Made by a program: the position numbers and the translations under genes
Assembly: GCA_022571415.1 (NCBI GenBank)
Contig: JACZXW010000017.1
Coordinates: 1-35,712 of the forward strand
Direction: 5' to 3'
Length of the DNA stretch: 35,712 bases
Source of the DNA: Pseudomonadota bacterium
GTDB taxonomy: Bacteria; Pseudomonadota; Gammaproteobacteria; Pseudomonadales; Azotimanducaceae
Notes under the pieces: model-generated
The model's database searches: none
Seen by the model: only the letters and a program-made list of their open reading frames with translations
What the model was told of the DNA's origin: nothing
In this document: positions 1 to 35,712 of the stretch, piece by piece
How positions within the stretch are numbered: position 1 is the first letter of the stretch
Layout: the number at the start of each line of letters is the position of its first letter

Positions 1-255
1 GAAAACTTTATCTCCCAGCTCGGTTCGAAGCTCCTCGAAATGCAATCTGCCTGGAACGAAGGTAACGCCAAGAATCTGGAAAAAGTATGCACGTGGATCT
101 TGAGGTATGGTGGAAGATTACATTTACCCGTCATTATCAGCGCAACTGAAGAACTCCAGTCCGCCATAAAACATGCTGATGTTGACAGAATTTCCCAGAA
201 ACTGTGGAACTTCATTGGGCTCTACAGCCATATTGAACTTGAAAGAAAACTTTGA
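1..255 (+). CDS. C-terminal part of an Hpt-like domain protein (5' end outside window)
   Basis: The frame is open from base 1 and ends at the TGA at 253-255, so the start lies upstream. The 84 visible residues are predicted helical and resemble a histidine phosphotransfer (Hpt) domain: AWNEGNAKNLEKV, then TWILRYGG, then EELQSAIKHADVDRI, matching the family pattern 'AW..GD...L...AHWLKGSGG....F....A..LE.A....D...I'. Hpt domains relay phosphate in histidine kinase systems. The position that should be the phosphoacceptor His (AHWLKG) reads CTWILR here, so Thr replaces His. If the alignment is right, this copy cannot carry phosphate and may be a scaffold or a decayed domain of a hybrid kinase. The domain match is made by eye; the rest of the protein is not visible. 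Confidence 0.55.
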   Translation, partial: ENFISQLGSKLLEMQSAWNEGNAKNLEKVCTWILRYGGRLHLPVIISATEELQSAIKHADVDRISQKLWNFIGLYSHIELERKL

Positions 256-292
256 AGATCGTTTACCAGCAGCAATTCAGTAACCTGGAGTT

Positions 293-1138
293 TCAACGCC
301 ACCTGCCCTCTGCAACCACGCGGACCTTTCCACCAACACGGATGTCATAGACAGCATCGAGCCTGGATGCCCGGAGATAAAGTTGCGACGGGCGATCAAT
401 TTCGTAACCCTGCCCGACGACAACTTCCACCTCGTTGCTGCCAAGATATTTAAATTCAACCAGATAGCTCGCCAGGCATCCATTGGCGCTTCCGGTTGCA
501 GGATCTTCTGCAACACCCAGAGCAGACGCAAACATTCTCGCCTGAATATCCTGCCTGTCGTTATAGCCACCATTACAGAAAACAAAATAACCATCGGCGA
601 GTTTGCCATCGGTAACTCGCGCCGCTTTCAGTGCCTTGTAACTGTTCAACGGCACCATTAGAAATTCCAACCCCGTAGATACAGGCAACACTGGGAATTG
701 GCGATCTATGTCAGACGCCTGTATGCCCAGTTCATCTGCTATTGCCTCTCTTGAAACTGGCTCGCCAAACCTTGGAGTTTTCTGCTTCATCCAGGAGACG
801 TCGTCTTCAGAAAAGGTCACCGGTATATTGCCAACACCAAGATTCAGAGTCAGTTCGCTTACGTTTGTTTTTAGAATTTCGTTTCTGATCAGGTAAGCGG
901 TACCGAGTGTTGGATGTCCGGCAAAAGGCAATTCCGAGTTCGGGGTAAAAATACGAACATCAAAACCCCGTTCAAGACTGCCGCCTGTAATAAACGTAGT
1001 TTCAGCGAAATTAAACTCATGGGCAATTTTCTGCATGTCGATCGAAGTTATATCAGCAGCATCAAGCAGGGTGCCCAACTGATTACCTGTGTAAGGCGAT
1101 TCCGCAAATACATCAGTGATGAAGAAAGTATGACTCAT
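293..1138 (-). CDS. PhzF family isomerase/epimerase
   Basis: 281 residues, the usual PhzF/YddE length. The N-terminus (TDVFAESPYTGNQ) is typical, and FNFAETTFI carries the Glu (about residue 46) that is the acid/base catalyst in PhzF. PFAGHPTLGTA (71-81) and EDPATGSANGC are the two signature motifs of the diaminopimelate-epimerase-like fold. The family catalyses proton shifts and epimerisations on small amino-acid-like or phenazine precursors in the cytoplasm; no other phenazine genes are present, so the substrate is unknown. Its ATG lies 2 nt after the stop of the upstream TauD-like gene, so the two are probably one transcript. Family assignment is firm, function is not. Confidence 0.9.
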   Translation of the reverse strand: MSHTFFITDVFAESPYTGNQLGTLLDAADITSIDMQKIAHEFNFAETTFITGGSLERGFDVRIFTPNSELPFAGHPTLGTAYLIRNEILKTNVSELTLNLGVGNIPVTFSEDDVSWMKQKTPRFGEPVSREAIADELGIQASDIDRQFPVLPVSTGLEFLMVPLNSYKALKAARVTDGKLADGYFVFCNGGYNDRQDIQARMFASALGVAEDPATGSANGCLASYLVEFKYLGSNEVEVVVGQGYEIDRPSQLYLRASRLDAVYDIRVGGKVRVVAEGRWR

Positions 1139-1140
1139 CG

Positions 1141-1953
1141 TTAAAAAGGTTTGTCGCCTTTGACCGTAACGCGAATTCCGCTGCGCGTTTGCGGGTAGTA
1201 ATCCCAGATGGCCATATGCTGGGTGCAGCGGTTATCCCAGATGGCCACAGAATCAGGCAGCCATCGAAACCGGCAATGGAAATTCGGATTTTTAACATGT
1301 TCAAACAACATTGCCAGCAACGCATCGCTTTCTGCCAGGCTAATCCCCTTAATCCGCCTGGTGAAGCCACTGTTGACAAACAAGCCCTTCCGTCCGGTCA
1401 CGGGATGCGTACGAATGACCGGATGCTCTGCCCTCGGATTTTCCCTCTGCGGTGGGTGTTCTCCATACAACCCCGTGTAATCTGCAGTATGCAACGCGGT
1501 CAGCGAATCCAATAACGTCTTTATGGGATCCGACAAAGCATCGTAAGCTTCATACATATTTGCCCAGAGCGTATCACCACCCTGGCCTGGCGTTTGATGG
1601 ATATGCAGAATGCTGGCCATGGGCGGCTCGATATCCGCCGAAACATCAGAATGCCAGCCTTCGCCGTTATTGCGCAAAGAGTCCTTGTCCGTATGGACTT
1701 TCATCAGTGCGGGATTATTGTCTGCGTAGGGAGCAGCGGGATGGATATGCAATTCGCCAAATCGTTCGCCTAACGCCAGGTGCTGTTCCGATGTCATCGC
1801 TTGGTCCCTAAAAAACAGTACCAGGTGATCCATCCACGCATCGTGAATCTCGCTGAACATTTCATCACTCAAAGGCCGGGTCAGATCAACGCCATGTATG
1901 ATCGCGCCAATACGCGGCGTTAACGGCTCAATTTCGAGGAGTTGGTATTTCAT
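1141..1953 (-). CDS. TauD/TfdA family Fe(II)/2-oxoglutarate dioxygenase
   Basis: 270 residues, close to TauD (283 in E. coli). The metal triad is visible: H101 and D103 in GWHSDVS and distal H246 in RCTQHMAIWDY. Arg residues at 257 and 261 are placed to bind 2-oxoglutarate. The N-terminal IGAIIHGVDLTRPL and GGDTLWANMYEAYDAL are standard family blocks. Such enzymes hydroxylate taurine, alkyl sulfates, phenoxyacids or similar small acids using O2 and 2-oxoglutarate; the substrate cannot be read from sequence. First gene of a two-gene minus-strand unit with the PhzF-like gene, and divergent from merT. Confidence 0.9.
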   Translation of the reverse strand: MKYQLLEIEPLTPRIGAIIHGVDLTRPLSDEMFSEIHDAWMDHLVLFFRDQAMTSEQHLALGERFGELHIHPAAPYADNNPALMKVHTDKDSLRNNGEGWHSDVSADIEPPMASILHIHQTPGQGGDTLWANMYEAYDALSDPIKTLLDSLTALHTADYTGLYGEHPPQRENPRAEHPVIRTHPVTGRKGLFVNSGFTRRIKGISLAESDALLAMLFEHVKNPNFHCRFRWLPDSVAIWDNRCTQHMAIWDYYPQTRSGIRVTVKGDKPF

Positions 1954-2142
1954 AATCTACCCTTTGTGGCCCAATATTGTACGCTTCCCCACGCAAGGGT
2001 ATCCACGGCCTCGCTAATCAATCGACTCGTCGGTCTTATTGGCAACAATGATCGAACCTTCCCTGGTGATACAATTTTCAACTCAGTCAGGGGCGCCATG
2101 CAACGATGGTTGATGGATGAGTCAGATAAGTTAAAAATCTGC

Positions 2143-2173
2143 TTGCACCTGCAGTTACTAGAGGTTTTAAAAT
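2143..2173 (+). promoter_or_regulatory. MerR-family type promoter/operator of the mer operon
   Basis: A -35 TTGCAC (2143-2148) and a -10 TAAAAT (2168-2173) are separated by 19 bp, the long spacer typical of MerR-family activated promoters. The spacer holds an imperfect dyad, ACCTGCAGTTACTAGAGGT, that resembles ZntR/PbrR/CadR-type metal operators. It sits 28 bp upstream of merT. No merR-like gene is visible in the window, so the regulator must be encoded elsewhere. Confidence 0.65.
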
Positions 2174-2200
2174 AGGTGGTCACAGGAGGCCAATTATCCT

Positions 2201-2584
2201 ATGGAAATTATCGAGAGCGCGACTGTCCTCACAAAATCTGACGTACAGAAGGGGCAACTGGCGGCGCTAGCAAGCATCTGTGGTGCGCTGCTGGCGTCTT
2301 CATGTTGTATCGCACCGTTAGTGCTGGTAACCCTGGGTGTGAGTGGTGCTTGGATCGGAAACCTGAGTGTGTTGGAGCCTTATAAACCGATATTTGCCGG
2401 TATAACTTTCATCTTTTTGGGTGCGGGATACTGGTGGAGCTACCATAAACCGAAAGTGGCCTGCGAAGGTTCTTTTTGCGCAAGCCCAGTATCGAATTAT
2501 TTGACAAAAAGCGCACTGTGGATAGCTGTATCACTGGTGATTCTTGCGTTGACTATCGATTTCTGGGCACCTTTCTTTTACTAG
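2201..2584 (+). CDS. merT: MerT-like mercuric ion transporter, inner membrane
   Basis: 127 residues with three hydrophobic segments (about 20-45, 60-80 and 103-125). The first carries the vicinal Cys pair in SSCCIAPLVLV that accepts Hg(II) in MerT. A second Cys pair in the loop (ACEGSFCAS) matches the MerT cytoplasmic-loop cysteines. MerT takes Hg(II) from periplasmic MerP and moves it into the cytoplasm. AGGAGG at 2184-2189 is the ribosome binding site. It is followed by merP and a GDCCVxC gene. No merA reductase is in the window, so Hg(II) would need an enzyme encoded elsewhere, or the metal may not be mercury. Confidence 0.9.
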   Translation: MEIIESATVLTKSDVQKGQLAALASICGALLASSCCIAPLVLVTLGVSGAWIGNLSVLEPYKPIFAGITFIFLGAGYWWSYHKPKVACEGSFCASPVSNYLTKSALWIAVSLVILALTIDFWAPFFY

Positions 2585-2622
2585 AGAGATTTTTAGGCAC
2601 ATTATCGCAATACTAGGAGAAA

Positions 2623-2940
2623 ATGATGAAATACAAGATCGAAGCACTACTGCTACTTTGTACCCTTATCTTCAATATAACGGCCTGGGCAGACTCTGAA
2701 ACAACTGTTCACCTTGCCGTGCAAACGTTTGCAGTGGAGAACATGACCTGCGCTGCCTGCCCTATCACTGTCAGAAAGGCGATGGAGAATGTGGATGGTG
2801 TCAAAAACGTAACCGTTGATATCAAGTCCAATACCGCAATTGCAGAATTCGACGGCAGTCAGACGGATGCCAACGAGATAGCGATGGCTGCCACCAATGT
2901 CGGATTCCCGACTTCAGTAATCACCAAGGAAGGTTCATGA
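2623..2940 (+). CDS. merP: MerP-like periplasmic mercury-binding protein
   Basis: 105 residues: a signal peptide (about 1-23, hydrophobic core ALLLLCTLIFNITAWA) then a heavy-metal-associated domain with the metal motif NMTCAACPITVRKAM. MerP normally has GMTCxxC; here Asn replaces the Gly. The two Cys bind Hg(II) in the periplasm and pass it to MerT. The spacing to merT is 38 nt with AGGAG before the ATG. The 3' end overlaps the next gene as ATGA (2937-2940), which indicates translational coupling. Confidence 0.9.
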   Translation: MMKYKIEALLLLCTLIFNITAWADSETTVHLAVQTFAVENMTCAACPITVRKAMENVDGVKNVTVDIKSNTAIAEFDGSQTDANEIAMAATNVGFPTSVITKEGS

Positions 2941-3155
2941 GCGAAAATCGCTTTGAAGCCTATTCAACAATTACCTGCCCGGAGTGCGGGCATCAGTCGA
3001 AGGATGAAATGCCGACAGATGCCTGCCAATTCTATTATGACTGCAAGGGTTGCGGCAAGCTTCTGCGGCCAAAACAAGGTGACTGTTGTGTGTATTGTTC
3101 TTTCGGGGACGTCCCCTGCCCTCCAATCCAGATGGACGCTGATTGTTGTGCCTAA
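2937..3155 (+). CDS. GDCCVxC-domain small cysteine-rich protein
   Basis: 72 residues with about ten cysteines. An N-terminal CPECGH and a central CKGCG make a zinc-ribbon-like knuckle pair, followed by GDCCVYCSFG, the signature of the GDCCVxC family. Members of this family are often next to merT/merP and sometimes carry selenocysteine; here all these positions are ordinary TGT/TGC codons. The start overlaps the merP stop (ATGA), so it is translated with merP. A cytoplasmic role in binding or handling thiophilic metal is inferred from context only. It ends in DADCCA. Confidence 0.85.
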   Translation: MSENRFEAYSTITCPECGHQSKDEMPTDACQFYYDCKGCGKLLRPKQGDCCVYCSFGDVPCPPIQMDADCCA

Positions 3156-3164
3156 GAGTTCAAA

Positions 3165-3399
3165 GTGAATCAATCCGATTTTTGGAATCCCACTTATCCT
3201 GTGGCTCAGCTACTTTTATGCGCACCTGGGGCTGTCATTTGTGCCTGCAGCACTCATGGCGACACCGGGATGTGAAATGCGCTCAATTCCAGCATTGCTC
3301 GCTCGATTTTCCGGCAAGCCAAGTAAAGAACGTCTCTGTCCGGTCGCTTTAATTTCAAAGATCGACGCATGGGAACTCAACCGGGCATCCAGAGGCTAG
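3165..3399 (+). pseudogene. Frameshifted small membrane-type ORF downstream of the mer genes
   Basis: A frame is open from 3169 to the TAG at 3397-3399 and reads like protein: GIPLILWLSYFYAHLGLSF, then PAALMATPGCEMRSIPALL, then GKPSKERLCPVALISKIDAW. It has a hydrophobic start but no in-frame start codon. The upstream GTG at 3165 (VNQSDF...) is in another frame. Removing one T from the T-run at 3179-3183 joins GTG-AAT-CAA-TCC-GAT-TTT directly to GGA-ATC-CCA. The likely reading is a fourth operon gene of about 77 residues broken by +1 nt, or a sequencing error in the homopolymer. I do not recognise the family. Confidence 0.4.
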
Positions 3400-3453
3400 G
3401 GAACAGCGCATTTACTATCCTGCTATCCTGTTAGTAGAGCAACAGGAACAGCA

Positions 3454-4149
3454 ATGAAACCAATTTGTCTTGTTACGGGAGTTGGTCCGGGCACTGGTCA
3501 GGCTATCGTAAAACGATTTTCGGCAGACTATGAAGTTGCCATGATCGCACGCAATGAAGAACGCCTCATAGCCCTTCAAGCTGAAACTGGCAATACTCAC
3601 ACCTTTGTCTGCGATGTTTCGGATAGCGCTGCCTTTTCCAGCACAATTAATCAGATCAAGAAAGATCTCGGGGACCCTGAAGTTGTTATTCACAACGCAG
3701 TCGGTGGTGCCTTTGGTGATTTTATGAGTATAAAGCCCAGCACACTGCAGAAAAATTTTGAAGTCAATACCATGGCACTGTTGCAACTAGGGCAAGCGCT
3801 GGTGCCTGCCATGATGGAGGCCGGTAGAGGCGTGATCATCTGTACGGGTAACACCTCTGCATTCAGGGGCAAAGCCAATTTCGCCGGATTCGCGCCGACC
3901 AAGGCGGCGCAGAGGATCCTGGCCGAATCCATGGCCCGCCATGCCGGTCCCAGTGGCGTGCATATCGCCTATGTTGCCATCGACGCCGTCATCAGCGTGC
4001 CCTGGGCAAGGGAAAGATTCAAGGACCAGCCGGATGACTTTTTCTGTCACCCCACGGATATTGCAGATCACATCTGGCAGGTTGCGCACCAGCCCAGGTC
4101 TGCCTGGTCCTTTGAATCTGTGATCAGACCATTCGGTGAGACCTGGTAG
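3454..4149 (+). CDS. Short-chain dehydrogenase/reductase (SDR), FxxxK type, copy 1
   Basis: 231 residues with a Rossmann start TGVGPGTGQA, a D-V dinucleotide-adjacent block (VCDVSD), HNAVGG for NAG, and ICTGNTSAFRG holding the usual Ser region. The catalytic YxxxK reads FAPTK (Phe for Tyr, Lys kept). The same change is found in the next gene, so it may be a trait of this subfamily and not damage. A reductase role on a ketone or enoyl substrate cannot be assumed without the Tyr. The gene ends 8 nt before the next SDR; the two form a tandem pair, likely an old duplication. Confidence 0.85.
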   Translation: MKPICLVTGVGPGTGQAIVKRFSADYEVAMIARNEERLIALQAETGNTHTFVCDVSDSAAFSSTINQIKKDLGDPEVVIHNAVGGAFGDFMSIKPSTLQKNFEVNTMALLQLGQALVPAMMEAGRGVIICTGNTSAFRGKANFAGFAPTKAAQRILAESMARHAGPSGVHIAYVAIDAVISVPWARERFKDQPDDFFCHPTDIADHIWQVAHQPRSAWSFESVIRPFGETW

Positions 4150-4157
4150 GAGTTATC

Positions 4158-4883
4158 ATGATCAAAACAGCCGTCATTATCGGTGTAGGTCCCATTGAAG
4201 GTCTTGGCGGTTATCTATGCACCCATGCAGCGAATAAAGGTCTGCATGTGGTAATCGCAGGTAGAACCTTGCGAAGCATCAAAACGGTCCGCGACGCGAT
4301 TCGCGGCAATGGTGGTGAAGCGACAGCAGTGGTGGCCGATGCTACCGATGAGTCACAGATTAAACAGCTTGTGAACGAAGCCGAAGCGATCGGTCCTATC
4401 GATCTTGCAATTTACAACGCGGGTAACAACTTCCCTGGCAACTTCCTGGAAATGCAGGCAAGTTATTTCGAATCCGCGTGGCGGGTCTGCACATTGGGTG
4501 GATTTCTTTTCGCCAGGGAAGTCATCAAGGCGATGATCGAGCGAAAGTCCGGAACGCTGCTGTTTACCGGTGCAAGCGCTTCGATGCGAGGCAGGCCTGA
4601 CTTTGCGGCCTTCACCGCGGGAAAGGCCGGCCTGCGTGCCCTGGCGCAAAGCCTGGCTCGAGAATTTCAGCCGCAGGGAATACACATAGGTCATGTGGTC
4701 ATCGACGGCGGCATCGCGGGCGAGAAAATTATCAGCAAATACCCCGAGTTTGTTGAACGCGCGGGTGAAGATGGCCTGGTTGGATTAGGCGGGATCGCCG
4801 AGGCTTACATGTACTTGTACAAACAGCCCCGCAACGCCTGGACCCACGAACTGGATCTGCGCACTTTCAAAGAGAACTTTTAG
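4158..4883 (+). CDS. Short-chain dehydrogenase/reductase (SDR), FxxxK type, copy 2
   Basis: 241 residues. It shows the glycine-rich GVGPIEGLGGYL, an Asp-Ala cofactor block (VADATDE), YNAGNN (the NAG motif), and FTGASASMRG with the active-site Ser region. As in the gene before it, the catalytic Tyr is Phe (FTAGK) while the Lys is kept. A good ribosome binding site (AGGAG, overlapping the region after the previous stop) precedes the ATG. It is convergent with the acyltransferase gene, 37 nt apart. The substrate is unknown. The pair of related, adjacent SDRs with the same Tyr-to-Phe change suggests a heteromer or sequential steps; this is inference. Confidence 0.85.
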   Translation: MIKTAVIIGVGPIEGLGGYLCTHAANKGLHVVIAGRTLRSIKTVRDAIRGNGGEATAVVADATDESQIKQLVNEAEAIGPIDLAIYNAGNNFPGNFLEMQASYFESAWRVCTLGGFLFAREVIKAMIERKSGTLLFTGASASMRGRPDFAAFTAGKAGLRALAQSLAREFQPQGIHIGHVVIDGGIAGEKIISKYPEFVERAGEDGLVGLGGIAEAYMYLYKQPRNAWTHELDLRTFKENF

Positions 4884-4920
4884 TCTCAGGCAATATCGTA
4901 AGCATCGAAAACTCTATCGT

Positions 4921-6066
4921 CTAGTCGGTCTTCCTGAATGGTGAATGTTCATTGATATAGTCGATCTCTTCCTGCACATATCGTTTTTCCTGCTTCAGGT
5001 AGCTACCCACCGCTTCCCGAAACGAAGCATTCACTATCCAGTGTGCACTGTAGGTGTGAGTCGGCATATAACCTCGCGCCAGTTTATGAGGTCCCTGGGC
5101 ACCGGCTTCTACACGTTGCAGGCGGTGATTGATTGCAAATTCGATCGCCTGGTAGTAACAAACTTCAAAATGGAGAAATGGGTGGTCCTCAAGGCAACCC
5201 CAATTACGGCCATAGAGACATTCGCTGCCGATGAAATTGATCGCCCCGGCGATATAACGTCCTGCTCTCTTACACATTATCAGTAAAACATGCTCCGGCA
5301 TTGTCTCACCGATGATCGAAAAAAACTGACGCGTCAGATAAGGGGAACCCCACTTGCGGCTGCCGGTATCCCGGTAGAACCTGAAAAACGCCTCCCAGTG
5401 TTCTTCTTTTAGATCGCTGCCACTAAGCAATTCAATCTCAATGCCGTTGGTCACCGCGTTTTTTCTTTCCCTCTTTATATTTTTCCGTTTTTTTGAGGAA
5501 AGATCACGCAGAAAATCGTCGAACGATTCATAGTTATGGTTGTGCCAGTGAAACTGTTTATCGGTTCGCTGCAGAAATCCCATATCGCCCATTCGATCCC
5601 ATTGGCTTTCTTCTGCAAAAGTGACATGTACCGAAGAAACCTCCATCTTCTCGGCAATCTGCATGATGCCGGACACCAAGTATTCTTCATATTCATGGCT
5701 ACTCGTTAGCAACCTTCTACCGGTGGCGGGTGTAAATGGAATGGAGCATTGCAGTTTTGGATAGTAGCGTCCGCCGGCGCGTTCGAAAGCATCCGCCCAG
5801 CTGTAGTCAAAAACGTATTCACCCTGGGAATGATTTTTGAGATACAGGGGGACGACACCTTTGACGCAGCCGCTCTCATCTTCCAGTAACAGGTGACGAG
5901 GCGCCCAGCCAGTTGCGGGCACTGCGGACTTACTTTCTTCCAGAGCATGAAGAAAGGCGAATGACAGGAACGGATCGAAAGGGACGGATGGGGGATTGGC
6001 ACATGCATCCCATGGCCCCTGGCCAACTTCACTGATACCGTTACAAACCTTTATCCTATAGGTCAT
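4921..6066 (-). CDS. FemAB-like / GNAT-type acyltransferase (COG3146-like)
   Basis: 381 residues from the ATG at 6066 (MTYRIKVCNGI...); a start five codons upstream at 6081 is possible, but homologues as I know them begin near the chosen one. Blocks typical of the 'peptidogalycan recognition' COG3146/PF04339 family are visible: DPFLSFAFLHALEESKSA near the N-terminus, KRKNIKRERKNA in the middle, and EAGAQGPHKLARGYMPTHTYSAHW near the C-terminus. The family shares the FemAB/GNAT fold and is thought to transfer an acyl or aminoacyl group, but no reaction is established. It lies 27 nt downstream of an LLM oxidoreductase, last in the minus-strand run. Confidence 0.85.
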   Translation of the reverse strand: MTYRIKVCNGISEVGQGPWDACANPPSVPFDPFLSFAFLHALEESKSAVPATGWAPRHLLLEDESGCVKGVVPLYLKNHSQGEYVFDYSWADAFERAGGRYYPKLQCSIPFTPATGRRLLTSSHEYEEYLVSGIMQIAEKMEVSSVHVTFAEESQWDRMGDMGFLQRTDKQFHWHNHNYESFDDFLRDLSSKKRKNIKRERKNAVTNGIEIELLSGSDLKEEHWEAFFRFYRDTGSRKWGSPYLTRQFFSIIGETMPEHVLLIMCKRAGRYIAGAINFIGSECLYGRNWGCLEDHPFLHFEVCYYQAIEFAINHRLQRVEAGAQGPHKLARGYMPTHTYSAHWIVNASFREAVGSYLKQEKRYVQEEIDYINEHSPFRKTD

Positions 6067-6093
6067 CGACCACCGCCCCATCCCAGGGTCAGG

Positions 6094-7128
6094 CTATAAC
6101 ATCTCGCTGGCGATCAGCTCCAGAGCTTCACGCTGATTAGCCGCAATCAGCATACTACCGACCTGCCCTTTGGAGCCCGCTTCTTTCCAGGCTTGCAGCC
6201 TCTCCTTTATTCGCTCTGCAGGTCCTACCAGGTGCACAGCATCAACCAGTTCATCAGGAACAGCCGCTATGGCTTCTTCCCTTTTACCCGACAGGAACAG
6301 ATCCTGAATCTTGACGGCAGCATCTTCAAACCCGAGCGCCTTTGCATAGTCGTTATAGAAGTTTTTATCCCGGGCACCCATACCACCAATATAGAGCGCC
6401 ATATTCCCCTTGATGGGCGCCCGGCAGGCATCAACATCATCACCCATCACACAGGTCACAAACGGAGCGATGTCATAGTCCATCAGGGTTTTACCCCCTT
6501 TCTCAAGCCCTTTGTTTATTGATTCTTCGAAAATGTCATAGCGCTCGGGATTCATCCAGATGGGGAAGACGCCGTCAGCTACCTCAGCACTCCCTTCCAG
6601 ACCCTTGGGCGTAATTGAAGCCGTGTAAATCGGAATCGACGTATCTGCCTGCAAAATACTCTTGAGCGGTTTACCGAGACCGGTGCCGTCGTCACCGCCA
6701 TAGGGCAGACTGTAATGAAAACCCTGGTGCGTAACCGGTCCTTCCCGGGCCATGATCTTTCTCATGATGCTGACGTACTCTTTGATTCGAGTGATAGGCC
6801 TGCCATAGGCAACCCCATGCCAGCCTTCCACTACCTGAGGACCTGATGCACCGAGGCCAACGATAAACCTGCCATTCGAGAGTTGGTTAAGGGTCATGGC
6901 GGTCATCGCTGCACAGGCGGGTGTTCGCGCAGGCATCTGCATGATCGCCGTGCCGACTTTGATGGTGTCTGTGTTGGCCAGTATCCAGGTTGCGGGTGTC
7001 ACCGCATCCGAACCATAGGCTTCAGCCGTCCAAACCGAATCGTAACCCAGGCTTTCCGCGTATTTTATGCGATCAATATCCAGGCTGATGACCTTGCCTG
7101 AATATCCGCTCATTACCCCAAGTTTCAT
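6094..7128 (-). CDS. LLM class F420-dependent oxidoreductase (Rv3520c-like)
   Basis: 344 residues from the ATG at 7128, chosen because a strong GGAGGGG site lies just upstream and the protein then begins [11 protein letters not shown] as family members do; the longer frame to 7341 would overlap the next gene by over 120 bp. A luciferase-like TIM barrel is indicated by [33 protein letters not shown] and [10 protein letters not shown]. The length and motifs match the F420-dependent Rv3520c group. Such enzymes move hydride between F420H2 and a small organic substrate. It follows another LLM gene and the F420 biosynthesis genes, which supports F420 over FMN as cofactor. The substrate is unknown. 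Confidence 0.88.
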
Positions 7129-7217
7129 GGTGTACCCCTCCTTTCTTTCAACAAAAAGTTTCAGTAAAAAGTCTCGCCAGATAGCTGCATCCAATTGTCT
7201 GATCAGCTGGTTTCCAC

Positions 7218-8213
7218 CTAAAAGGAAAATTTGCTGGCCGTAAATGCTTCGAATGTCGTTTGTGCTTCTGCTGGTGAAACACAGGAAACAATGTGCGTGG
7301 TTATTCCGCCATCGGCATACTCCCGAATCCTGTCCTGACACTCTTCCAGGGACCCCAAAATAGCGATGTCATCCACCAGCGCATCATCAAGCGCTCCGGT
7401 GGTCTTGGCCCTGTCTTTGGCTGCCCAGCCTTCAGCAATTGTTTTAGCAACATCTTCATAACCGGCCCAGGCAAGGAAGGCGTTATACACTGGTGTTGCA
7501 TAGTAGGGTGCAAAGCCCCTGCGAATGAGATCCCGCGCCCCTGGCTTGTCATCTGTCACGATGATCTGGTGGCGGCAGACGATTTCAACATCTTCCAGTT
7601 TCTTACCGGCACGTTCAGCACCGATCCTGATATGTTCCATCATTTTTGGAAGCGCGTCTTTCGGGAACAGATTCAAGATGACGCCATCGCTAAATTCAGC
7701 TGCTGCCTCCAGCATCTTGCCACGCAATGCCGCCATATATACGGGCTGTTCACCTGCTTCCAGGGGTATTTGCCTATAACCATGACTCTGGACGGTGTCA
7801 CCATCAAAATCTGATTTCTCGCCCGAAAGCATACTCTTGATAAGCAGGGTGGTTTCCTTAACCCGTGACAAAGGCTTCTCAAATTTTTGCCCATGCCAGT
7901 TCTCCATCATCGTTTGGCTCGAAGATCCCAGCCCAAGAATGAATCGTCCCTTTGACAGCTTGTTTAACACGTGCGCCGTCGAAGCAAGTACTGCTGGCGT
8001 TCTGGAAAAAACCGGAATAATAGCGGTGCCAATCCTGCACCTCTGCGTATTAATAGCAACTGCAGCAGCAGTCGTTAACGCATCCACACCTGAACTGTCT
8101 GCAAACCAGAGATCATCATAGCCTTCGTCTTCGGCCCATTTAGCGAGCTCAATGGTAGCCTCGACCCCGCGAGGGTCCGGGAGTGTCAATGCCGTTCTTT
8201 GGGGCACAGTCAT
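7218..8213 (-). CDS. LLM class F420-dependent oxidoreductase
   Basis: 331 residues with the luciferase-like fold: [52 protein letters not shown] and [13 protein letters not shown]. These are the motifs that line the deazaflavin pocket in F420-dependent LLM enzymes. It starts 47 nt after the stop of the FO synthase gene and runs in the same direction, so it is probably made with the cofactor it uses. It is clearly related to, but distinct from, the LLM enzyme that follows it, so the pair likely have different substrates or act in sequence. Confidence 0.87.
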
Positions 8214-8260
8214 ACTGTTTCCTTGTTATTTTAATATTGTAGCTTGCAGGCCGTCTGCGG

Positions 8261-10789
8261 TCAGATAATGTCCGCGCTGGAAATATTCTCTTCGTTCCCT
8301 GGGGCCAGTTGGTTAAGGTTCTTTGCATCAAAGCCGGGCCGGTACAGTTGCTTTTTACCGCTGCCTCGTTTTTTTCGTTCGTATTTTATTGCCGACGTGT
8401 ATACAGGGTCTTTTAGTTCACTGGCCCCAAACGATTTCTGTTTCTGTACCTCTGATACTTCACCATAAGTCGTCGATCGCTGTCTCGGCACTCGGCCGAT
8501 GCTGCGAATGATTTCTTCCATCTCCTCTGGAGATGTTTCCTGCCCGTGCCTCGCCCCTGCGGCACGAGTGATTGTTTCATTCATCAGGGTTCCACCAAGA
8601 TCATTCACGCCTGCCTGCAGGCAAGCACGAACACCATCGTGGCTGAGTTTCGTCCATGAGGCCTGGATGTTTTTGAAGCAGGGATGAAGCACCAGGCGAG
8701 AGATGGCGTGGACCAATATGGCTTCCCTGAACGTCGGACCTTTACGCGCACGACCTTTCAGGTAGATTGGCGACTCCATGTGAATAAAAGGCAAAATAAC
8801 AAACTCGGTGAAACCGCCTGTTTTCAACTGTAAATTCCGGACTCTAAGAAGATGCCTCGCTACATGCTTGTACTCTTCCATGTGACCACACATGATGGTC
8901 GCGGTAGTGTTGAACCCCTGTGCATGCGCCGCTTCCATGACTTCCAGCCATTGCGCCGTATTGATCTTGTCAGGGCAAAGTGTCTCGCGCACCTCATCAT
9001 CGAGAATTTCAGCGGCCGTACCTGGCAGCGTTCCAAGACCTGCTTCTTTTAACTGTCCTAAAAATTCGCCGATACCCAAGCCGAGGGTATGTGCTCCTTG
9101 CCAGACTTCCAGCGGAGAAAAAGCATGAATGTGCATGGCAGGCACGACCTGTTTAATACTGTGGCAAATATCAATGTAGGTTTGCCCAGTGTATTCCGGG
9201 TGAATACCACCCTGCAGGCAGACTTCCGACGCGCCCCTTGCCCAGGCTTCACTGGTTCTGCGCATGATTTCTTCCGGGGACAGATCATAAGGCCGGCCGC
9301 GTAAGTTCTCACTCAGCTTGCCTTTTGAGAAAGCGCAAAACTGGCACTTGAAATAGCAGATATTCGTGTAATTGATATTTCGATTGACGCAATAGGTGAC
9401 TTCGTCTCCTGCAACCTGCCGGCGCAATCTGTCGGCTGCCTGGCATACATGGGTAAATTCATCACCACGGGCTTTGAACAGGCGGACGATTTCCGCTTCG
9501 CTCAACTCATGTCCCAGAGACGATTTTTCAAGTATGTCGGCAAGTTCCTGCAATGGCTGTGATTTAGGCAGGTTAGTCACACGTGCAAGCTCACCTTGCG
9601 GCGGCAGCACCGTATGTCCAGCTGCCCAGGATTCAGCGCGGGCGAAACCTTGCCCATCTATTGCCCCCATGACAAACGGCTTAACTTTCGGGTCAACCCA
9701 TTGGTCAAGGTCCATGGCATAGTCCGGGTATATAGCCAATCGTTCTATTAGCAATTTACCGGCGTTGGCCGTCTCACTCGCGAGATTTGAAAGGTGCGGC
9801 CAGGGCGCTTCAGGATTGACAAAATCGGGTGTGACCGGGGAAACTCCGCCCCAGTCATTGATCCCTGAATCCACAATCTGTTCCAGCGCTCCGGGGCTCA
9901 GGTTCGGTGGTGCCTGGATGTTCATGGCCGGTCCAAAAATAATCCTGGCTAGCGCTATCGTCCAAAGTAATTCATCCAGGTCCGGTTCTCTGGCATTCGC
10001 CATCAGGGTATCTGGTTTCGCCCTGAAGTTCTGGATGATGATTTCCTGGATATGCCCAAAAGTCGAATTGGCCTCGCGTAACGCCAGCAACGATTCAATC
10101 CTTTCCATCCTGGTTTCACCAATGCCAATCAGGATGCCGGATGTAAACGGAACCTTTGCCTCTCCCGCAAGACGCATTGTTTCGAAACGCCGTTCCGGAA
10201 TCTTGTCGGGAGAACCGTAATGCGGCATCCCCTTCTCCGTCAGGCGCATGGAGGAACTCTCCAGCATGATACCCATGGAGACCGAAACCTTTCGCAGCTC
10301 ATCAAAATCGTCAGCATTCATCAGGCCGGGATTTAAATGAGGGAACAGGCCAGTCTCATCGAAAACCATCTGCGCCATATCTCTTAAGTACGACAGGGTC
10401 GAATCCTGTTTAAGTTCCTTTAATCCATCCCTGGCCGCCTTGTAGCGAAGCTCCGGCTTGTCACCGAGGGTAAACAACGCTTCCTTGCAACCCGCCGCTG
10501 CACCGTCCTGGGCAATCTTCAACACCTCTTCCGGTGTCATGTATGGCGCTTTCAGCTTTCGCGGCACTTGTGCAAAGGTACAGTAATGGCAAACATCGCG
10601 GCAGAGATGTGTCAGCGGGATGAAGACTTTACGTGAATAGGATACCGTCGTCTGATGTCCCTCGTCGCGCAACCTTGCAGCGACTGTCATGAGCGAGCGC
10701 GTATCGGTCGTAGCGGACAGTGCAAGAATCTCACCCGCATCCAGCTGACCGGATTCCGCTTTTGCTAACAAATTTTCAAAGTCGCTCAT
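8261..10789 (-). CDS. fbiC: Bifunctional FO synthase (CofG-CofH fusion, FbiC type)
   Basis: 842 residues, close to actinobacterial FbiC (856). The N-terminal half is CofG with the radical-SAM cluster motif C63-R-D-V-C67-H-Y-C70. The C-terminal half is CofH with C478-Y-F-K-C482-Q-F-C485. Both halves keep the [4Fe-4S] ligands and GGIHPEYTG / ASWTKLSHDG-type blocks. Together they make 7,8-didemethyl-8-hydroxy-5-deazariboflavin (FO) from tyrosine and a flavin precursor using two SAM-derived radicals. The fused arrangement is known from Actinobacteria and other bacteria, while archaea often have two genes. The start is supported by AAGGTAGG upstream. It lies 9 nt after cofC. Confidence 0.97.
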   Translation of the reverse strand: MSDFENLLAKAESGQLDAGEILALSATTDTRSLMTVAARLRDEGHQTTVSYSRKVFIPLTHLCRDVCHYCTFAQVPRKLKAPYMTPEEVLKIAQDGAAAGCKEALFTLGDKPELRYKAARDGLKELKQDSTLSYLRDMAQMVFDETGLFPHLNPGLMNADDFDELRKVSVSMGIMLESSSMRLTEKGMPHYGSPDKIPERRFETMRLAGEAKVPFTSGILIGIGETRMERIESLLALREANSTFGHIQEIIIQNFRAKPDTLMANAREPDLDELLWTIALARIIFGPAMNIQAPPNLSPGALEQIVDSGINDWGGVSPVTPDFVNPEAPWPHLSNLASETANAGKLLIERLAIYPDYAMDLDQWVDPKVKPFVMGAIDGQGFARAESWAAGHTVLPPQGELARVTNLPKSQPLQELADILEKSSLGHELSEAEIVRLFKARGDEFTHVCQAADRLRRQVAGDEVTYCVNRNINYTNICYFKCQFCAFSKGKLSENLRGRPYDLSPEEIMRRTSEAWARGASEVCLQGGIHPEYTGQTYIDICHSIKQVVPAMHIHAFSPLEVWQGAHTLGLGIGEFLGQLKEAGLGTLPGTAAEILDDEVRETLCPDKINTAQWLEVMEAAHAQGFNTTATIMCGHMEEYKHVARHLLRVRNLQLKTGGFTEFVILPFIHMESPIYLKGRARKGPTFREAILVHAISRLVLHPCFKNIQASWTKLSHDGVRACLQAGVNDLGGTLMNETITRAAGARHGQETSPEEMEEIIRSIGRVPRQRSTTYGEVSEVQKQKSFGASELKDPVYTSAIKYERKKRGSGKKQLYRPGFDAKNLNQLAPGNEENISSADII

Positions 10790-10798
10790 GAGCCTACC

Positions 10799-11491
10799 TT
10801 AACTTATCCTTAAAAGTCCTTCCGAAATTCTTTCCAGTATGCCACTTTCCCTGAAAAAACGATGTGTATGCGATTCGATGCGTGAGTCCACCAGTATCGA
10901 TGCGAGTTCCCTCAGATCATCCGGCGTATCGATATCAAGGCCAATACCAGGCAATTTCGCGACGCTCGGCTCAATACCCAGCCTGCGGGCAATGGCCAGA
11001 TGCCGCCTGAAGCTATCTTCACCGAAGCCAAATTCCATGCAATCGGGCTTTGAGCAGGCAATGCAATTGGAGCCGCCAAGATCAGATGCAGGCACGATCA
11101 TCATTTCAGACCTGTCTTGCCGGCCAAATCCTTCCAGCACGACCTCGAGCTCTTCCGGCGTTACCAGCGGCACATCTCCAGGAAGGAAGAGCATGATATC
11201 AACGCCATTATCTGCGAGATACCTGGCTGCCTTGGTGACCGCGGGAATCAGACCCGCGACCTCCGGTTCGCTTAATATCTCGGCCCCAAAGCCAAGGGCC
11301 AGCTCGGCAACCACATCATCATCGGTGACAACAATAATTTCATCCACCAGTGTACAGGCTTCGGTGGTCGTTAATACATCTTCCACCATCGTTCTAAAAA
11401 ATTGATTGCGCTCATCAGTATTGAGGATGGAAGCCAATCGTTGTTTCGCATTTTCTAATTGCTTGATCGGAATAACGGCTGTGGTTCTCAT
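10799..11491 (-). CDS. cofC: CofC/FbiD: phospho-(lactate/PEP/glycerate) guanylyltransferase
   Basis: 230 residues from the ATG at 11491 (MRTTAVIPIKQL); the alternative GTG at 11521 would overlap cofD. Typical nucleotidyltransferase motifs are visible: AVIPIKQLENAKQRLA at the N-terminus binding GTP, DEIIVVTDD, and LFLPGDVPLVTPEEL with the metal-binding Asp, then GLDIDTPDDL near the end. The enzyme activates a three-carbon phospho acid with GTP for transfer to FO. Known variants use 2-phospho-L-lactate (archaea), PEP (mycobacteria) or 3-phosphoglycerate (Paraburkholderia rhizoxinica). Which one applies here cannot be read by eye. It follows cofD by 10 nt. Confidence 0.95.
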   Translation of the reverse strand: MRTTAVIPIKQLENAKQRLASILNTDERNQFFRTMVEDVLTTTEACTLVDEIIVVTDDDVVAELALGFGAEILSEPEVAGLIPAVTKAARYLADNGVDIMLFLPGDVPLVTPEELEVVLEGFGRQDRSEMMIVPASDLGGSNCIACSKPDCMEFGFGEDSFRRHLAIARRLGIEPSVAKLPGIGLDIDTPDDLRELASILVDSRIESHTHRFFRESGILERISEGLLRIS

Positions 11492-11501
11492 TAGGAAATG
11501 G

Positions 11502-12482
11502 TCATCGGGAAGTGATCTCACTGGAAAAATTCAGAACGACCCTGGCCAGGTCAACCCTGTCCTGCAACGTTACCATGACTGTGTTTGTGACGATAGTCGA
11601 AAGGCCCAGCGCCTCTACCTCATCGCGCAATGGCCTGTCCTGTTCATCCAGCACAAACCCCTGCATCTTTCCAGGGTATTGCTCGACGTAATGCTGCGCT
11701 ACCGCCAAGGCTGTCTGTGGCATACCGAGTTCCGCCATCATCTTCGCGGCGGGTCCTTTAATGGCCTGCCCGGCAACAATAGGAGAGACTGCGATAACCG
11801 CGGCTTCACTCGAGCCTATTGCGTCCATCACACCCGGAATCTTGAGCACGGGATCGACACTGACAAAAGGATTGGACGGACAAACAACGATCGCAACGAG
11901 GGAGGGACTTTGCAGTGCACGAAGAAACGCGGGTGCCGGTTTCGCCACATCAAGACCACTGAAAGTAAAACCAGTGACCTGCGGCTTGCATCTGTCCCGC
12001 ACGAAATAATGTTGAAAAGCCAGATTTTCTCCCGAGCGTGTGTGGACAATGGTAGCCACCGGGTCATCCGTCATGGGAACAAGCTCATGCTCTATAGACA
12101 ACTGCCGACAGAGATGGGAAGTAACTTCGCTGAGGGATTTACCCGCCTCCAGCATTTGGGTACGCACCACGTGGGTGCCAAGATCCCGGTCCCCCAGCTG
12201 AAACCAGGTTTCGCCGCCCATTCTCTTTACCGCGTCGAGAAAATTCCAGCTCTCCCCGGCCTGACCCCAGCCCAGATCTTTGTTATTGACGCCTGCCAGG
12301 GTATACATCACTGTGTCCAGGTCAGGTGAGATGTAGAACCCCAGATGCGTGAAGTCGTCGCCCGTGTTACCGATAACCGTTAACTGACCCGGCGCAAGGA
12401 CGCGGGACAACCCCAAAGCCAGCTTTGCACCACCCACACCACCAGAAATCGCCAGGCAAGTTGACTGTTCGGAAAAATTCAT
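11502..12482 (-). CDS. cofD: CofD/FbiA: (PEP/2-phospho-L-lactate) transferase to FO
   Basis: 326 residues. The N-terminal CLAISGGVGGAKLALGL glycine-rich loop, TVIGNTGDDFTHLGFYISPDLDTVMYTL, and GDRDLGTHVVRT are the family's FO/GDP-substrate site. PSNPFVSVDPVL near residue 210 is also diagnostic. It transfers the activated three-carbon phosphate from the CofC product onto FO, giving F420-0 or dehydro-F420-0. The spacing to cofE is 17 nt and to cofC 10 nt, so it is in the middle of the operon. No odd features. The start ATG is preceded by AGGACAG. Confidence 0.97.
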   Translation of the reverse strand: MNFSEQSTCLAISGGVGGAKLALGLSRVLAPGQLTVIGNTGDDFTHLGFYISPDLDTVMYTLAGVNNKDLGWGQAGESWNFLDAVKRMGGETWFQLGDRDLGTHVVRTQMLEAGKSLSEVTSHLCRQLSIEHELVPMTDDPVATIVHTRSGENLAFQHYFVRDRCKPQVTGFTFSGLDVAKPAPAFLRALQSPSLVAIVVCPSNPFVSVDPVLKIPGVMDAIGSSEAAVIAVSPIVAGQAIKGPAAKMMAELGMPQTALAVAQHYVEQYPGKMQGFVLDEQDRPLRDEVEALGLSTIVTNTVMVTLQDRVDLARVVLNFSSEITSR

Positions 12483-12499
12483 CAGAAGACTGTCCTAAC

Positions 12500-13279
12500 C
12501 TACCTGAACAGGTCCATGTCTTTGGGTCGCAGCAGTGGAGCGACACCTCTTAGACTCTTGTCTTCGGGATCCCTTGGCTTGTAACCCCGCACGATGACCA
12601 CCGGTGTCTTCTCATCTGTCTGGCCCATCACCAGGGACGCGCCCGCAGCCATTTCGTCGGCCGCGCCGACCTGTGTCACAAGCAGCTCCCGACCATAGAT
12701 ATCTGTCTGACCAATGTAATCCTCTAAAGCAGTAAACCCGGCCACACCGATAGCCAGACCCAGGGAGCCGATTCTCCATGCCCGACCAATGGAATCGTTA
12801 ATAATCACCCCAACGTTTATATTATGGCGCGCACTGACTTCGTTTCTCAGGTCAGCCGCACTTTTATCCGGATCAATAGGCAACAGCAGGCACAGATCAT
12901 CGTCATCCCCGTTTTCACTGATAATATTTGACTGGTCGATGCCTGCATTAGCCTGAACAAAACCAAGTTTTTGCTCCACAATCAGCACACCCGGACGCTT
13001 GCGGATGACTTCACGGGATTCATCAAGAATCGCCTGAACTTTACGCGGATCTTTATCCACTTCCAACGCCAGCTCTATCGCTTCATCGGACGGTTCAACT
13101 TTACTCAGGTCCAAATATCTGTTTTCCGCCTTGGAAATAATTTTTTGCGCTATCACAATAACATCATCATCCTGCAGCACTTCACCCATGGTTTCCAAGC
13201 CCTGGTCAATCAGGGTCGCGAGGTCATCTCCCGGTTGCACCATGGGTATATTTTCAACCGCAATAAACGTGAGTCTCAT
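12500..13279 (-). CDS. cofE: CofE: coenzyme F420-0 : L-glutamate ligase (single domain)
   Basis: 259 residues, the size of archaeal CofE. QKIISKAENR near the N-terminus, RHNINVGVIINDSIGRAWR, GSLGLAIGVAGF and ELLVTQVGAADEMA are family blocks that bind GTP, metal and F420. It adds the poly-glutamate tail to F420-0. Mycobacterial FbiB carries an extra C-terminal FMN reductase domain that reduces dehydro-F420; that domain is absent here. The start ATG overlaps the fno stop by one base (TGATG), so translation is coupled. Confidence 0.96.
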   Translation of the reverse strand: MRLTFIAVENIPMVQPGDDLATLIDQGLETMGEVLQDDDVIVIAQKIISKAENRYLDLSKVEPSDEAIELALEVDKDPRKVQAILDESREVIRKRPGVLIVEQKLGFVQANAGIDQSNIISENGDDDDLCLLLPIDPDKSAADLRNEVSARHNINVGVIINDSIGRAWRIGSLGLAIGVAGFTALEDYIGQTDIYGRELLVTQVGAADEMAAGASLVMGQTDEKTPVVIVRGYKPRDPEDKSLRGVAPLLRPKDMDLFR

Positions 13280-13992
13280 CAGGTTTTTGATTCACCGGTG
13301 ATTACGATCCCGGCACCGTCGATTTTGTGATGTCTGTTGATGGAAATCAAAACTGAAGTCATCGCTTCCGCTGCGGCCGCATTGACGAGAGGCCCGGCAT
13401 GCCAGCCGCGCAGGCCTACTGCTTCAATCAGAGACAGGACCGTATTCCTGGCCGCCCTCTTATCGCCAGTAACCAGGACATCACACGCGATGGCATGGTC
13501 TTCCCGCAGATGTTGCGCGCCCACATTCTGAAACGCGGACACCACCTGAACCCCGTCCCCCAGGAAATCCTGTGCCTGTACTGCTGCAGATCCTTTTTCC
13601 GGCAACTGCACTGTGCCGACTTTTGGCGGTACCAGGGGAACGGTAACATCAATAAGGATTTTGCCGAGCAACCCCGGCTTTACTGTTTCAAGGGTACTTA
13701 ACTGATGGGCGAAGGGTACCGTCAGCACCACAATATCTGCCTGGGTCGCAGCATCCAGGTTTTCATGACCGGTCACGCTCAGATCCGGAAATTCCGCAAG
13801 CAGGGCATGGGCTGCAGCTTTTCCCTTTTCCAGTGTCCTGGATCCAATCAGGATTTTATACCCGGCTCGAGACCACTGCCTTGCCAGACCGCCACCCAGG
13901 TCTCCTGTTCCGCCCAGAATAGCGATGGATCGAACCTGATTCGCTATAATCTGATCTGACATAGATTGATCTGACATAGATTGATCTGACAT
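13279..13992 (-). CDS. fno: NADPH-dependent F420 reductase (Fno/NpdG)
   Basis: 237 residues from the first ATG. After a short tail, SIAILGGTGDLGGGLARQW is the NADP-binding Rossmann loop and ILIGSRTLEKG the phosphate-recognising turn; VVLTVPFAHQ and SAFQNVGA(Q)HL are also typical of Fno. It transfers hydride between NADPH and F420, giving F420H2 for the LLM enzymes. No F420-dependent glucose-6-phosphate dehydrogenase is recognisable, so this is the likely reducing source. The first 15 residues are MSDQS-MSDQS-MSDQI, encoded by a perfect 15-bp triplicate that gives three possible starts at 13992, 13977 and 13962 (237, 232 or 227 residues). None has a strong ribosome binding site. Confidence 0.95.
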   Translation of the reverse strand: MSDQSMSDQSMSDQIIANQVRSIAILGGTGDLGGGLARQWSRAGYKILIGSRTLEKGKAAAHALLAEFPDLSVTGHENLDAATQADIVVLTVPFAHQLSTLETVKPGLLGKILIDVTVPLVPPKVGTVQLPEKGSAAVQAQDFLGDGVQVVSAFQNVGAQHLREDHAIACDVLVTGDKRAARNTVLSLIEAVGLRGWHAGPLVNAAAAEAMTSVLISINRHHKIDGAGIVITGESKT

Positions 13993-13996
13993 AGAT
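13952..13996 (-). repeat. Three perfect 15-bp tandem repeats at the fno start
   Basis: The unit TGATCTGACATAGAT is repeated perfectly at 13952-13966, 13967-13981 and 13982-13996. Each unit carries an in-frame ATG on the minus strand, so copy-number change would add or remove a start codon and five residues (MSDQS) without breaking the frame of the Fno Rossmann domain. The unit length is a multiple of three. Confidence 0.95.
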
Positions 13997-14055
13997 AGTC
14001 CCGCTGAATAGATGCGATAAAAACAGGCGTGTGATTATTCCCTAATCGTCGGGAC

Positions 14056-14655
14056 CTAACAACCGAGCCTGTCCAGCTCATTGTGAATAACAGAAATGCA
14101 CTGGGACGCGTGCAGCATGACGGGACCCAGTGACAACTTCATCACACCCTGGCGGGCAAGTGAGTTAAACGTCTTTTTCGGCATCGGGATATGGTCAGTG
14201 AGGAGAAACACAGCATTATCCGAAATAAATGTGTCTCGAATATCAACGCCCTTGACGTCCAGCATGTAGACCTCCTGATGAAGTGCTTTTTCTTTAACCA
14301 GATGTTCAAAACTGATAGCCGTAACGACAATGCCATCATCGCAAACCAGACTCGTTTCTTTGCCCAGCCTCCTGCCCGCTCGTAGTGCAGTCGCGCAGGT
14401 ATTCAGTAGGGCGCTCTCATTCATCCCGGATAAACTGCCAAGAGAACTTCCCTGCATGATCAGGGCACGGGAATAGTCAGCACTGTCTTCCAATACCAGA
14501 GTCAGTGTCGTGTCCCGACGATGGCCTTTGGCAATAAACAGTGCATTCACTATCATTTGGGCGAGATATTCCACGTGGGCTCCGGAGCCGACGGCGGCAA
14601 GAAACTTGTCCGCATCGACGGGAGCTTTGCGCGCTCTGACAATGAACTCTCGCAT
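14056..14655 (-). CDS. trmY: TrmY: tRNA (pseudouridine-54 N1)-methyltransferase
   Basis: 199 residues, matching archaeal TrmY (about 195-200). MREFIVRARKAP at the N-terminus, HVEYLAQMIVNALFIAKGHRRDTTL and the SPOUT-knot region LLTDHIPMPKKTF followed by GVMKLSLGPVMLHASQCI are clear. It methylates N1 of pseudouridine 54 in tRNA using SAM. It is mainly archaeal, with scattered bacterial copies. Bacterial tRNAs normally have m5U at position 54, so the bacterial role is unclear. It sits between the serine hydrolase (15 nt gap) and fno (63 nt gap) in the F420 run. Confidence 0.9.
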   Translation of the reverse strand: MREFIVRARKAPVDADKFLAAVGSGAHVEYLAQMIVNALFIAKGHRRDTTLTLVLEDSADYSRALIMQGSSLGSLSGMNESALLNTCATALRAGRRLGKETSLVCDDGIVVTAISFEHLVKEKALHQEVYMLDVKGVDIRDTFISDNAVFLLTDHIPMPKKTFNSLARQGVMKLSLGPVMLHASQCISVIHNELDRLGC

Positions 14656-14670
14656 TCTGATTCTATTTTC

Positions 14671-15810
14671 CTATCCGAGACTCTTATAGACGGCCTGGAC
14701 CAGGTGATAGGACCGCACATCTCCCAGTAATCCCGCGAACATTTTATTCATTACAAATGACGCGGATAGACTCGCATCCTGATCAACAAGGACGCTGGAC
14801 CCGCCCCAGCCACCCCAGTAACAGACATTGGCGTTTGGTGACAACGGCACCTCGGACGAATTGAGGCCAAAACCGAGACCAAATGCCATCGGCACGGCAA
14901 GTACCAGGTCCACGCCACTGATCCGCTCCTTCATGACTGATTCAGCAGTGGCCCTGGAGAAAAGATCCACGCCGAAAGCCGAACCCCCGCAGGCAAGCGG
15001 CGCCTGCAATCTGGCCACAGCCCTGGCGTTGCCATGACCGTTAGCGGCTGGAATTTCCGCTTTACGCCAAGCTTCCGTGTACGAGTCAAATACGGATATG
15101 GGCGGGTTTTTGAATGTTCTGCTGGCGATAGAATCCGGATCATCTTCTGTACCAGGGGCACTTCCGTCACCAGCAGGAATCAAATTTCCTATACGGGAAA
15201 ATTCTGATTCAGGGACGCCGATATGGAAGTCTGCCGCAAGGGGAATTGCTATCTCCTGCTGGAAAAAAGTACCCAGGGATAAACCCGTTATTCGCCTGAC
15301 AATTTCACCAATCAGGTAGCCCTGGGTGATAGCGTGGTAACCGGAGGCTGTGCCCGGTTCCCACCAGGGCGCTTGCCCCGCCAGCAATTCAACAATCCTG
15401 TTCCAATCGTACAGGTCTTGCGACGTCACCGGCACATCCATTCCAGACAGTCCGGCAGCATGCGCCATGATGTGCCAGACCTTGACGTTTTTCTTACCCG
15501 CAGCTGCAAATTCCGGCCAGTAATCCGCCACGTTGGCATCGAAGTTCAATTCACCACGGTCAGCCAGCAGCAATGCACAGAGAAAGGACATCGTCTTAGT
15601 GGTGCTGTAAACATTGACAATGGTGTCTTCCTGCCACGGCTGTGTCCGCGCTTCATCGAGATGCCCTCCCCAGAGATCAATCACCATCTCACCATCAACC
15701 GTCAGCGCGAACGAGGCGCCAATATCCAGATCCTTTTCAATATTTGACGCAAACAACTCACGAACATTAGCGAACTTCTCGTCACAGTAGCCCTCGACTT
15801 CCACAACCAT
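14671..15810 (-). CDS. Serine hydrolase, class C beta-lactamase/EstB-like
   Basis: 379 residues from the ATG at 15810; the longer frame starts with TTG at 15840. The class C-like SxxK motif is S69-T-T-K72 (NVYSTTKTM) and the second block is GYHAITQGYLIGEIV. WGGWGGSSVLVDQD near the C-terminus fills the third motif. HIMAHAAGLSGMD is also typical. The DGEMVIDLWGGHLDEA opening marks the EstB-like esterase group. No signal peptide is seen, so it is probably cytoplasmic. It hydrolyses an ester, lactone or amide of unknown identity. It is first in the F420 run and divergent from the MFS gene across the two structured elements. Confidence 0.9.
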   Translation of the reverse strand: MVVEVEGYCDEKFANVRELFASNIEKDLDIGASFALTVDGEMVIDLWGGHLDEARTQPWQEDTIVNVYSTTKTMSFLCALLLADRGELNFDANVADYWPEFAAAGKKNVKVWHIMAHAAGLSGMDVPVTSQDLYDWNRIVELLAGQAPWWEPGTASGYHAITQGYLIGEIVRRITGLSLGTFFQQEIAIPLAADFHIGVPESEFSRIGNLIPAGDGSAPGTEDDPDSIASRTFKNPPISVFDSYTEAWRKAEIPAANGHGNARAVARLQAPLACGGSAFGVDLFSRATAESVMKERISGVDLVLAVPMAFGLGFGLNSSEVPLSPNANVCYWGGWGGSSVLVDQDASLSASFVMNKMFAGLLGDVRSYHLVQAVYKSLG

Positions 15811-15896
15811 CCTAATTTCCCATATTTCGATTGCCGGCAATGTAACACAGGTCCCAGGCTAGACTTCAGAACTCAATAACCTTACCCGGTGCCGCC

Positions 15897-16053
15897 AGAA
15901 AATATCAACAGGTTCCCTTGCCTCCGCTGGCTCGCAGCCGACTGGGCGTCCCCCTCGTGCTCCCCTCACTTCCTCCCGAGCCCTTACAGGTCTCGCTCGT
16001 CTTTCGGTGCTTCGCTTTTACGGCTACGGCAAGGGAACCTGTTGGTATTTTCT
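15897..16053 (-). repeat. Structured element A: ~26-bp inverted arms around a conserved core
   Basis: Arms 15897-15922 and 16028-16053 are inverted copies with 25 of 26 positions matching (AACAGGTTCCCTTGCC is part). Read on the minus strand, the 105-bp core between them begins GTAGCCGTAAAAGCGAAGC and ends GAGCCAGCGGA. The core is GC-rich and lacks a credible ORF. Element B, 57 bp away, has the same core ends and layout but different arms. A lies upstream of, and in the same orientation as, the serine hydrolase. Could be a non-autonomous mobile palindrome or a leader RNA. Confidence 0.85.
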
Positions 16054-16110
16054 TTTGATCTAACGCTAATAAGACTGCTTAGGCTGATAATAATAATGTA
16101 CAGCTGACTA

Positions 16111-16289
16111 GCAGGAGGCTTGCCCAGGACTCACTCCGTAGCCGTAAAAGCGTAGCGCTGAACGGCGGGAGGAGGGGTGCCGCCGTCGGACCCGCAGGGG
16201 CTCAGGACCAAAGAGAAGGAAGCCGGGGGCGCCCGAGCCCGGGGGCCGCGCAAGCCAGCGGAGGAGTGAGTCCTGGGTAAGCCTGCTGC
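16111..16289 (+). repeat. Structured element B: ~27-bp inverted arms around a core shared with element A
   Basis: Arms 16111-16137 and 16263-16289 are inverted copies with 25 of 27 positions matching (CCAGGACTCACTCC is part). The 125-bp core begins GTAGCCGTAAAAGCGTAGC and ends AAGCCAGCGGA; the 3' half also aligns with A by eye (GGCTC.GGA...GGCG or GACGCCC...GCCAGCGGA). The core is strongly GC-rich, with self-complementary runs such as CGGGGGCGCCCG and CCCGAGCCCGGGGG. It lies 52 bp upstream of the MFS gene and reads in the same direction. Together with element A it explains the 501-bp gap; the 57 bp between them (16054-16110) is AT-rich and may hold divergent promoters. Confidence 0.85.
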
Positions 16290-16341
16290 GAACAGCGGTA
16301 GTTTCTTGAAGATCATCTGATCCCTTGATTTTCATTAGGTT

Positions 16342-17589
16342 ATGATGGCGCGCATGTCTGAGCAGTCTGCACCCGTTTTACCTCCTAGTAATTATCAACT
16401 TAGCTGGTACAACACTGGTAACGCGCTTTGGATGGGAAGCTTCAGTATCCAGCAACTGCTGGTGATCTGGATACTGGTTGGTATCCTGCACGAAACACCA
16501 GAACGCGTTGGGTTCGCACAAATGCTGATCGCGATCCCCGGGTTGATATTTATGTTGTGGGGCGGCGTGATCGGCGACCGCCAGGATGGACGGCAGCTGC
16601 TGATCCAGGTGCACTATCTCAGCGCGATTCCGCCACTGGTTCTGGCTATCGCTTCAATCTACGGGCTGATCGGTTTCTGGCTGTTAATTGCGGCCGCCCT
16701 TGTCGCCAACCTCCTCAACAGCGCTTCCAACCCCGCCAGAAACACGATCCTGAATCGGGTTGCGGGTAACAAGCTGCAATTTGCCATCAGTCTTTCAACC
16801 GGCATTGGATCGATAGCCTCCATCGCCGGAACCAAGATCGCCGGAGAGTTGGATACACTGGGCCTTGAAAATGTGCTTTACCTGCAGGCCGCGATGTTTG
16901 TCCTTGGCGCCTTTTTCGTTGCCAGGCTCACTCCCGCTCCGCCACAAGCCCAGATAGCCAGAGAATCCACCCTTCATACCATTCGCGATGGTCTCGCCCA
17001 TGTCTGGAGATTCAAGCTGGCAAGGGACCTGATTGGACTGAACAGCCTGTCGGGATTTTTCAACGCAGGGGCCTGGCTGGTGGCCGTACCTTTTATTATC
17101 ACCCGGGTCTATTCAGGTGATGCCGTCTTGCTTGCCAACATGACCGCCGTCTTCTATTTCGGGTCACTGGTTGCCACCTTTGGCTTACTGCGTTTCATGC
17201 CTCTGGCCCGGCCAGGCCGGTTGTACCTGATCATGCAGTTATCCAGGATTCCGGTCCTGGTGATCCTCTGGCTCGAACCTGATTTATGGCTTGTCTGGGC
17301 TGCAATCGCCTACTGGGGATTCAATATGGGCGTAACCACCACCATGTCACGCCTGATGGTACAGGAATTCGCCAGTGCCGAATATCGGGCTCGCATCATG
17401 TCGATCTTCATTCTGGGGATGATGGCTGCAGTACCCGTAGGATCACTCGTGCTGGGCTTCATTATCGGTGTCTGGGGGCCACTAGACGCCCTTGTTCCCG
17501 GCATGATGGCCTCCACTTTGATATTTTTACTGGGTTACCGACGTACCGATATCTGGAAGTACCAGTCCCCAGGTGCGAGGATGTCGTGA
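16342..17589 (+). CDS. MFS transporter
   Basis: 415 residues, with about 10-12 hydrophobic segments by eye. The loop between segments 2 and 3 carries GGVIGDRQDGRQLL, the Major Facilitator signature (G...DR.GR). NLLNSASNPARNTILNRVAG resembles the drug/siderophore-exporter branch (EntS/bacilysin-exporter like). An export substrate is likely but unknown. Starts at 16342, 16345 and 16354 are all possible; the first is given. Expression is likely affected by element B just upstream. The region after the stop has no obvious terminator. Confidence 0.88.
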   Translation: MMARMSEQSAPVLPPSNYQLSWYNTGNALWMGSFSIQQLLVIWILVGILHETPERVGFAQMLIAIPGLIFMLWGGVIGDRQDGRQLLIQVHYLSAIPPLVLAIASIYGLIGFWLLIAAALVANLLNSASNPARNTILNRVAGNKLQFAISLSTGIGSIASIAGTKIAGELDTLGLENVLYLQAAMFVLGAFFVARLTPAPPQAQIARESTLHTIRDGLAHVWRFKLARDLIGLNSLSGFFNAGAWLVAVPFIITRVYSGDAVLLANMTAVFYFGSLVATFGLLRFMPLARPGRLYLIMQLSRIPVLVILWLEPDLWLVWAAIAYWGFNMGVTTTMSRLMVQEFASAEYRARIMSIFILGMMAAVPVGSLVLGFIIGVWGPLDALVPGMMASTLIFLLGYRRTDIWKYQSPGARMS

Positions 17590-17682
17590 AAAGTGCAAAT
17601 TTCAGGGCAAGCAGGGTCACTTTTGCGTATTGATGTGAGCACTCACTAACCATATTGTTCGTCAAACTCGCCAATCTCTACT

Positions 17683-17705
17683 TTTTCCACAATTTCTGTG
17701 GATAA
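17683..17705. promoter_or_regulatory. Inverted pair of DnaA-box-like sites
   Basis: TTTTCCACA (17683-17691) and TGTGGATAA (17697-17705) face each other; the second, as TTATCCACA, is a perfect DnaA box and the first has one change from it. Weaker copies follow (CTGGTGATAAC at 17708-17718 and CTGTATAACC at 17730-17739). Such clusters occur at replication origins and DnaA-regulated promoters. No dnaA, dnaN, gidA or parAB genes are near. The pair can also form a short hairpin (CCACA/TGTGG). Confidence 0.45.
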
Positions 17706-17851
17706 CTCTGGTGATAACTAGGTAAATTCCTGTATAACCCCCAAAATACTTGCCTCTGGTCAATTGGTTACTTTTTGTACAATAGCGCTACAGCCCTTGT
17801 AGACCAATCGCTTGACAGAACTATACCGCTCGTGGTCCGCATTTCCGTAAA

Positions 17852-17890
17852 GGTCTGATCTGACCCCTTTAGATGTGAATAAGTCAGACC
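17852..17890. repeat. Small inverted repeat / hairpin
   Basis: GGTCTGA at 17852-17858 pairs with TCAGACC at 17884-17890. Directly after the left arm, TCTGACCCC forms a second partial match, so several alternative hairpins are possible. Similar GGTC(A/T)GA..TGACC text is common in intergenic palindromic repeats, but a family cannot be named from one copy. Confidence 0.4.
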
Positions 17891-18472
17891 TTGAATTTCG
17901 ATTTATGCCTGTAAAATCAGTGGAAACAGGCTAATTAGAGTGAAATTGTCGAAAACTGACCCCCACATCCTGCCTGAAACCCCAGTGAATACGCATAATT
18001 CTTCATTTTGGCCGGGGAAACCTGCAATCTGCATTTTTTAGGTACGAAAAATAAACAGCAGGAGGAAAGACGCGGTACAACGGGGTCGTTATCAGAGCAA
18101 AGGTACTTAAGGACATTGGCAGGCCCATTTTCAAGTAGACTTTTTTACTCGACAGCAGCGGAACCAGAATGCTTTAACGCAACTTTGAAAACCTGTTTAG
18201 CCTCAACCAGGAAACGTGACGATCTGTAGCTCACGCTATAACGCAGCGCGACTACAACACCTAGTTCTCGACTCATTACGAACCGGTCAGAAGCGTTCCA
18301 GCCTTAGCGGATGCATGCTTCATGTGAGCTTGATCGCACATGAAATGCAGATATGTCGCACAAATCCATTCCTGAAAACTTCCCGTCGACCGGAACTCAT
18401 TTGATCTGTATGCGTATCTATCTAGCAAATCTATACACTAAACGAACGTTGTTCTGTCGTTAGTATCCTCAA

Positions 18473-18492
18473 TGCGTCAAATATTTGACGCA
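18473..18492. promoter_or_regulatory. Perfect 20-bp palindrome overlapping a promoter: putative operator
   Basis: TGCGTCAAATATTTGACGCA is a perfect palindrome with an AT-rich centre, the form of a dimeric repressor site (TetR or GntR type). Its right half supplies TTGACG (18485-18490), a good -35; with an 18-bp spacer, CATAAC (18509-18514) is a possible -10. Repressor binding would block RNA polymerase. The FATP-like ligase starts about 160 bp further on. The regulator gene is not in the window. Confidence 0.55.
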
Positions 18493-18679
18493 GGTTCATA
18501 CATTACGCCATAACCTGGGTAGATAGGTGCAGATTCGCAGCCGGCCGGCTCACCCTAAACTACTCGTCTGCACACAAAATTCAGGGCGCCATCGAACAGC
18601 TGTTCGCCAACAGTTGCAAGCGGTATCATCAATCCGATCCGACTGAATAAATGCCGATAATTTTAAGTAAAGGATGATG

Positions 18680-20485
18680 ATGGGTTCCATAGCCACTTTC
18701 TTCGTAGATTTAAAAATACTCGCCAGTGCTGTAACAGCAAAACCACCTTCTTCTGAGTCCATGGGTTCTGTCGCCTTGTTGGTTGAACAACATGCCGCAT
18801 CTCATCCACAGGGTGTCGCCCTTCTGTGCGAGGATGAAGTGGTCACCTGGCAGGAGTTGAACGAGCGGGCGAACCGTGTTGCCGGGTCGCTTAAGACACA
18901 GGGCATTCTCCGTGGCGACTGTATCAGCCTGTTCATGCAAAACAGGATCGAATTTGTGGTCCAGGTGCTCGCGATCAGTAAACTCGGAGCCATTGCCAGC
19001 CTCATCAATACCAACATCACGCGACAACAGTTAGTGCACAGCATTACCTTGACGGAATCGAAAAAATGTATATTCGGTGAAGAATTGGCCGAACCACTGA
19101 ATGAAATTCGGGAACAGCTAAGCCTGAAGGATGGTGAGGATTATCTGTTTGTTCGCGACCAGGGAAGCCAACCCCTGCCCAACTGGGCGATAAACCTGGA
19201 TTCAAGGGATGAATCCGTTGATGCAAGTAATCATGCAGAGTCTAAAACTGTCACCCTGGGCGATATCGCTCTTTATATCTTTACCTCGGGTACCACCGGA
19301 CTACCCAAGGCAGCGGTGGTGTCAAATAAGCGAATGCTACCCACAGCCGTTATGTCAGCAGACGCATTACTTCGAATCAAGCGTACCGACCGAATGTATA
19401 ATTGCCTGCCGCTCTACCATGGAACCGGTCTGATGGTAGGCTTAATCGCTGCCTTCCACGTTGGTGCCTCAACGGTGATACGGCGACGACTTTCCATCAG
19501 CGCTTTCTGGGATGATGTACGCAAATACAATTGCACCTGCTTTGTGTATATCGGCGAGTTCCTCCGTTACCTGATGAATTCACCGAAGAAACCAACAGAC
19601 AATGACAATCCCATCAGGGCTATCGTGGGTAATGGACTGCGACCCGACATCTGGCTCAAATTCAAGCACAGGTTTGGTATCGAAAGAATCGGGGAGTTTT
19701 ACGGCGCCAGCGAAGGTAATGGTGGGTTCGCCAACGTATTCAACAAGGACTGTACTGTGGGCCTGGGAATTGCGCCAACGAAAATTGTACAGTACGACGT
19801 GGCCAATGACGAGATCGTTCGCGACAAGGACGGCCTGTGCATCGAAGTAAAGGAGGGAGACCCGGGGTTGCTGCTGATCGAGGTGACCGAGAAATCCCAG
19901 TTTGAAGGCTATACCAATGCAGAAGCCTCGGATAAAAAACTAATACGGAATGCACTGTTGCAGGGCGACCTCTATTTTAACAGTGGCGACCTGATGAAGA
20001 TCGTCGAGGTGGGCTTCGCTTACGGGCAGAAGCACTATCAATTTGTAGACCGCGTCGGTGATACCTACCGCTGGAAAAGTGAGAATGTTTCAACGAATGA
20101 AGTGGGCGAAATCATCAACAAACATTCCGACATCATTTTTACCAATATCTACGGTGTCGAAATACCGGGAACCGATGGACGCGCCGGTATGGCAGCGATA
20201 GTTATGCGCGATGGCCTGAATGCTGACAGCATTGACCTCCATAGCGTCTCAGAACATATCATCGACAACCTTCCGGGATATGCAAGGCCAATCTTCATCC
20301 GGGTCCTGGACGAATTACCAACGACAACCACGCACAAGCTGCAAAAAAATGATCTCCGTGATCAGGCCTACCACCTCGGCAAAGTAGCCAACCTGCTGCT
20401 GGTCATGAAACCTGGAGACACTGTCTACTCAAAACTTGACAGTGATTTTTACGACAGGATCATCAGACGTGAAATTGCCTTCTAG
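18680..20485 (+). CDS. Long-chain acyl-CoA synthetase, FATP/VLACS-like
   Basis: 601 residues from the third of three tandem ATGs (18674, 18677, 18680), chosen because AGG at 18671-18673 then has normal spacing. The AMP-binding P-loop is YIFTSGTTGLPKAAVVS; NCLPLYHGTGLMVG and EFYGASEGNGGF are FATP-type blocks. YFNSGDLMKI and FVDRVGDTYRWKSENVSTNE give the hinge region, where FATP/VLACS members differ from FadD. It activates a long-chain fatty or other carboxylic acid with ATP and CoA. The partner yaiI is convergent, ending 4 nt away. The upstream palindrome suggests acyl- or xenobiotic-responsive repression, an inference. Confidence 0.9.
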   Translation: MGSIATFFVDLKILASAVTAKPPSSESMGSVALLVEQHAASHPQGVALLCEDEVVTWQELNERANRVAGSLKTQGILRGDCISLFMQNRIEFVVQVLAISKLGAIASLINTNITRQQLVHSITLTESKKCIFGEELAEPLNEIREQLSLKDGEDYLFVRDQGSQPLPNWAINLDSRDESVDASNHAESKTVTLGDIALYIFTSGTTGLPKAAVVSNKRMLPTAVMSADALLRIKRTDRMYNCLPLYHGTGLMVGLIAAFHVGASTVIRRRLSISAFWDDVRKYNCTCFVYIGEFLRYLMNSPKKPTDNDNPIRAIVGNGLRPDIWLKFKHRFGIERIGEFYGASEGNGGFANVFNKDCTVGLGIAPTKIVQYDVANDEIVRDKDGLCIEVKEGDPGLLLIEVTEKSQFEGYTNAEASDKKLIRNALLQGDLYFNSGDLMKIVEVGFAYGQKHYQFVDRVGDTYRWKSENVSTNEVGEIINKHSDIIFTNIYGVEIPGTDGRAGMAAIVMRDGLNADSIDLHSVSEHIIDNLPGYARPIFIRVLDELPTTTTHKLQKNDLRDQAYHLGKVANLLLVMKPGDTVYSKLDSDFYDRIIRREIAF

Positions 20486-20489
20486 TGAA

Positions 20490-20948
20490 TTACCTGGGAC
20501 TGGCCATATTTTGGGCGAGTAATCTATCCAGGTGATTTGCGAAGGCCTGCCGGTCTGCTTGATTTAAGGGAGGCGGGCCTCCTGTATTGAAGCCACTGGA
20601 TCGCATGGTATCCAGGAAATCCCGCATATTGAGCCGTGGCTTGATATTGTCAGCGGTAAAAAGTTCGCCTCGAGGGCTTAAGGCATGCCCTGCTTTATCT
20701 ATCACCTCCGCAGCGAGTGGAATATCACTGGTGATGACGAGATCTCCCGCCGCGAGCCGTTTAACGATCTCATTGTCGGCAACGTCAAATCCCGTAGTGA
20801 CCTGGAGGAAGGTAATATGTCTTGATGGCGGCGTGCGCAGGACATGATTGGCTACCAGTGTTAATCGCGTACCCGTGCGCTCTGCTGCACGAAAAAGAAT
20901 CTCCTTGATCACCCCAGGACAGGCGTCTGCATCAACCCATATGTTCAT
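20490..20948 (-). CDS. YaiI/YqxD family protein (DUF188)
   Basis: 152 residues, the standard size. The N-terminal [20 protein letters not shown] carries the conserved DADACP, then [17 protein letters not shown] with D and R and the C-terminal block [20 protein letters not shown]. The family has a PIN/NYN-like fold with conserved Asp residues and is suspected to be a nuclease, but the biochemical role is not established. The gene starts inside the end of the exported methyltransferase gene (4-nt overlap, ATGA), so the two are co-translated. Confidence 0.93.
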
Positions 20949-21685
20949 TTCCTGAATTTCAGCACGCTGCGGTCTGTTCTCCTGCTGATGGACTGATCGA
21001 ATACTGATATTTCCAGCCTATCTTCAGGGTTACGCAAAATGTTGGACTCGCCTTCAAAGGTAAACCCCGCAGCCTGAACGTCCCTGATAATAACGGCGGG
21101 ATCAACCCGGTGCACGCTCTTGCCAACTACGGACGGGTCAGTGCCCGGCGCTGCATTGTGATCAGCGATGCCGAGCACACCCCCATCATTTAGCAACCTG
21201 TAGATATTCGAAAGGAATCCTTCTTTATCGATTGCCGGCCATCCGTTTTCCTCATCCACGTAATAGATATCATGCATACCCAGTACAAAGACGGCTGCAT
21301 CAAACTTTCCTTCGAGCTTGTCCAGATCCGCGGGTTCAAGCACAACATTTTTTACATTGGGTAAACGATTATCTTTCAATCGCTCAGTTAAATTCTTATT
21401 GATAAACTTGTTCCACGGGTTGTTGTTGTACAGCGTAACACTGCCATCTTCCCCAACAAAATAGCTAAGTATCTCTGCGTAGTAACCACCACCGCCAAAT
21501 ACATCAAGGACTTTCATCCCGGGTTGGATTCCAAAAAACTCCAGCACTTCTGACGGTTTCCGTTTGGCGTCCAGAGCCTTGTCTTTCTCCGTCCTCGCTG
21601 GATTTTCCAGGGCTTCCTGCAGGTTAATAGCAAGCCCAGTACCGGCATATATCAACAGGACAACCACGACAAGTAATTTGTTCAT
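20945..21685 (-). CDS. Exported class I SAM-dependent methyltransferase (COG4798-like)
   Basis: 246 residues. A signal peptide is seen at 1-20 ([16 protein letters not shown]), followed by a SAM-binding start [20 protein letters not shown] (motif I), [21 protein letters not shown] (motif III/IV), and [15 protein letters not shown]. The family of predicted methyltransferases with N-terminal signal peptides is widespread in Proteobacteria. How SAM would be available in the periplasm is unknown, so the leader may be a membrane anchor. It overlaps yaiI by 4 nt. The product is unassigned. Confidence 0.88.
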
Positions 21686-21833
21686 TGACTGATTCCCCCT
21701 GCAATTAAATGAAAAATAACCCTATCTTCATTCATATACCAGCTATTCGGGATGACCGTACCAATTTCCAAGTTGGAATACCGCGGTCCCGTGGTATTCT
21801 CATAAAGACATACAACGAGGAAGAGTTACATCA

Positions 21834-22340
21834 ATGAAAAAAATAATTCTCGGTATCATCGTGACCACGTTCGCGCTCTATATCTGGGGATTTCTATATT
21901 GGGGCGTTAGCACCATTCCGTACAGCGGCTGGAAACAGACCGCCGACGATGAGCTGACTCAACAAATGCTGGCAGAACATTTCCCGGAATCGGGGGTTTA
22001 CTTTGTTTCTGGATTTAATCATGAAGCAGAAGAACTTAACCGGCTTTTTGAACAGGGACCCACAGGTTTTGTCACTATCAGTCTCGAAGGACGCTCACAA
22101 GTTGGCCCGGGTATCATGATTGGCGGCTTCGTTCTGACTCTCCTTATCGTTTCGCTGATGGCGGCTATGTTTCGAGTCGCAGGCCACCTGCTCGGTGTAT
22201 TTATGAAGCAAGAAAGTGCCTACAGCGGCTCTTTAATAACAGTAAATCAACCAGCTAATCAAGAGAGAAACCATGATCGACCTATACACCAGCGGCACTC
22301 CCAACGGCCACAAGGCTTCAGTCACACTGGAAGAACTTGA
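21834..22340 (+). CDS. Small membrane protein, probably truncated at the C-terminus
   Basis: 168 residues. There is an N-terminal TM ([20 protein letters not shown]), a soluble part containing [16 protein letters not shown], then a second TM at about 95-120. The layout recalls a family of small inner-membrane proteins that I remember as having several more C-terminal helices. Here those are missing; the last ~30 residues ([20 protein letters not shown]) are hydrophilic and come from the out-of-frame start of the GST gene, which this frame overlaps by 68 bp. The simplest reading is deletion of the gene's 3' end next to the GST. Function unknown. Confidence 0.6.
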
Positions 22341-22956
22341 ACTCGACTATGAAGTTCATGCAATAAACCTGGGAACGGGTGAACAGAAAACCGAGAAGTT
22401 TCTCGCCATGAACCCCAATGGCAGGATTCCGGTGATCAAAGATCGGGCTAACGATGATCTTGTCATCTTTGAGACCGGGGCGATCATGGTCTACCTGGCG
22501 GAGAAGACCGGGAAATTACTGCCCTCCTCCGGTAAGTATCGTAGTGAAGTAATGCAGTGGCTGATGTTCCAGATGGGTGGCATCGGCCCAATGATGGGCC
22601 AGGCTAATGTTTTTTTCAGGTACTTCCCGGAGAAAATCCAACCGGTGATCGACCGTTACCAGCATGAATGTCGCCGATTGTTCGAGGTACTCGATACAGG
22701 ATTGAAAGACAAAGAATGGCTGGCAGGCGACTTTTCCATTGCCGATATCGCCAACTGGTGCTGGGTCCGCACCTATCGATGGTCGGGTGTTTCCCGCGAC
22801 GGCCTACCGCACCTGGATCGATGGCTTGGCCAGATAAAGGAAAGGCCTGCCTGCCGGGCAGGGGTGCTGGTCCCGGAACCTCCGCCAGACAAAATACTCG
22901 AAGGCGAGGCAGAAGAGAAATTCATAAAAAGTGCACAGAATATGCTGCAGATGTAG
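22273..22956 (+). CDS. Glutathione S-transferase, YfcG/YghU-like
   Basis: 227 residues. The thioredoxin-like N-domain begins [20 protein letters not shown], with Thr/Asn at the place of the catalytic residue as in the YfcG (Nu-class) group. NPNGRIPVI and [19 protein letters not shown] are the glutathione-binding blocks. The C-terminal helical domain has [20 protein letters not shown], as in YfcG-type disulfide reductases, and [11 protein letters not shown]. It probably acts as a glutathione-dependent disulfide reductase or peroxidase in the cytoplasm. AAGAGAG precedes the ATG. It ends before a palindromic region shared with the convergent LLM gene. Confidence 0.92.
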
Positions 22957-23016
22957 CGAGCGTTACATCGGTGGTCATCAGGATGGAAAGGACGTCATCC
23001 TATGCAGTGGCGCGCA

Positions 23017-23050
23017 GCGAGATCTTTCGGAGTTCTGCGAGATCCTTCGG
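23017..23050. repeat. REP-like direct repeat
   Basis: GCGAGATCTTTCGG at 23017-23030 and GCGAGATCCTTCGG at 23037-23050 are near-identical, 20 bp apart. The text resembles the 'GAGATCCTTCG...CTCAGCATGA' type of intergenic repeat seen many times in some bacterial genomes. It lies between the GST and LLM genes. Confidence 0.5.
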
Positions 23051-23062
23051 CTGGGCTCAGCA

Positions 23063-23094
23063 TGAGCAAGCGCTAATGCATTAGCGCTTGCTCA
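23063..23094. terminator. Perfect 32-bp palindrome between convergent genes
   Basis: The half-site TGAGCAAGCGCTAATG is followed directly by its exact reverse complement, ending at 23094. It includes the stop codon of the LLM gene (23092-23094). In RNA it would fold into a strong hairpin from either strand, which suits a bidirectional terminator between the GST and LLM genes. There is no clear U-tract, so a role as an mRNA-stabilising hairpin, a REP-type repeat or a protein site is also possible. Confidence 0.55.
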
Positions 23095-23994
23095 AAATAT
23101 CGCCAGCATCTCTTCGAAAGCGACCATCTGCCCGCCATTGGCAGACGATGGTACGAGAATCGGCGTTTTGACACCGGCATCAAACCAGGCTTCCACTCCG
23201 TCCCTGACCTGAGTTGCAGTGCCAAACAGGGTCGTGTCCGCCAGCCACTTGTCCGTCAGGAAATGCGCTATCTTGTCCTTGTCGCCATCTTCTATCGCTT
23301 TTTCGATGCCTTCCATTTCTTCCACGTAACCCGCTTCTTTCCAGTAATTTCGGTAATTGGGCAGCATCGCGTAGGAGGTAAGCGTTTTCCTGTTGACCGC
23401 TTTCGCAGCCTCAACATCATCGTTGATGCAGGTCGGAATCATGTCGCCGATAAAGAAACTGTCATCGCCTCTAACGCGACTGGAGAGGCCGCTCAATGAT
23501 GCTGCCATATGGGACCTGACGCCATTGGCAAACACCATGCCGTCTGCGATTTCCTCTGACAGTGAGATCATTTTCTTGCGCAGGGTAGCGAGGATGATGG
23601 GTGGCATTTCTCCCGCCCTGGGCACAGCTCGTAATTGTTCTACAAAGTTTCTGGTATCCGTCAAAGGCTTGCCGCTATCGAGTCCACGGGATTTCAGTGC
23701 CGGTTCGTGGCTGACACCGATTCCAAACCTGAACCTGCCCCCTGACACCTCGTGGATAAAGGAGACAGTGCTTGCATAATCGACGACCTGGCGAAAGTAA
23801 ATCGGCATGATGCTGGTGCCAAACCTAATCTCATTGGTAGCGAAGGCCAAGGCCTCGCACAAAGCCAGCGAGTCTCCAAGACTGGGGCCGTAAATCCCGG
23901 AGAACCCTCGCTTTTCGATTTCAGTGGCGAGTTCAATCGTGGCTTTGCGTCGGCCTGGCACAGCTGCAAGGCTGAGGGCTGGCATGCGGGTCAT
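23092..23994 (-). CDS. LLM class F420-dependent oxidoreductase (third copy)
   Basis: 300 residues. EIEKRGFSGIYGPSLGD, IRFGTSIMPIYFRQ and VSGGRFRFGIGVSHEPAL are luciferase-like TIM-barrel blocks that match F420-dependent members. It is clearly diverged from the two LLM enzymes in the F420 operon and about 8 kb away from them. GDMIPTCINDD and LFGTATQVRDGVEAWFDAGV near the C-terminus are typical family text. AGGAG nine bases before the ATG supports the start. A partner substrate cannot be named; the neighbouring GST may hint at xenobiotic handling. Confidence 0.86.
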   Translation of the reverse strand: MTRMPALSLAAVPGRRKATIELATEIEKRGFSGIYGPSLGDSLALCEALAFATNEIRFGTSIMPIYFRQVVDYASTVSFIHEVSGGRFRFGIGVSHEPALKSRGLDSGKPLTDTRNFVEQLRAVPRAGEMPPIILATLRKKMISLSEEIADGMVFANGVRSHMAASLSGLSSRVRGDDSFFIGDMIPTCINDDVEAAKAVNRKTLTSYAMLPNYRNYWKEAGYVEEMEGIEKAIEDGDKDKIAHFLTDKWLADTTLFGTATQVRDGVEAWFDAGVKTPILVPSSANGGQMVAFEEMLAIF

Positions 23995-24051
23995 GGCTCT
24001 CTCTCCTGTCCTATCTGGTAGAAAACGGCAGTCTACATCAAGAACGCAGCT

Positions 24052-25134
24052 TTACATAAACTCGACGTATCTCAGACAGAGAATAGGCGGCAGGTGACGG
24101 GATACAATCTCCCAGTGATCTCCGGCATCATTGCTAAACCATAAATTTCCTGAAGTTGAACCCATTACCAACATGTCTCCAGAGGGGCATATCTCCAGAC
24201 AGTGTCGGTAAACGAGGTCATACGCGTCTTCTTGCGGCAATCCATTTTTCAGCTGCATAAATGAACCACCACCGTCTACAGTGCGATTGACGACCATCTT
24301 TGCGCCCACCGGGTACCTGCTTTCACTGCCAAGAGATGGAACAAACCAGGCTGTATTTCCATCCGTCGGGTGTACCGCAAGCGCAAACCCAAAGGTCGAG
24401 GGCTGAACTTCCATGATCTCCTGCCAGGTTGCACAATCATCCGAGCTACGCCAGATCCCATTATGATGTTGCATCCACCAATAATCAGGATCGGCAGCAC
24501 ACTGGGCAATCCGATGCGGGTCCTGCTGATCTGGCTCACCGGCAATATCCGGCGGCACATAATCGGCACGCAATCCCTCCCCCCGGGGCTTCCAGCTGTT
24601 ACCGTTATCAGTAGTCCGGTACACCCCGCCGATAGAAATGCCCAGGGTCACAACACTGGCATCCCTGGGGTCAACGCAGATGGAATGAACCCCCGGCCAG
24701 TCATAGCCGCCTCCCATCCATTTCCTCCTGGCATCCAGATTCCACAGGTTTTCATTCAGCTGCCAGGATTCACCTGCATCCGTGGAAGTAAAAACCCCGC
24801 CCGGAATCGTGCCACACCACAAGGTGTCACCAAGACCCTTTTCCAGTGACCAGATAAGTTCCAGTGACCAGGGAACCAGGTCACCACTGTCTGCTGGTTT
24901 TTCCGGATACACCGGTGTCGCCACTTCCGAATACGACTGCCCTGAATCATCAGAACGATGCAGTTTAGTACCAAAATGTCCTGTGCCGAGAACCGTAAAC
25001 AGTTGATTATTCTCCGGCACCGGCAGCAGCATAGGCACAGGATCACCGAGAAATTGTCTGTCGCTCATCCGCCATTTTTTATCGTCAAACTCAAATGTGA
25101 ACAAGCCCTTCCTTGTTCCCGCCAACAGTTTCAC
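24052..25134 (-). CDS. BNR/sialidase-type beta-propeller protein
   Basis: 360 residues from the GTG at 25134 (VKLLAGTRKGLFTF), supported by AAGGAG upstream; the longer frame to 25218 overlaps the MoaD-like gene. Repeats of SxDxGxxW-type (BNR/Asp-box) run through it: RSDDSGQSY, TSTDAGESW, RTTDNGNSW, RSSDDCATW, FSNDAGDHW. These form a beta-propeller as in sialidases and Ycf48-like proteins. No signal peptide is seen. No catalytic sialidase residues were identified, so enzyme activity should not be assumed. It follows the MoaD/ThiS-like gene by 37 nt, in one unit. Confidence 0.88.
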   Translation of the reverse strand: MKLLAGTRKGLFTFEFDDKKWRMSDRQFLGDPVPMLLPVPENNQLFTVLGTGHFGTKLHRSDDSGQSYSEVATPVYPEKPADSGDLVPWSLELIWSLEKGLGDTLWCGTIPGGVFTSTDAGESWQLNENLWNLDARRKWMGGGYDWPGVHSICVDPRDASVVTLGISIGGVYRTTDNGNSWKPRGEGLRADYVPPDIAGEPDQQDPHRIAQCAADPDYWWMQHHNGIWRSSDDCATWQEIMEVQPSTFGFALAVHPTDGNTAWFVPSLGSESRYPVGAKMVVNRTVDGGGSFMQLKNGLPQEDAYDLVYRHCLEICPSGDMLVMGSTSGNLWFSNDAGDHWEIVSRHLPPILCLRYVEFM

Positions 25135-25171
25135 TCTGTTTCTCCTTGTAGTCGAAGGGGCGCTGGGCTCT

Positions 25172-25471
25172 TTAACCGCCAGAGAGAGCCTGCATGATGA
25201 ATACATCGCTACTTTCACTTATTTTGTCGGTTAGCCCTACAGGATCACGGATTATTCTGTTGTCCACGAATATATTGATATGTTTCCTGACGGCTCCCTG
25301 ATCATCGAGAATATATCCGCGGAGTTTTTCCTGGGATGTAAACAGCTGTTCCAATACCTCTGCAACCGTCGTCGCTTCAACCAGGCAACGATCCAGGGTC
25401 AGATGACGTCGCAAATTAGGCGTGAAATCTACTTTAATCAAAATTTGGTCCAATACCTTGCGAATATTCAT
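25172..25471 (-). CDS. MoaD/ThiS-like ubiquitin-fold protein
   Basis: 99 residues from the ATG at 25471, with AAAGGG upstream. The protein runs IKVDFTPNLRRHL ... TTVAEVLEQLFTSQEKLRGYI ... NIFVDNRIIRD ... DVFIMQALSGG, which matches the beta-grasp order of MoaD/ThiS sulfur carriers including the C-terminal Gly-Gly. In that family the GG is adenylated and then thiocarboxylated. No MoeB/ThiF partner or molybdopterin gene is in the window. It is co-transcribed with the beta-propeller gene. The role is unknown. Confidence 0.8.
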   Translation of the reverse strand: MNIRKVLDQILIKVDFTPNLRRHLTLDRCLVEATTVAEVLEQLFTSQEKLRGYILDDQGAVRKHINIFVDNRIIRDPVGLTDKISESSDVFIMQALSGG

Positions 25472-25597
25472 CTTATCCCTTTGATCATTCACTTCAACGC
25501 ATGATTTAGAACCATTTTGCAAGATTCTTCGTCTATATCGGCATGGGTAACTACATGCTCCTTGACTACGGCACTTCAGATCATTCAGGTGATAAAT

Positions 25598-25941
25598 ATG
25601 AAAGCACTTCTTAAAGCTCGAACCCTGCGTAACACGTTGATATCCGCGGCAGCGGCCTCGGCGATGACTTTACCGTTGCTGTCTTCAGCGACCATGGCCC
25701 ACACTACAAATAGCGATGTTCGCGTCTCCTATGAAAAGACGGAACTTGCCAGTCCCGGTGGCCAGAAAGCTTGTACGCGAGACTGAAAAGCGCATCACGC
25801 AAAATCTGCGGCTCATCCAGCATTCGTATCACTGGATCTGTTCACAATTCTGTCGCCAAAACCCAGTGCTTTGATGAAACTTTGTCGGCAGCGGTGGCGC
25901 GGCTTGCTAACGCAGAAATAGCAGCACTGCACAGTCGTTAG
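25598..25941 (+). pseudogene. UrcA-family protein gene broken by a frameshift
   Basis: The first frame, from ATG 25598, encodes a signal peptide (SAAAASAMTLPLLSSATMA) and DVRVSYEKTELASPGGQK, then stops at 25786. The frame starting at 25771 continues LYARLKSASRKICGSSS..., AKTQCFDETLSAAVARLANA and ends with the TAG at 25939-25941. Together they read as a full UrcA-type protein of about 114 residues, with its two conserved Cys in the KIC and TQC blocks. The break is at about 25770 and fits loss of one base (K-A-L-Y expected). UrcA proteins are small exported proteins of unknown function. Confidence 0.75.
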
Positions 25942-26015
25942 ACGTGGTATTACTGGGGCTTCGGGCGAAAGATAAATCATCCCGGAAATCGTTGATTGCC
26001 CGATTGCCCCACACC

Positions 26016-26426
26016 TTATTTCTTGCGGCTCGGGGAATGGCGTTTTATTTCCTCAAGCAGCGACGTCACTCTCTCCTGCCAGGCGTTCTCATAAATTTCA
26101 TTCCAGTCTTCCCCGACGCCTTCGCGGACTATCTGCCAAACGGCTTCCAGTAGACTAACGTACATGGATTCTGCAACATTGTAGGCTTCCTCGTGAGTCT
26201 TCATCTCGAACGTCAAATACTGATCTTCTCGGGACGTGTCCTCCACCATCAGCAGGCGCAAAACTTCTTCCATCATCCGCCCCTGCACCAGGTGATCAAT
26301 GTGGGCCATCAATTCTCGAGACCCGGGAGAATTCTGGTAATAAAGATCATAGACCACCGACGTAATATCGCCGTTTCTTTCAGCAACAATTTCGAGTGAA
26401 GAGATAATAAATTCCTGCGTCGACAT
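26016..26426 (-). CDS. Globin-like small protein
   Basis: 136 residues, all-helical by eye. The order ISSLEIVAERNGDITSVVYDLYYQ, then SRELMAHIDHLVQGRMMEEVLRLLM, then TFEMKTHEEAYNVAESMYVSLLEAV, then EDWNEIYENAWQERV, matches the layout of single-domain globin/flavohaemoglobin-like proteins. THEEAYNV is where the proximal (F8) His would be, with the following Y/V. If haem is bound it would be a small gas- or redox-sensing/binding globin. The distal residues cannot be judged. It is divergent from the DsbA-like gene, 69 nt apart. Assignment by pattern only. Confidence 0.55.
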   Translation of the reverse strand: MSTQEFIISSLEIVAERNGDITSVVYDLYYQNSPGSRELMAHIDHLVQGRMMEEVLRLLMVEDTSREDQYLTFEMKTHEEAYNVAESMYVSLLEAVWQIVREGVGEDWNEIYENAWQERVTSLLEEIKRHSPSRKK

Positions 26427-26495
26427 AAAAATACCTGATTTAAGCTAGTTGCGATTATAATCAGCTTCCGAATCGATATAAAAGCAGTTGTAACA

Positions 26496-27197
26496 ATGGC
26501 GAAGAAGGCAACAAGTTTCCTGATGCAGCAAAAAATTGCTGTAGGTGTCGTGGTGTTGGTTGTCATCCTGCTGATCGGATACTTTTCTACCCTGGTCGTC
26601 AAGGACTTACCCATCCTGGGTAACTTTATTGAGGGAGAACACTACACCCTCCTGGAGAAACCCCGACGAATTCGAGGTGAGGAAATCGAGGTAATGGAGT
26701 TTTTTTCCTATGGATGCATCCATTGCTACAACTTTGATCCGGACCTTAAAGACTGGGTCGAAGATAACATCGACAGGGTCCGCTTCGTCAGGATGCCTGC
26801 ACTCTCCAGTGACTACTGGCGGATACTGGGACGCAATTACTACACAATGGACAAGCTCGGCATTGTTGACGAATATCATCTGCCTTTTTTCCGCGAGTTT
26901 CATGAAGTAAAACGAAATTTCGCCAGCCTGAACAGACTGTCGGATTATTTCGACGGAAAGGGGACCACCGCAAAAGTCTATCGGCAAGTTTTCAATTCAC
27001 CGGAGATCTCCAGGAAACTAGCCATTGCTGATGAAATGGCGCGCAGGTTTCAAGTAACCAGCGTGCCCACCATCATCATTCATGGAAAATACATGATTCG
27101 TCCAACCCGGAGTGTTGGTATTGCCAGAATGTTGGACGTTATGGACTTTCTTGTCGACAAGGAACTTGATGAAAGAGTTAAGGCAAGCGAGCGCTAA
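26496..27197 (+). CDS. DsbA-like thiol:disulfide oxidoreductase, membrane anchored
   Basis: 233 residues: an N-terminal TM anchor (about 15-37, IAVGVVVLVVILLIGYF), then a thioredoxin fold with the active site FFSYGCIHCYNFDP (CIHC) and the cis-Pro loop VTSVPTIII. VRFVRMPALSSDYW and the helical insert in between are DsbA-like. It would oxidise or isomerise disulfides in the periplasm. The anchor is unusual for standard soluble DsbA but known for related proteins. No DsbB is nearby. Its stop overlaps the stop of the convergent YciI-like gene by 3 nt (27194-27197). Confidence 0.9.
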   Translation: MAKKATSFLMQQKIAVGVVVLVVILLIGYFSTLVVKDLPILGNFIEGEHYTLLEKPRRIRGEEIEVMEFFSYGCIHCYNFDPDLKDWVEDNIDRVRFVRMPALSSDYWRILGRNYYTMDKLGIVDEYHLPFFREFHEVKRNFASLNRLSDYFDGKGTTAKVYRQVFNSPEISRKLAIADEMARRFQVTSVPTIIIHGKYMIRPTRSVGIARMLDVMDFLVDKELDERVKASER

Positions 27198-27655
27198 TCC
27201 TCTAGATTAAGCCTGGATTCGGGGTCAAGCCGCTTTAAGCGGAAAGTCTGATCCGGGTCTTTAATCGGAGGCACCGGTTGGCGGCGGACAAATCGCATGG
27301 ACGACATCTGTACGTTCCACCCCGTAATCTCGGCTTTGACGATCCGCGTCTCCACGCCTGGATCTTGCCTGGCAATTGCTTCGGCTTCTTCCAGTGAACC
27401 CGTCCTCACCAGCATTAAGCTGCCCGGCTCACCGCTGACAAGTCCTCCCATCACCACCTGATCATTGATGTGCAGTTTTTGCAAATAAGCGTGATGTGCT
27501 TTTAAACCCGGCTGATCCTTGTATGAGATCAAATGATTCCAGTTCTCACCGGGCAGGTACCTGATGAAAAAGTAATTCGCTTCCTCCGCGCGCAGAAAAT
27601 GACTAGATGCGGCACAAGTGAAAACGAAGAGAACAAGCACAGTAAGCCTAATCAT
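27194..27655 (-). CDS. Exported YciI-like protein
   Basis: 153 residues from the ATG at 27655, chosen because the protein then begins with a signal peptide (MIRLTVLVLFVFTCAASS) and GGGGGA precedes it; the upstream ATG at 27712 would overlap the FmdB-like gene. YFFIRYLPGENWNHL, HHAYLQKLHINDQVVMGGLV and LVRTGSLEEAEAIARQDPGV match the YciI fold (ferredoxin-like). YciI-like domains have a conserved His-Asp pair; HHAYLQKL is in the right place. Function unknown. It follows the FmdB-like gene closely. Confidence 0.75.
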   Translation of the reverse strand: MIRLTVLVLFVFTCAASSHFLRAEEANYFFIRYLPGENWNHLISYKDQPGLKAHHAYLQKLHINDQVVMGGLVSGEPGSLMLVRTGSLEEAEAIARQDPGVETRIVKAEITGWNVQMSSMRFVRRQPVPPIKDPDQTFRLKRLDPESRLNLED

Positions 27656-27708
27656 CAATCCCCCGTACAGCGTCACGCCTGATCTGGCGGTGATAAATCT
27701 CGACTGGA

Positions 27709-28050
27709 TCAATCATTTATCTTTTTGTGCAGGTGCGGCATGCTGGTCGGGTCCTTGGGATCAAGGAATCTTTTTTCGGTTCCGGTTCGAGTAACGTTCT
27801 CGTAGGTCCCGTCACTGCGCTTGACTAGTTTGGTCCATCCCTGATTCTTCAGCCAACTGTTTCCTTTCGGCGTATTCGCCATGGGCGCCGTGTTAATGAT
27901 CTTGCGTACAGAGGAATCCGCATGAGTGTCTCCCGGCTCGATTCCCGCCAGCTTACAGAGCTCACCCCAGGTTGCTATTTTTGACGAGATGCCATGCGTC
28001 ACCTCAATGATCTGGTCATTAGCATCACAGATATAGTCATATCGTGGCAT
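27709..28050 (-). CDS. FmdB-like small protein with degenerate zinc-ribbon
   Basis: 113 residues from the ATG at 28050 with AGGGA upstream. MPRYDYICDANDQIIEVTHG resembles the start of FmdB-type zinc-ribbon proteins (MPxYxYxCxxCG..FE), but the second Cys is lost: CDAND for CxxCG, and the later WGELCKLAG keeps a single Cys of the second pair. It probably does not bind zinc as a ribbon. The rest (TAPMANTPKGNSWLKNQGWTK) is unrecognised. It starts 10 nt after the DUF5916 gene and precedes the YciI-like gene, suggesting one transcript. Confidence 0.6.
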   Translation of the reverse strand: MPRYDYICDANDQIIEVTHGISSKIATWGELCKLAGIEPGDTHADSSVRKIINTAPMANTPKGNSWLKNQGWTKLVKRSDGTYENVTRTGTEKRFLDPKDPTSMPHLHKKIND

Positions 28051-28060
28051 GTCAAGTTCC

Positions 28061-30481
28061 CTATGAACCAAATCGGTATCTGATTTTAAACACCAGTATA
28101 TTAGCTAGAGGCGCATGGTAGCCGCTGGAGAAAATATCCGAAAAATCAGAGTCCGCCAGGGCCGCACCCCGGTCAGCGAGTCGAGTATACACCACAAAAA
28201 TATCCGAAAGCGGCGCGATTTCCCACCGGTACCTGGCCTGCAGACTCAATTGCGATAGAGAGAAGCTGTCCGGTGGACCCGCTGGTTTAGAGGTTGCAAT
28301 CAGGTCACCGGGCAGGTCCGGGATGAGGAAAAACTCATCTTCTTTTGCTTTAATGCCAACCCACTGAAGCGATACCCTGAACTGCTGTTTGGCGCTGAGA
28401 AAATAATCAACCGAGAATTTAGGCACCCACTGCTCTGCTTTAAACGTGGTAAAATTCGCTGCTTCCTGGTGCAGGAGCCAACCATCCCTGTCCTGATACC
28501 TGACACTGACGCTCAGGCTAAAGCGATCACTGGGTCGCCATGATAATGAAACATTACCACTGTAGGTATTACCACCCAGGCCTTCATCGTTAAAGCCAGC
28601 GCCAAGTCCGACACTGATCTTTTTCGAAGAATCGGAATTCCAGCCTATCGATATATCCACTTTTTCTTCAAGCCGATAAGCGCCATTGCCAAAACTGTTC
28701 AAGTCGTCATAACTTTTCGGGAAAAACCCCAGGCGCATGGTCAGCCGCGTTAAATTCTTGAATGTCGTCCGATTGGAAAAAAATATACCGGCTCCCGTGA
28801 ACAGGTTGTCCCCATTCTTTTGGATAAATCCTCGTATATCAAATTGATTGTCCCTTGCCCATGACAGGTTCGATGTGGTTCGTATGTGGGCGCTGCGAAT
28901 TCTGAAATTGTCGTTACGCTGCAGGAACCCGAGGTCGTTAATATCTACCGTATCATCCAGATACTCAATGCCAAACCGCTGGGTGACGCCCTGGCGGTGA
29001 GTATATTGAAAATCCAGGAATCCACCCAGACCATTGTCAATGCCGTCGATATCGGACACGAATATCTGGCCATCTATCTTCCACTTGCCACTATCAGATA
29101 AATAATGTGCATCGACACCATGAGTAAACGCGTCTCTGTCAGGGTGCAGCACAGCGGTGGAAAGAAATCCGAAAGCACGATAGGCACCACCTGGTGCGTC
29201 TTCATAAAGGACCCTGACAACACCATAGTCACTGCCATCTCCCTTGATATTGAACGGCACACCCGCTCCACCCCCCGATGTGGAGACAGCATCGAACTTG
29301 ATGTCATCCTCGAACGCGCCAAGGAAACCGTAGCGAAACCGCCCATACTGACCGGTCAGCTTCACCGCACCGATCAAGTCCGCTGGCTGAATAAGCTCCC
29401 TTTCTGCGACCTTGACCCCGGCTGCGAGCACAGGCTCAACCGGTTTACCCCCGATTCGCCTGGTATTGATCAGTGTCGTGGGAGCGCCACGACTGCCGAC
29501 TCCCCTGCCCCGGGTATCCGCCCGCGGGGAAGCAACAAAGACTTCCTGTCCTTCCAGGAAAAACAATCTCTTTTCCGGAAAAAAAGTTTCGGTCGCGGTC
29601 AGGTTGATCACCACATCATCCGACTCAACGATGCCGAAATCCGGATTTACCGTGGCGGTCACCTGAAAATTGGTCGAGGGTCGCCAGAAGAAATCAGCAC
29701 CAACCCGATACTTTACTTCATCATCAATCTGATCATCGGCCACCGCCGTAAAAGGGAAAACGCTAAATTGCTGTTTTGGATCAACACCTTTGACCTCAAG
29801 GGTCTGCAGCGCAGAAATAAACTTGGGTATCGTCGATGGCAAGGCCGGCCAACCCCAGCGTTCATCCAGGTGGGCCACCTTTCGGGACATATAGAAACCA
29901 ATGCGCCTTACATCAGCTGTCTGCGGCATTGTCACTGTCGACCATGGGATCCTGAATTCTGCGGACCAGCCGGATTCAGTCTGTTCCGTCTCACCCCACC
30001 AGGCGCCATCCCAATCACTTGAGAACTGCCTCTCGGGAAGCACCGTCCCATCCATCAGTGAATCTCCGAGGCTAACTCCAAACCAGTAACCGTACCTCCC
30101 TTCGCCGGAGGTATCTAACGTCATACTGATAGTATCCCGACTTATCCAGCGAGCATCCCTGCCGGATAATCTGCTGATCAGCGTTTCCCTTGGCTGATCC
30201 ATATCGATGCCTACATAGAGATTTTTGTCATCGTAGAAAAAGCGAACCCTGGTTCGATAAGGTGGTTCAGCCAGCGTATCCGGGTCTATGACGACAAATT
30301 CATCATAGGCTGGCAATTGCTGCCAGATAGATTCGTCCAGCTTACCGTCGATCTTGATTTCCGCGGCGTGCCGCTGAAGTACAATCTTGTCGTTGGGGCC
30401 GAGGTCTACCACAAGATCCTGCGCATTCAAGACTGCCGAACACAGGTTCGCCAACCAAAACAACGTACAACTTCTAAACAC
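28061..30481 (-). CDS. DUF5916-type outer-membrane protein with a CBM9-like N-domain
   Basis: 806 residues from a GTG start at 30481 with GGGGGGA upstream. The signal peptide is at 1-20. IKIDGKLDESIWQQLPAYDEFV and RFFYDDKNLYVGIDMD are the CBM9-like sugar-binding domain opening of DUF5916 proteins, which continue GRDARWISRDTISMTLDT and SDWDGAWWGETEQTESGWSAEF. FFPEKRLFFLEGQEVF is a family block. The last ~400 residues show alternating aromatic/hydrophobic strands (e.g. FSLSVSVRYQDRDGWLL) of an outer-membrane beta-barrel. Ligand unknown. First gene of the minus-strand run ending at 27194. Confidence 0.9.
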   Translation of the reverse strand: MFRSCTLFWLANLCSAVLNAQDLVVDLGPNDKIVLQRHAAEIKIDGKLDESIWQQLPAYDEFVVIDPDTLAEPPYRTRVRFFYDDKNLYVGIDMDQPRETLISRLSGRDARWISRDTISMTLDTSGEGRYGYWFGVSLGDSLMDGTVLPERQFSSDWDGAWWGETEQTESGWSAEFRIPWSTVTMPQTADVRRIGFYMSRKVAHLDERWGWPALPSTIPKFISALQTLEVKGVDPKQQFSVFPFTAVADDQIDDEVKYRVGADFFWRPSTNFQVTATVNPDFGIVESDDVVINLTATETFFPEKRLFFLEGQEVFVASPRADTRGRGVGSRGAPTTLINTRRIGGKPVEPVLAAGVKVAERELIQPADLIGAVKLTGQYGRFRYGFLGAFEDDIKFDAVSTSGGGAGVPFNIKGDGSDYGVVRVLYEDAPGGAYRAFGFLSTAVLHPDRDAFTHGVDAHYLSDSGKWKIDGQIFVSDIDGIDNGLGGFLDFQYTHRQGVTQRFGIEYLDDTVDINDLGFLQRNDNFRIRSAHIRTTSNLSWARDNQFDIRGFIQKNGDNLFTGAGIFFSNRTTFKNLTRLTMRLGFFPKSYDDLNSFGNGAYRLEEKVDISIGWNSDSSKKISVGLGAGFNDEGLGGNTYSGNVSLSWRPSDRFSLSVSVRYQDRDGWLLHQEAANFTTFKAEQWVPKFSVDYFLSAKQQFRVSLQWVGIKAKEDEFFLIPDLPGDLIATSKPAGPPDSFSLSQLSLQARYRWEIAPLSDIFVVYTRLADRGAALADSDFSDIFSSGYHAPLANILVFKIRYRFGS

Positions 30482-30597
30482 TCAATCCCCCCGGGTGCCC
30501 GAACGCGAGCATTAACAGACCGTCATTCCTGTTTATGCAGGCATCACGGGTTTCGTGTGAACGATTATTATTATCCTCGAGTCGAAACCAGTCAGGA

Positions 30598-32145
30598 TTA
30601 ACTTGGCGCAGGGCCTGGAAACTGGATACGCAATTCTCTTTTTAACACTTTTCCGTTTGCATTTCGCGGGATGCTATCAATAAAAGCCACGCCTTTCGGT
30701 AATTTGAAGCGTGCCAGCTTTCCTTCACAGTATTTTAGAACATCCGCCTCGGTTAGTGATTCTTCTGCTCGAACAACCAGTGCAAACGGGGATTCGCCCC
30801 AGCGCTCACTGGGCTGACCAATTACCGCCACCTCTGCCACCGATTCATGAGAAAGAATAACATTTTCTATTTCCGCCGGATAAACATTCTCACCCCCGGA
30901 AATGATCATATCCTTGATGCGATCCTGAATGTACACGAAGCCATCTTCATCCACCGAAGCCACATCACCTGTCCGCAGCCAGCCATCCTGGGTAATGGTC
31001 TCTGCCGTTGCTTCCGGTCGATTCCAGTACTCCAGCATAATGTGTTGGCCGCTGACCCACACCTCACCCGGCTCCCCCGGCTGGCAATCTTCACCATCTT
31101 CACCAACGACACGCACCTCGGTATGAAAGAAGGCCTTCCCGGTGGAACCAATCTTTTTCAAGGCATGTTCTGCACTGATAACGCAGGCAGGACCGCAGGA
31201 TTCTGTCAGGCCATATATTTGGTGGATCTCAATGCCTATATCGAAATACTGCTGGATCAGGTTGACCGGTAGCGGTGACGCACCACTTTGTATCCATCGC
31301 AGGTGCGAGTAGTCATACGTCTCAATATCAGGCACTTGAATCATGAAGTTGAGCATGGCGGGTACTAGCAAAGAGGTATTAACTTTTTCTTCGGTAATAA
31401 GCTCCCATGCCCGCTTGGGGTCGAACTCACGCATGACGATACTGGTCACACCTCGGTAGACATTCAGTGTAAGCGGTATTAATGAACCCACGTGGAACAT
31501 GGGCAGAGCGGCGAGGTAAACGTCGCCGTCTCTTAAGTCACAAGAAGCAGAAAAGGTAAGCAAAGCCCAGAAAGCCGAATGATGTGAATGCACCACGCCT
31601 TTCGGCAGTCCCGTTGTACCCGAGGTATACATGATATAAAGAAGATCATCATCAGCAGCGCCGACAATCGGTTCCTCCTGGCCACCGGCCTCACGGAACG
31701 AGATGTAGTCCTTTGAGAAATGGGTTTCACCATCATCTTGCGCAACCTGAATCCATGTGTTGACTTCAGTTTCATCACCGCGACCGTACAAATCCGTTAT
31801 TACATCAATGAATTCTTCACCAAAGATCAATGTGTTCGCTCCACAATCCTTCAGGATGAATTGCAGTTCATCGGCCACCAGCCGCCAGTTTAAGGGAACC
31901 ACCACACCGCCAATTTTGGCGATAGCAAAATAGGCTTCTAAAAACTCGGGGCTGTTCATCAGCGCGAGCGCAACCCGATCCCCCGGTTTAATTCCAAGTT
32001 CGATGAGCGAATTTGCCACGCGATTGCAGCGCAAATTGAGTTCACTGAAAGACAGGCGAACCCCAGACTGGCTATCTACATATGCCTCCCTTCCAGGATT
32101 GAGCAGAGCCCTGTTAGTCAGTAAAGAACCTATATTGTTTTTCAT
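30598..32145 (-). CDS. Acyl-CoA ligase (AMP-binding, class I adenylate-forming)
   Basis: 515 residues. The P-loop is YIMYTSGTTGLPKGVVHSH; QIYGLTESCGP is motif A5; DGWLRTGDVASVDEDGFVYI and RIKDMIISGGENVYPAEIEN are A7/A8 with the hinge; PRNANGKVLKRELR holds the catalytic Lys. It activates a carboxylic acid (fatty acid, or branched or aromatic acid) to its CoA thioester via an acyl-adenylate. It sits 7 nt downstream of an acyl-CoA dehydrogenase, so the two likely start one beta-oxidation route. It is a different clade from the FATP-like ligase at 18.7 kb. Confidence 0.93.
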   Translation of the reverse strand: MKNNIGSLLTNRALLNPGREAYVDSQSGVRLSFSELNLRCNRVANSLIELGIKPGDRVALALMNSPEFLEAYFAIAKIGGVVVPLNWRLVADELQFILKDCGANTLIFGEEFIDVITDLYGRGDETEVNTWIQVAQDDGETHFSKDYISFREAGGQEEPIVGAADDDLLYIMYTSGTTGLPKGVVHSHHSAFWALLTFSASCDLRDGDVYLAALPMFHVGSLIPLTLNVYRGVTSIVMREFDPKRAWELITEEKVNTSLLVPAMLNFMIQVPDIETYDYSHLRWIQSGASPLPVNLIQQYFDIGIEIHQIYGLTESCGPACVISAEHALKKIGSTGKAFFHTEVRVVGEDGEDCQPGEPGEVWVSGQHIMLEYWNRPEATAETITQDGWLRTGDVASVDEDGFVYIQDRIKDMIISGGENVYPAEIENVILSHESVAEVAVIGQPSERWGESPFALVVRAEESLTEADVLKYCEGKLARFKLPKGVAFIDSIPRNANGKVLKRELRIQFPGPAPS

Positions 32146-32152
32146 TCTTGTT

Positions 32153-33307
32153 CTAGCGACCTACCAATTCACGCGATATCAGTTCTTTCATGATTTCCGA
32201 GGTGCCTCCATAGATACGCTGTACTCTGGCATCAACAAAACCCCGGGCGATTTTGTATTCCCTCATGTAACCATAGCCGCCAAACAACTGCAGGCACTGA
32301 TCGGCTACCCGACCCTGCATCTCGCTGGCTGCCAGTTTACACATGGACGCTTCGCTCGGTGTTAATTCTCCATCCACGTAGCGCAGGATATATTTTTCCA
32401 TCAGCGCCCGGTTAAGTTCAATTTCAGTCTTCATCTCGGCAAGAACAAATCGGGTGTTCTGGAATTTGGACAGCGGCTGACCAAACGCCTTTCGTTCAAG
32501 TACATAGTCGATGGTGATTTCCAGCATACCCTCGGCGGCACCGACGCTGCCAACTCCCAGAATCAGCCTTTCCCGTGGCAGTTCATTCATGAGATTGGTA
32601 AATCCCTGACCTTCTCCGCCTAATATTTCTTTCGCCGACACGCGCACATCCTGGAAAAATAGTTCAGAAGTATCCGCTGAATGAAGCCCTATCTTCTCCA
32701 GATTTCGGCCGCGGGCAAAACCATCAAGATTGCAATGAACAGTAAATAATGTCATGCCTCTGGCACCCTGCTTCGGGTCCGTTTTTGTTGCGAGAACAAT
32801 AATGTCGCAGTGCTGGCCATTGGTGATAAATGTTTTCTGGCCATTGATGAGGTAGTCGTCGCCATCTTTTATCGCCGTGGTCTTCATTCCCTGAAGATCG
32901 CTGCCAGCGCCAGGCTCGGTCATGCCAATAGCGCCGACGAATTCTCCCGATACCATTTTCGGTATGATGTTTTGTTTCTGTTCCTCCGTACCCAGGTGCA
33001 GGATATAAGGAACGACGATGTCCGAGTGTACCGATACACTGGAAGCGAGTGCACCATACCCGGCCCGGGCAATTTCTTCGGTAATCAGGCAACTGAGTTC
33101 AAACGACGCATCGTAGCCGCCATACTCCGACGGCATGTCTACGCACAGGAATCCGTTTTCCCCCAGTTTGTTCCACACTTCCCGCGGCCAGAGCTCTTCT
33201 TTTTCCCAATCGTCATAATAGGGCTCAATCTCCCGTTCAAGGAACTTGCCAAGACTATCCCTGAAAAGTTCTTTTTCCTCAGCGCTTAAAAGCACTTTTT
33301 CACTCAT
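32153..33307 (-). CDS. Acyl-CoA dehydrogenase, long-chain (LCAD)-like
   Basis: 384 residues. AIGMTEPGAGSDLQGMKTTA and TFITNGQHCDI are the FAD-binding blocks; FGQPLSKFQNTRFVLAEM and QLFGGYGYMREYKIARGFVD are the C-terminal domain. The terminal motif reads IYGGTSEIMKELI as in LCAD-type enzymes, where the base is not in that YxGT position; the candidate base is the Glu in MNELPRERL. It makes the trans-2-enoyl-CoA while reducing FAD, passing electrons to ETF. It is first in a two-gene unit with the acyl-CoA ligase and divergent from the MBL/cNMP gene. Confidence 0.93.
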   Translation of the reverse strand: MSEKVLLSAEEKELFRDSLGKFLEREIEPYYDDWEKEELWPREVWNKLGENGFLCVDMPSEYGGYDASFELSCLITEEIARAGYGALASSVSVHSDIVVPYILHLGTEEQKQNIIPKMVSGEFVGAIGMTEPGAGSDLQGMKTTAIKDGDDYLINGQKTFITNGQHCDIIVLATKTDPKQGARGMTLFTVHCNLDGFARGRNLEKIGLHSADTSELFFQDVRVSAKEILGGEGQGFTNLMNELPRERLILGVGSVGAAEGMLEITIDYVLERKAFGQPLSKFQNTRFVLAEMKTEIELNRALMEKYILRYVDGELTPSEASMCKLAASEMQGRVADQCLQLFGGYGYMREYKIARGFVDARVQRIYGGTSEIMKELISRELVGR

Positions 33308-33443
33308 CTCTTTACCCTCATGGCACCAGTTTTACAACTAACTATTTTCGAGCCGCGAATTTTAGGCTTTTGTCTACATAAGGTCGACCTTGAATTATGT
33401 ATTTCGTACACTGAAGCTATTCACTCCTTCCCGGAGCCGACCA

Positions 33444-35603
33444 ATGTCGAAACCAGAAGTCCTGACCCCGGCGCAAGGTAGCCGCATCGTCCAGGACGAT
33501 TCAGGTTGCATTCTTTTCGGGCAACCGCCCGAAGTCCTTAAAGGCCTGCTCCTGAACAATATCACCAGCTTCGACACTCTGGTACTGACTGATATCAAGG
33601 AAAAAGACGGCTCCCTGCAAAACAACCTGGAATTTCCAATCTACTTCTTCCTGTTCGTCGCTAAGGGTTTGCAGGAAGGTAGAAAGCTGAACCTGGTTGG
33701 CACAAAAAATGATATCAGCCAGGCGTTGCGTTTGATGCGTTTTACGCTGATGGGTCCAACTCGAGCTGAACTTGATGAATGGGGTACAGAGGCAGGCCTA
33801 AAAAAAGAATGGCTGGACGTGGCCGCGGCTATCGCCCTCAAGGATAACAACGGAGACACTATCCCTGTGGAAGGGCTTTTTAACCTTTACCCGTTCGAGG
33901 ACGATGAAGTCAATATTGGTACATTGACGATAAAACATCTTGGTGCAGACAACTACCAGATCGACAATGCCGATGGCAGCGTAAGCGTTAACCTGAACCA
34001 GGATGCTGAAGTACAACCTTCCTACACGGTGCAGACGGACTACGTTCCCGGCGGCCTGGTCAAGCTTGGTGTTGAAGTCCTGGGAGGCGCTTCCGGATTT
34101 ACACCGAATGAACCCTGTACCGGACTGGCCCTTTGTTACAACGGGGACTATATCCTGATCGATTCCATCCCCTTCCTGGACCAGCATCTGGTCGCACGGG
34201 GTATTTCAAAGAACCAGATTTCCGCCTGTTTTCTTACCCACCTGCACGATGACCATTGTGCAATGTTCCCGTTAATGCTCATGCCTCACCGGGTGGAGGT
34301 CATCACTACCCTGGAAATATTCAACATGGCCATGGAAAAGCTGGCCTGCAGCATAGGTTGGAAGCCGGAAGTTGTGGCAGAACATTTTACTCTGGTCGAA
34401 GTCGTGCCCGGTGAATCCCTCAACTACTACGGGCTGGATATCCTGCCCCACGTCACAGTGCACAGCATCCCCACCATCGGCGCCACATTTTCCAGCGTAC
34501 ACAGAGGCTATAAGCGCCAGATATGCATCGTTGGTGACAACAATACGATGTCAACTATCAGGGAACTAAACGAGCAGGGTGCTGTTCGTGATGAAACCCT
34601 GGCCAATTTGGAGAGAATCTACACCCAACGATTCAGTTTGCTGGTTGCTGACGGTGGCGCCGGTGAGATTCATGGCGATCCTGCAGATGCCCTTAAGTCG
34701 GATGCTGATCGGGTTGTTTTTGTACATGTCGAACAATTACCCAACGAGTTTGATACGACATTCTCACTGGCAAGTTCCGGTAAAAGGTATACGGTGATTG
34801 AGGGAGATCCCAGTTTATATACTTCGCAGGTTAATCATTACCTGACTCAGTGGCTGGGGGACCCCTTCCCCAACCGCTGGATGCGCAGCCTGTTGGCTGA
34901 AGAGGAAATCAGAAAATATAATGCAGATGATGTAATCATCGTTCAGGATGCTGAAACCAAGGGATATGTCTACATTATTCTCACCGGTTACTGCGATGTA
35001 GTGCAACACGACGGGCAACAATTTCACACCGTCGCAAAACTGCAGGCTGGCGATATTATCGGGGAAATGGCGATAATAACCGGGGCCGGTACAAGAAACG
35101 CAAGCGTTGTCGCCCGAACTCCTGTCACAGTGTGCGTTTTCGCCGAAGAAATTTTCGCGGCGTTTATAGAAGCAGAAGGATTCAGGGAGAAACTGCTCAA
35201 TCGCTGGAACGTCAGACCTCTGATCAAACGTTTGTCGCAATTCCAGGAGATGACGTCTACTGTCCTGGAGAAGTTAGGAAATATAGCCCGCTTCGAATAT
35301 CTGGACAAAGGGGACGCCCGCCGCTTCGATGAATCAGCCTGGTACATACTCGCCGAAGGCAGCGTTGAGGATGATGAAGGTGTACATTCATCATCGATGG
35401 AATATGGCTGGTTACCATTCGCTGAATCCAATACTGCCTCAATTGTTTGCCTTGAAGACAGCAAATTCATCAAATTCCGTAAGGACGATATTGAAACTAT
35501 TCGCCACCAGGTTCCACAAGTTAACTACTATCTGCGCAAACAACGAATCGGTCGTGAAAATTCCCAGGTAGATTGGCTACTTGAACAGGTGGAGATTGAT
35601 TAG
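33444..35603 (+). CDS. Metallo-beta-lactamase fold / cyclic-nucleotide-binding fusion protein
   Basis: 719 residues from the ATG at 33444, with GGAG upstream; a start 18 codons earlier is possible. An N-terminal part of about 190 residues is not recognised. A MBL domain follows with FLTHLHDDHC (HxHxDH, residues about 266-271), a later HSIPTIG, and IVGDNN. A cNMP-binding domain follows, about 490-575, with an intact phosphate cassette GEMAIITGAGTRNASV. A second, weaker cNMP-like repeat may lie at 605-690. The MBL domain may hydrolyse a phosphodiester or ester, controlled by a cyclic nucleotide; this is inference. It is divergent from the acyl-CoA dehydrogenase. Confidence 0.85.
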   Translation: MSKPEVLTPAQGSRIVQDDSGCILFGQPPEVLKGLLLNNITSFDTLVLTDIKEKDGSLQNNLEFPIYFFLFVAKGLQEGRKLNLVGTKNDISQALRLMRFTLMGPTRAELDEWGTEAGLKKEWLDVAAAIALKDNNGDTIPVEGLFNLYPFEDDEVNIGTLTIKHLGADNYQIDNADGSVSVNLNQDAEVQPSYTVQTDYVPGGLVKLGVEVLGGASGFTPNEPCTGLALCYNGDYILIDSIPFLDQHLVARGISKNQISACFLTHLHDDHCAMFPLMLMPHRVEVITTLEIFNMAMEKLACSIGWKPEVVAEHFTLVEVVPGESLNYYGLDILPHVTVHSIPTIGATFSSVHRGYKRQICIVGDNNTMSTIRELNEQGAVRDETLANLERIYTQRFSLLVADGGAGEIHGDPADALKSDADRVVFVHVEQLPNEFDTTFSLASSGKRYTVIEGDPSLYTSQVNHYLTQWLGDPFPNRWMRSLLAEEEIRKYNADDVIIVQDAETKGYVYIILTGYCDVVQHDGQQFHTVAKLQAGDIIGEMAIITGAGTRNASVVARTPVTVCVFAEEIFAAFIEAEGFREKLLNRWNVRPLIKRLSQFQEMTSTVLEKLGNIARFEYLDKGDARRFDESAWYILAEGSVEDDEGVHSSSMEYGWLPFAESNTASIVCLEDSKFIKFRKDDIETIRHQVPQVNYYLRKQRIGRENSQVDWLLEQVEID

Positions 35604-35712
35604 GTAACGTCTGATTAAGGTATATTTCCGCCATAATCGCGTCAGAGTCGTACTCAAAAATTTGTTAACTTACAGCATGTTAACATATTTCCTCCGTGCG
35701 CCTCTGCCTTGT
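35604..35712. other. Intergenic, window end
   Basis: 109 bp after the MBL/cNMP fusion. I see no gene start, terminator hairpin or RNA gene in it; GTTAACTTACAGCATGTTAAC at its end has an inverted GTTAAC pair but no context to interpret it. Confidence 0.4.

Follow-up and report, generated by a model that had tools for sequence, protein, structure and literature searches.

Elements A and B are best read as a divergent twin from a dispersed family of structured, extragenic repeats, the fold of which would act as RNA at the ends of transcripts. We put the probability of this reading at about one half. The window, i.e. the whole stretch analysed (35,712 nt), is contig 16 of the 2.56-Mb genome G000. 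Element A is located on the minus strand at 15897-16053. It consists of a 5' arm (16028-16053), a structured core (15923-16027, 105 nt) and a 3' arm (15897-15922), the two arms being complementary at 25 of 26 positions. Element B is located on the plus strand at 16111-16289, with a 5' arm (16111-16137), a core of 125 nt (16138-16262) and a 3' arm (16263-16289) that are complementary at 25 of 27 positions. Both cores start with GTAGCCGTAAAAGCG and finish with GCCAGCGGA. An AT-rich spacer of 57 bp (16054-16110) separates the twins. In all these points the original prediction was accurate. The flanking genes, given for context only, code for a beta-lactamase-family serine hydrolase (14671-15840, minus) and an MFS transporter (16342-17589, plus).

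Two covariance models were built, R1 from nine copies and the broader R2 from 123 matches. The window was evaluated with R2 using model rows exclusively from other genomes. The core of A scores 87.7 bits (E 2.3e-21) and that of B 49.7 bits (E 4.3e-11), and no third R2 match is found within the window at E up to 1. The core of B carries insertions in two hairpins, while the second hairpin of A has 20 bases compared to 7 in the model; in the R2 alignment both window copies show hairpin insertions, together with a deviation at the apical loop. Folding z-scores are -5.40 for A and -6.35 for B, with 0 of 200 shuffles equally stable in either case. Hence the folding of A and B is not due to chance.

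The core is not restricted to this site. The 15-mer GTAGCCGTAAAAGCG occurs ten times in G000 with 0-1 mismatches and never when read backwards, and further partial copies are detected by blastn. R1 yields 13 matches in G000, 11 in G002 and 21 each in G003 and G004. It is positive in 23 of 145 relatives, the richest genomes holding 10-22 copies. With R2, 36 of 206 genomes of the family are positive, covering 16 of its 37 genera. A single carrier of the same order outside the family was found with R1 (G063). Among 369 genomes of the class, R2 is positive in one besides G000, namely G734. Its match has long paired arms as well as the GA/GA and GGA motifs and sits after what we take to be an hsdS-like gene. 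The narrower R1 is positive in none of 398 genomes of the phylum except G000. The exact core pattern was retrieved from 23 named stretches, all of them Gammaproteobacteria or Pseudomonadales MAGs. As judged from these genomes, the repeats are found mainly in one family of marine Gammaproteobacteria. Viral contigs have no match to the exact core pattern, and phage and plasmid records no blastn match to the window pair; a phage- or plasmid-borne element was rejected on these grounds.

A known RNA family was likewise rejected. Rfam 15 gives 0 matches in the window; at another 17 loci it gives 6 with E up to 5, all of which remain under the gathering score. No description of such an element family was found in the literature searched, which comprised open-licence papers and few subscription papers. 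We therefore call the family apparently new in the sense of being absent from Rfam 15 and from the open-licence literature searched. The loci described in the following are a part of all R2 matches.

Members consist of a core of about 80-125 nt, folded into nested helices and closed by a long basal stem; the elements measure 144-195 nt. The core is characterised by a conserved GA/GA tandem and by a GGA sequence in the apical loop. In the R1 alignment of nine copies, 17 of 36 pairs show compensatory changes on both sides. A larger alignment (A3, all 123 rows, 118 distinct) was used for pairing, for the G.U and A.C counts of the core and for the unpaired columns. Based on the 118 distinct rows, standard pairs make up 90.5% of the pair cells versus 69.5% after shuffling, with 842 versus 219.5 two-sided cells, whereby the alignment is fitted to the structure of the model and to that extent favours it. 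Sliding the partners by 1-3 columns reduces standard pairs to 31-49%. Weak spots are helix 2 (64.1% standard) and one single-pair helix (62.9%). Conservation of unpaired positions over the 123 rows is high for GA (.94/.96) opposite GA (.89/.90), for the apical loop (G.97, G.96, A 1.00) and for the A preceding it (.98). The GGA loop might represent a CsrA/Rsm-type site; both copies in the window deviate at this loop.

It is in the strand beginning with GTAG that pairing is protected. The arms comprise 2673 Watson-Crick cells, 144 G.U, 33 A.C and 118 others, a count that additionally leaves out two armless rows and any row with an arm score under 8. Read in the GTAG strand, the ratio of G.U to A.C is 144:33 in the arms and 97:30 without G104, which alone supplies 47 of the 144. 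For the core it amounts to 255:47, or 181:47 if one pair that is usually U.G is omitted; neither arm nor core cells are independent events. In G051, G050, G046, G018 and G121 the excess is absent or reversed, with small counts. An A.C in one strand reads as G.T in its complement, so the excess identifies the GTAG strand as the one in which pairing is maintained. Its presence in both arms and core suggests that one strand, most likely RNA, was selected to fold. Strand-biased pairing is also compatible with single-stranded DNA. As a structurally well-defined group, the family adds to those interspersed repeats of bacteria in which one strand is under selection to fold.

The stem letters vary among copies while the pairing is kept, as it is in most core helices. 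Clear arms measure about 25-42 bp, the usual stem 25-30 bp, with the longest stems reaching about 40 bp. The arms had been proposed to be exchangeable. Indeed they are not fixed across copies, but within G000 they are not arbitrary either. They fall into two classes there, AGAAAATATC... (element A, class I) and GCAGAAGG... (element B, class II), each of which recurs in other copies. Two kinds of arms are also seen in G048. The copies of G006 have similar arms, those of G104 and 13 of 15 in G004 share a near-single arm sequence, and those within G002, G003, G046 and G121 differ from each other. Dozens of differing long stems around one core mean that pairing and not letters is retained. In a tree of 43 copies from G000, G002 and G003, the class I copies group in a single clade (support 99/98) that includes A, while B is placed outside. 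This tree contains 14 twins if those of G002 and G003 at a common gap are counted individually; they combine class I with another type in 10 cases, class I with class I in 2 and lack class I in 2. All four twins of G000 (C16, C61, C144, C155) consist of one class I and one class II copy. The element at G000:C50 (L003) has arms that resemble different arm families and pair poorly; it looks recombinant.

Two further suggestions on the origin of the arms did not hold. Arms copied from the target were rejected, since copies at different, unrelated sites have the same arms in common and paired changes occur at shared sites. A guide-like element was rejected as the arms of the window pair match solely other copies and remnants throughout G000.

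Neighbouring members mostly have the divergent layout of A and B. The 161 elements at 121 loci form 37 pairs of neighbours no more than 1.3 kb apart, of which 29 are divergent, 7 tandem and 1 convergent; this count omits places fetched twice and one of two overlapping matches at L125, and a cut row at L124 (bases 1-97, minus) would make a thirtieth divergent pair. A divergent pair is present in only 29 of the 121 loci, and in 9 of 20 loci from distant genera. In G104 three loci (L103, L107, L110) show tandem copies in the same orientation, 200-201 bp apart, with similar spacers and partial units.

Gene context was evaluated for 116 elements, i.e. the 123 matches less five fetched twice and two cut by contig ends; these seven are likewise excluded from the arm counts and from the survey of IS4-type ends. 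Open reading frames were assigned mechanically and are not gene calls (at least 100 aa for the context count, at least 120 aa for the test of convergent gaps). They are found on both sides of 90 elements, with 50 convergent, 18 divergent and 22 tandem settings; 14 of the 116 overlap an open reading frame. Gaps with an element are convergent in 38 of 77 cases, compared to 12 of 74 further gaps from these loci (p 1.5e-5, with gaps common to related genomes each counted separately). This bias could reflect selection against insertion into promoters. The position of each element upstream of, and in the orientation of, its adjoining gene, as noted originally, is correct for the window pair, which, like one other twin of G000, has divergent genes on either side. 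It does not extend to the family with its enrichment between convergent genes. Of the leader RNA or ncRNA with a covarying stem that had been offered as one option, the RNA-like covarying stem is well supported and the leader of the adjacent gene is rejected by the family-wide context. In tandem settings 10 elements are oriented with and 12 against transcription. Together with the flips described below, no orientation rule in cis is apparent, which argues against a simple cis role. At L046 (about 1538-1592, G000:C155:75837-75891) the remnant of an element 3' end may, as judged by eye, supply the last codons and the stop of an open reading frame.

Based on fold, strand and context we infer that the element works as RNA within transcripts that leave the neighbouring genes and enter the gap. 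Stem and core would then represent a barrier or a landing site for a protein or RNase at RNA 3' ends, analogous to what has been proposed for REP/BIME units, and a twin would serve both directions of transcription. A more far-reaching version describes a new class of RNAs that are structured and come in pairs, with a conserved protein- or RNase-binding core and a long stem selected for length and perfection instead of sequence; the twins would face outwards where convergent genes end, spread in part by IS4-type transposition and present copy-specific RNA duplexes of 25-40 bp. This version we consider speculative and, taken as a whole, unlikely.

Mobility is seemingly part of the history of the family. 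Some copies have their hairpin enclosed by the inverted ends GAATGGYACTTACTTAA. Of 117 copies, 11 carry both of these IS4-type ends (9 in G004, 1 each in G003 and G000), while at the mismatch limit used 106 of the tested copies lack the pair of ends, the window pair being counted apart. A direct repeat with a score of at least 5 accompanies nine of the 11 two-ended copies, compared to 6% of mismatched flanks. These repeats measure 9-11 bp and are perfect in three; the criterion used for IS4-family MITEs was a target duplication of about 9-12 bp. An intact gene for an IS4-family DDE transposase in G000 (G000:C115, L194) is bounded by the same ends and an 11-bp direct repeat, and the core is absent from the fetched stretch of this autonomous element. 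Thus, as far as ends and repeats indicate, IS4-type transposition is partly responsible for the spread of some copies, presumably in trans. The family shares ends and direct repeats with IS4-family MITEs in these copies, but differs from them by the 106 copies without both ends and by a core that is missing from the autonomous IS. At the window pair no IS4-type ends are seen, and no target duplication was found by eye. Whether copies lie within a known IS or retron, a point raised at the outset, is therefore answered in part: some sit in an IS4-type MITE, while the window pair has no such ends. Near a contig end of G004 (C164, L141) an IS4-ended copy is flanked by long inverted instead of direct repeats, the palindrome extending beyond the ends into host sequence; this could be an assembly artefact.

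The twin-bearing stretch of 466 bp (15850-16315) has comparable sites in two relatives. In G001 the flanks align at 81% and enclose 45 bp in its place, and the G001 genome has no R1 or R2 match. In G004 264 bp lie between the aligned flanks, on a contig with no R1 match. As the twin is absent from both relatives, it probably arrived late at this site, whereby the comparison gives presence and absence and not a dated insertion. Where G001 lacks the twin (L232), the interval separating the two orthologous genes contains AAATGACACTTACTGAATC and then CTCTGACCCC. These resemble one IS4-type end and the target-like flanks of other copies and may represent a scar or an independent remnant.

Other gaps are occupied in several species. 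Counterparts of the G000 gaps C113, C144 and C136 contain elements in G002 and G003. They are not always like for like: C113 has class II in G000 and class I in G002, and at C144 the class II copy of G000 has no blastn match to the G002 contig. G002 and G003 share seven gaps with ten element pairs, six of which are starred sister pairs in the tree of 43 copies. Identities range from 0.72 to 0.90, a blunt measure given that shuffled letters also reach about 0.72. All ten alignment scores exceed 100 shuffles each, including two pairs with an identity equal to the shuffled mean (0.72) and scores of 110 and 102 versus shuffled maxima of 58 and 56. The scores of the elements lie between 102 and 250 for a length of about 160 nt. 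Of three spacers, two likewise score above all 100 shuffles (117 and 88, shuffled maxima 60) over about 200 nt, i.e. with a lower score per base, and the third differs in length (214 versus 41 bp). This suggests, but does not prove, that elements change more slowly than twin spacers. In the ten pairs, 50 of 73 changed pair cells are still paired, 28 of them by two-sided change. The share of kept pairing is 0.68 compared to a null mean of 0.45 and a maximum of 0.54 in 500. Pairing is lost or gained in 41 changed pair cells, indicating that decay occurs as well. At two of the seven gaps (L127/L135, L124/L131), and when C136 of G000 is compared to G002 (L044/L131), the orientation of the element with respect to its flanks is reversed. 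Such flips could arise by recombination between inverted arms or twins or by re-insertion. Gaps occupied across species let one ask whether extragenic palindromes serve the host.

The elements might alternatively be selfish miniature transposons only, with a fold that is a by-product of palindromic ends and of arm correction by template switching; the copies would persist by being harmless between convergent genes. The IS4-type ends and duplications of some copies, the arms that hardly differ among most of the G004 and G104 copies examined, the window site without an element in G001 and G004, the bias for convergent gaps and the flipped elements at shared gaps would all be consistent with this. 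We nevertheless consider it unlikely, though a serious contender. Covariation affects the core helices and not the arms alone, G.U exceeding A.C implies that one strand is selected to pair, an outcome not expected from palindrome correction, and both IS4-type ends are present in just the 11 copies.

REPs for RAYT transposases and attC sites for the integron integrase act as folded single-stranded DNA. An analogous mechanism, by which an enzyme acting in trans recognises the extruded GTAG strand, would account for strand-specific pairing, for inverted pairs resembling REPINs and for flipping at shared gaps, and G000 does contain Y1 transposases (five matches). It is rather improbable in our view. 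The fetched flanks of all five Y1 loci of G000 contain no element, the duplication-bearing ends match an IS4-family DDE transposase, and the tag, located inside the arms, is conserved only in part (G.85, T.44, A.90, G.70; 123 rows). A RAYT-borne REP was rejected for the same two observations on Y1 loci and tag, and the likeness of the GTAG to the REP tetranucleotide is as weak as had been stated.

Similarities to REP, BIME and REPIN units are otherwise considerable. These are also dispersed, extragenic and palindromic, with close units in opposite orientation and a possible function as RNA, and they are located between convergent genes, REP units between unidirectional ones as well (PMC3733652, PMC3116915). 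REPs measure 20-40 bp according to PMC3733652, in contrast to the 144-195 nt, the conserved core of many helices and the arms of free sequence described here. Moreover the REP tag is unpaired and terminal whereas GTAG is part of the arms, no Y1 transposase lies beside the elements in G000 as a RAYT gene flanks REPs, and the copy number is at most 22 per genome (R1, 145 relatives). By size, tag position and, in G000, RAYT association the family thus differs from REP. Taken together, these are structured interspersed repeats that belong to neither REP/BIME nor BOX, although by analogy they would work most like REP/BIME units and BOX-type structured repeats. BOX repeats are modular in their make-up. 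Compared to pneumococcal BOX, RUP and SPRITE repeats (PMC3049150), the family belongs to another lineage and is distinguished by divergent twins and by stems of free sequence. Intergenic RNA-structure motifs on Borrelia plasmids are similar in being repeated intergenic stem-loops with compensatory changes; they differ by their location on plasmids, in another phylum, and by a link of some to protein genes, and the abstract of PMC2674063 mentions no twin or long-arm design.

Free-standing pairs of small RNAs that act in trans, with promoters in the twin spacer, would fit the divergent layout with 5' ends face to face, the conserved unpaired purines and the GGA loop as a possible protein site, and the gaps occupied in several species. 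This appears quite unlikely. Twin spacers vary from 49 to 1145 bp between model ends, inspection by eye recognised no promoter in them, and 10-22 copies in the richest genomes are many for an RNA acting in trans. A retron was rejected: G000 has three RT matches, on contigs C24 and C105 and none on the window contig, and the fetched flanks of these loci contain no element.

Apart from the repeats, the window contains a run of genes for coenzyme F420 biosynthesis on the minus strand (8261-13992), comprising CofGH, CofC, CofD, CofE and the NADPH-dependent F420 reductase NpdG. CofE scores above one of two equivalog cut-offs. Beside this run an F420-type LLM oxidoreductase is located at 7218-8213.
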